Source: Sipunculus nudus
Lineage: Eukaryota; Annelida; Sipuncula; Golfingiida; Sipunculidae
DNA: 64,000 nucleotides
NCBI GenBank assembly: GCA_026874595.1
Contig: CM049308.1
Location: 92,259,624 to 92,323,623 of the forward strand
Direction of reading: 5' to 3'
The notes below the pieces were generated by a model. That model ran no database searches. It saw nothing but the letters and a program-made list of their open reading frames with translations, and was not told where the DNA came from. The position numbers and the translations under genes are program-made. Positions 1-64,000 of the stretch are shown here, one piece after another (the first letter of the stretch is position 1; every line of letters starts with the position of its first letter).

Positions 1-1210
1 AATTTCATTGTGTCATAAGTTTATTGAAGAGATTTAATAAATTTATATATTTATTTATTTGGAATGGACAAAAAGAGGTAAAGTACAGAGAAATTTGTTG
101 ATAAAGGCATTAGAAGATGGAGGAATGAATCTGCTTCAAACTGAAAGTTTTATTAAAGGGCAGCAAATAATGTGGGTAAAAAGATATATAGACAGCTGAG
201 AAAAGGACTGGAAACGTCTTCCAGACAGTTTATGCATGTGATAGGTTTGTAGGAACAGAAATATTGTTACAATGTAATTATAGTCAAGAATATTTGAAGG
301 AGAAACTGCCAGAAATTTATGTCCAAGTCTTTATGAATTGGAAAGAGATTCGTTCACTGGATTTAATGAGCCCCATAGTTTGGACTAATTCTAGAATTAC
401 TAGAAAAACAAACTCAAAAAGCCTATATGAGTCTGGACTAATTTTGGTTAATGGTATTTACCATGAGAATGGTCAAAATATAAATTTTAATTATTGGTTA
501 AACAGAGGTGCTGTGCAGTTATATTATATAATTTACAGAGCCATAGCAAGTCAATGTAAAAGGGTGTTTTGTTATATTGAACACAATACTGTAGACCAGT
601 ATAAGATTATAGATATCACCTTTGTTAAGTGTAAGATAAAAATGGCAGTAGAGAGGTTAACAATATAATATCAAAACAAGCATATGAATATTTTGTAGGA
701 ATAGTAAGATTAAACAGTGTTATAACTATGGATAAATATGAATACAAGTATAATGTGAAGGAGGAAGAATGGAGTGTCCTTTATACAAATGGAAATTTGT
801 GTAAAGATAGAAAATTCAGCGGATTTCACTATAAAATATTACACATATATCTTTGCCTTAATGGAAATCTTTAAAAAAACTGATAGCGGATGACCCTTAT
901 TGCAGATATTGTAATAATGAGGTAGAAGATATTGCACAATTATTTTTCATTGTGATGTTGTCCAGAGACTTTGGAATGAAATACGGATTTATTATAATAT
1001 TGCTGCAGAGATATTACTGAAAAACTTTAGTCTTAGGTTTACCATATAAGGAAAGTAAGAAGGAAAACAAAATCATTTACATGGAAAACACTATATATAC
1101 ACACACAAAAAAAAAATAATACTGATCAATTTAAAAATTATATGAAATTTCAGCAACAGTAAGAATGTCCTTTGACCACTGACAAAAACAATAAATGGCA
1201 ATTGATTTGG
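1..1210 (+). pseudogene. 3' fragment of a Tx1/L1-type LINE ORF2, decayed
   Basis: The conceptual translation carries the C-terminal region of L1/Tx1-type ORF2, spread over several frames with stops. Around 120-180 it reads LLQTESFIKGQQIMWVKRYI, like the 'IESFIKSLKITWIKR' block after the RT thumb. 264-668 reads LPEIYVQVFMNWKEIRSL and SPIVWTNSRITR, as in the 'LPxFYKxVLxAW...PLWxNxxI' block. At 810-980 come FSGFHYKILHIYL and DPYCRYCNNEVEDIAQLFFHC, the terminal CCHC-like motif. The 5' side continues off the left edge. Frameshifts show it is dead. Confidence 0.85.
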
Positions 1211-3639
1211 GATTTATTAGAACATAATGAAAGGGAAGGAGAGGGAGATTTCAGCAATCCACGTGGCAATTTGTCTCAAGATTATTACTATACTTTGTTA
1301 GCGTATGTATATTCACTGTCTTGTAATATGTGATGTCTGGGGTTTTAATATGAACTGCATGTTTCAGTGCTTGTTTTGTATGCATGTTTAAAAAAATAAT
1401 GTGGGCACCCTTTAGATTGGATTAAACTGCTCACTTTATAGAGATGTCCACTATTTGGAGTTAATGATTGCCACATTCAGAGTTGCCATCCCCCATGAAA
1501 TACATGTATTGCTCTAACTGCTGCTGTATATAAGTACTTGTTAATATGTGTGTGTGTGTGTGTGAAGGTGCGTGTGTACATAGGTTTGTCTCGGTTTGTG
1601 TGTGCGTATTTGCAACATAGCCTATATTGATGGACAAAACCTGCATGCAATCTAAAAAGTTTGAAAAACACAAACACAATGTGAATGAGGACTATTGTGT
1701 ACAGTTGTCCTATCTTCATCTGCAGTTAGTAAGATAGCCTGAGGTAATTAACAACCATTGATTTTTATAATAAGAATTGTAATATTTTGATATAAGCTAA
1801 ACATGGTTTAGCTGCATCTGATATAATTGCTGGACCTTAACCTTTTCCTCTTAACCTGTCAACTCGCAATCGAAATAATAAAAAAATAGTAGGAGTAATG
1901 ATTATTTTGTTTGGGCGTTTTATGTAGCCAGCTCTATTAAGAAGGCTGCTGCATAAAACCCCGGTCTCATCGATCTGGACATCATTTCTCTTACAATAAA
2001 GGAACGACTTGGTTACACAGATCGAGACGTTGCCGTAAGAACAGTAAAAGCGCTTTTCCTCTTTGGCGCGAACGTTTTGTAAACATGTTGCCTTTCTTCC
2101 TGGCCAAATGCATGGTATGGTTAACGACTATACATACATTTGATAGATTTTGGTTTCAGTTATAAGTTATGTAAACATTTGAACAATTATGCTTATGCCT
2201 TTGAATATCAGTAATCTGTTTAGGCCCTATATTGCATGAAATTTGATGTTATCGATATGGACGTTTATATGCAACCATCAAAGGCTGTTACTATTAAAAA
2301 AACACCGCCTGTATAAATAATTTTATTGACCAGTCTTTATGGTTCCTAGGCTTGCTTTGATTAGATTGTATAATATTCCAATTGTACCTAACAGTTTTGA
2401 CGTAAATATGATGAGGAGTTTTAGTGACAGATCTCCGTTCGCATACACACTACGAAAATTTCTTTTATAAATAAAGAATAGATATCCAAAAACAAAAAAA
2501 AAACCCAACTTTTCACAAAGTTAATTATATGAAGAAATAAAGTAGAATGCCTAATGAACGAAATAATTGAACACCCCTGTTACGACGAAAATGTCAATAA
2601 ATTGTCGTGAAACATTTTCAATGTGCCTCAAAACATTGTACAAAAATACTTGGAGCAACCGTTAGAAATAGTGTATAACTGATCCAATGTGTAAATTCAA
2701 AAATATTTACTTGTTTAAGTGCTTGTAGAAAATACAATCCACAGGAAGCGGTCCTTAGCGGGGAATGTGGTACAAACGTTGCACTAAGCGCAGAGCGTAT
2801 TTGATTTGCTGTCAGTTACATCATACACGTCATGCATTTCAGCACATGCATCCCCGCGGCCTGGTGTCAAACTCATCAAAAGATGGTAAAACTGGCAGCG
2901 TACAGGCAGAACACAATATGCTCAGTCTGTCCGCTGCCTCGTTCTCCTATTCGTAACGATTCAGTGAGTAGTTTTAGTTGTCTATTATAAACACATAAAA
3001 AAGATTAACAGTGGTTCACGCTGTATAAAGATTTTTACAATGTTAACGTCAACAAACGATAAAAGCAGATCAAACCTCAGGCTGTAGCTTGTACGTCTTT
3101 GTGTAACCAAACGTGTTGGGTTGAGGTTTCAATACGTTGTCGTCTGTAAAGTATTGATTCGTGTTATTCAATAAAGATGCGAAAAAGTGACTTTAACTCA
3201 AAAGCTTTAACTCACTGTCCTCAACACCAACGACGTGATTACTAGACTTCACGCTTCTTTTTTCGCCCGGGGAAATCTTTCGCTTCTTTGATTTAAATTG
3301 TTCATTGGATAATTCTTACCTAGGGAAAGTCACGCAGAACAAGCAAGACAAATGCAAGGAAGTTTGACTGACTTTTACAAAGAAACAGAGTAAATCAAAC
3401 TGAGGGATAAAATAAAGCCTTTGCACTTTTTGTAGGAAACCTTGTTAAAGTGCTAAACGGTAACCATAAAATTTGACGGTTATTTTATGTTATATTAAAT
3501 CTCAACAAAAAGCAGTGCCTCAATTACATGTTGGCTAGGAAAGCTTCTGCTTCCTGCCAAATAATAATACTAATCATACTTATAAAACTTAAAGCAATTA
3601 TAATAATATTGTTGTTATTATTATTGTATTTATTTTTAG
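1211..3639. other. Non-coding stretch, no gene seen
   Basis: AT-rich DNA that may begin with the LINE 3' tail. A (TG)n microsatellite lies at 1547-1564. Small frames in it are unlinked to any splice pattern or family I recognise. Confidence 0.5.
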
Positions 3640-3869
3640 AAGTGGCAGTAGTAGTGGTAGTATTAGCAGTAAAAGTAGTAGTGGTAGTAGTTGTTGTAAT
3701 TAAGCGGGACGTGTTGAGAATTATTTTGGCCACGCGTCTGTACAGTCTATTTGACGTATACTAGGACTAAAATTTCAGCAAAGTAAAGAAGAGAAAATTT
3801 TATTTTAGTTTTGCATGATCAAATGCTATTAATTCTGTGGATCCCAAAGCCACAACCCAACAAGAGTAA

Positions 3870-3901
<32 letters not shown>

Positions 3902-3972
3902 GCATAGGACAAGTACTAGTAGTAGTAGTAGTAGTAATATTAGTAGTAGCAGTATAATAGTTGTTATTGTAG
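3640..3972. repeat. Trinucleotide repeat cluster (AGT, AAT, AGT)
   Basis: An imperfect AGT/GGT-rich tract lies at 3640-3700, a pure (AAT)n at 3869-3901, and (AGT)n at 3912-3972 with interruptions. The apparent poly-Val/poly-Thr reading frames across it are artefacts of the triplet repeat. Confidence 0.9.
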
Positions 3973-4118
3973 TACTAGGCCCAGTTATTCAGCGGGACGT
4001 GAGGAGAATAAAGTTGGCCACGCTTCTGTACAGTTTATTTTATATATACCAGGACAAACAAATTCAGCAGAGGTAAAGAAGATCAATTTTGAAATTCTGT
4101 GGATCCCAATGTCTCCTA
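3702..4118 (+). repeat. Local direct duplication of ~130-150 bp flanking the AGT/AAT repeats
   Basis: Copy 1 (about 3702-3860) and copy 2 (about 3990-4118) share, in order, AGCGGGACGTG, TTGGCCACGC, TCTGTACAGT, ATTTCAGCA/ATTCAGCA, GTAAAGAAGA and TTCTGTGGATCCCAA. The copies are diverged. Each starts just after an AGT-rich tract, so the trinucleotide tract and the unique block were duplicated together. Confidence 0.8.
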
Positions 4119-4605
4119 ACCAATGGCCTATCTGCTTTCACCCGACAATGACCTGAGGTACTGATGAAAAGGTTGGCTCTCTCGAGGTATGTTCACACCT
4201 GTTTCTGACCGATAGACCTGCAATCGAGTATTTGATAAAATAACGAATAGAAACAATATAAAAAACGAATATATGAATGTTTTAAAATAAATAAGTGTAA
4301 GTGGTCTCTGATGAGCGCGTCAAAAAGATTAGCATGATAGTCTTCTTTTGTTTTTAAGAAAACAATAGTTTTAGGAGAAATAATGAAAAATCTACGACTT
4401 TACCGACTTACCCATCAGACTAAGGGTTTTTTTTTTAAAGTTTGGGAGTCATTTATCCAAGATAAATCTCGACTGTTGCTCATGAACTCGGGGATTCAAG
4501 CTTTGCTACTTTATTCAGTCCTTTTACTAAAGGACAAAAAATTTATTAGTGACAGCTCAGATTGTCTAACACGACTGTTTGTTAGCAAAAATATGCAGCG
4601 TATTA
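4119..4605. other. Non-coding stretch, nothing recognised
   Basis: A 77-codon frame at 4383-4616 runs into the 84-bp array and has no family resemblance. Confidence 0.4.
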
Positions 4606-5277
4606 GCCCGATTTAATCGGACTCAGTATTATTAGGCCCTGTCATACACTGAGTCCGATAGCCATACAGTGAGAATTTCTACAATATTAGCCCGATTTAA
4701 TCGGACTCAATATTATTAGGCCCTGTCATATATTGAGTCCGATAGCCTTACAGTGAGAGTTTCTACAATATTAGCCCGATTTAATCGGACTCAATATTAT
4801 TAGGCCCTGTCATACATTGAGTCCGATAGCCGTAGAGTGAGAGTTTCTACAATATTAGCCCGTTTTAATCGGACTCAATATTATTAGGCCCTGTCATACA
4901 TGGAGTCCGATAGCCATACAGTGAAAGTTTCTACAATATAAGCCCGATTTAATCGGACCTAATATTATTAGGCCCTGTCATACATGGAGTCCGATAGCCA
5001 TACAGTGAGAGTTTCTACAATATTAGCCCGATTTAATCGGACTTAATATTATTAGGCCCTGTCACACATTGAGTCCGATAGCCATACAGTGAGAGTTTCT
5101 ACAATATTAGCCCGATTTAATCGGACTCAATATTATTAGGCCCTGTCATACATTGAGTCCGATAGCCATACAGTGAGAGTTTCTACAATATTAGCCCGAT
5201 TTAATCGGACTCAACATTATTAGGCTCTGCCATACATTGAGTCCCATAGCTATACAGTGAGAGTTTCTAGAATATAA
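4606..5277 (+). repeat. Tandem array of eight 84-bp units, each with a stem-loop
   Basis: The motif GCCCGATTTAATCGG or a near copy starts at 4606, 4690, 4774, 4858, 4942, 5026, 5110 and 5194, and a degenerate ninth start is at 5278; every step is exactly 84 bp. In most units CGGACTCAAT and ATTGAGTCCG form a 10-bp stem around a ~20-nt loop containing AGGCCCTGTC. A second palindrome, CCGATTTAATCGG, sits just upstream of the stem. Confidence 0.97.
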
Positions 5278-5657
5278 GCCTCTGACTACACACCTCCCAG
5301 TGCCCTTGTAACCAGTGTCAACAGGTGTTTATTACCCCGTGCCAGCCCGTCAATCTTCAGAGCTGGGCCCGTTGAAACAAAATGTAACAACATTCTAGCT
5401 GTCAATCACTCGAATCGGCAAGGCTTCCATTCAAGCCTTTAAGTGCACCCATTCGACAGTTCTTCCCTGTCCCTACTAAACTCACTGACATGCCTCTGGT
5501 AAAATGGTCAGTAAATGTTTAAAAATGATAATCCAAATTTAATTTTAGTTGCTATCGAAACCATGAAACACACATATTGGCGTTAAAATGGTATAATCCT
5601 GTGTCTTCTTGTTTGGCAGTAAACAGGCAGCTGCATCTTCCGTGGCTTATATTGTAG
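5278..5657. other. Unique spacer between the array and a related inverted-repeat element
   Basis: 380 bp without array motifs, recognisable coding content or RNA gene. Confidence 0.4.
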
Positions 5658-5768
5658 TAGCCCGATTTAATCGGACTCAGTATTATAAGGCCTAGCCCGA
5701 TTTAATGGGACTCAATATTATTAGGCCATGCCAGGTCTTATAATATTGAGTCCGATTAAATCGGGCTA
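5658..5768. mobile_element. 111-bp inverted-repeat element related to the 84-bp array
   Basis: Arms 5658-5693 and 5733-5768 are 36 nt each and complementary except for two G/A differences, both allowing G-U pairs. They start TAGCCCGATTTAATCGG and continue with ACTCA(G/A)TATTATAAG. A third inner copy of TAGCCCGATTTAAT lies at 5693-5706. The sequence is the same as the array unit, so the two share an origin. Confidence 0.85.
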
Positions 5769-6400
5769 CGTATAAACTAATATTGCATAGTTTCGAAAAA
5801 AATTTGTAATAATCTTAATGTAATAAAAAAAATATGAAAAAATTGTGATTTTTAAGGAATACACCCAAATGCTTGCAACAAGTGATTTTTAAAGTACACT
5901 GAAATGCACTCTTTTATATTATAAAAAGAGGGTATCTTTAAAGGGCCCGAAAGCCTTCTGAGTTGAAGTGAGAGCTTAGTTTCGTGCTCCGACCCTTAAA
6001 AGTTAGGCCATGAATGCGTTACGTGTTTTAATCACATCTTTCAAATAACTTGGCGTCCTAATTTTTATTCTTTTTCTATATTATATATACAAAAAAAAAA
6101 CAACTCTTGCCAGGAAAGATGTGAAGTAACGTTTGGGTAAAAGTAACATGATTTCTAATAATTCCAGTCATACAGTTAATGAATTTTAATCCAGTCTTAA
6201 TGGCCAGGACATGTACTCTGCTAAATGACAGAGAAACGAACGGACGGACGAACGATTGGATAGACAGGTAGACACCTAGACAGACAGATATTCAAAGACA
6301 CATTCTTACAACTCAGAATATTACCATTTAACATTTATATGAGCTTAGGAAGAAATAGACGATTTGCAAAATACTGGATTCACGGCTGATATTATTCTAA
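5769..6400. other. Non-coding stretch, no gene seen
   Basis: AT-rich, with a short GACGGACGAACG-type degenerate repeat near 6238-6290. Nothing else recognised. Confidence 0.4.
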
Positions 6401-6794
6401 AGCTGTGTTTCCATGTATCCGTAAAAATCGTATCCGCAAAAGACATACGTACGCTCCGTAGTGCGCAGTCCGTCAAAACTGTTTCTATAAGTACGTACGT
6501 TTTTCTTGCGGATACCCTTTTACGTGCTTCATCTGAAACTGCAAGGACGACCAGGAAGAAGGTCAATATGTCTCATCACACCTGGCGCCGGGGCACTGTT
6601 GGGAAATGTAGGCATTTTTGCCATCCGCAAAACGGATGAATCGCTCACCGATCCGTTTCGATGCTGTTCTTTTATGCGGATACGCTTGCGGAACACGTTA
6701 AAACGTACATATGGAAACAGTTCATCTTAAAAAGAGGGATCCGATTTTTTGCGTACGAGACGTACGAGATTTACGGATGAATTGAAACACAGCT
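6401..6794. mobile_element. MITE-like element of ~394 bp with terminal and internal inverted repeats
   Basis: The left end AGCTGTGTTTCCATGTATCC (6401-6420) and the reverse complement of the right end (6768-6794: AGCTGTGTTTCAATTCATCC) match over ~25 nt, continuing into GTAAA. A second, inner inverted pair exists: AACTGTTTCTATAAGTACGT near 6478-6497 against ACGTACATATGGAAACAGTT near 6703-6722. There is no coding capacity; reading frames here are mirror images of each other, as expected for a palindromic element. I could not identify a target duplication with confidence, so the superfamily is open. Confidence 0.8.
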
Positions 6795-7990
6795 CAATAA
6801 TTCTCCTTCATTTATTTGGGAACAAACGTTTTAAATGTCATGGTTTCACGATATGCTACGAGAGAACAAAACACCTGTTACCTTTACTTTCATCTACCGG
6901 TGTTACGGCATCAACTGGACTTTTAATCCGTCACATTTATAAAGGAGAACTTGATGGATAGAGATCGACTTGTCTTCTTTACAGCTCTCTTTTTCCATGT
7001 GCAGATTTACTAAAAGAAGAAGCATTCAAAGAATTCGCAAAGCGACAGCTCCGTGTCGGCGGTGACATTTACCAAATGGATTTGGAACCGTGTCTCTTGT
7101 TTATCATAACAAAATTATTGTTCGGTTTCCTAAACAAAATGATCTTTTCTATACATTACTGTCTGGTCAATTTACGGTGCTCTTGACAAATTAAAAAACC
7201 CGCCTGATTTAATTTTGTTTAAATGACTCAGTATTGCGTTATTATATATATAATGTATATTTAGTGCTTACATTACCCATATAGGGTAATTCTGTTTGTT
7301 CGTTTTTTTTTCCACTAAAGACTATGTCAGCGAGTAAGAAAAAGCCAAAATTCAAGCGTCGGTAAAAGAGAAATTAAATATCAGTATTGAAATGAAGCGA
7401 GATATGAAATCTTTTAATGAGGAATTTGAAATTTTATCGCAAGATTAACACAGATTATTTTTACTACAAACATAATACTGTAATACAAAGTCGATCGCGT
7501 TAGCTTAAATTCGTTATCCTGAGTACGGCTTATTTGTGTACCTAATTGTTTAATAAAGCCCTGGTATTATGAAAAATTGATGGCGAAAATTTGACAAATA
7601 AACGTAATATAACCATACACAAAGCTGGAATTAGATTTCTTTGTAAAAACAGTTATATGGGATTAATTTAGAGTGAATAATTATATCATGTAGGGTCTTT
7701 TAATTCCTCACGGACCCTATATGGAACATTTAATAATCTAAACATTTTATTGATACATATTCAAATGATTAAATTTTCATATCAGATTGCTCGGTTGCTT
7801 TCAGAAACACAACATGCAAATTACATTTCGCAGGCCGCATCCCGGTCACCCCAAACCTTTATTCTGTCATGGATTTGGATCTTACTAAGAGTCTGTGCAA
7901 ATGTGCATGTATACTACGGTGACATGGAGTACATGAAAAGGTCATGAATATAGTTATACCGGCATAAGTTGAAATTGAATTATTATCGGA
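6795..7990. other. Non-coding stretch, no gene seen
   Basis: No convincing exon, RNA gene or tandem repeat found; small frames only. Confidence 0.4.
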
Positions 7991-8003
7991 GGTCATTAAA
8001 GTC

Positions 8004-10290
8004 TTAATCTTCAGCATATTGTGTTAATTTAATTTCTTTATTTTCAAAAGTAAAGCCGTTTATGTTTTTGTGTAATCTTATTTTCTGTGCTAATATTTCT
8101 ACTAAAATAATAAAAAGTAAAGCCGAAAGTGGACATCCTTGCCTTACGCCTCTTGTCATAATAGATTTTGCTGTTAACCAGCCGTTATTTTTACTAGTAT
8201 ACAGAGGATTATTATAAATAGTTTTTATCCATTTTATAAAGCCGTCACCAATATTAAATTTTGTGTTTTTAACATAAATTGCCAATTTAAGCTATCAAAA
8301 GCCTGTGTAAAAACTAAAAAAATAAATGCTCCTCTGGCATTGGTCCTTTTCGTATATTCGAATATATAAAAGATTAACCGAAGATTGTTTCCAATGTATC
8401 GTCCTTTAACAAAGGCAGATTAATCAGTATCAATAATTTTAGGAATATTTTTTTAAATTTTATTTGCTAGGCAAAAAGCTAAAATTTTATAGTCTGTATT
8501 GCATAAACTAATAGGTATATAATTCTTTAGAGAGTGTTTGTTACCCTTTCTGAATAATAATGTAATTACCGCTGTGTGCATAGAAGTGCACATTTCCTCT
8601 TTATTATATGATTCTTTTATTGCATTATAGGGGTGGTATTTTATTTCTTCCCAGAAGGATAAGAAAATTCGGTAGGGATACCATCTGGCCCTGGAGCTTT
8701 ATTTTTTCATATGTTTCATTGCATCATATAATTCTGCAATTTCAAGTTCTTTATCACAAAATTCTTTTTCTTCATCATATAATGTATCAATATGTTATAT
8801 ATCCTTCAAGTACATTTCCATATCATTAATATCTGGAATTTTAGTTGTATAAAGCTTTCTATAATAATCATTTAATGCTTTTAAAATTTCTGTATCCTTG
8901 TCTATTAATTTATTGTTTTCAAATAATCTGTATTTGGTATTATCTGACTGAATTTTACTTTCTTATTTAAAAAATATCTTGAACCATCTCTCCTTTCTCA
9001 ACCCAGTTGGCCCTACTTCTTATTTGAGCATCTCTGGCTTTATGTGTAATAATTTCATACATTTCTGTGTCTTATTGTTGTTTTTCCTTTTGTAACTGTT
9101 CTTTATTAAGTGTATCTGCGCTACTTAGTAAATTCAAAATTTCATTAATTTTTTTCTCAACAAAATTTATTTTATTTTTATTTTTGTATAGATTTTAGAG
9201 AGGCAGTTCTTATACTTGTTTCTCTCATGTTTATCTTTATCATCTCCCATATTAATCTCGATGATTTGCATTGTTTGTATTGTTCACGGCTTCTTTCAAT
9301 ACATTGTTTTATTGTTTTGACATAATCCTCATTTTTTAATAAACATATTTAACTTCGAATACCCTGGCCCTCGTATATTTGATACATAAATAATGTCCAA
9401 TACAACATATTTATGATCAGAGAGTCGGTTCTCAGGTTTCGAGGATATTGCATAATCTGTATAGTAGTTACATGCATTCCATAACTCAATTTTAAAGGTA
9501 AATATATTATCTAACCTACTACTAACATTTCTTTCTCACCAAGTAAATTTATCATGTTTATTTCCAGAATGAATAAAGGCGTCTTCCAGCTCTAAATTGA
9601 CAATCAGTTTTTTAATATGTTTCTGCTTTTATCTGAAATATGCGAGTCTTTATTTATATCAAGATCCTCTAAACAACAGTTAAAGTCTCCTGCAATAATG
9701 ATATTTTCTGACGACTCACTTTTTTTTCTATTATCCATGATTCTAAATTCTCAAAAAATGACATGCTATCTCTCTCTTTATTCGGTGCATAAACACAAAC
9801 AAGACTTAGTTTTCTGCCCCGGAATTCTACATTTACAAGTAGTTTTTGCCCATCACAACACCTATGTATTACAAGTATATCAATTTTTTATTTTTTTTTT
9901 ATATTAAAATTACGACTCCTTTACTATGTGCTGATAATTCAAAACTATGCAACACTTTTTCCGTCCAAGAACTATTAAATATCTTTTCTCCCCCGGAATT
10001 CTACATTTACAAGTAGTTTTTGCCCATCACGGCACCTATGTATAACAAGTATATCAATTTTTATTTTTTCTTATATTAAAATTGCGACTCCTTTATTATG
10101 TGCTGACAATGTTAAACTATGAAACACTTTTCCCGTCCAAGAACTATTAAATATCTTTTCAAATTTTTCGGTACAATAAGTCTCTTGTAGGAAAACAACA
10201 TCAATTTTTTTCTGTTTCAGCCATTAAAATATTCTTTTCCGTTTTTCGTATTTATGAAGTCCCCTTATATGAACAAAACCTAATTTGATT
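8004..10290 (-). pseudogene. Decayed Tx1/L1-type LINE, endonuclease to mid-RT, 3' part missing
   Basis: Read on the - strand from about 10288 down. The start gives LGFVHIRGLHKYEKRKRIF and IDVVFLQETYCTEKFEKIF, then WTGKVFHSLTLSAHNKGVAI, which is the N-terminal APE-type endonuclease. At 8285-8004 the RT core reads FIKWIKTIYNN, then GVRQGCPLSALLFIILVEIL, and ends LTQYAED. The RT catalytic box F/YADD is YAED here. After it the LINE homology stops, so the RT thumb and C-terminus are absent. Many stops and frameshifts separate the recognisable blocks. Confidence 0.88.
9817..10161 (-). repeat. 174-bp tandem duplication inside the LINE endonuclease region
   Basis: CCCCGGAATTCTACATTTAC starts at 9817 and again at 9991. 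The two ~174-bp copies are near-identical with scattered substitutions and a length change in a T-run. Since the LINE protein would not contain this block twice, the duplication happened after insertion or in a dead copy. Confidence 0.93.
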
Positions 10291-13200
10291 TATTTTACTT
10301 TTCCTTCATCATCCCAGCTGAATTTTTTTTTGTTCAATAATATTCTGCGTCACTTCCCTCTCAGTTCTCATTTTCAAAGGAGTGTTTGTTTACATCCCAC
10401 ACTGGGCTTTGTCAGCATCTTGGTTGTTTCACTGCATCCATGTCTCAAGGAGATATATGTATTCGTTTCCTCTTGGTTGTTTCGGGTTCCACTGACGAGT
10501 AAGCTGTACTCTTTTTGTTCTCTTGTATTCCTGTATGTTCATGGTCATATATAGACGTACCTTTTTTAACATTAAGCCAAGCAAGTTTTTACCTGGCCTG
10601 AACTCAGCCTTCGTCACTTTTGTTAAATATAGTTTGACAATCAAACTGCAGTTAAACCGTTTTGAAATCGTTTTGTAAATGGCTCGAGTCCAAATCATTT
10701 TGGCCTGTGACCATATATATATATTGATGTAAGACTGGGTGAAAGCAGCCTAAGTGAATGCGTGTGGACAAAATAAACCTTTTCAAAACTGTTCGAAGAA
10801 TGAAAAATCCGTATACGTAATATGTAATTCTTATAATTCTTATATTTTTTTACCTTTTGTCCTGTTGTTTTTTTAATTTTACATGAAATGTAAAATTTTT
10901 TTCATTTACATTTTTCATTTATATTTTTATGATATATTTACTCCACGAATAAAATTATGATAAAATGATAAAACTGAATAATAAAATGTGAGGTCAGAGA
11001 TCACACGTATTTTTTATATTTGTTCATTTCGTCCGTGCACAAATGTTATAAGCATCCAAGGCAAAATATACTGCAAATGTAATGCCGACATGGGTGTGCA
11101 GGATAAATTAGACGACAGCGTGTATGTACAAGAATTGACTGCTTTTTTGTTTTGCGATCGTATAACACAACTGCAAAATTAGAACCAGGGGTGGTGTCTA
11201 GGGGTCCCGAACCTCCCATTTCCACCCACCGCAATTTTTTAAAGGGGTTAAAACCATTTTTTATGCGGTTTGGACCCCTCTCCTTTTCCAGACCTAGAGG
11301 CCCTTATTTAAGGATTTGTCATTAGTCTTCCTAGGTTGGACCCCTCCTTTTCCTCAATACTGGATCCGCCCCAGTGAATGGCAGAAAGGACGCGGGCGTT
11401 GTCAACAGGTTGTACAAACATGTATCAGTGAAACATCTCGAACATATTAAGCAATACTTACCTTGGGTGGTTCATTAAATTGCCCAGCCTCTTGTTTAAA
11501 GTACGTGAAGCTCCCTCAAGAGGAATTACCTTACAGCGCTTTCTTCACCAGGTATAACATATGAATGTGTAGGCCTTTGTGAAGACAAAATCTTATATCT
11601 TATAATTACCTCCATCATCATTAAGCCGTTATGCAAAAAAAACAGATACAAGCCCGGGAAGTAAAGACATTTCACATATACGCACTGAATCTAAACCCCG
11701 AGGAAGAAGGATTACTTTCCTTTTACATGAAAACATACACTTCATACGTTGTCTGCCCCCCCCCCCCCCCCCCCCCCCGTGGCAATTGAACTGACGGCTC
11801 TATCACACTGCAGATGACGCCACCGAGCAGTGGCGCCCGGGAGGCATCATGTACCTGTGAAGCTGCTTCAAGGAGTAAATGAATACCCAGCACTGTATGT
11901 CAAAGCTGACATGGCACTAGTCAACCCGGGAGTTCATGAACAACATGATTTAATGTGACCTTGTTGTACCTCGTAATTTGAGTGACAGGCCCGCTGGACT
12001 GGGCGTATCCAATCAGCATTTCTGGTCTTTTATCACAACTATACAGACGCTGGCGTGAGGATCGTGCAGTCAATCCAAGGAAAATCATTAAACAGCTTTT
12101 AGCTTGGAAGCAGCAGTCACACGTAGTGGTAACTAATCCTCCTCCATTAGGGATCCATCGTCAGCCTGGTCATCAGAAAACACACGTCAAAGGTAAGATC
12201 TTTCGGAAATTAAAACTAATCTATATCATACATCGAACATTTATGTTTTACTAAACCATCAGCCGATTGAGAACTTTGTGTCTGTCAATTAACGTTAATG
12301 GTCGGATTATCTGAACTGCGGTGCCTTATTTGAAGCAGAGTTGCCATTCAGTTAATGTGAATTTTACAATATTGTACTGATTGGGAAAAATTAATTTTAT
12401 TTGTGTTAAATAGATATTACTATTTTACAGTACCATCTCGTTTTGCCGTAAACAGTTACAATTTACATTAATAAAAGACACATTTGTTGCAAACTGCATA
12501 TATCAGACCATCATGCAAGTTGACAGAAACGCTGAGAATTTTTTTTACTGTCTTTTCAATTGCTTCCCATTTATTCAAAGAAATTGAAATGTAAATAGCG
12601 GTCCTTGTTCTTCAAAGTTTGTAAAGCAAATAAAAAGAGCCTTTTATGACCGAAAATCATCGATTCATCAAACACTTAATCAACTTGTTCAGAAACCTTT
12701 ACAGGATAAACTCTTGGCCTTAGTCAAAGGGTCGCCGGTTTTGTAAAGGATACTTTTGTTGATCAAGGGACCATCTGGTTTCAGCTACTGTAATTATAAG
12801 ACTTTGCCGCACAAACCTGATTCTTTTATGGATGATAATACGGACGACAAATACGATGACATTTCAAGTGGAAAGCTATAGGTAACGATTCTTAATATAC
12901 TGGAACTGTTCATTGATTCTTGTAAATGTGACAATTTTATTTTAAATGCTTTTTATGCAGTCTCATGGGGAATATGCCTTTATATGCACTTTGTAACTAT
13001 AGATACTTTTTAAAAAATTGCAGTCATATAATACATATATACAAAGGCACTTAGGATATACGTACATTATACATAAAACATTGACACATGCATATAATAG
13101 AAGTTACATGCATAAATTGAGTATCTACTCACTAGTAATTTTTTATATGAAAGGGTCAGGTTGATACATACTACTATATACATATGTATGAACACATGTA

Positions 13201-13510
13201 TGTTTATACACGCACACAAATTGATGTGGAAGGGCTTTGTTTGTACTTGAGAATGTGAATTTCATCTTTTTTTCAGTAACTTACGAGCACTGTGTAGAGA
13301 GCCTTGATTTTTTTTCATTTTTAGGAGCAGTTTTCTTCTCGATATTATAATTTTGTTCAATGTATAATTTTTAAAATGATTGAAAACTGGCTTTACATTA
13401 TTGCATTAACAGGTATATATGATTTATTTTTATTGAAGGTAACATTATATCAGTCAAGCAGTTATTGGTCTTGTTTAATATATACTGGGTAGTACATTGG
13501 GCGCATTAAG

Positions 13511-13515
<5 letters not shown>
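10291..13515. other. Non-coding stretch with a poly-C tract
   Basis: 23 consecutive C at 11756-11778. The segment 11195-11370 resembles a diverged repeat with mixed C/T-rich blocks. No exon with family resemblance found; frames at 10285-10698 overlap on both strands and are unconvincing. Confidence 0.4.

Positions 13516-13561
<46 letters not shown>
13516..13561. repeat. (TA)n microsatellite
   Basis: About 46 bp of uninterrupted alternating T and A. Confidence 0.97.
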
Positions 13562-13562
<1 letters not shown>

Positions 13563-13651
13563 TTGACGCCCTGAATGAAACGCATATGAAATGTTCCATT
13601 TTGACTTGATGCATATTATGATTGTGTATATAATTTATGTGTATTCCGTTT

Positions 13652-13768
13652 GATTAATGTACGCTCCTCACACAGCGGTTATACACTGCAGTCTTCCGAT
13701 GCCTCCTCTATAAAAGAAGACCAGGGACGACTGGTATATAACCGCTGCGTGAGGAACGTATGTTAATG
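13652..13768. repeat. 117-bp imperfect hairpin element
   Basis: Left arm 13652-13683 contains GCTCCTCACACAGCGGTTATA; right arm 13737-13768 contains TATAACCGCTGCGTGAGGAAC. The arms pair over 32 nt with few mismatches. A shorter inner inverted repeat (GTCTTC/GAAGAC) lies in the loop. It could be a tiny fold-back transposon or an RNA hairpin. Confidence 0.8.
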
Positions 13769-15629
13769 GTAAGTTCCTGTTTTCGTATCGGGTCATTCAC
13801 CAACTTTGTATTCAGTCCGCTACATATTACAGTTTTTAACCTGGATTTTTTTTTTATATTTGATACAATAAGACAATATTTGATCATACACACAGCAACA
13901 GGCTGTCGTTATTCCGTTTATATCAATACAAGGACAAACCCATCCTCTGTTCATATGCCAACTGCTGAGGGTACGATTTTACTCGTCATCCCTATACACA
14001 TACATGCACATGTTGTACCGAGTAACGTGATTGAACCCCCACAGGCGAAAATTTGAATACAGTTTATTTTGGGTAGAACTTTAACAGTAAACTCGGGACA
14101 AAAGCCTTCAGGAAAGCTCATTATTCATAGCTTTTGGACGCTTGTCACCTGGGATCTTATGGGCGACTGATAAAATACAGAAAACAGCATGCAGTTTTGC
14201 TTTGCAAGTAGCAACATTGAAAATACTTGGTCTGTTTTTTTACGCTTATCCATCGTTGCTCGTTATTCATTTCAATCCTTGACAGGTTGCAGTGACGAAA
14301 GCCCCTGAATAGTTTATTGACTTACTGAGTACTGCATGTATTCTCTGGACACATTCTTCGTAAATTTTAATAATTTGTGTGTTCCTGGTGGTTTTATAAC
14401 AACCTCCACAGCCTGTGATTTATTTGTTCTCATACTATCACCAGGCAGGTCCTTTGTACTGCATATAGCTTGGGTGACCTCCACACAGATTTAAATGCAT
14501 TAATACATTGATCTGCCAGCATATGTTAATAGATATTGGTTTGTTTGCATGTATTCTTTTAAATCTTCACAATGTATTGTTAATTATGGAATAACGCCCG
14601 CATGGCTCTCGTTTATCTCGTGTATGTATATATACAGAACCTGGAAAATTAACACTGGTGGGGGTCTGACCACCATTACGTCCTTCATGAATGTTGTATT
14701 CACTACCTGTTCTAACAAAGGTCAATGGAAGCTATACGTATACATCCATGTCTATCTAAATGTGTGTATGTTCATGTGAATGTTTGTTTGTGTATAAAAA
14801 CATTTTGATAGGTGTCTTGTAATTATTTTCATTCCCATGGAAAATTATTCTGATGGGTAATTATTCTTATGAATAGCTATTCTTATGAATAACTATTCTT
14901 AAGAAAAAGGAACTAAAAACATTTTGACTGATTCTCGGCCGTTTAATTTAACCTTCCTTAAAATGTACCGGGAGGATTTAATACACGACAGGAAGGATAA
15001 AACGACGGAGAACCAGTCTGTTTTCATTTTAGATATGATCCAGATCACTTAAATGTTGGCCCATATCCAATTTCCCTATTTATCTTTTGGATACAAAATA
15101 ACAGAAATGTAATTAAAGTATTCGAGAGAAAATGATAAGATGGTTCTCAGGGAAGGGAGCAGTAGATTCACTATATATAGCAGGATCATTTTGTTTCGTT
15201 GTATATCTGTCCTCAAGCTGAAAGAGTAGAATGACTATACAATTGCGACATACCATGATATATTTATTGGTTTAATTATCTCTTACTGAGACACCACCGT
15301 TTTCAGAAACTATGCATGCGCAATTTATAGATTTACTTTAAAACAAGCGTTAATAATACTTGAACGAATACCTCAACTACCAGTACCCGGATCAATAGGT
15401 TCTACCATTTGCAATGCATGGCGTTAAACCATATATTGCTTACACCATAGGCCCCATGGTAACAAGTTTTATTATAATAAATTGTCTTTAAAGGCTTTCC
15501 ATCCTCTCCATAGTTTTGCTGTATAAAATTCGCTGCAACATCTTTTCAACAAAATCCAACCTTTCAATGAAAAAAACTTGAAATGTGGGAGGCTTGAAAT
15601 CATATGCACTACTTCGCCTCATTGGCGGA
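13769..15629. other. Non-coding stretch, no gene seen
   Basis: A short repeat of CTATTCTTATGAATA occurs at 14867-14900. Nothing else recognised. Confidence 0.4.
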
Positions 15630-16282
15630 CGTGTATTGGTTGTGGTTTAATCCAAGATCACGTTTATTGGTTGTGGTTTAATCCGAGATCACGTTTATTG
15701 GTTGTGGTTTAATCCCAGATCACGTTTATTGGTGGTGGTTTAATCCCAGATCACGTTTAATGGTTGTGGTTTAATCCCAGATCACGTTTATTGGTTGTGG
15801 TTTAATCCCAGGTCACGTTTATTGGTTGTGGTTTAATCCCAGGTCACGTTTATTGGTTGTGGTTTATTCCCAGATCACGTTTATTGGTTGTGGTTTAATC
15901 CCAGATCACGTTTATTGGTTGTGGTTTAATTCCAGATCACGTTTAATGGTTGTGGTTTAATCCCAGATCACGTTTATTGGTTGTGTTTAATCCCAGATCA
16001 CGTTTATTGGTTGTGGTTTAATCCCAGATCACGTTTATTGGTTGTGGTTTAATCCCAGATCACGTTTATTGGTTGTGGTTTTATCCCAGATCAAGTTTAT
16101 TGGTTGTGGTTTAAGCCGAGATCATGTTTATTGGTTGTGGTTTAAGCCGAGATCACGTTTATTGGTTGTGGTTTAATCCCAGATCACGTTTATTGGTTGT
16201 TGTTTAATCCCAGATCACGTTTATTGGTTGTGGTTTAATCCCAGATCACGTTTATTGGTTGTTGTTTAATCCCAGATCACGT
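15630..16282 (+). repeat. 31-bp minisatellite, about 21 copies
   Basis: The unit TTGGTTGTGGTTTAATCCCA continues with GATCACGTTTA and repeats with a 31-bp period (a few copies have 30 bp). Copies differ by single substitutions such as AGATC/AGGTC and CCCA/CCGA. There are no spacers between units. It lies about 3.7 kb upstream of receptor exon 1. Confidence 0.97.
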
Positions 16283-19200
16283 ATCGTCATATCTTTAATC
16301 AAGGTGTCCTCACTTCCATGGGACTGTGCTAATAGTTACATAATTGATTTCGGATTTATATTCATAGCTTAGTTTGGAGTTAGCGGTTGAAGCATTACAT
16401 CTACTCTTTTAAAAAACATCTTTGAGACTTCGGAGGGAAATAAATCGGACTATCAGATTATCAAATGTTTTCATTAAACCCGGCCGAACATTTTGTAAAC
16501 CTAGCAACAAACTGCTTTGGCATTTAATGTAGAAGGAGTGTACTGGGTATTTTGAGGTCTAAATTCATTCATCCAGGATTCGTTATTCTTTGATTCGTCA
16601 TGCAAAGTACGGCAGTCTGCAATGTGTTAAGGTGATACCAACCATACCAGAATCGCATAAGTCCGACTGTCCTATATCTGGGGAGGGAATTTCCCCTTGG
16701 CTGTCCCCTTTTTATCTGGTTGGCATTCCTCATGGCCCATCACCCGTTGTCTTCATGCAGCGGCACACCTCCTTGGTAATGGACCGCTCTCAAGGTCCTG
16801 GAAAGTTCTTTTCAAGCACGCCAATTTGGACAGGCCCGTTGTAATATCTTCTTCACGGTTTGTCGAAGCCAGGTATAAGCTGGATTCCTTGAACATTTGG
16901 AGGGTGTATTTGAAGATGATCAACAACCAACGGAGCCTCGACGGCTTCTGGGGTCTATTGGGACGGTGCACAGGACCCCACGCCGAGAGGTCGTGAGTTC
17001 AAATCTCATCCGAGGAGGGGTGAGAAGTTTCACGGTTGAGTGACACCATTATACATTAAAACATGATAGGAAGCGAGTGCTTCACCTCCCTGTCATGTAG
17101 TTCCTATCATGCAGTACTTTGAATATGACTTAGATAAGTCAGTATATAACAAATGAGGAATTAATTAAAAAAAGGAGCCCACAGTTAACTTTACTATAAT
17201 TTTTACAATAATTAAAAGTTAACTATATCAATTGTGACGTTTCTCAAAATAATGGACGACAGCCTCGACATGACAGACCCGTCAAGAGACAATAGCATAT
17301 TCAGGCCAAGGAAAGACAAAGCTCAGGTTAATGAGTTCAGACGAAGGTATTATTGCCATGGAAAAAGAGGCACAAGTGTTGCCATGGAAATAGAGCTATT
17401 TATCATTAGCTGCAAGTGTCCTTGTGTACAGTGTCAACGGTACCTTTTTGTTAGTGTGTTCTTGTCTAAATTTAATAAGATGGAGTCCCCCTCCCCACCC
17501 ACATTATCTTATCAAGAGGACTAAAGAATAAGTGGTATTGTGGGTACAATTTTATCTTTAACGTACGGGCTAGCAGTGTGGTGCAATGAATAAAATCACA
17601 GTCAATCATTATAAAACACAAGAAAATTCTTGTTTCTGAAAATAACAAAATGCCCTTGCCACGTCTTTCTTCCTGCTGTTTTTCGTTCATTCCAGTTACC
17701 CTTATGATGAGATTTGGATATTGTTAAAAAAAATCACTAGAATACGGGGACGCTTTTGTTCAGAGCTCCCCTTAGACCCAGTCTAGAGCTCCCCTATGAA
17801 CCAACCATGGCATTGCTGAACCTTAACACACATGTACCTGTGCAGCACACATCTGTGTCTGATTAGGATCCTTGCGCAGGTGTACGTGCGGTCTACGACT
17901 ATAGTTATAGTTATAACCAGCACGTTTTTCATTCCGTCCCTATATGGCTTGGCAGTAGTACTATAAACAGGCTTATGTTATCCAAATGGGTTTCCAAAAG
18001 GTGATGTAAACTTTCAGGGATGGCTTGTTATGTAGGGGAATATTTATTGAATCACCCATAAAATGCGAACACAAATACATTAGTATCAGATGTTAGATAC
18101 AACCACTGAGCAACCCTATTGACCAAGGTTGGACAAAGCAGATTAAACAAAAACTCACACCACACCTCGTCATTAGTGCTAAAACGTGTATGGACCGCTG
18201 TGTGTTCATGGCATATCTTCTTGGCGGTCTTGTAAAGATCGATGTCGCTGAAAAGCGTCGTGACGAGGGGAGAATAAATACGTTTCCGGTTGAAACATCC
18301 CTTGCTGATCTTTATGAGCTGTGACGTGAACACCGTGTTTATTGTCTGTAGTGATGTCTGCATTGTCACTAATGAGCTTACAGCGTGTTATAGACTTATA
18401 TTAACCTTTTTTTTAACTTTGTTGATAAACAAGTACTTTTTTACATGTAATTTCGGTTAAGGATTTCTAAACAATATTATTTAGTATATCCATGATATAA
18501 ATAGAGTTTAAAGATATTAAACATTACGCCACAACCCTCCTTAAATATGACAAATAGATCTCACTTCCCTTTTAATTATCCCGTTTAATGGAATAGCTGG
18601 TAAACGTACTGAAAGGGTAGGCCTACTGAAAAAGTGATAGGAGGTCTGAACTGGAAAGGAGAAAGTATGTACCTCTTTCATCATTGTATACATGCATGTA
18701 TATATATATATTGTTTGCTAGTTCTTTTTTGTTGTTTAAACTTCAGTAGACATGAACGTCAATGTATAAAGCGTTATAATGAAACGTGCAGTTGTGACCA
18801 TGTAACTACCGTGAGTTTTATATGCGTTGATTCAGGAAATATACACACCATAAATGACAAGCAGACGTGCCTAATTGAAATATGCATTTATTCGTCTGTA
18901 TTAGAGTGTTTACATTAGAAGGCTAATCTCACTTCATATTATGAAGTTTTAGGCATCAATTTAAATATTGACTATTTGTTTATAATTCTATAATTCTTTA
19001 AATATAAACTTATATCAATTTCAGGCAAATGCTTCCCGTAGGAGACTCGATACATCAGTTGAAATGTTGCCTAATTTTCTACATTCATAAAAATTCATTA
19101 ATAAACCGAGATAAAAAAAGCCCTCCATTTTGATACAATTCATGGAAGTGCATTTCCTTTAGAGAAACACATTAGACAAAGGCAAAGCAAAAAATATATA

Positions 19201-19690
19201 TATCTATATCTCTTAAGACATATTTTTTGTTAAAAACACATCGAGAACAATACAAACTCCAGCCTTTCAGTGCTCCCATTTTAGGCAGCTGGATTATTCT
19301 ACCAAACAAAGGTTCTTCAAAGACCTCTTTACAGCGGCAAGAGTCTTAACTTAAAAAAGGAAGACTTGAACCTGGAAAATCGATCGACAGTTCGTAGTCG
19401 TCGGGAGAGCTGCATGACCCTTTTCATAAAAGATTTTACAACGTTATAGAATCGCATGCAGATTGTTCCATATTATTATAAGAAATGCCAATAGAGCAGC
19501 AGGCCTTGTCTTTAATTACGTTTTCATGCAAACGTAATAGGAAAATGTTAACAGACAAAAAGTAAAAAAAAAAAAAAAACCTGAATTGCTGAATGAAATT
19601 ATAGAAATCAATAACTACAAAAAAAGTATTTTTTCGTTCGCGTACTTTTCCCCTGAGATGAACAAAGACGCTCTACTACTTGATTGAAGT
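16283..19690. other. Intergenic stretch upstream of the receptor gene
   Basis: It holds a possible tRNA-like remnant (near 16950-17025) and an 11-bp-stem inverted repeat CATGATAGGAA/TTCCTATCATG at 17062-17072 and 17101-17111. A poly-A tract lies at 19563-19580. No conserved exon recognised. Confidence 0.45.
16950..17025 (+). other. Possible tRNA-like/SINE remnant
   Basis: GTGAGTTCAAATCTCAT has the form of a T-arm: a 5-bp stem (GTGAG/CTCAT with one G-U) and a TTCAAAT loop, resembling a pol III B-box. Upstream pairing for the D-arm and anticodon arm is poor, so this is not a functional tRNA. Could be chance. Confidence 0.3.
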
Positions 19691-19970
19691 TTGCTTTTTC
19701 TTCTTTCCAGATGAGCGGTTTCGCCGCGGTTACTCCACAGCCACATGAGGAATCTGCTCGAAGAAAGTGGAGCGTCGGGGCTTTCTGTGGAGTCGTACCT
19801 GCTCCACTAGACGAAGAACCACGTGGAGCGATGCACGCACAAGAAAACTCTGGTTTATAATTGACGATTCCCAGACCAGCTTTCAATATTAATGTACTGT
19901 ACAGCTGACTACATTACTATGGGGAGTTTTATACCCTTGATCTAAGATCGGACATATATTGGGACTGAAT
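19691..19970 (+). promoter_or_regulatory. Putative promoter/5' UTR region of the receptor gene
   Basis: The 160 bp around 19700-19850 are clearly richer in G+C and CpG than their surroundings and end about 120 bp before the start codon. No clear TATA box at a fixed distance could be assigned. The call is positional inference only. Confidence 0.3.
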
Positions 19971-20052
19971 ATGAAACATCAGAGATTATTCTTGGTGGAA
20001 GTGTTACAATGCATTACACTGTTGTGTACCGTTCAACTCACCATTGGCCAAG
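19971..20052 (+). CDS. Exon 1: start codon and signal peptide
   Basis: ATG at 19971 is preceded by an in-frame TGA at 19938-19940. It opens 27 codons with a basic n-region (KHQR) and a hydrophobic core (LFLVEVLQCITLLCTVQL), then one extra G before the donor ag|gtatgt. That G plus AC at the exon 2 acceptor makes Asp28, so the signal peptide would be cut near IGQ|DW. The assignment rests on signal-peptide character, a good donor and an exact phase-1 match to exon 2; there is no homology evidence because signal peptides diverge. The 34.9-kb distance means an unrecognised small exon in between is possible. Confidence 0.7.
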
Positions 20053-23000
20053 GTATGTTTTTTTATCGCTGCATTTAATTTATGTTTTGCACGAATTGTC
20101 AAACAGTTAAATATATTTTATTTTGGTGGGAATATGAAACGAGACTCTCATCAATAATCAATATAAACAGTATAACATGACAAATAATGCATGTATTTTC
20201 AAATTAAGATCCTCATAACTAAGAATTTTTTGTGTTATTACTACGCCTATACGTCAACAGATATAAAAAATATAGAGCACCCGGACAAAAACAGCTTTAG
20301 TTTCGGAGAAAATGAATGAGGACATGATGGCAAATAACATGCGCTTCTACGTTTTCCCTCAATCGTCTTTTGTCACTTTCTGTATATATGGTAGTAGTAA
20401 AATGAGTTTTCCCTTCTATAATTCTCACTGACTATATATTTTCCAGTTTTTTTTTTTTATTTATGAAAGAATTAAGTTAGTTAATAATTACGGACACCTA
20501 CAGGTACTGATCAATAGAGAAATGTTCATGCATGACACCTTAAAGACTTTTACCATTGCATCTAAGCTTAATTAAAGACTAGAGGGAGCTGGCGCTATCG
20601 GGCATTTTTCTAATCGGGTACTGAGGTCATTTTTATGGGTATATGCGAACATAAATGTTATACGTCATTTGACTGGCCCACCAGCCAACAACCTTGCGCA
20701 AAAGATCGTGATTGACTCATTCCATAACCTTTGGTAAAATGTTTTTGTTACATTTCTTCACAGATATAATGGTGTTCAAATGGAAAATACATTATGCCCT
20801 AGAAAACAACCTGCTAAAATGCTAAACATGCACGTGTGTTTATATGCAAACGAACAAAGCAGCATAATATATGCATAGTAACCATCCAGAAATCAACTGT
20901 CAACAGTTGTTTTAATAATTACGATGCTTTAAGAGTAAAATTTTAATTCTTTAGACCAAGCTACCCTTTAGAAACACTTCCTAAGAGTGGAATACAATCA
21001 TACAAAGAGAGCATACCATCTGTAAAACAAGGCAACCATGGGTCAGGGCGCTCAGCTGATTTTGTAAAATTTCAGCATATGCAAAATATACATATATTTT
21101 TGTTTAATATATAATGACATTTGAAAAGCTAAAAGGAAATTATCCTGCTAGTTGGTGATTATTAAGTACTAAATAAATGACTGCCAAACTAATACTCTGT
21201 CACGACAGCTATGGAAAAACCAGGCTAATAAATTCATTTCACTTTCAGCCAAGGCAGGGGAATAATGACTTTCCATTTAAAATAAATCCTCTTTTTTAGC
21301 ATGTATTATTTAGCGGGAAAATAAGGATTGATTTAATAAAATTTTATCACACTGATCTGATCTTTTTAAATTTTACAATTTTTATAAATTTGCAATAAGA
21401 AAAAATATGCAATTAAAGGTTAACTCTGCATTGTTTTTTTGTATTTGTACAATAGAGTTTTTAGTTCAATATACATGCTTAATTTTATTATCAGCAATGC
21501 AAGATTGATAAAAAAATTCCCTTTTCATATCAGATATACATATTATTTGTTGGATGAGGGGAAAAAAGCATCATTATGCTAAATATTATTTTAACCATAA
21601 TTTGATACTTAATTCATGTTATAAAAGAAAGCAAATAGTTTTTAACTTTTCTGAAGCAAGGAATTCCTCACAACATCTACACTTGTATAGCAGTCAATAA
21701 CTTTGTGGACACATAATTACATGTGACATCATTGTAACCCCTTATAATACAAAAAAATCCCAAAATGTGGCAAAAGTCTAGAACAACTGAATTAAACAAA
21801 GAAAATCACAATATTCGTCTTGTTTATGCATCCTCTCCATTTTTTGTATTGGGGGGGGGGGGGGGGGGGGGACAGAAGGGAAGATGAGCTTTGCTGAACA
21901 AAGGGAATTAGCTGCCTGGAGTGATGCTAGTTCGATAACAGCTTAGCCAGATGAGGGTTCCAGCACTTAATACACATCACTTTAGTAGGTTGGCTTAAAA
22001 TGGTGTTTGAAAACTTTTATAGAACTGTCATTAAATTACTTTCGAATTGCAGATTTTAAAAGAGTAAACCCTTTTGTGTAATTGCTTTTAAATTGAATCA
22101 ACAGTGTTAACCGGAATAAAAATGTACCATGGTAAAATTTGGGCAAAATTTAAGTATTGATTTTACTCTTTTGCAAATAACTCGAAAAGTATACAATATT
22201 CTGATCTTATTAAATCTTGATTGAATAAAGTTTTATCCTAAATAAGTTTTATCTTAAAAGAATTAATAATATAAACAAAATTATGAACCACACCAGATCG
22301 ACCAGCTAGATTAAGACTGATTGAGAGTGCAGTTCTAAACGAGAGGGCAAAAGAAAAAAAAAGGGCTCATGCCTTCCACTTTTTTGGGACTAAGATTTAC
22401 ACAAAAAAGGAAACTGATTCTAAATTAGACGTCTCTACTGAAATCAATCCCCGCATCAATTAATCTCCGACGCTGGGTTTTGGTGTCGCTGCCTGCTGAG
22501 AGATAATTTATAAAACCGATATAAAATGTAACAGAAAATCTCAACAAAGGAACGTCGCTTAGAAGCTGAGCAGCAGGTTTGGTATTTCAAAGAGTGTAAT
22601 ATAATTATTCCTGCTAATGAGGACTACAAGGATCTGGGTTGTTTTGGTACACTGGTTGAACCCGTATATTCAGCTTGTTCGATATTTCGCCGTCTTCTGA
22701 TCAATTGCTCTGCTGGTTATCTAGAATGCCATTTTATCCTGTTTCTCGTGTTCACCTAGTACCACATTTATCACATTATGTGAAGACCGCTCGATCTTCT
22801 ACGGGTTGCCCCGTCTTTTATTCTTACCTACAATGCTCGGCTAACACATGCTCTTCAAATGTCAATGCGAATGTGACCTTTATGGATAGGGGCGAGTTTG
22901 AAAACCTCGTAGGAAAAAGGTTGGTAGGGCGTTTATTATTTTTTTCAGATATTCTTTGAGTATTCTATACTTTTAAGGTACAAGGCCAGGGTGAGATGTA

Positions 23001-23222
23001 GAAGGTTTAATATTGAATTGAAGTAAATCTGTATGAGAATTTGGATTACGCGCACACGTTTTGGTTTGTGTATTCGTATGCCTGTTTGTCTGTCCGAGCG
23101 ATTGCGTTTACATATTTGAAATGTAAGTATTTTTAAAAATTTGGCATGGAAAATGAACACATTGCAAAAAAATTGAAGCCGGCATTTAAAAACATATGAC
23201 TGTCCTTTGACACTAACATTTG

Positions 23223-23259
<37 letters not shown>

Positions 23260-26200
23260 GCCTTTAGGTAAAGCGCTGTGAAAGAGCGTACAGAACATGG
23301 TGTCCATCAGCCTTATTTTAATTATTAAAGGCTTATGTTTCTGTCTAATAGTTGACATTTCCATGAATGTATGGATACTTCCAACATGAAATGAAATGTT
23401 CATATAACCGTCCAAAAGTGGTCATTCATGGACAGTACGAAGATATTGAATGAAATTCATTATAGAAGTTTTATTTGTTAGACATTCTGGGAGCTTCTTC
23501 GTGCGGCCATGTGATTTTTCTAACGGTCTTGCCTCTTTTGAAAATGCATCATTCGAACGACTGTCAAAATCTGAATGCGATAGATTGGTCGATAGCATTT
23601 CAATTAAACTCTAAAATACTTTTTGTTCAGATATTAAAATAAGAGTTTTTCTCACATTATCTGATTACATTGTTAGTTATCTTTGTAAAAATATACATCT
23701 ATAGCGTATTCATCCATTGATGGCACGGCCTTTATTTGAATTGAAAAGTTAGTACATAAATGTATTATCAAAAGACGTTCACATTGATTTGAAAATAATG
23801 GTCTTATTTTGTCCTCGCGAGCGTAAACGTCGGGCAGTATGAATAACTTTTTTTCAATTTTCTTTAGGACAATGTTTTCCACATGTTTTTAAGCTGTCGG
23901 TGCAAAACTTGCTGAAAGTTTGATGCCGGAAGTCAGGCGCCATGCCAATTCTCTAATTGCTCCGGACCATGTCTGTGGATTATTTCCTCCGCTTAACGGC
24001 GTCATCAAAGGAAAACGGATTGATTTCTATTATATTTTTCTAATATGACCTTTTTCAAATATTGTCATTTCCTTTAATCTTTTGATGCATGAAATCGGAC
24101 TGAAATCACGCGGTCAATATATCGCCCGAGGGAGAGACCTTGAATGTGTTCCACGCAATTAGTTCGTTCACTAGCATCCGGTGAAAATTTCAAACCCTTT
24201 GGGAAAGGTTACAGATTTACGGTACTTCGATCTTGTGCAAATCTGTAAAAGCGCACCTGCATTTTCCTTGAATTGTTGATATTTCAATGACGTCAGACCG
24301 ATTAATCCCTTTTTGGTCTCCTCCACTGCATATTTTACATTTTTCTTATCAATTTATAGAAACTTGAAAAAATGTCCTTTGACCATACTTGTTAAGCTCA
24401 GTGGACATCTAATCATGCGAAGCTTTAACGTTCACTCGGACTTCTAACCATGCGTAACTTTAACGTTCGCTGGGACTTCTAATCATGCGTAGCTTTAATG
24501 TTCACTCGGACTTCTAATCATGCGTAGCTTTAATGTTCACTCGGACTTCTAATTATGCGCTGCTTTAACGTTCGCTCTTTCGCCATCGTCCAGCAGACCC
24601 ACTTACCAGCATTTATTTTTCTGGTAGAACCTGAAAATTTCACATTCAGTGATTGGCCCAGAGATAAACGAACACGTTTTATTTAGTAAATTTGTATACA
24701 ATTCAGTATTAACTTTAATACAGCCATATATATTACTAATTTTGTACATTAGAAATTATTATCCAATTTACTCTTCGCGTGTATACAAACATTAATTGGG
24801 CTTTTATGGTTTCAGCAAATATTTATTTTTTAAGCGCACCTGTGAGCTAATGCGATGGCGCAGCGTCGTCCGTCCGCCGTCAGCCGTCCGCCGTCCAGGG
24901 CTGGCTTTACGCCGTCCATGGCTGTAATTTAGAAACCGTCGGAGCTAGCAGCTCCAAATTACATGTAAGAATTAGTCACATGTGAAACTCGGTGCCCTGG
25001 AGCTTATTTTTTGGTATCTGTATTAATTTAGATTTTATAGGGTAAAAGCTTAAAAACCTTTAAAAATCTTCTTCTCTGAAACTGTCAAGCCAAATTGTCC
25101 CAATATTTCACAAAAATGTTCCTTGGAACAATCTCTCTCAAGTTCGTTCGAATGGTTTCAGTTCAATGATTTTTGACCGAGTACCAGGAAGTTGAACTTA
25201 GTCATCTGTGCAAAAAAGCATACTAAACTTAAAATCTCAGAAACAGCTGGAGCTGTCATCACCAAATTTTATGCCAATGTTTGTCACATGAGTCGTATCT
25301 GAAATTGAGGTGTTGGTGGCGCCACCTACATTGATCTGTTTTTTTTTTACAAGCAAAAATGTAAGTTTAGACTCTTATAGCTTATACACTGTTTTTTTTA
25401 GGAAACTGTTAAGCTGATTGGTTTATACTTTACAAGAATTATTCTATGGTAGGGATCTGCCAGTTTTATAAGAATAGATTGGGTAAATGCAGCTTTAAAA
25501 AAGCAGTGTAGCCAATTGCAAAAAGGCTTTCTGTGTTGAAAACAGATTTGACAACATGCCCAGTTTCAGCAGCCAAGTCAAGAGGTTACTCAGTACAACC
25601 AGGTGGGGTCCACACATCACCATCGCAACTGACCTGGCTATGTCTGGTGTCTAGACAATGTGTCTAGACGTCTAGACACAGCTTCTAGACGCAGAATGCC
25701 CAGATTATAATTATTGAAACTGTATCTTTCAACTGTTTGAAAAAATCTTGGTTTGCATTTTTAGCGAATCTGTGAGCTTATGCAATCGTCTTCCGCCGGC
25801 CGTCGTGCGTCATAGCTATCTCAAAAAGGGCAGGAGCTAGCATCACCAAATCTTTTGCAAAAAAATTGTCATCTAAAAAAATTCTATCGGAATTTGCTTA
25901 TTTCTTGGCTAACTGCATTTTCTTAGATTTTATAGGGAAGAAGCTAAAAAACATTAAAAAATGTTCTTCTCCGAAACCATGCTGCCAAATCGTCCATTCA
26001 TCTGTTTCAATAATCCTCCCTGGTAAAAAGAACATATCTGAAATATCCTGACTGATACATCCTAGTTGTATCCGCCAAAACAGAGTTTTGCGGATACTGT
26101 GTTTTCAGTTGGACGCCGCCGCCTCCGCTTAGGTTTCCGGAGAACTCCTCGTAACCACTGGGCAGAATTTTTTTTTTTAAATTCGGAATTATGATCAGGT

Positions 26201-29200
26201 CACATGTGAACTGCTGCGCCCTAATTTTTGGTTGACATCTGTACTTTTCTCTCTGCCCAGCGTCCATTTGTGCGTCTGTTTCCACACATAAACCCACATA
26301 TCTGGGGAACCGTTTGACCGATCAGGCTAAAAATGTAGCACTTGGATAGCTTTATAACTTACACTAAAAATGGTGGCGCCACCTGCAACCATTTTTGTAA
26401 CCCGGCAGTGGTTTGACTTATTCACCTGAAATTTTGCAGGTTTATACATCCGGGACAGTTTCTTGATTTTATGACAGGTGGCGCCACCTACATTCACGTT
26501 TACGCTGCAGACATCCAAGCTCATATCTCAGGAACCGTTTGACCGATTTGGCAAAAATTTTGCATGTGTATAGATCTCACATAGCTCTTTATCATATGCA
26601 AAACTGGTGGCGCCATCTGCAACAATTTTGGCACAGCGTCCGTCTATTTGTCTGCCGTGGGATAAAATCACTCATATTTCGGCAGTGGTTTGACTTATCC
26701 ACCTGAAATTTTGCAGGTTTATACATCCTGGACAGTTTCTTGATTTTATTAAAGGTGGCGCCACCTTCATTCATGTTTACACTGCAGACATCCAAGCTCA
26801 TATGTCGGGAACCGTTTGACCGATTGGGCCAAAATTTTGCATATGTATAGATCTCATATAGCTCTTAATCATATACAAGTAGTGGTGTGACTTATCTGCC
26901 TAATATTTTGCATATGTATACAACTTGGACAGCTTTCTGGATTTTGTGGTAGGTGGCGCAATCTACATACACATTTCGGCTGCAGACATCCATGCTAATA
27001 TGCAACACACCTAAAGTAGGCCGCACACAAAGCGGACGAGACGAGACGAGATCGCACCGGACTTGAATCCGGTCCGGTCCGCTCAGTTTGCGGCCATTGG
27101 CGGACCGGACTGCCAGTTCGGGACCGCTCCGGACCCAGTCCTGAGCGATCTTGACCATATCAAAATGTTTTGATATTTCAGGACTGGTCCTGAGTGGTCC
27201 GGTCCGGTCCGCATGAGTCCGCTCTGTTTGCGGGGGTTTTAGGACTAGCTAGGATCGGGACTTTGTCATTGACCAATGAGAGCAGCTCTATGAATCACAT
27301 GATAGACGTACAAATATAAAGATGGCGAATTAAGAGACGTTAAATAACGTGGGTGACACATGGAGTTTGGTGTACCTTTTAGCTATAAAGGGAAATACTT
27401 GCTAAAAAATAGTGTTGCTCACCACATCTATCATCTAAATACAGCATAAAAGATTCACGTGTAATTGCAATTTAATATAAAAATAACAACCAAAGATATA
27501 CTTCTGTTGATCATATTTCGATAGTTAAGTATGATCAAAACAGTAGTATTGTACATAAATATAGTTTCCTATTTATATACAGAAAACTAAATTTAGAGTG
27601 ATGTAATACAAAGCAAATACGTCATAGCACAATAACATTGTTTATATGTGTTTTATGATGACAGGTGAAGTTACCATAAATTGAAAAGATTGTAGATATC
27701 CAGGTTGATTTATAAATGGAAGTATATTACCTCAGACAGAGATGCCATAATTTTTGTATGTATGTATGTATATAATATAATATAATATAAGAGTATCTTA
27801 TTAAAAAATCCTATCCGATCCGCTCTGTGTGCGACCCCTCAGGACCGGACCGGACTGGGAAAGATTGTGGCGGACTCTACAGGATTTTCAGTCCTGTCTG
27901 GTCCGATCCGATCTCGTCTCGTCCGCTCTGTGTGCGGCCTGCTTCACTCTATTTCCCCTTGCCACTCAATCCATGCCTCACTTCATCCGTCCCACTCTGA
28001 TTTTGGCGGATACATGTAGTCGCTTATCGACTACCCGTATTCTAGTTTTAAAATGTCCTAGTCCGAAATTTGCAGGTCCGAAACATCCATTTTGCTGAAA
28101 TCATAATACTAAGGTAGATATGCAGGACATAAGAGGATCAATATTAAATTTTAAAAATAATCCTCCATTCATACTCCTTAACTTTGCACAGGTTCGCATA
28201 AGGCCTGTAGGCCTTGTTTAAAAGTCTCAGCCTTCTTTATTAACCAATCTTTATTTACTTTGTCAATGAAAGTTGAAATAACTGGTTCCCCAAAATATTC
28301 TTCTCTGTAAACTCTAAGGTGAACACGCATGATGTCTGTTATATAATGCATAATTTAAAATGGCCCCCGTGACAACAACCGGCTGCAGGTGGTGCTGGTC
28401 AGCACAGACTGGTCACAAATGTACCTCTGTAAGTGATAAAAGTGTCTTGTAGTTAAAGACTGAAAGACAAGAACACTTGACGGAGAAGGATCATTGCCCT
28501 ATTATCGCTCGCGTCCACGGACCAAAAGTCATCGTACAAACCAGGTTGACGCAGTCATGAGGATCAGTCTCACCTGGCTGTATTTAGCATTGATGTACGT
28601 TTGACGAAAAAAGTATCATTGCGCGAAGTCAAACACTCTTTCTCGCTCAGGTCAATGTACTTAAAGTCACAGAACATACACAGCTGAAGGGGACTGAAAG
28701 GTCAGTGTAATGAGTCACTGCATGTTAGTAGCATCTGATCAGCGGGAGGCAGGCCTATGTTTCATATAGGCAACTAGGGTATTGATAACTTACATGGATC
28801 ATTTACTGCCTTATTTCTATTGGATGCAGACAGATGATATAACAATTCAGCAGTCTTCGCTGATCAATTAGACTGTACAGATGGTAGGCTTCATGTTATA
28901 GAGTTTTACCATTGTGTGTTCCTCCACATAGAGGCACGGAATAGGAATTATTCACCATTGCTCACATGAATAAGGTGCTTATTGAACTGTTCCGTCAACA
29001 TTTGATGAAAATCGTTATCCATGTTTATATAAGTTAAAAGCAACATATGACGAGTTTTATGTTTCGTATCCCTAAATTACAATTCCATAATCGCAGTTTA
29101 ACCTTGTATTTTGATATACATGCATTTTTTTCTGACCGAATTTTAGTTTTATTACTTGACTCGGCATCTGTCACTACAATTGTGTATGTAGGTTGCCCCC

Positions 29201-32200
29201 CCCCCCCCCACCACAAAATCCAGAAAGCCGTCCAAGTTGTATACATATGCAAAATTTAAGGCAGATAAATCAAACCACTACATGTAAATGAGTGATTTTA
29301 GCCCGTGGCAGACAAACAGATGGACGCTGAGCAAAAATGGTTGCAGGTGACGCCACCAGTTTTGCGTATGATAAAGAGCTATGTGAGAACTATACACATG
29401 CAAAACTTTGGCCCAATCGGTCAAACGGTTCCCAAGATATGAGCTTGGATGTCTGCTGCATAAACTTAAATGCAGGTGGCGCCACCTGTCATAAAATCAA
29501 GAGAGCTGTCGGGGATGTATAAACCTGCAAAATTTTAGGCAGATATGTCAAACCACTGCCGAGATATGAGTGATTTTATCCCATGGCAGACAAACAAACA
29601 GGAGCTGTGCAAAAATGGCTGCAGGTGGCGCCACCAGTTTTGCGTATGATAAAGAGCTATGTGAGATCTATACACATGCAAAATTTTGGCCCAATCGGTC
29701 AAACGGTTCCCGAAATATGAGCTTGGATGTCTGCAGCGTAAACGTGAATGTAGGTGGCGCCACCTGTCATAAAATCAGAAAAGCTATCCAGGATGTATAC
29801 GCATGCCGAATTTTAGGTGAATTAGTCATGTCACTGCAGAGATATGAGTAATTTTAACCCAAGGCAGACGAACAGATGGACACTGTGCAAACATGGTTGC
29901 AGGTGGCGCCACCATTTTTTGTGTATGTTATAAAGCTCTCCAAGGGCTACATTTGTGCAAAAAAAAATTTTCCTGATCGGTCAAACGGTTCCCGAGATAT
30001 GAGCTTGGATGTCTGCAACGTAAACGTGAATGTAGGTGGCGCCACCTGTCATAAAATCAGAAAAGCTATCCAGGATGTATACGCATGCCAAATTTCAGGT
30101 GAATTTGTCAAGTCACTGCAGAAATATATGAGTGATTTTTACCCAAGGCAGACAAACAGATGGACACTGTGCAAACATGGTTGCAGGTGGCGCCACCATT
30201 TTTTGTGTATGTTATAAAGCTCTCCAAGGGCTACATTTGTGCAAAAAAATTTTCCTGATCGGTCAAACGGTTCCCGAGATATGTGGGTTTATGTGTGGAA
30301 ACAGACGCACAAACGGACGCAGAGCGCAGAGGAAAGGTCGGAGGTCAAAAGAAAATAGGGGCGCAGCAGTTCACATGTGACCCGAACATAATCCCGTGTT
30401 TCGTAAAATTCCGCCCAGCGGTTACGGAGGAGTTCTCCGGACACCTACGCGGCGGCGGCGGCGTGCAGCTGAAAACATAGTATCCGCAAAACTCTGTTTT
30501 GGCGGATACAATTACCTTTGCCAAAATCCAAGATGGCCCCCAGATTAGAAACTGTCAATAACTTGAGTTATAATGTCACCAGAAAACATTGCAAATACTC
30601 TAATGTTATGTTTTTTTTCTGCTGAGAAATTCAATTTTTGAGGTTTCAAACCTCTTCAGATACTCATTAGCTGGGTTTTTATCAAGAATTTGGTAATATT
30701 CCCATTAGTCCAGCGGTGAAGCTGCAAATTGAGAAAATTGTGCAAAAGATGAAAGAAGATAAATTTGGCATAATAATTTTCCAGACCATACTCTATATGT
30801 TCAGATATGGAGCTGAGCGGAAATCGCCATGTCTTGGTAAAAATCCAAGATGGCGGCCAAGATGGCCACCGAAATATAAAATAACAATACAGCCGGTTAT
30901 ATTCGACCTAGTGCACTGTTTTTATGTTATTGGGGTCAAGAAATTCATTTATAAGGGTTTGAGGTCTGTATCATGAATGTATGAATGAAGTCTGATTTTG
31001 TTGGTATTGAAATTGTACTAAAATTGCCCTTTTTACAGCACATCTAACGGTAAAACGTATTCGTTGATTACCCTGCTGGAATTTAATATATTTGTTAATT
31101 TTGAGTATTTAAACACTTTCTCTTTCAATGTAATGAAAGGGACAGTCGATTGGTAAAACGCTCGGCTCTCTTCACTTGCGACCAAGTTTCTATCCCTGAT
31201 GTTGCTATGAGAGTGGGTTGTAGTGGTCCGTACAGAGGCGGTTGTTTTCTTCTTGTCCTCTGATTCCGTCCACTACTTTGCCTTCGACCCATGGAAAGTG
31301 CCTTGTAGTTGCTATTATAACCGGTTGTACAACCCATGTTGAAGAATTTTTTTGTTTATAAGTTAATGATTCTTTTACAAGCTTCCAGACTCCTTGCTTG
31401 CATGAAGACTCAGTACATATTTTATCTTCAAGTGCACAAGATGCAAAATTGTAGATCGAACTGAACCTTGCACATTAGATAAAAAGAACCGATAGTAAGT
31501 GGGTGTTTTACCAGAGGAAAAACGCCCTTGGCCGGCCAAATCTAAAAGAAAATATTTAGGCACAGGTAATAAAAAATTGCTGGCAATATTACAAAGATTG
31601 CTGTAATAAACTGTTCTGTTCAGTAATTCAGAAGTAGTGTATTCTCAAAAATGTATGTTCACTAAATGAAGCAGATGGTATGAAATACAAGTTTCCCAAG
31701 CATTCTGCAATTGGACATAAAACGGACAAAGGGAAAGTGCAACTGTACTGGGGTGCCAGATCTCAGAAGCTGACAGCACAGGAAGTTACAATCACCAAAC
31801 AAGTCGATAAAAACTCAAATTAAACTTTGTACTGAATTTTGAGGTAATCAAGTTGAAGATAAAATGCATGTCTGGAACCTGAGGTGCATTATATTTTTTA
31901 ACCTTGTTTTGGGAATTCGACTCTCTATATCTTCCGCCTTGCTTTTCCATTTATTTAGCGTCCATCCATGATAGATCTGCTAGCTTGAACCTGGCAGCAC
32001 CGACTGATACATGTAGTGAATATATCTAACAATAAATGCAGTTACTACATGAATCTACAAATGTGCATAATGTCAGCAAAAGAAAGTATTTTGATGACAT
32101 AAACACATTATGCAAAGTGAATTTTAATGTCAACTAATTGGCAAGGAACTAGTGCTATATCACTAGAAAAGCATCACAACAAAGGGCAGTGTTCTTTTAC

Positions 32201-33345
32201 TGACACGTGTTGGTTCTTTCATACGAGCATACAGTCAAAAGTCTGCATCATCACCATTTCACAGAAATAGTAATCTGCAAGAGGTATCTACATGAGTATT
32301 GATTACTTCATGCAGTCATCACCATAATAGAAAGGCAGCATATAGCAACATGTCGCGCACCTCTAAATGTGTGTTGATTCTGGTTTCATGCCAACATAGT
32401 CTGAAAGCCATCACTTCATGGCAAAAGAAGCTTAGAATCTATACAGCAAACAGGTGTGACCTTATACATAAGCGCGTATCTTGTCATGAACGCATGTAGT
32501 CTAAATAAATTATAAATAAAAGTCTTTCCTTGGAAACAGACATGATGTTCAAATACATGCAACTAGTACATGTAAATTCAGTTTCAGCTGAACTTTTAAT
32601 ATTTCTTAATTGCTCTAATAAAGATTTGAATGTTAAGTTTATGGTAAAATTTAATGTCATGTTTGTAGATTTTCAAAATTCCTAACTATTCTTCACGGAT
32701 ATATCAAGCTCCCACTTTGATACGAGACAGGGTATCTAAGTTTCTTTCATCTCTCACCTCTGCAAAGCAGTTAATACATTCGTTACCATGCAAATAATGG
32801 GATATCAAAAAGAGGAAACCAGATATGAAATATTAATAAAATAAAACCTACCCCAGCAAATGAGACTTTCATTTCAAAGTGCATGCGCAGTAGTTAAAAA
32901 AATTATCAAATTTAAACGTTGGGTATGCTGATGAAAAAGGGACTTTTAGCACGTACAATTATAGTAGGTACACAAGGCAGACTCTATACAGCTGACAGGT
33001 GTCAGCTTCTTACATAGGTTTGTATACTGCCACGCACGCATTCAGTCTGATAAAAAGTTAGAAGCAAGATAAACTCTATATGATATGGATTGTCTAATTT
33101 ATTTTATTTTAATATATAGTTTATATGGACAGTTAGTTATAATTACTATTACAAGCCACTCTCCATGGCTCGGATGGTGGCGTTTGGTGGTATATATACA
33201 GGGGTGGAGGAAAGCGAAGGACAAGGAGGAATTCACCCACTTTGGACAGGCCATTACAACCCAGTAATAGGAACGATGTTGATTAAGCGTTCACCACTCG
33301 ATGGTCCGTTACATTACATAGAAACAGACATAGAGCTCAAATACC

Positions 33346-33396
<51 letters not shown>

Positions 33397-36300
33397 TGTC
33401 AGCACAGTTGGATTTATACATTTGATATTTCCCAATTCTACTTACAGGTTTACATGAAAGCTGATCGTAAAATCTAATTACATGTATGTAGATTTAAAAC
33501 ATTCTAATGATTTGTGTTTACGGACATATCAAGTTCAATCCTAATTTTATTGCAGATTTCGACAGATAAGTGTTTTGCAACTATCACCTCTTCAAAGCAA
33601 TTACATTTGTAAGCATGCAACTAAAGAAAAATTCAAATGAAGAATATTGCAATAAAAACACTTTCTTTTGAATACAATCGCAATGTATGCGACTACTGTG
33701 CAAAACCCAACAAATAATATTTGCTGTATATGTGCTAGCAAACGAAAGCAAATTTACGACAATTTCAATAAACAAAACCAGGATTCATTCACATAGCCAT
33801 TTTACAGACTTTAAACCCTTATAAATGAATTTATCGACCCCGAAAACATAGGAATAGTACACTTGGAAAGCATTCTAGGATAAATATAACCGAATGTATT
33901 GATATTTTATAATCCGGCGGCCATCTTGGCCGCCATCTTGGATTTTAACCAACATGGGGTGAATTCCGCTTGGCTCTATATCTGAAAATATTGAGTATGG
34001 TCTGGCCAACTATTTTGCCAAGTTTCATACTTCTTTCACATTTTGCACAATTCTTCTCTTAACAGCTGGACTAATGGTGCGATCCGTATATAATACCTGA
34101 TCACAACTAATTTTATTGTTATTAGATAATTGAATGTAGACTTTAAGCTGAATTTATAACATTGCAAATTATTTTTTAAAATTAATTCACATTGTTAATA
34201 TTTCAACGTTAAAAAACTGGGAACTTTTTGAACAGTTCAAAAGCCTTTCGATAGCAAAGTTTTGTGCAATAAACCTGTCTGTGCAGTATCATGAACGTGC
34301 AGTTATTGTTACAGTAGTGGAGTTCATAATATTGTTTGATATAGAAAGTTAGAGTTTCCTTGTCATTTAATTGCTTTACTATTCCTCATAGAAAGCCCCC
34401 GAAATAATGTTGGCACAAAAATACTGTTCATTGGGCTATATACATTTTTTTCTTTTGGCGGTCGTTTAAACATGTTAAAAATTTTATCATTTGACATATG
34501 TTTAAGGAAAAAAATCTTTGTGGACTACAGAGAGTAGGGTTAAGATTGCAATTTGATTTAATACTGTTCCACTGGAGGAAAGTCAGCCATAAGAAATCCC
34601 ACCCCAACCCCCGGAAAAAATACTCCCATGCAATTACTGAGGTAAGTCGGTGACCTTAATACTGTAACCTTTTTAAATCTATTGTAGAAAACTGTTGTCT
34701 TTTCATTTGTTCACGAATAAGTAAACACAGATATTTAAATCAGAAATGACACAGAAAGAAAAATTAAACGTGTCGCCAATACGGAGTATCGCTTTTAGTG
34801 TATTGTACTAGTATTGTACCTCAACAGGCTCACCGATACTCGGCCCAAAAGGGTCTTTAAAACTATGAAAAGTGAGTTAAAACGTTTGAACAGTCTGTGC
34901 AGTTTACATAACCTTGATACCACGTGGATTAGACATTCATATTGATTTAAACAAAGGAAGCGTCCTGACTTGTAGCACTTGCTTACATGTTAAATGCCGG
35001 GCATATTAATCGTTAATGTTTTGTGTCTTTTGACTTGTTTTTAAGCTGTCGGCTCCACGTTGACTGTATGATGCCGGAAGTCGGGCGCCATGTTTAAGAT
35101 CGTGCATTTCTCTAACTGTCGAACAATGTTTCCTTTCTTGATCTCATGACGTACAACAAATGGTTTGCTTTCCATTGTATATTTGCCCTTTCCTAGTGAT
35201 GAATGTAATCGGCCTGAAATCAGGGGAAAATAAAAAAAAAAAAAATAAAAAAAAAAGACTTTGACATGTTCTCGTAATTCACTCATTGGAACTTGGTGAA
35301 CAGTTTAAACCTTTTCGAACGTGAACCTCCGGAGCCTATAACAGTTGTCCTTCGATTTTGTGTAAATCAGTAAAAGCAGATTTGAATTGAACTTTTTATT
35401 TTTTTTCTATTTTTCGGACTGCTATAGCGTCATTTATACCACCACAGTACTGGGGTACTTTGGTAAATGAGGCAATTCTTTTTGAGAAAAAAATTCCTTA
35501 ATAAATTAACAATCACATAACAAGGTATTTCTGTTCATATTTTTGATTAAACATCTATTGCTGAATAAACCAAGCCAGTGGGATCTGGTTTATAATTCAA
35601 ACAGACCTTCAGAGAAAACGGTCGAGTGCAAGTAGTGATGATTAGTACAATCAGGTTACAGATGTCGTTCCCCGAGTGCTCAGTCTGACCCGGAATGACA
35701 GATTAGAAGAAATTTAACACTGGCAAAGAAGGATCGTTGCTCAAAGTCAATCACCTATTATCGCTCCCGTCAATGTACCAAAATGCATCGTACAAACAAG
35801 GTTGACGCCGACAGGAAGATCAATGTTACGTTACTGTATTAGCATCTGATCAGTGGGAGGTTTGTTTTCAGCGACCGGCGGAATGATACTTTGTATGGAT
35901 CAATTACAGCCTTTTTCCTGTAGGATGCAGACAGACGATTTGACAATTCAACCGTCTTTGAGTCTTTGAGGATCACTTAGATGGATCATTTGATCTTATC
36001 GAATTTTACCATTTTGTATTTACCTGAATCTGTCCAACTCTATTAGACTTGTATATTCGAGATAAAGGCGTATTTATGCGTATTTTTGTATCTAATGCCT
36101 AAGCGAATTTCTATTTCAAGATTACAATCGCTATCAAGTCCTAAATTCTCATACAGATTCATTTTCCATTTGGCCGTGACCGATTTAAGTCACCTATATG
36201 AGCCAGTGTATTTTATAAAACATACGGTATTGTGCGACCCGTTTGCTGTATAATTTACGATAATTATATCTCATTCATTCTTTGTAAAACAAACGAAGGA

Positions 36301-38622
36301 AAATACATTTTTGAACAGTAAAAATAGCCTTTTGTATCCAGTTTTTATTGTAAAATTGAAATTGTTAATTGTAAAATTTAAAGAATAAAAATGTTATATG
36401 ACTTCTCTATGAATACAGAAAATGTTGTATAAGGAAACACATAAGTGTAAAAAATGACGGTTTGATTGCCTTAAATTTTTTTTACCCATAAACCTATAGA
36501 GGCAGAGTAGGCCTAGTTTGTAAAGTATTATTGTTGTTTTGTGTTTTGATGTTCATTAGGCCTATTGATTACCCTCTTGGACATATTGTTCTCTGGGCGA
36601 TAAAAATAATTTTGTATGTTTGGGTTGTTCAGTTGTATAGGTGAAAGGGATATGACGAATTTTATTTTCTAGGAACTGTATCACAAAGAGGTAGAATCAA
36701 AATCATTTGTACGAATTACATAGGATGACACATCCCGTCAGATTACCCCCAGGCGAACTACCCCCAGAAAAAATAAACTCAAATATCAAAGCCACCGCAA
36801 AATAACCATGCAAGCCTATATAGGGAAGATGCCCCTTCCTTATTCCACATTTCTATATATTACATGCAAAGACTTGGTTTTCTTTTTTAGGAGGAGCATG
36901 TGCTATAAATATACTTAAACACAACAACAGAAATATAAACATACAATACACGATTATTTCAGAGTCGAGCTTTCTGTTCATATGTTTAGTATAAGATCTT
37001 TCACAGGAATATTTTCAAAATTTTATTCATATTTATATATATATGTTACTCCAGAAATTTATACGAGCACACTACGTTGATTTTTCCTTTCACGGTTTTT
37101 CTACGGTTTTCTATGATGCATATGCGTATGGCTACATAACTATATGATCATATATGTATTGCTACGTAAATATATGATCATATATGTATGTCTACTAACT
37201 ATATGTTCATATAGGTATGGCGAGGTAAATATATGATCATGCACATTTACATATACAGTCCTACGATGAACGTAAATCAAAAATATTTTATTCCCTGTGA
37301 TCTTTGACAGACCTCACGGCCCGGGAGTCACAGTTGTCTTCCCTAAGTAAAGGTTAATATGCTATAATATATGTTATTGGAAGATATATAAGAAAAATAA
37401 TTGACAAAAGGCCATGCTCAGTAATTCCTGATGTAAACATTTAAATACTTCTCCTGCTACTACTGCTACTACTACTACTTATAATAACAACGACAGTTAT
37501 GACAGAGTATCATCTACAATTTTCGTATAATATACTGTTTGCTATATTTTTCATTTTATCAATTGAGGGAAAATATATGTGCTTTCTGTTATGTTTATAC
37601 ATATTTCAGAAGTTTTTAATTAATTATCATGTTAAATACAAGGACACATGATTTAAACTGTACACAGGAAATATTTTTAATAACAACTAAATGAATATAT
37701 ACTTATTGTGGGACTGACTCAAAGAAACATGTATCATATCCAGGTTCTCTTTAGGACTTATATATGCAAATAACCTGGTAAAAAATCATTATGGACCTTG
37801 CATTATGTTCCATTTTTGGTGAAAATAACAATATATCAACGTCATAACGACAGGCAAATACAGAATATTAATCGATAATTATTATAGCCTTGTTTATCAC
37901 TTTTTCTTAATCTGTGTGGAAATATTTTGGGTACCAGAAAGTCATCTAGCAGACCAGTAAATATCGTTGGACGGACCTTTGATCATATTCTGTCTTTTGA
38001 GCCCACCTTTACATTTCTAACCATGCAACTTGAGTTATGAACCAACGGTAGCGGTTAACATGGCCTTTCACTCTTCAGTAATCCTAGCCTAGCCCATATT
38101 GACGCCTAAATTTGTAACTGGATAGTTTGACGGAAGGATATCATCATTTAGGTATATTTGCGGGTCACAGTACCTGTTCTAGGATAATTTATTTTTATCT
38201 TGAATGATGCAACTCAAGTAATAAAGGTGTAGACTTGACCTGGTTATAGACACTCTTGTTGTGTGGAATCAAAGTATATATAATCTACAGGGATTTCACT
38301 ATGAAAATAAAAATGTTTTTGTCAGTGGTATATCATATCGCGGGGCACCAGTCATACATAATACGTCCGATACTTCTGTTACATCATGTAGAGAATTTCT
38401 TAAAATTTTCCTCGGTATATACCGCTTTGTAAAGGTTATTTACTTCCTTCTGCGTTTTTCAGTGTCAGAATGGTGGCGGTTAAATGCAGATAAAAATACT
38501 TATTCACTATTACACCTCATTGTTGCCATGGCAACAAACAGAAGTTGATGTGAATATAAAATGATGCTTTAACATTGGAATATTCTCCCTTAACAGTAAT
38601 TTTAAATTAAAAGAATTTAATT

Positions 38623-38670
<48 letters not shown>

Positions 38671-41600
38671 CATAAGTTATAATTTTACTTTGGAAGATTG
38701 TTTGGAAATATACAGTGAGTCAATGACTGTATTTGGTTTATTTATAATATTATACTTTGAATTTGTATCCTTAGTTTTCTCTCCTCATTTCTTCTCCAAC
38801 GATATTCTCATGAACACAAAAAATGGAAATACCCTACACCGGCTCTTTTAAATTGTTTAGACAAGTCTCATAAATCAAGGAAGGATATCGATTCTACCCC
38901 AGGACACTCCGTAGTCAGTGTGGGACGAACCTTCAAAGCGGTATGTCTAGAGTTTACTGTCTCCAGGTTCGCGGCCTGATGGCAAGATAAATAGCAAACC
39001 GAGGAGAAAGCCTATTAATAAAGGAAAAAGGGTGTATTGACTCGTGTGTCTGCCGTAAGACCTGTTGTCCCTGAAAGACCCAGGCCTTGTTATGAATTTC
39101 ACTGCGAGTAGCGACTATTACTTTTTATTTCCTCAGCGTGTGTCATTATGTGTGATAATGGAAAGAGTGTGAATTGACACGTGTTAAAGTAAACGCAGTC
39201 TTGACTTCAACAAATCTTTTTTTTGAATCAGCAATGGGCTCTGGGTAAAGCAAATAAATTCCACAGGATCTTCCCGAGAGGAGGGTTATCCCCCAAAGAC
39301 CCTGTTTAATTCCCACTGTACTGAGTCTCGTTCCCGAAAAAGTATAGTGGAGGATGGGACAATAATCACCCAGTTTCCTATATGCTCATTGACCAAAACA
39401 TACAAGACAGCAGATGTTTAACTTGTGCAACAGTTGTAATTTTTGTATTTTATGTTGTTTTGTCTATTTGCCAGGTCAAATGGACGTTTGTTAAGCTAAC
39501 ACTTTTGCATTCTTGAGAATTCTAGATATTCATCACAATTTTTGTATTTAACCCGAAATGATTATATTTTGTTTATCATCCTCTACAAAAAAAAAAAACA
39601 TTTTCCAAAGTAGCCAGCAATGCTATAGACTGAGTGTAGCGTATGAATTATACTCAGTAGATTGTGCTATTTATGCTCCTTCGTCCAAATTGTCGTAGAA
39701 GCGACTCGTTTAGCTACGTTTGTGATTACAAGGCACAATAAGGTTTCCTACATAAGCCCCTTATGTGATTGCTTTGTAATTACGATGAATAAGCATCATT
39801 TACACCCTGCGTCGGTTAATATTTGGAAAATGCGCGGCATTCGCTCGGGGGCCACCAAAACGTGCACTTCATGAGACAAAATATGTCATTTCCTGAATGT
39901 GGCGTCGGTTCTGGTAGTTGGATCGATTAAGTAACCTGGTTATAAAGATGCGATCACATAGTAAATGGACATAATATATCAACCTTAATGAATGTGATGT
40001 AAAGCACCTCGGGATAGCTCCTGCTTTGGGACAATAATCACATATTTCGCTTCAATGCGGATACCGTATGGCCAAAAGCACATAAATCCCAAATAACTAT
40101 GGTTTAATTCTGTTTCCACAGAGCGGTGAGCTCCAGAAATCCAGGAACTTGCCTAAACTTGCCAAAATGGTATTTTATTTATCGGGATGATTTTTAGTCA
40201 GATCCTTCCACTTCTTATTTGTCTTCTTGTCTTATCTTCTTCCGACCACGTAAATTTCACATGATTATGACTAAGTATTCCCGAAATTACCGATCTATGG
40301 CCGGAAGGTACATGCATCGATTTTTTTAAAGATTTGAGATTAATAGTCTGATACGTGTCTGTGTGTGTCTTGGCGTCCTCGCAACTGGTGACAGGTCGTC
40401 CCACTGTTACATAACAAGAGTCGCACAAATGCTGTGAAGGTCCTTCGGTATTTACACGAACTTCGGCCATGTTCACTATTCAACGCAACTCTATCTCTCG
40501 CTTCAATGTTTCACCTTTTCCATGTTGCGTATTCGTTGCCCCTATTCACAAGATTGTCTGGAACTTAATATCTTATTAATAAGGAGCAGGGATTTTAATT
40601 AAATTATAAAGAAAGAGGTAACTCCTGAAAAAGACCTGGTGATTAACTAGTTAAGAATTAATAATGTTTCTCCTCAGCGGGCTCTACTTCCCTCAAAATG
40701 ACTGATGTTAGCAGCACCTGTTAGGTTTCGATTCCGTTTTCATAAGCTGACATTTTATGCTGTGTATATGTTTAAATCAGAGGCAACAAGTTCCGTCGAA
40801 ACTAAATATACGATGAAAGTCACCTTGCCGGAAACGCTGGTAGATCGGGCCGTGATGTTCTCGTTAGTGCAGACCGGGGACAAAGATCAAGGCTTTAGAT
40901 GCGGGATATTGAAGATAGATTTAATCTTATCACACTGTTGTCTCGGCCCAAGACGTGTGATTCCGATCCGCTCTGCTCCTCTCCGTCAACAACGTCTTGG
41001 GAACGACTCTTAGGAAAACGCCTCGTTAGGTTCCAAATAGGAGACCCCTTTGGAATCGTATAATTGATATTTCAAGCGGTGTCAACATAAAATAATTACC
41101 TTTTTGTTGTCTTTGGATGTTTTTTAAACATCTGTAAAGTATTGGCACCAAAATAATGCTCAGTAGCTCTACTTATCCATAATTTTGCCAAGAGCTGATG
41201 TGTTTACATAGAGAACATGCCGCCATGATTACATTAAATGACCCACAGTCCTTTGCAACGGGATTTAGACTGGGAACCCGCTCTTATCGCTGTTTGATCT
41301 GGAAAAAGCGGGCGATAATAGATCTCGGTGGCGGGTACCAGTTGATCAACGTCCGCTCATTACAAATTCCTGTATATTGTTATGTTTAAATCACGGCGGG
41401 CTTATAAGGATCGTTAGGGATAATATTTCATTAATATATTAAGGTAAGAACGTGGTAAAGTTGCCAGGAAGACCCATTAAACACCAAAGACACTAACGGA
41501 TGCATTTTGGTGTGTATATTTAGTAGTTTTAAGAGTTTTTTTGGTGCCTTCTACCAGTGTCTACCATTTCACCATTACAAGACCTAATTGTACAGGCCAT

Positions 41601-44600
41601 TCCCACAACTGTGATCGTATCACAGTTGTGGATCCGCAACAAATCACACTGATGCTTCATCCTTTAATCAGATAAGATGATGCTTGTTACACGTAATTAT
41701 AACCACAATGGTCAGACACATCGGTGTTCTAGCAAGGCATTCGGTGATATCATCCAGTATATCACAATAAAACCACCTGTCTGCAGGTCAAACAAACGTA
41801 TTCCAAATCTCATTATATTTATCTTATAACATAATTGCCTATGAAAAAAATATTCATATAGATTTTATATAAAATGAGCCCAGTTCCTGGAGGAAAAACA
41901 TTTTTATGCCCCCGCCACAAAGTGGCCGGGGCATATAGTTTTACCCATGTCCGTCCTTCCGTCCTTCCGTCATTCCGAAATCAAACAGTTGTACGGACTT
42001 TTTTTCACAATGCCTCCAGATATTGGCCTGATTTTTGGTGTGTGACCAGTTCCAGATCGAGTTCGCGTTTCGTCCCGGTTGACCTACTTTTGACCGTTTT
42101 ACGGCTCTTGAACATAGAAAATTTCATGAAAAATAGAAATTTTCATGACAAACACACATGTACGGACTTTTTTTCGCAATGCCTGCAGATATTGGCCTGA
42201 TTTTTTGTGTGTGGGCAGAAATTGACCAGTTACAGATCGAGTTCGCGTTTCGTCCCGGTTGACCTACTTTTGACCGTTTTACGGCTCTTGAACATAGAAA
42301 ATTTCATGAAAAATATAAATGTTCATGACAAATACAAATGTACGTACTTTTTTTCGCAATGCCTGCAGATATTGCCCTGATTTTTGGTGTGTGGGCAGAT
42401 AATGACCAGTTACGGATGGAGATCGCGTTTTGTCCCGGTTGACCTACTTTTGACCGTTTATGGCTCCTAAATTTAGAAAATTTCATGAAAAATAGAAATT
42501 TTCATGACAAATACACATGTACAGACTTTTTTTCGCAATGCCTGCAGATATTGGCCTGATTTTTGGTGTGTGGGCAGATAATGACTAGTTACAGATTGAG
42601 TTCGCGTTATCCCAGTTGACCTATTTTTGACCATATGACAGAGATCCTTAACATAGAAAATTTCATGAAAGACAGAAATTTTTATGAAAAATGCACATGT
42701 ATGGACTTTTTTTCACAATGCCTGCAGATACTGGCCTGATTTTTGGTGTGTCGCTTGATAATGACCCGTTACAGATCAAGTTTGCATTTTGCCCTTGTTG
42801 ACCTACTTTTGACCATACGACACCTCCAGAACTTAAAAAAAATTTACAAAATTTAACAAATGTTTCTAATTTGCCCCAGACGGGGGCATTCGTGTCGTTC
42901 CGACACATCTAGTTTCTATATATTTTTCCACTAAAAACATGAGGTTGTGTGATTTGTTCAAAAGCTATGGGCACATCTATGAGCACTGTCAAATCGGCAG
43001 TGACGTCACACACTGGGAAATCCCCTATGACTAAAAATTCTAGATCTCAGTAAAAGCACAGTATTTCCGCCTCTGTCAGTCCCAAATTTTTAGCAGAGAA
43101 TTAAAACAACATGTATTACTAGATCTGAGTTGTTGATAAAATTCAGTCCATGATGTCACATGGACAGCCAATCAAATCAGGGCAAAGTCTGGGATCTGGG
43201 TGAAATCCTCCCATCACACAACAAACGCACGTGGAATAGGTTTACTTAACCTTCAGGTCAAACAAACGTATTCCAAATCCCATTATATTATCATATAACA
43301 CAATTGCCTATGAAAAAAATATTAATATAGACTTTACATAAAATGAGCCCAATTCCTGGAGGAAAAACATTTTTTCTATCTATTTTTCCACTAAAACATG
43401 AGGTTGTGTGATTTATTCAAAAACTATGGGCACATCTATGAGCACTGTGAAATGGGCAGTGACGTCACACACTGGGAAATCCCCTATGACTAAAAATTCT
43501 AGATCTCAGTAAAAGCACAGTATTTCCGCCTCTGTCAGTCCCAAATTTTCAGCAGAGAATAAAAACAACATGCATTACTAGATCTGAGTTGTTGATAAAA
43601 TTCAGTCCATGATGTCACATGTGTATCAGCCAATCAAATCAGGGCAAAGTCTGGGATCTGGGTGAAATCCTCCCACAACAAACGCACGTGGAATAGGTTT
43701 ACTTAACCTGCAGGTGACAGCTTGTAAAGTTTCTGACCTGATGTTTTGTTCACTTTGCAATTTATCTCGAGATATAAGTTTGTTAAGAAATTGCGATTAA
43801 AAAACGGGGACTGTAATATTTAAGTGAATTGGAAACAAAAGGAAACAAAAAGAATATATATATACATAGAGGGAAATATAGTACATATAAAGTACAGTTG
43901 TCTATTCCAAATGGATTGTCGTGCAAAAAAACAGCAAATAACAATTGCTATCAAACACGCATATGCAAAATGACAAATAGAAAAGGCAGCGAGTATATTA
44001 GGGAAATGAGAGGGAGAATAACAAAGCGGATGACCACGTAAAACCGATAGGAAACCGAAACTGAAACGAAATGAACCAGCAGTAATAAGAGGGGAAGCAC
44101 ATGGAATCCAATGCAAAAAGAAAATGTGAATTTAAAAGAAAACCTGGTGTGAAATCAGTCATATGAAATGAAAGAAATAAGAGAAAAATACTGTAATCAT
44201 TATAGAGAAAGCTCCACAGTCCACACCGTGTCACACCGGTAAAGATATGAACGTTCAGATTCTTTGTAAATCAAACAAACTGGCTGAACTCTTGCATACA
44301 TACAATCTAAAAAAAAATAATAAGATATGTGGTAACAAAACTCTTTATATTAAAGGAAGAAGTTACTTACATTCTCTGGAGATGCACACAACATATACCA
44401 ACGATGAACAATGATGATAAACACATAAATAAACAATGAGTCCATGAATGACGGTATACCAAAAGTTCCTGTTCCCTCTGTTTCTGGTCACATGACCATC
44501 GCGCACACATAACACCGGGATGTAACACTGTTTATCTCACTTAGTGGTTCGCAGTGTGTACAGTACATTCAGTCCCACAGATTCACGGAGCTTTTTTAAT

Positions 44601-47600
44601 CCACAATCTCTCGCTGGAGTTTTCACGTTTCAGTTCACGCGCCGCGAACAGACTAATTTGCTGGGCGTTGAATCACAGTCTTTCATAGCTGATGTCTCCT
44701 GGAATCATCCTGATGTAGGTATCAGAATAATATCCTGTACCTCTTCAGTTAAACGTTTAAATAAAGTCCTCTGTCTGTTCTTGGAAGTGCCGACAACTGA
44801 TTATAAATCGCCAGATTTACCAGTCCGTCGGCTAATGTTTGATACTCGCTCCGAAGTCCATTTACAGAGAAATCACTTGTGGCCTTCCCCAGATATCGAC
44901 TATCTACGCTTGTAGACATCACATCACAGCTTTATCCACTGTGACACATGCAGACCTGTCCCCCGGTCTGCTGAAGATATCACCAGGCTATACAACTTCG
45001 GTACACTGGACGGGCATATGTGTCGAATATCGTGCGCCTCACGACTTCTAAATGTTTGCTGACGTGACAACTCCCACTCGTCTTCGGGGCAATCACCACA
45101 CCCAATTACGCCGACCAACAATTACTTCATGAATGCCAATAAGGATACGCCTCCAGAGATAAAAATCTTTGGAACTTACATTTGGCAGGTGTTATACCCT
45201 TGAAATCTACAACAAACACTCGTTACTATAGAGACCGCCAAACAAAGACGGCTCGAACGGAATTAAAACTGTACTGAGATTAACATCAAATGGGACACGT
45301 GTGTTCATTAAACAACGATCTCAAGCTAATGTCGAAACATGTTTTTTCCATATAAATGTACAATAAATTATCAAAACAATCATCTGATTATACTCCCTAC
45401 CAGAAAACACAAAATAATACCTAAGTCACTGTTCCCTGGTGACACAAAGTTGATAGAGAAATGTACAGAAGAAATAGGAAAAATAAACTAAGACTTCTTG
45501 TTATTGCCATACGACAGTCACTGATCTCCACCTATCCTCCCGACCATCTAATCCTCTACTCCCGATTCTCCCACTGACCTTTTATATTCCTCCTAATACC
45601 ATGGGAGGAACTTAAGTTCTGTAAGACAGACATGAAATATGGTCGTTCCTTCTTGAGTTTTCACAGATGAGCAGAAAAAATACCAAACATGCCTACATTA
45701 TAAAGGACATATGTCTGTAAAACATATCCTATCAACTGGTTTATCTAGAAACGTATCCTAACTGAAAAGTGCATTCACCTTATGAATTAAAAAATAATAC
45801 CACATAAATGGTTGAAACCAACTTTTATAATAGCATTTTCTTCCATTTTTCAACACCCCTTATGTATATAAAAAAAAATTGACATTGAAAATATGAAACA
45901 AATTCCAGTTTCTGGTCCGTGTTATTTTGAAAAATAGGTCAAGGTCACTCGAGGTGAAAGTAATTGGCCTATGGTAGGGTACATCTCGGCAAAAATATCA
46001 ATGCAAACGGACGAAAAAGCGACAGAAATATAAAAAGAAGAAGGATGATGATAAAAACAAATATTTCCACCAATGAATAAGTGGAGATAATTAGTGAACC
46101 AAGAAAAATAGTTAATGGTATGCTTAAGTGTCCTTCATAACTCCTAAAAGTCATCGTCACCAGGTCTATCTTGTTCAAACCTGATTAAACACATTTATTA
46201 GCTTAATTTACCATGTGGGGAAGTGATTTCGAATCTTTGTAACGTTCCTGCTGCTGGATGTTCAGTGCTTTTTTTGTGGGGATCACATACATTTTATGTT
46301 ATGATATCCCCCCAGACTTGCCGTATGTTTCTTTTCGGAATACATGCACCTAATTCAGGAGATAATAATTTAACGAAGGTGAAGCCCACAAAGCGTAGCT
46401 GACAAGCTGCCAGGGTCCCAGTAACAGGTGAGGAGACCCAGTGTCAGAGAATCTGGTGGATCACTGGAACAGCCGCTGAATAATCATATAATGTTAATGT
46501 TATTGTCTCCGCCAGGATGGTATGTGTTCATCCTAGTATCGGCCCTCAGACATTACCACCAGATAACGGGCTGCCAGAGTGCCTTTACCTCTAAGTCTGG
46601 GGAATGCATTATAAGGTCCCATGAGGATGCAAATATTTTCGTCATTTTTGACAACGCCTCATGGCTTTCAGATACACTGTCTATTAACATTAACCATATT
46701 AACCAGACTAATCGTTAGCATTTTTAATGTTTAAACAACACCAAACATGAGCGAGAAAAGTTCCGTTTAACTCAGCATATTGGTAAACCCCTCCGCATGG
46801 TTATTGAATTTCTGACAGCACGAATACAGGCATGGCTCGCACGGGTTATTAGATGCAGCCAACTTGTAGTCGATACAGGAAATAACTCGTTACCATAGAG
46901 ACGGGGTTTCAGTTTGGGTTGTGTGTTCACATGTATTATCTTGTGTTAATTCGTCAATCGTAGCATAATGATAAGATTATGGGCTGTTTACCACAATATG
47001 AATGCAACATAATGGAAGACCACTGCGATGCATTCCTCGATATTGCTTGTATTACGACTCAAGTAGGCTTACCAACCCAATTATCATTTCCAATTGAGTT
47101 GGGTTGTCACGGCTAGCAATCATCCCCATGTGTGTGCTTGTTTGCGTGTTTGTTCACAACATAAATCACGCAATGATGAACGGAATCTCATGAAATTTTT
47201 AAGGACGTTTCGGGAGTAGGCCAGTGGAGTATCGGCTAGATTTGGGTGTACATCCGGGTAATGATCCGGATTCAGGATGGTCATCAAGGAATGTTCACAA
47301 ATGTACAGTTATTAATGGACGAATGAAGCTTGGAATATGGGCCGAATAAGAGAATGCAAACACCGTTTGGAGCTTCCCAAAATAGGGACCCACTACATGG
47401 CGGAAGCTTGCGTTCATTAGAATACAGATTTCTTATAATTGTAAAAAATGAATAAGAGCCTTTTACTCTACTTCATAAGCAAAATCGAATGCAATTAAAC
47501 ACATTTTTTTCTATGTAATAAAGTGATTCATTATGACTGTAAAAGATTGAAAATATAATTTCTTTCTTAATATTTACTATTTTTATTTAAAAATTTATCT

Positions 47601-49450
47601 TTAAAAACTTGTTAGGATGTTTTGAAACGTCGGCATCAAGGTAATACGTCATTTTTATATTGTACCCTTCACTCCCAGGGGAAATCTTCAGATTGCATAG
47701 CTTGTGATGACGGGAATCATTGGCATTGATCCAACATAACAACAATATACATTTATGTTTGACGGCTTTAATGTTGTGTTTTTGGGTAACTTGGACTGTC
47801 CGCCATATTATTGAATTACTGTTGATAGGCAGAAGCTCAGTATACATTCTTTTGGCCTGACGGTATTTTATTATTCCTGAAATAACACCGGGTGTATTCA
47901 TACAAGCGTTACCAGTTGTCCAGTGGTTTGCGTCTTTCACTTCTGGGCCTATATACTGAGAGGTGTGGGTTCGAATCTGACAGCGACATGTGTCGGCCAT
48001 TGCCGATTCCTATTTAATGATGATGAATACTAGATAGCTTTGTTATCTATTTCGTACTTGCTCCAGTTTGATTGGTCTTGTGATTGGCTACGTCACTTGG
48101 GACTGCCAATGAGAGGTTGTGTGGTAATCAGGTTGGAGGAACCAGGTTGACGCCTGCAGTGCATTTTATTTAATATCTCAAGGAGAATTTGAGCCTGGCT
48201 CATTCCGGTAGGAGCTTGCTCTAAATGTATGTACAGTTGAGGTAGATAAGTAGATAAGTTATATTAAAATACGGAAGTGGTGTTTTCCAACAGAACTATA
48301 ATAGAAAAAAAAATTAAAAAGGCAAATCTTGCTCCTCGACAGATGGACAAAGGTTTGTATACCACATCAATATTACAGAAAAGATACGGTGTCACCAGGT
48401 CAGTCAAATGAAAGATGCATCCGGTCGTAAACCGATTGAATTATAAAACCACAAGACAAGGACACGCGAGAAATGACAGCTAAAACCCAAGACAGGACCG
48501 TTACATGGGAGGACCGTGACAGATGATTCCATTAACAGAGTCCAGGACGTCTGGTCAGTCCAACTTATTACCTGTTCATGGCTGCTGGTTTGTCTTTCTA
48601 AAAGCTTTGGATCAATATTCGCGGGATTATTGTCATTTCTAGGTGTCCTGCATGGCGGCTGACACCGGTAAACATGGCCCAATCACGTGCAACGTCATGG
48701 TAAACTATGGACATGGAGATGATGAAAAACAATTACCGATTTTTGCTACTTTACTCGGTGAAGAGAACCAGTTACTTGACATTCATCTGAAATTATTTGT
48801 CCACAGCATCATCAAGAATTTACGAGTAATATTTAATTGATGGTCGTGGAGCCTCTTGGAAACCAATGAGCAGGAACCTAAAATGAACCTATTCATACAC
48901 CAGTAATGTTAAATATACATTAGGTGTTATGTTTTCTCCATAAATATTATTGTATCTGCCAGTATTTCATACTAAAACTTACTGTTTGCTGACTCCTGTT
49001 CACCTGGAAATAAGCTGGCACCGGGCGCGATCAGCGGAACAAAACATATATACAGCACACGCGACTTGGCCGCGCAGCTTCACAAATCAAGAATGTTTAA
49101 GCTTCCAATCGGTGCTTCTTCTGTTTCTACTTTCATGATTCTTCTTGTTTAGGAGTATTCACAACATTCATATCTACGCCATTGGCGCATGGATAGGCCT
49201 CAGTGCATTGTGGTGGAAATGATTCCTCTACCCACAAACCTTTAACAGCGGACCGGATCCGTACTCTAGACTGATACCCAGCGCTTGTACGATTTTGCGC
49301 AAAGTGGAAAGTTGCAGTGAAAGGGGGCTAGGTGAGACAGAAAGAAATATAGAAAGGCTATTGAGCCGTTACTGCATATATAGGTTGCAGCTTTACCCCC
49401 CGTCCTTCCTGGATAACCGCCGAACATAGGTTCAGAAGATTTCTTATCAG

Positions 49451-49503
<53 letters not shown>

Positions 49504-52500
49504 TTATTCGTACCACAAAATTCGTACCCCCCCCCCCTTTCGACCTAACCAAAAAAAAAATTTCGGGAAAAAACTCATAGTACACCAAGTGTATAGAACA
49601 GGTACAATATATGTTTTGCTTATAATGCATTTTGGCGACCCCTGATTGCACGATTAAAACCTAAATTTTCAAAAATTTCTACACCTGCCCCCCCCCCCCC
49701 CCCCCCCCACCCGGTTCGCGCATGGCTCACCCACTACGAGGCCTCGCAATGTGCGCCCCTGAAAAACAAAATACAGATATATGACCATTCAGTCCAAAGA
49801 CATCACCTCATCAGTAGACGACGCATAAATCAGCACGTTCACTTCCTCATTTGTTAAGTGTGACGTATTTATTCCGTCTTTGCAATCAGTTAATTCTGAT
49901 ATTAATGCTATGACCCTTCTATGACCTAACGGGCTTGGTAGCTTTTTGTAATGACTCTTAAAGGTATTCAGAATAACAGTGTCACACCACATTCCATATT
50001 TATCCATCTCACTTTCAAGATATCTTAGAATTTTTCAAAGTACACCGACATGATGTATACTTATCTGTTTTAGCTAAGAACGATACAGTATTATTCTTAG
50101 CAGTATATATAGCGCATGAAAAGTGATAAAGCGTGCAATAATAAAGAAGACCATGAACAATAGAATGTCAGTTAATAAAGTTAATTACTGCACGTGTTCC
50201 TGAAGTAGTGACGAACGATTTAAGAAATAAAAATCTTGCATTATTCAAAATACAAAGAGAATGAACTTTTGTTTTATACAAAATATAAATGACACGGTTA
50301 ATGTATTACCTCTCTGAGCATGAAAAGTATCACGAATCTGATGATGGCGATAACGTTTTAGGTTTCAGTCCTGAGACATATTACTGTTGCAGGCATACGA
50401 CAAATTGTTTGTTTCTTGAACGTTAAAAGTGTGTGGTCGATATCTTTGTTTTCAAATTCGCAAAGTAATAATAATAATTATAATAATAATTTAATATTAT
50501 TTTTATTATTATGATAATAATGATGATGGTGATGATGAATGAGACGGAATTGAAAACAGAAAATGGAATTTAGAGATAGATGTATTGTACGCACGGTGGT
50601 GTATAATGACAGAACCGTGAATTACATCAAGATTATGTAGAAAACCAACTAATCTTGATTTTTTTATACAGTATTGATTTCAATCCCGAGCCTGTCACAA
50701 TATTGTACCAATCTTGTTTAGCCGTTTTGAGGAAAAGTTCCTCATAAACAAGAAGCCTATTCAGAATTAAAAAAAACGATAGATTATCCCTGGAGCTAAA
50801 ATCAATCCTCTCTCTCAAAAGGCATAAGCTCTGCGTGATGGAATATATCAAGGTGTTTTGAATAAACGTTACCGCTAGGTTGATCATATTTGTTACGGTT
50901 TGTGACCATTAAAGCTGTACGCAAATTTATTAATTGCCGCCATCTTTGGTGGTTTTACATGTGCACTTTGTTATATGAGATTTGATCAATACATGACAGA
51001 GGCCCCAGGGATCACCTATTGACGAACAGCCAGTACAAACAGCGTTTCCTGCGTTAGAGTACGTCATATAAAAGGATCCCATCACCGGGAAAAGGGACAT
51101 TCTTTTGTGGCCAGAAGCGGCGGATACGACAGACACGGCAAGGATCATGAGTTCCTAAACCAAATGTTTTCGCTACCACAATGAGAAAGTTTGCACGTTT
51201 ATTTTTGGCACTCAGTGTCAGATCAGAAGTAGTTCGTAATATCCCGGAAATTGTGTAAATCCAACTTGACCACGCATTTCTTACAAACACCCGTATCTCC
51301 CCAGTGAAAATCTGGATCTTTCCCTTTTGTTGAACGATAATACAACGCAAACAGAACAGAGAGCATTAGCAAACTAATGAAAAATACTTTTTGCTAAAGG
51401 TGAAGTTATTCTATTTTGGACGTTTATTTATTCCTTTTTCTCAGTGGTTTTCAATTTTTTTTTATATTTCTGAGTGTGTAGTTACAATATTTACCCGATT
51501 AAAATGAGATGTTTCTCCCTTCAAGGAAGTAATGGAAATGTTTTCATCCGTGTATGTATGTGTGTTTGCTTGTCTCTCGCGGAAGGATCACCCAAAAACC
51601 ACTGAACCGATTTCTTTGAAACTGTGATATGTCATAACAGGAAAGACTCCATCAACATTTGCTTAGGTTCCGAATACAATGGCACATCTAGCAAGATTGC
51701 CTATGTGTTCGCGAACGTTTTTCTTTCGCGATAGTCGCAAAAGGAAAGTGATCGCGAAAATAAAGCCCTCGTGAAAAAGACGTCCATTTTGCACTGACGA
51801 ATAGCCTTTTATGATGCATGTAGCCTCACTGACATGTAATGCAAGTTATTTAAGTACGTCAGCATCAAACTTCGAAAAGGCAATAGATTTATTTTTTATT
51901 GATTGTGACAGATAATTATTTTAACAGTAAATAAAAAATTGTTGTTATAAAATTGTTCAGTTAAAATTTTCCAGTTTTATGTTCACTTAGGCTGTCCCTC
52001 TAATCATAAGTTGTTCCTTTGCATGCACATTAAATAATCCACATAATAGTAGATTTACTCTACGCCTACTATACTGTGAGATGAAGATGTGAAGATGGAA
52101 TCAATGAAGACAATGATGGAAGACAATGTAAAAGTACCAATCGCGAAAATTAAAACCCGCAAATAAGAAGCCAGCCACAGTGGTTTACTTTGGCATCTTC
52201 GGAGTGTGGTTCTTTTTGATCTGTGCTATGATCAGGTGTTTTGATATTTAACAGAATGTACAGGTATAACCTGATGCCACCCCTTACATAATACCAGTGT
52301 AGGCACCAAATAGACACATTCACACATTCAAGGATTTTATTTAAATTTTACGTTTTCTTTATGGATTTCTCTTTGGTGCCGTTGGGGATGTCATATAATT
52401 ATTATATTAATAAGTGATTTGCTGATTCATTGACTGAGCTAGTGGGTGGGTAGGTTCAGTTTTTGTTCGATTAGTGAGAGTAAATACGTCTAATTGAGAC

Positions 52501-55500
52501 AGCCAATCCCACTCCACTCTATTCACACGATACATTATAAAAATGAATCGAATTGTAGAATGTATATACACATTATATTGAGTTACATTATATAACAGGT
52601 GCCAAATCATCCTTGGACGTTTCGCACGCTCCCACTTATTGCTTCGTTACTGAAGCCACTAAAACTAACTCTTTACAAAAGGAAACTAAGTCGAAGCCCG
52701 CGTGAATTTAAGGCTAATTAATTGAAATCATTACTGTCTATGAAGAATCATTCACACGCAGTGCATATTGACCGTTTAAGTGCATTGGACAATCCCGTTT
52801 TTTGCTTTAGTCCGATATCAATTTTGATACTGATGCAAATACTGTTACTACTACTACTACCTCTAATGAACATTATAATGATAGTTATAATACATGACCG
52901 TAGCTGAACTAAGATATAAGAACAGACATAACCCAAAGTCCGCATACATACGCCAACAACAGATTCTTCCACAAATGTAACATCAAGTTTTTTATTTGGC
53001 TGAAACACGTGTATAAAAAAGTAACATCGTAATCCTGCCTCATCGGCTCGATATGTCTATAAATACACAAACAGAAAGTACGGCAAAGATGGGTTAAAAT
53101 ATATCCATATAGGAAGGCAATGAATAGTTACAACAAGACGTAAAGCAGCTGCTATTAGACACACGTTCTTCGTGTAAAATGTCTTTTTCCAGCGAAGGCT
53201 TACGTCCAGAAATTGGGCAAGCAATATACGTTAAAAACTGATATTAAGTGGAGACGGGACGAGTGCCACATTAACGAGTTTACACAGTGAGGTTTCATTA
53301 TTACGGACAGGTTATAACCGGGTCATATTGCAGGGCCACATTGACCTAATTTCCTCCAGGGAAGGTGATTAAATACTCCATTCCCGATACTACAAAAAGG
53401 TCACTACACCCGTAAGGGTATCATAAACTACATGTACAAATACTTCACCAGTCAAAACGGAAGAACCGAATATAGCATATTGTAATTTTATATGGAAATA
53501 AAACATTTCACACCTTTAAATACAAAGAAATAATTTTAGAGTAATACACAATATAGAACTTAACGCTGGTATAATAAATCTTTTCCTTTTTTATTATATA
53601 TCCGGAGCTTATTACAAGGGGAGCTTGTAACCATGCTTGCTTCCGTCCATTAGTCGTGTATGTACTTCTTGCTTTCCAGTCCGGCATTATGATGATTCCT
53701 TTAACTCTTGACTCTTCAGTTCGTTGTCCGTTCATTACTTCTTGATTTCTAGTCAGACATCGTTGTTATTCTTGTAACCACTTCCTTTAGTTGGTCTATA
53801 AGGTAATCAATGAACTGTGACCTCTTTTTATTGGATATCCCTTTAAGTTGTTACAGCGCCACCTGCAGTCTAGTATTTTAGCGTTCGAATGTTAGGTGAC
53901 GCCACTCTGGCATTCCAACTTGAGGACAACACGTCCCTCAATAATTTTACATGCTAATGACATTTCAGGTGAGTGTGTTATTTATTCAAACTTCGTTTAT
54001 TTTTAAATGGAAAGTCCTGTATGACTAATTCTCTGTTTGGAATATTATTATACATCTCTATATTTTCTAGAGACGCTTGTTTCGTTATTTATAAAGTATA
54101 ATGCCCAGTTAGGTCATAAGCATAGTTATAAAGTCCAGATAGGCCATGGCGTCCCGGGTTTTATACATGTGCCTCTTCGTGACCTTGCACATGTGGCTCA
54201 TCAGCTCCCTCATATATATTCATATATGATGGAAACAAATGTTATCTATATATTATATATTATTAATACATTTACGGATGCAAAAAAAAGTAATTATAAT
54301 ATTCCACGTCTCAAGTATTGTTAATTGACATGTTTAAATAGCAGTCTCTATAGAGGCGGTCTATCATAATACTATAGTTTGTAATGAAGATATAGAAAAT
54401 ATTTATTAGAATGATGTATGGAATATATTAACACCTTGCTTATTTGTCGACTCTTTCTTATCAATGACAGATACATGAATTCCAATGTTAATTTTCCATA
54501 CAATATACAGCAACACTGACGCAAATCATGCTTCATGCGACAGCTACAATTCACGAATTTTAATGCAGGTGTATTGATCAGCACTTCTTTGCTCTCTACT
54601 ATTTATCAGTTATTAGTTAATGCAACCATGAGAAATATCATCTCATTTCCTTGGGAAAACATTTCAAATAAATTTTCTGTGCATTCACCGGCGGTGTCAT
54701 TGCGAGTAATCAAATATGTCAGGAAATAGTGAAACAACGAAGAACAGATAAACTGTCAACATGAATAAAAGGTATTGTGTTAATATTCTCGTGAAGGTAT
54801 TTAAGAAAACATATAGTTATAGTATTTATCAGTCTGCGATGGTATAATATTAAACAAGACGTTTGCTTTGAGAAAAAAAAACTCTGTCACTTCACGGTTT
54901 CCAAAATAAGGAAATGTGTCAGGCAGGTGTCACAATCCTGCTACAGTTGATATTTGTGGTTTCAGACTGGTCAAGGCAAGCCAGTGCAAAACAAGCCCTT
55001 GATTACGTGGAACGAGTGAGGACCTCTCCATGTACTGGAGGTACAGAAGAGACACTTCCGGTTGATTTTGATCATTCGATGTGGAATAAGTATGCTGACG
55101 TGGCAGTGAAAACCTCCAACCTTCTTACAAAACTGGTGATAGAGGTGAGTCAATCTACCCTAAAATAAAAACATGAAACCTGTATCTAATCTTAAAGAAC
55201 GATTCGTGCAAGTATATCCTACTCATATCTCTAACATCAGTTCTTAATACGAAATTAATTTTTTAATACTCAATTCAACGAACCATAAACTGGGGAAGCT
55301 TGTTCTAAGATATTTAAAAATGCCTACTTATCTTGACTTATCCAAGCATTTTTTTAATAGTCTAAACGGAAGGATCCTTTTGCAAGCTATACTTTCTGAA
55401 ACATATATTTTCATGACATTTGATTGAAAGACAACCAAGCAAAGCCCTTATAATCCATATACAGATGAATAAAAAGGAGTTCTGTGTAAAGACAAGTGAT

Positions 55501-58500
55501 GGATTTTCTTGTGGAACTAAAAAATCTTTAACTTCAGGGAAACGGTACCCTGGGGACAACTTCTGCCAAGTTTCTGTTCGATATCGTCAGGAACAACGTG
55601 GATGACACGTCGCCCGTGTTCGGGTCAGCCATTGCAGTGGAGGAATACGTCTACCCGGAGTACAGGATCTTCTGTCCGTACGCCTACAAGAATAACCGTG
55701 TGTACTCCCACGATATCTCACTGAACTACAATTACCTCAGCAATACGACGGAGTGGTACCACAGCCTCAGGATCAGGGACTGGTCCAATGCGTCCGTCAC
55801 CGAAAACTTGGTCACATACAGGTAAGTCAGCTTGTTCTCTTGGATTAGGCATCACCCTGTCAAATCTCTCTCACTGTACACATAAAAGGGGACCGACACC
55901 GAAAAGAATGCATTGTGTTTTATCTTTTGAGATTTCGAACAATTTGCAAAAAAAAAAAAAAACAATAAAAAAAACATGTTTTTCGGGATTTTATTTTTGT
56001 AAAAGCACAACTGATACAAATGTACACACGTTTACCAAGACGCAAGACGTGTGCCTAGTGTGACGTCATGCTCCGATTATTGCCGAATGTTGCCGAACGC
56101 TTTTTTCAGTTTCGGGAGTTCTCGAATTTAGGCATAATTGGTACTGTAATTAAGGGTGAAATAGGGGTACTATTGGGGAGGGATTACTTTTATCATAAAG
56201 AATTATTTCTTTGTTGTATATAAAAGCGAAATATGTGCAGAATATCAATGTTTAAAGGCAATTCTTGATAAACTTTAACAAACCATGGTCCATGACATTG
56301 TGATGAGTCTGTTGACTACAAATGTCTCGTCAATACCAAGAAGTGTACCAGTGCTTCTTGAACTAAACTGATCCAACTGGCCCAATGAATTAAAATGGGA
56401 TGAAATACATATACATGTACATTAATTCAGGTTGAGTTACGGAAATGGGTCAAGACAACCTTTAAAAAGGATTAGTGTTAGGTTACTGTTATTTGGCCTG
56501 TACGTATTACGGGTAGACCCACGACGAAGGAATTTAAATAAAATGCAAGTTCAATGACCAAGTTCACATGAATGCTTGTTTAAGGTATTCTGCGAAGTCT
56601 TTTTAAGTTTTAATGACAGGGCTTCAGGGTAGCTGTTCTTGGTTATCCTTGGTGTGAAAAATATCCTTGGCAGTATGGAAAAACAGTGTTCAACTGGCCC
56701 CGAAGAGACGGCGTCGTTTCCTCTGCCTTTCCTTGGCCGCGGGCATGACCGTTAACGCATCCAGCTTCGACATAGAATGTGATTCTTGGCCAAACAGAGC
56801 CGGTCTATGGTTGACCTCTATACATGAGCTGCATAAGATCGGTTTTATGTTACAAAGAAATCCAAGATGAAACCCGGCAAGGTATTGGGTTACAAATGTT
56901 GCATAAAGGTCTTCCCAAGGAAAATGCAAGGTCCCCACAAGATTAAATGCAAGATAAGTACCTTACAATACCTTGGCAAAGCCTTGCACTGGAGAGGCCA
57001 GCACGCGTCCGTGACACCCTTATTTAATCTGACATTGGTCCGTTAGTTAATCGTGGCAGAAACCGCGAATTAATCAGCTTTTGACCGGGATAAAGACCAG
57101 TCCTGTGTTCGTCCGCCGGCAATCCGTCGGATGATGTCGGTTTTGCCCTCCGTCGTCCGTCCGGCGATCCAGCCTTGATTCCCCCCTATCTAAAGGATAA
57201 AGCATGGCAATGTATTTTTGCGTTTGCTGCTACATTAATGCCCACTCTTGTGATATTGTGAACCCCAGTAAGGGAGCTCTTTAATTAGACATGTTATGAC
57301 ATGTAATTAAATGTCAAAGGATCAGACACCATTTTTAACATTATTGTCAAGGCCCCATATCAACTAACACCTCAAGGTTCTAATTTTGCGTGATTCATTT
57401 GACCTAGATTCCATGGTCCTACTCTCCGATGTTTCAAAGATGTTTGTAATTTCAAAGAGATTAGAACATGAAATTCTGTTAATCAGTTCCCACGAATTTG
57501 GACCAACACGAATCGGAACAATCTGATCATGTGAAAACTTTGCAAAAAAAAAATCTGAAGGCTTGACGAGCCGAATTCAAAAACGCTTTTAGGTTACCAG
57601 GTGTTTAGGTCGATTATCAAAACCATGTCATGTGCCAACAGTTACATTGCCAACTGATACGTGCACATTTCTTCAAATTTAGATGATTTTATTATAGCTT
57701 AAGCCACCACGCATTCTCCTCTTTTTGGTTGGACCCTTGAAGCATTGATCAAGGACCCCTGACATCCGCCTTGTTACCTCCAGCGATTCCCACACCTCGG
57801 AGGTGTTCCGTCCTCCGCCTTTAATCACGGTACGGTCCTCGGGGTTACCAGGTATACCAGTTACGTTATGTCACGGGCGATTTAAATCATGCAAAGCAAG
57901 GTTGAACATCAAAGGTACTGTTATAATTATCCTCTTCACAGAGAGTTCACCCCGTTGGTGACTGATAAAAGAATGACTCATTATGTCCGTATGATGTTTC
58001 CTCTGAATAACTGGCGACAGAAAGTGGCAAAAGATGCCATTGCATATTATAAGTGGTCGTTAATCTTAATTATGGTTCGCTAGTTAAAGGTTTGCTTAAT
58101 ACAGTGCTGTTTTTTTGCTTGTTTTTAAAGCATTTTTCAAGGAAAAACTGTTAACACTTTTTCATGCTCCACATGCAGGTGTTTATCTTTTCTGTAAAAT
58201 TTGTCCGGATCAGGATCTTCTTGAGGTGATTTTTTTTTCTCTCAGAAGATTAGTTTAGGCTGTTTATACTTAATAGTACATGTATATTTAAGAACTTGGT
58301 TAATTTGTTAAGTTTGCCTGTTTATACTTCATAATATATTTAAGAACTTGGTTAATTTGCTAAGTTTGCCTGTTTATGCATCATAGTATATTTAGGAACT
58401 TGGTCAATTTGTTAAGTTTGCCTGTTTATACTTCATAGTATATTTAAGAACTTGGTTTATTTGTTAAGTTTTCTCCACCAGTGTTCAATAATAGTAACAT

Positions 58501-61500
58501 TTTAAAGACCATCGATGATCTCAGACTTTACTAGTATTTGACAAAATGACTTAAGATAAGAACTAACAGGAACATAACCGCTAATATTATACCTTTGTTG
58601 AGAAACGTGACGTTCATGCAGTGTCAATTTTATGGGGATTCTTGTTCGTATTTATAGATTCTGTGTAAAATATAGGGCGGCAGCAATAAGCATATTATTT
58701 CTCCAAGCACCTTTTGTCAAACAACCTTTAAACTCTTAAGTTAACGAGATAAATATGAAACGATTATGTATTTTGGTTTATTGTGAATGTTCTCTGCAAA
58801 AGAAAATTTGTATTCCCAATTTTTATGAAACCCCATTTTCAATATTCGATTATGAAAATGAAGTAGACAAAAAATAGACGGCTTCAATTATGTTATAAAT
58901 CGTCCTTTCTAATTCTATGAAGTTTAACGGTACTTTAACGGTACCACCTGCCAGACCGCCACAACATGAGTATTGTTTGCCTGACTTTTTATTTAATTAA
59001 GATGAAAAATCAAAAACATATTCTTGATGTTATCAGGCTTCTTTGGTTGTCAGAAGATTTTATTCATTGAGTTTTGAACATTTCTTTGTAGACTGAACAC
59101 GACATCAAATGACATACAGACAGCCGTGTCTCAGCCGGTCGCCACCATCGGGGATGGGCACTGGACGCGACCTTATTACGACTGCGGAGGTGGCGACATC
59201 TGGATGGTGACCTATTCCTCCCCCGTGTTTTTCATGAACGCCTCAACCAAAATGCCTATTTTTAAGTGGGTATCTGTGAATCTCATGCATAAGTAATATG
59301 AATATATATATGTATGTGTGTGTGTGTATGTGTGTGTTGTATATTCGTATTTTTTATGCGTGTAAATTATAAATTATCCCATAAATCTATCTTATTTATA
59401 TACGTAATTTATGTGTTTTAATATATCAATTAAACATTTATAAGACCACTATAATATTAATTCTCTCTGGTTTGTTCTTTTTTTTATGCTAGTTATTTTC
59501 CTTTACATTTTCCATCTTTTCCATTACACGCCCTATGCCTGCCTGAAGTAGCCTATAATGCTGCTGCCTTTTACCTCCATACTGTTTTCTGTAACAATTC
59601 GCTTGGTTGTTTTCCTTTCTTCTTCGAACTGTCTTGGCCCGTTCATATTCATGTCCTACCATTGTACATTTCATCCTAATTGCAGGAACATTCACATATT
59701 TGAAAATATTATCAGTTTTAATTTATCCTCGAAACTGAAAATAAAACGCACATGATCAATACTGATATAGCAGTGTTATTTCTCAGAATATACAAAAATA
59801 CAGGGCCTGTGGCAAAGGAATAGGTGTAAATGGAAACTTAAGTTACATCAGGTATAAGATAATTACCGTCTTCAAGGCAACCGAGCAACACCCTGGAGGG
59901 ACAGATATTAGGCTGTTTATTTAATTACACACGCCTGGATTGGACACACGCCTCGACCAATCCAGGCGTGTTCCTGAGTGTAACGGCATGCACTACCTGA
60001 GCGCGTACCTGAAAGTTGGCCGGTCCAGGGTCTTCGTTATACCTGATGACGTGCTGTGATATTGGTATGATTAATGGCCCCTGGCGGCTTGACATCACCA
60101 GATGGCCTTCAGATCAGTGTGCGTTACATCCTTTAAAGTAAGATCATTTCCACTAACTCCCGTTGGGCTCGTTCATCAGTTTCCAAACTGGGTCCCATCG
60201 CTTGGAAGTTCATCCTCATGGTACCTTCTAATTTAACTAATTGAAGCAGGTTTTGCTCCCATGTTGCTCCCTCGCATCGGCAGAGGTGACGTGATTACAC
60301 TTAATTTATTTAGATTAGATTGCCGTAGTGTCTGTTCTTTGACAGGGACAGAATAGCTTTTAGCGTCACGTTAAAGATCGCACTATTGTTATCGCCATAT
60401 ATGGGCGAGCTTCATGAACCTCTCCGTATGATACTTTCCACTGTCGCATACATCCTCAGCTGAACAACTTCAAAAACCATTTATGTGATGTTCATATTAG
60501 TTTATTTCAAAAGGAGGTTATATCAATCCATATATCAGGCTAGGTTGTCGGCATTTACACAGTATGATTCTGTGATGTCATCTGACACATTTTGATGCTT
60601 AATATATTCTTGGTCTCTGTTTTTTTAAAGCAGCAAATCAGTAAATATGACTTTAAATTATTACTTTCCCCGACACCTTGTATACATAAAAAAGGATAAA
60701 AAATATGTGACAAACATGTCATTGCAGCGGTCTTATGAAAAAATTGATTTCTTCATTACATTTTCTTTTAGTTGATCGCACTGTTGAACTTGCATGCATT
60801 ACGATTCCATAAATCAATTACTACATTTTATTGCAGAGGCATAGCTACAATCGACATAGAGTTAACAAACATTGACATTAATCAGTGTGACCTGAAAAAT
60901 GAAACCGAGTCAGAAGCGGAAGAAACGAGCTCAGTGGATGTCTTCCGGGGCACGCACCAATGTCAGCCTTCAACCAAGGTCATAGCATGATTCCTAAAAA
61001 CAAATATGAAATATTGCTGATATCCCCTCCTAAATTATAATTGTGTTATTTTACATCTTGATAAACTAAATTAGACATTCACGATTTGAAGAATCCTGTA
61101 TATATTTAATATATTAAAATTCTACGTGATCAAATTAAGGAGACCATATGAAAAGCAAAATGTATCCATTACAACAAAAAAATTATCAACTCTTTGTCTT
61201 AAACAAAACATTCATGTCCAATTTTGATTACAGTGTATCCACAAGAAAGGTCATGGATTCACGCGCGGGTCATACGAGTGTGTCTGCCGTGACGGGTACT
61301 ATTTTCCGGACATTAAAGCAGCCAGAAAGTCCTTTAACGGAACAGAAATAGAACTCTACCTCTCCAAGAAAAACGCCAGCAACGATGTGACGTACCTTGA
61401 AAGGTTCAAATGTCTAAAGTGCGCGGAGGGATGTGAGACGTGCGTGGACGATTCACCGTGCCTGTTCACCAACAATATATTCATCCGCCTGCCGCTGCTG

Positions 61501-62777
61501 GTTCTGTCGCTCCTACTGCTGTGCTTCATTTTGCTCTTGTCAGTGATCGTAGCCCTGCACCAACAAGAGAAGGTAACGTTAAATAAAATCTCAATATATC
61601 TAAAGCCACTGAAAATAGACTGAGTCGCTGCTTCTATTTCTGACCAACCAGTTTTGTCAGTACGATTCAAGCCCTTATTATTATTAATCTATCTACCTGA
61701 TATAACTGAGGGTGGCACTAAAACGTCACACAACTCGGAATTGAACTTGTTTGGCCTTGAAGTAAAGGAAATGATGGGGGTGATTTTCCATGTTTTTCCG
61801 AGAAATTGTAGCGTGTTTGACATTATTTTGGAAATTGAACGAATGGTCTATCCCACCGCCATCTATCAGAAACAACGCCAGTGTCTCTAGCTGTTGAACT
61901 AGGCCCATTGAAACCCTTTTCTCTGGTGAACCAGTCTAGTGTCGTGCGTACATGTCCCAACTTAAGAACGGGTAGTATGATAGTGTTGCTAATCGCAGCT
62001 CTCCCCTTATCTCATGAAAGAAAACATGTTCATTGATGAGAGTAACATTTCAAAGGGAATATTTTGTCTTGTTCAATACTTTCCTGAAAATTTATATACT
62101 TTGTTGGTTGGTAGATAAAATTTATGAAAAAAAGATGGAAATCACTTCTAAGTCCCCGAGTCCAAATGGAACAATTAATTAATTAATTAATTTTTAAAAA
62201 TTTTTTTTAGGGGGCGGGGGGGGGGGGGACAGCTTAAATTCCCTTGGTTCAAAGGCCTCCAGTATATACTTCAAAGGCGTCCAGTATATGGCGTGTACGA
62301 CCTCGGTAATAAGGTCAAGGCATAGATAAAAAAAAATTTAAAAAAAAATTTGACCGACCACCCTCGTGGTAAAATTAACCACATTTAAACGAATGAAACG
62401 TGGTTTAGCAACTGTCTAGGATACTTTAACTTATATTGTAAGATGTTATTCTGCTAAAATCTTTCAAATTTATACATGTTCTCAAATGAACTTATTTTTT
62501 TTTATATAAATTTGTTTATTCTTTTATAGGAAGATAAATGTGGCGAACAAAATTTTTATCGTCAAAATTTTCCTTGATGCATAACCTTCTATTGACGTGG
62601 TTTTGGCTTGCTTAATGTCTTTAAAGAGCTGTCAAGATGATTATTATACTTGATCTTGTTGTACGTAGAATATATCGTTTTTACTGACATTACTTTGATC
62701 AATTTCAGCCCATCAAGTCAGCCAGTCCCATTTTTCTTCAAGTTATCAACGGCGGCGCTGTCCTCATGTGTATTCCT
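19971..62777 (+). CDS. GPR158/GPR179-like class C GPCR (metabotropic glycine receptor family), N-terminal 423 codons in seven exons, continues past window
   Basis: Seven exons join in frame (phases 1,0,2,2,0,0,0) into one open 423-residue N-terminus. Seen: hydrophobic signal peptide (1-27); Cache-like ectodomain (about 28-250) with the family block TEWYHSL (158-164), the WTRPYYDC block (206-213) and the strand ending NIDINQC (251-257); an EGF-like Cys-rich stalk (282-363) with YECVC and CVDDSPC; TM1 (about 372-394) and TM2 (406-423 onward). Order and wording match vertebrate GPR158/GPR179, where the Cache domain binds glycine and the protein recruits RGS7-Gbeta5 at the plasma membrane; fly Smog belongs to the same family. 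Eight or more N-X-S/T sequons fit a secreted ectodomain. TM3-TM7 and the tail are outside the window. The family call is secure from the Cys-stalk plus TM1 junction; the ligand is unknown. An mGluR is excluded because there is no large Venus-flytrap domain. Confidence 0.9.
20053..23879 (+). other. Intron 1, first part
   Basis: The donor gtatgt lies at 20053. The region is AT-rich and mostly unique, with a poly-G run at 21851-21871 and a (GA)n microsatellite at 23225-23257. The 156-codon - strand frame at 22945-23415 exists only because the GA tract reads as Leu-Ser repeats. No further exon recognised. Confidence 0.5.
23880..24310 (+). repeat. Duplicated block, copy A (5' part)
   Basis: It matches 35035-35470 in the same orientation. 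Shared landmarks in order: TTTTTAAGCTGTCGG, ATGCCGGAAGTC(A/G)GGCGCCATG, AATCGG(A/C)CTGAAATCA, TTCGAT(C/T)TTGTG(C/T)AAATC and GTAAAAGC. The A copy continues at 28470-28930 after several kilobases of inserted repeats. Confidence 0.8.
24401..24577 (+). repeat. 35-bp tandem repeat, about five copies
   Basis: The unit GCGTAGCTTTAATGTTCACT continues with CGGACTTCTAATCAT. Copies differ at a few positions (TTAACGTTCGCT versus TTAATGTTCACT). Confidence 0.9.
24830..26040 (+). mobile_element. Two direct, partial copies of a GTCCGTCCGCC-type repeat
   Basis: Copy 1 begins near 24831 (GCGCACCTGTGAGCTAATGC) and copy 2 near 25762 (GCGAATCTGTGAGCTTATGC). Both continue with CCGTC/CGTCC-rich sequence, GGAGCTAGCA, then ATTTTATAGGG, a run ending AAAACCTTTAAAA or AAAACATTAAAA, and CTTCTC(T/C)GAAAC. 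Copy 2 is cut short by the fold-back element starting near 26068. The palindrome GGTGGCGCCACC occurs at 25315-25326. No coding capacity seen. Confidence 0.75.
26068..26990 (-). mobile_element. Left arm of a fold-back pair: satellite-bearing element with terminal hairpin
   Basis: The outer end (26068 onward) is GTATCCGC...GCGGATAC, a 30-nt near-palindrome, and inside come the CGCCGCCGCC-type stretch and GTGCGTCTGTTTCCACACAT. Then follow ~280-bp satellite units with the phrases CAAGCTCATAT, GGAACCGTTTGACCGAT and GGTGGCGCCACC (perfect at 26372, 26477 and 26754). All of this reappears inverted at 29190-30510. Frames on both strands (for example 26327-26524 and 26592-26801) are satellite translations, not genes. 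Confidence 0.88.
27018..27940. mobile_element. 923-bp non-autonomous DNA element with terminal and subterminal repeats
   Basis: It begins AGGCCGCACACAAAGCGGAC and ends with its near-perfect complement (GTCCGCTCTGTGTGCGGCCT), and the similarity continues through GAGACGAGA. Further copies of the terminal motif TCCGCTC(T/A)GT(T/G)TGCG sit inside at about 27079, 27217 and 27816. The ends are rich in GGTCCGGTCCG; the middle is AT-rich and has no frame of note. No target duplication could be read with confidence. It lies between the two fold-back arms. Confidence 0.82.
27941..28469. other. Spacer between the inverted-repeat element and duplicated block A
   Basis: It contains another GGCGGATACA at 28004-28013, the terminal motif of the fold-back arms, which suggests a further broken end of that family. 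Otherwise unremarkable. Confidence 0.4.
28470..28930 (+). repeat. Duplicated block, copy A (3' part)
   Basis: It matches about 35725-36025. Shared landmarks in order: AAGGATC(A/G)TTGC, CTATTATCGCTC(G/C)CGTC, CATCGTACAAAC, AGGTTGACGC, AGCATCTGATCAG(C/T)GGGAGG, ATGGATCA, GGATGCAGACAGA, ACAATTCA and TTTTACCATT. The spacing is similar in both copies. Confidence 0.82.
29190..30510 (+). mobile_element. Right arm of the fold-back pair: ~280-bp satellite units with palindromes, terminal hairpin
   Basis: Inverted relative to 26068-26990. Perfect GGTGGCGCCACC palindromes start at 29475, 29624, 29753, 29902, 30035 and 30186; the spacing alternates near 150 and near 130 bp, giving a ~280-bp unit holding two palindromes. 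Between them lie CGGTCAAACGGTTCCC and GAGCTTGGATGTCTGC. The end is (GGC)n-rich, then GTATCCGC...GCGGATAC at about 30480-30510. A poly-C run at 29196-29209 marks the inner edge. Confidence 0.88.
30698..30962 (+). repeat. Inverted repeat pair, copy 1
   Basis: It is similar to the reverse complement of 33809-34083 over the whole length. Shared blocks include CCATTAGTCCAGC, TTGTGCAAAA, CCAGACCATACTC, TCCAAGATGGCGGCCAAGAT and AAATTCATTTATAAGGGTTT. It carries two AAGATGG motifs in a row. Confidence 0.85.
31135..31340 (+). mobile_element. tRNA-headed SINE
   Basis: AGTCGATTGGTAAAACGCTC is A-box-like and AAGTTTCTATCCCTG is a decayed B-box; the ~35-nt spacing suits a tRNA head. A body follows with GAGGCGGTTGTTTTCTTCTT and GATTCCGTCC, resembling the conserved 'GGGTTTTCTCCGGGTACTCCGG' type of central domain of widespread invertebrate SINEs. 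The - strand frame at 31125-31337 is incidental. Confidence 0.6.
31341..32589. other. Intron 1 DNA, nothing recognised
   Basis: No tandem repeat, exon or RNA gene seen. Confidence 0.4.
32590..33620 (+). repeat. Diverged direct repeats about 0.85 kb apart
   Basis: Copy 1 (about 32660-32800) and copy 2 (about 33480-33615) share TGTAGATTT, ACGGA(T/C)ATATCAAG(C/T)TC, ATCACCTCT-type text (TCTCACCTCTGCAAAGCA versus TATCACCTCTTCAAAGCA) and ATGCAA. Between them lies a (TA)n tract at 33349-33391. Confidence 0.6.
33349..33391. repeat. (TA)n microsatellite
   Basis: An alternating TA tract of over 40 bp. Confidence 0.96.
33809..34083 (-). repeat. Inverted repeat pair, copy 2
   Basis: Reverse-complement partner of 30698-30962. 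It contains GGCGGCCATCTTGGCCGCCA, a tandem of the CCATCTTGG motif. With copy 1 it brackets about 2.85 kb. Confidence 0.85.
34084..35034. other. Intron 1 DNA, nothing recognised
   Basis: AT-rich and unique as far as can be read. Confidence 0.4.
35035..36030 (+). repeat. Duplicated block, copy B (uninterrupted)
   Basis: It is the compact counterpart of 23880-24310 plus 28470-28930. It carries ATGCCGGAAGTCGGGCGCCATG-type sequence near 35070, which includes CCGGAAGT (ETS-type site) and GCCATGTT (YY1-like). No open frame is preserved in both copies, so the block is not an obvious exon. Confidence 0.8.
36031..41602. other. Intron 1 DNA with short repeats
   Basis: It holds a 30-bp tandem repeat at about 37120-37242 (four copies around ATATATGATCATATATGTAT), CTACTACTACTA near 37460, and a (TA)n tract at 38627-38667. 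Small frames (38261-38548, 40198-40476, 40705-41013) show no recognisable domain or matched splice sites. Confidence 0.5.
41603..41631. repeat. Perfect 13-bp inverted repeat with 3-nt loop
   Basis: CCACAACTGTGAT, CGT, ATCACAGTTGTGG: fully complementary arms. It could be a cruciform or a paired site for a dimeric factor. Confidence 0.95.
41782..43709 (+). repeat. Tandem duplication of a ~460-bp unit; copy 1 is split by an insertion
   Basis: Copy 1 is 41782-41905 plus 42913-43251; copy 2 is 43252-43709. They are nearly identical throughout, with shared CAAACAAACGTATTCCAAAT, TGAGCCCA(G/A)TTCCTGGAGG, TGACGTCACACACTGGGAAA and ACGCACGTGGAATAGGTTTA. TGCAGGT or TTCAGGT sits at 41782, 43252 and 43709, the likely recombination homology. 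Confidence 0.95.
41906..42912 (+). mobile_element. 1,007-bp Helentron-like non-autonomous element (HINE type) with five ~180-bp internal repeats
   Basis: The 5' end is ATGCCCCCGCCAC...GTGGCCGGGGCAT, a terminal hairpin (41906-41934). CGGGGGCAT, the complement of the first nine bases, lies not at the 3' end but just inside it, before a GTGTCG/CGACAC hairpin and the terminal CTAG. The core has five repeats with CAATGCCTGCAGATATTGGC near 42009, 42178, 42358, 42537 and 42717 (169-180 bp steps). Asymmetric inverted repeats, a 3' hairpin, insertion into T-rich DNA and internal tandem repeats are hallmarks of Helentron-derived elements. No protein is encoded. Confidence 0.8.
43710..47860. other. Intron 1 DNA, no gene seen
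   Basis: A frame of 123 codons at 44544-44915 in a G+C-richer segment lacks recognisable features. A nuclear-receptor-type site AGGTCAAGGTCA is present near 45936-45947. Confidence 0.4.
47895..48010 (+). mobile_element. tRNA-headed SINE
   Basis: TTGTCCAGTGGTTTGCG (A-box-like) and GGTGTGGGTTCGAATCTG (strong B-box, GGTTCGAATC) are separated by about 45 nt, as in tRNA-derived SINEs. The rest is diverged. A 137-codon frame on the - strand spans it and is not a gene. Confidence 0.7.
48011..54965. other. Intron 1, last part
   Basis: It includes a (TA)n tract at 49451-49501, poly-C runs at 49527-49537 and 49688-49708, and an AAT/GAT-type tract at 50468-50540. Intron ends at the acceptor gtttcag. 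No extra receptor exon recognised. Confidence 0.5.
54966..55144 (+). CDS. Exon 2: start of mature ectodomain
   Basis: The acceptor is ...gtttcag at 54959-54965 and the donor is GAG|gtgagt at 55144/55145. It codes residues 28-87, including RQASAKQALDYVERVRTSPC and DHSMWNKYADVAVKTSNLL. This resembles the N-terminal part of GPR158/179, where helices carrying 'A..Y/V' and 'NFL' patterns precede the Cache domain. The reading frame is also open upstream to an ATG at 54914, but the pyrimidine-rich acceptor and the phase match to exon 1 argue for splicing. Confidence 0.8.
55538..55821 (+). CDS. Exon 3: Cache domain, first half
   Basis: The acceptor is acttcag at 55531-55537 and the donor is CAG|gtaagt at 55821/55822; it ends in phase 2. 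It codes residues 88-181 (Arg182 is split). It contains SPVFGSAIAVEE, the aromatic run IFCPYAYK and the family-diagnostic NTTEWYHSLRIRDW (156-169). The Glu of TEW (residue 159) is in the position of the Glu that contacts glycine in vertebrate GPR158, as I recall that structure. Third-position GC content is much higher than in the surrounding intron, which supports coding use. Confidence 0.92.
55822..59091 (+). other. Intron 3 with a 52-bp tandem repeat
   Basis: A tandem repeat at 58258-58474 has about four copies, with TGTTTAT starts at 58261, 58319, 58371 and 58423 (58-, 52- and 52-bp steps), built on TATTTAAGAACTTGGTTAAT. No exon seen in the remainder. Confidence 0.75.
59092..59265 (+). CDS. 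Exon 4: Cache domain, second half
   Basis: The acceptor is tttctttgtag ending at 59091; the donor is AA|gtgggt at 59265/59266. It codes residues 183-239 with Arg182 and Lys240 split. The block GDGHWTRPYYDCGGGDIWMV (202-221) corresponds to the W-x-P-Y-x-x-C...GWLVT region of GPR158/179. Three sequons lie within the exon or at its edges. Donor and acceptor phases (2/2) fit both neighbours. Confidence 0.92.
59266..60836 (+). other. Intron 4 with a perfect 15-bp inverted repeat
   Basis: ACACGCCTGGATTGG (59929-59943) and CCAATCCAGGCGTGT (59957-59971) are perfectly complementary around a 13-nt loop. The remainder is unremarkable. Confidence 0.85.
60837..60978 (+). CDS. Exon 5: end of Cache domain and entry to Cys-rich stalk
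   Basis: The acceptor is ttattgcag ending at 60836. It codes residues 240-287: GIATIDIELTNIDINQC matches the conserved 'V-D-I-x-x-V-D-I-x-Q-C' strand of GPR158/179, then an acidic low-complexity insert (ETESEAEETSS) and FRGTHQCQPSTK, the family's G-T-H-x-C motif. The donor AAG|gtcata is weak; the join to exon 6 (Cys288) is nevertheless in phase and restores the family pattern. Confidence 0.88.
61234..61572 (+). CDS. Exon 6: EGF-like Cys-rich stalk and first transmembrane helix
   Basis: The acceptor is gattacag ending at 61233 and the donor is AAG|gtaacg at 61572/61573. It codes residues 288-400. GHGFTRGSYECVCRDGYYFP, then CLKCAEGCETCVDDSPC, reproduces the EGF-like stalk of GPR158/179, whose human counterpart reads GLGFVLGAYECIC and CPFCADDSPC. 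TM1 follows (372-394, LPLLVLSLLLLCFILLLSVI). The first intracellular loop begins HQQEK. This is the single most diagnostic exon. Confidence 0.95.
62709..62777 (+). CDS. Exon 7: first intracellular loop and second transmembrane helix
   Basis: The acceptor is aatttcag ending at 62708 and the donor is CCT|gtgagt at 62777/62778. Twenty-three codons read PIKSASPIFLQVINGGAVLM then CIP. This aligns with the human segment SIRASGLILLETILFGSLLL followed by YFP. It is short but in phase, positionally correct and bounded by good splice sites. The next exon (TM3) was not found before 64000 and is expected further right. Confidence 0.85.
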
Positions 62778-64000
62778 GTGAGTATTATCTTCACGCCTAC
62801 AAACACACACCCGCACACACTTACCCACCCATACACACCTACCCAACCAAACACACCAATAAACCTACCTATACCCCCCACCCCTCCCACACCCACCCAA
62901 ACACCAACCCACACACACACGGGCTGGTTTACCCTCACATGTGCCAATTCATTTATCTTATTGTAATTAATTATACTTAAATCAATCTGACCATTCTGCT
63001 CTTAATAGTTAAATGTATAACAACGAGTTTTAAACGATTTATGACAAAAACTGCAAAAACTTTGAAATAGTAACACGGACTCTGTCCACAAATACGGAGT
63101 AATTCACAAGCGAGTCTCGTCTAGGTTTCCGGGGATTTCTTTTTTAATGAAGCTCTAACCATGGAGAGAATAATACATTTGGAAAGAGAGACATATAAAT
63201 TCATCTCCCCATAAATATAGTATATCCATTCCACACGTTGCTAAGAAAATAACTGAAAATGGCCTCTACTGTTGTCCCTATGGTAAAGAAAGCAGTCTTC
63301 AATTAACTGTTTAAAAGGAAATCTGCCGTGGCGTTTCCGTTTCCAGACTTCCTCTGCTGTCAACAAGACAATTATCCTGTCACGGTAGGGTACCGTTGCC
63401 ATGATACGCACGCTGTACCAAGGTCACTGTCGAGATTATTGTCAGTTTCCGGTGCAGGGTTTAAAAACACCGATCCCCTGGCTTGAAACTCTGAATGAAG
63501 ATCAGGAAAAGTCAAATATCGTGCAAAAGGACAATTGTATTCCGCTTCAATGTTTCAGACTTATAATGACCTTCGTGAATATGCAAGGCCTGGCCAATAA
63601 TCGATATTATAAAGTGTACCAAGAAAATAAAGGAGAACTTTTTGTCAATTTGCCATATTCCACTTTAAGCGAGATTTGAAGTTACGTCAGACTTAGTAAC
63701 AGTTCCTTTGGAAACCGGTGTAAACAGCCTTAAAACTGGTGCGTCCTTGCTCAAACTGAAATACCCGTTGGCATTTCCCAATCCTGTCACGACCTTGTGT
63801 TGACAAGAAAATTTGCTCAATTCTCAACCTCGCAACGATAAAATATCCATAGAAGGACATAAGTAAACCGCCTGCTACTTTCATTCTAATTTAGTGGCAT
63901 GTTTTAGCGGACAATGTGGCAGACAGAAGCTGAGGAGAGAGGAGGACATGGCGTCAACTTTATCTTGTGTGTCTCATTGTACCTGACAATAAGTAAACAT
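62778..64000 (+). other. Start of intron 7
   Basis: After the donor comes a C/A-rich tract at about 62802-62925 (CACACAC, CCCACCC and CAAACACACC blocks). The TM3 exon was not found before the window ends. Confidence 0.6.

Follow-up and report, generated by a model that had tools for sequence, protein, structure and literature searches.

In a 64-kb stretch of Sipunculus nudus DNA (64,000 nucleotides; hereafter, the window), a unit of about 460 bp stands twice in tandem, one copy interrupted by 1,007 bp and the other whole, which raises the question of what the interrupting DNA is, whether it was gained by one unit or lost from the other, and how exactly its ends can be placed within a run of T's. 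Our reading, to which we assign a probability of about nine in ten, is that the segment 41904-42912 belongs to a high-copy family of HINEs (non-autonomous Helentron/Helitron2 elements), is non-coding, supplies only ends for a Rep-helicase of that group acting in trans, and lies inside the T-run of the leading monomer in a MITE-like dimer. A HINE nested in a MITE-like dimer is an ordinary event, and this kind of element is already known, but the present case is unusually readable: about 1.5 kb separates the filled form from the empty one, the interrupted repeat offers 20 further empty copies and about 2,200 first-look candidates, and together with several nested insertions elsewhere the locus narrows the ends and the target to one or two bases.

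Repeat matches to the first unit (unit A) cover 41784-41905 and 42913-43255, interrupted by 41906-42912 (1,007 bp), and the match to the second (unit B, 43254-43712) is whole, agreeing with the split parts of unit A at 93.4% and 94.2% identity. Sequence reading of 41200-44400 and the repeat analysis agree that both units, arranged head to tail, measure about 460 bp. The filled unit reads ...GGAAAAACATTTTT/ATGCC...CTAG/TTTCTAT (slashes mark the insert borders) and the empty unit GGAAAAACATTTTTTCTATC, with six T's in unit B versus five plus three in unit A, which reproduces the arrangement described in the first-pass annotation. Resolved into features, the left part of unit A (41785-41903, plus strand) ends in the target ATTT (41900-41903) and is followed by TT (41904-41905, plus strand), which, given a net gain of two T's at filled sites, most probably forms the element's 5′ terminus. 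The right part of unit A (42913-43251, plus strand) begins with the remainder of the target T-run, the inner junction of the dimer is TTC (43252-43254), and unit B (43255-43708, plus strand) is the empty site, with its T-run at 43370-43375. The dimer is bounded on the left by TGC (41782-41784), a probable target duplication repeated after unit B (43709-43711). No Rfam match was found in 41700-43800 and no tRNA gene in the 64-kb window; the insert holds no open frame of at least 150 aa, the sole one listed for the window being at 22945-23415. Tandem arrays occur elsewhere in the window at 4601-5280 (84-bp unit), 15629-16282 (31 bp), 24403-24577 (35 bp), and 58282-58471 (52 bp).

The first-pass annotation treated the ~460-bp unit as a tandem duplication, which the analysis supports; the unit is, in addition, itself a dispersed MITE-like repeat, and the dimer carries TGC on both sides. 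Searching the 1.43-Gb genome with the unit turned up 2,203 first-look candidates; the best 40, once scored, show (window rows apart) 93-96% identity across nearly the whole unit. Copies begin with AGGTCAAR, end with TTAACC, and have imperfect inverted repeats at their termini, and reading of the flanks identified identical 3-bp TNN flanks in 9 of 21 single copies (12 of 21 are without them).

An exact match to the context of the head-to-tail junction was found three times genome-wide: in the window, at L074 (C3:93877125-93878157), and at L099 (C10:22634720-22635780). The junction reads TTC in every case, although at L099 just 67 bp of a second unit are matched. The full dimers have different outer flanks, TGC in the window and TGT at L074, and their monomers differ by 3.8% and 0.67%, respectively, from which it follows that the window duplication is old. 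Divergence between units A and B (3.8%) can be set against their mean divergence from other copies (4.5% for A, 3.7% for B) and that of the other copies from one another (3.1%). Substitutions common to A and B nevertheless occur in only 0, 1, and 4 of 23 other copies, and in both full dimers the paired monomers have in common substitutions that other copies seldom or never show, implying that each full dimer arose from one founder; the earlier description of A and B as a filled and an empty copy of one duplicated unit is thereby upheld. We considered whether A and B might be independent insertions, but the shared rare substitutions make a common founder likelier despite the 3.8% divergence. 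The idea that a dimer moves as one unit is weakened by the comparison with L074 and L099. The shared TTC junction may mean that dimers have arisen more than once in the same way, or that an old dimer lineage has been homogenized.

In a first genome search with the element, 40 of 4,092 candidates were scored, and 39 further loci were fetched at these places. As the first-pass annotation had proposed, copies were collected genome-wide and their ends aligned: in 36 of the 39 fetched loci both ends are present within one base of the window borders (L011, L027, and L044 are incomplete), and homology between copies stops at 41906 and 42912 apart from T's and a favored A. Exact 21-base ends occur 2,651 times (5′) and 2,343 times (3′) in the genome, with none for a reversed-pattern control; true numbers should be higher, since the patterns demanded no mismatch and a non-G base 14 positions outward. 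Chance borders are excluded by the sharing of both ends among the 36 loci and by these counts. Element lengths, the window copy included, lie between 832 and 2,579 bp and differ largely by multiples of ~180 bp, the length of an internal monomer, and the ends have a median divergence of 5.3% from their consensus (3.3% in the window copy). A 27-base piece of the 5′ end had no exact match in viral_contigs. Two of the fetched loci, L016 (C3:45905700-45909700) and L017 (C2:62456800-62460800), hold the same element copy on two chromosomes; their near-identical flanks suggest that they are probably one duplicated insertion, produced by segmental duplication or by a larger mobile unit carrying the HINE.

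The anatomy of the element bears out the Helentron-like nature initially assigned to it, comprising an asymmetric inverted repeat, hairpins, a microsatellite, and tandem monomers, all on the plus strand. The 5′ arm of the inverted repeat, ATGCCCCCG (41906-41914), is contained in a 5′ hairpin (41905-41935; z −3.64 for the fold of 41899-41990), and the 3′ arm, CGGGGGCAT (42881-42889), its exact 9-bp complement, lies 23 bases before the 3′ end. Between the arms are a GTCC/TTCC-type microsatellite (41949-41977), resembling that of Cg_HINE, and an array of ~180-bp tandem monomers (41990-42840; TRF reports 4.3 copies at 42043-42814). A first 3′ hairpin, TGCCCC/GGGGCA (42872-42889; z −5.25 for the fold of 42860-42918), precedes the terminal hairpin GTGTCG-TTC-CGACAC (42892-42906), which follows the 3′ arm, ends six bases from the border, and is completed by ATCTAG (together 42892-42912, the exact end found 2,343 times). 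Single-stranded DNA folding thus yields one hairpin at the 5′ end and two at the 3′ end, and 0 of 200 shuffles folded as well at either end. Several features of the HINE/Helitron2-Helentron group are present, namely an inverted repeat that is asymmetric and (sub)terminal (8-15 bp in the group, 9 bp here), a 5′ hairpin holding the 5′ arm, a 3′ hairpin after the 3′ arm, and a clearly T-rich target; a TT duplication is contradicted by L017, as described below.

Insertions comparable with paralogues among the fetched sequences numbered 13, in addition to the window site. A net gain of two T's relative to a close, clean empty paralogue is seen at the window site, L037, L017, L014, and L032; among the remaining nine, L018, L019, L022, L038, and L042 each have at least one alignment with a gain of two. 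L028 deviates with a gain of one, L043 and L047 with a gain of three, and L033 sits in a tandem array in which the gain is not readable. Further, more diverged paralogues give other values (+3 for L014, L019, and L022; −1 for L038). The empty paralogues of L017 have four T's in three cases and TGTT in a fourth, yet five T's stand to the left of the element; L032 reads TTTTATT/element/TTTT against the empty TTTTATTTT; and the right flank of L046 is without T. Window repeats at 24941-25996 (L018, L022, L028, L042, and L043) and 26299-30350 (L014) provide empty sites for HINE insertions elsewhere.

Junctions were also tabulated directly, as 99 distinct 5′ junctions from 100 listed of 2,651 (the first 34 Mb of one chromosome) and 99 distinct 3′ junctions from 100 listed of 2,343. 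Among these listed 5′ junctions, T occupies positions −1 to −5 in 93, 97, 88, 96, and 95 of 99; A, G, or C stands at −3 in 11 of 99, and TT is kept at −2/−1 in 10 of these 11. On the 3′ side, T is found at +1 in 98 of 99 listed junctions and at +2 in 90 of 99, and the right flank starts other than TT in 10 of 99. As a null for the target we used the 2,042 TTT^T sites of this one window, the junctions being drawn from part of one chromosome. An A precedes the target TTT at 51 of the 76 listed 5′ junctions having at least five T's, compared with 29.9% of the window sites (p = 2.6e-11); exactly five T's occur in 59 of the 76, against 60% expected (p = 0.001); and right-hand T-runs are longer than in the window null. 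Taken together, these enrichments define a target of roughly ATTT^TTT.

How the T's are divided between element and host bears on both borders, which the first-pass annotation regarded as fixed to the base, with about two T's of target overlap. Outside the T-run the borders stand as proposed; at the 5′ border one to two T's are ambiguous, and the start is probably 41904. Likewise, the two T's are real as a net gain at clean sites, but not as a simple TT duplication. Were the element to start at ATGCC with a true 2-bp TT target duplication, the window site taken alone (six T's becoming five plus three) would fit, but the L017 paralogues, with a four-T target (TGTT in one case) where the filled site has five T's on its left, exclude a plain duplication, and 10 of 99 listed right flanks do not start with TT; we regard this reading as extremely improbable. 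Our preferred reading is an element TTATGCC...CTAG that would start at 41904 and enter TTD^T (D = T, A, or G), as supported by L032 and by the TT kept in 10 of the 11 listed junctions with a non-T at −3. The break itself probably falls at A-TTT^T, the element's own two 5′ T's accounting for the net gain. A boundary variant of the same explanation, with one T at each end (T-ATGCC...CTAG-T) and a target ATTTT^N, appears possible but on the unlikely side. It gives letters identical to the preferred reading, accommodates T at +1 in 98 of 99 listed junctions, and comes close to the Chlamydomonas Helitron2, which is reported to insert after TTTT with a 5′ T (PMC3627910); if a single T were duplicated and the element brought one T of its own, the outcome would be indistinguishable. 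Nothing in the sequence speaks against this variant, and junctions alone cannot separate it from a 5′ TT. Exactly five T's precede ATGCC in 27 of 36 fetched copies, a uniformity partly expected because 60% of window TTT^T sites are preceded by a non-T. The idea, first suggested by this uniformity, that all five are borne by the element was rejected in view of this null, of L032 (A, then TT), and of the non-T bases at −3 in 11 of 99 listed junctions.

The element's class and the direction of the event were weighed in the same manner. A derivative of canonical Helitrons (Helitron1), with TC...CTRR between A and T, would explain the CTAG that follows the 3′ hairpin, a resemblance that counts against the HINE reading, and a 5′ TC is present in 2 of 36 fetched copies (L019 and L021). 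The TC start suggested by these two copies is nonetheless rare: C at −1 occurs in 0 of 99 listed junctions, and exact TC ends number 14 genome-wide versus 2,651 ends, although the latter were counted with a shorter pattern and the two figures are not equally comparable. L032 could be read as an A^T insertion, but in most junctions the break lies amid T's, with the A usually three bases upstream; the target T^T, the 5′ hairpin, and the asymmetric inverted repeat are likewise at odds with a canonical Helitron, to which we give almost no credence. With regard to direction, the first-pass annotation had left the choice between insertion and clean loss from one copy. Around the site, 20 of 20 other fetched MITE-like copies are uninterrupted, and 16 of the 20 read CATTTTTTCTATC with six T's (L058, L060, L063, and L064 depart from this exact context), so that the family state is empty and unit B is identical to it there. 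Because the 20 copies came from the top-scoring matches to the unit as a whole, those with inserts are under-represented in the sample. The choice even so leans strongly to insertion: with none of these 20 interrupted, clean loss is by far the less likely history. Loss from unit B would require that the founder already carried the element when the dimer arose; the private variants common to A and B do indicate a single founder, and either the dimer or the insertion may have come first, but loss would also have had to delete two extra T's to leave unit B reading like the family. Precise excision is not known as an established property of Helentrons, and we consider such a history very improbable.

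The element would be moved by a Helentron protein acting in trans, presumably by a rolling-circle process in which a single strand is transferred, beginning at the 5′ end and finishing at the 3′ hairpin and CTAG. Candidate sources exist in the same genome, where the Helitron Rep domain PF14214 has at least 143 matches (150 of 195 first-look candidates scored), seven of them in open frames longer than 2,200 aa. One such frame, L098 (C11), combines Rep, PIF1, and Exo_endo_phos in a 1,367-aa slice, the Helentron layout, although its ends are not linked to those of the element: the borders of this Rep-PIF1-endonuclease element were not found in the fetched flanks. The element's ends were absent upstream of six Rep places (one searched from 3 kb outwards) and downstream of two, of the 143, and two genome-wide pattern searches for this 5′ end joined to another interior found 0 and 1 matches. 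A Helentron-type frame at L069 (C11:50385904-50388904) has an upstream part made up of ~23-aa tandem repeats rich in K, R, Q, and E.

HINEs are described as having at least two T's at each end, and because element and target both carry T's, their distribution is left unclear in that account (PMC4067079). We tentatively suggest, at somewhat less than even odds, that Helentron-group elements read a directional A-TTT^TT, counting from the A that borders a T-run on its 5′ side, and carry two terminal T's of their own, which, if true, would answer the question of T sharing between host and element left open there (PMC4067079); a literature search confined to listings and partial texts returned no statement of an A-TTT^T rule. 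The HINE-Mo/DINE-1 elements share with ours near-end inverted repeats, a 3′ palindrome, flanking T's, a non-coding interior, and tandem repeats in some copies, comparable to the array here (PMC4067079). The same text reports no target modification and leaves the side of the T's open, whereas our data mostly favor placement at the 5′ end; in contrast to that system, the Rep flanks and patterns searched here yielded no Helentron whose ends are nearly identical.

Helitron2 has an asymmetric terminal inverted repeat whose 5′ arm is terminal and within a 5′ hairpin, a 3′ arm just ahead of a hairpin, and insertion at T without TSD, all as here; the present element differs in ending with CTAG and in lacking an internal Rep-helicase gene (PMC3627910). 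FoHeli1/2 of Fusarium oxysporum similarly place a 5′ hairpin right after T(C) and a 3′ inverted repeat with a hairpin, and show a one-T ambiguity at the 5′ end resembling our own, but carry a transposase gene, an ATTTT end, and another target (PMC5148889). Close parallels exist with Cg_HINE of the Pacific oyster, likened here by description rather than by sequence (PMC7492417). Its inverted repeats are normally 11-12 bp, versus 9 bp exact here, and a TT preference without TSD is noted there, where we count a net T gain and an A before TTT^T. Otherwise the two correspond in a 5′ subterminal inverted repeat with its complement, a microsatellite (several there with GTCC-like motifs), central tandem repeats (140-180 bp there, ~180 bp here), a right flank of ~60 bp with an inverted repeat and palindrome, an autonomous partner that is likewise unlinked, and insertion without TSD at T-rich targets within other repeats (PMC7492417).
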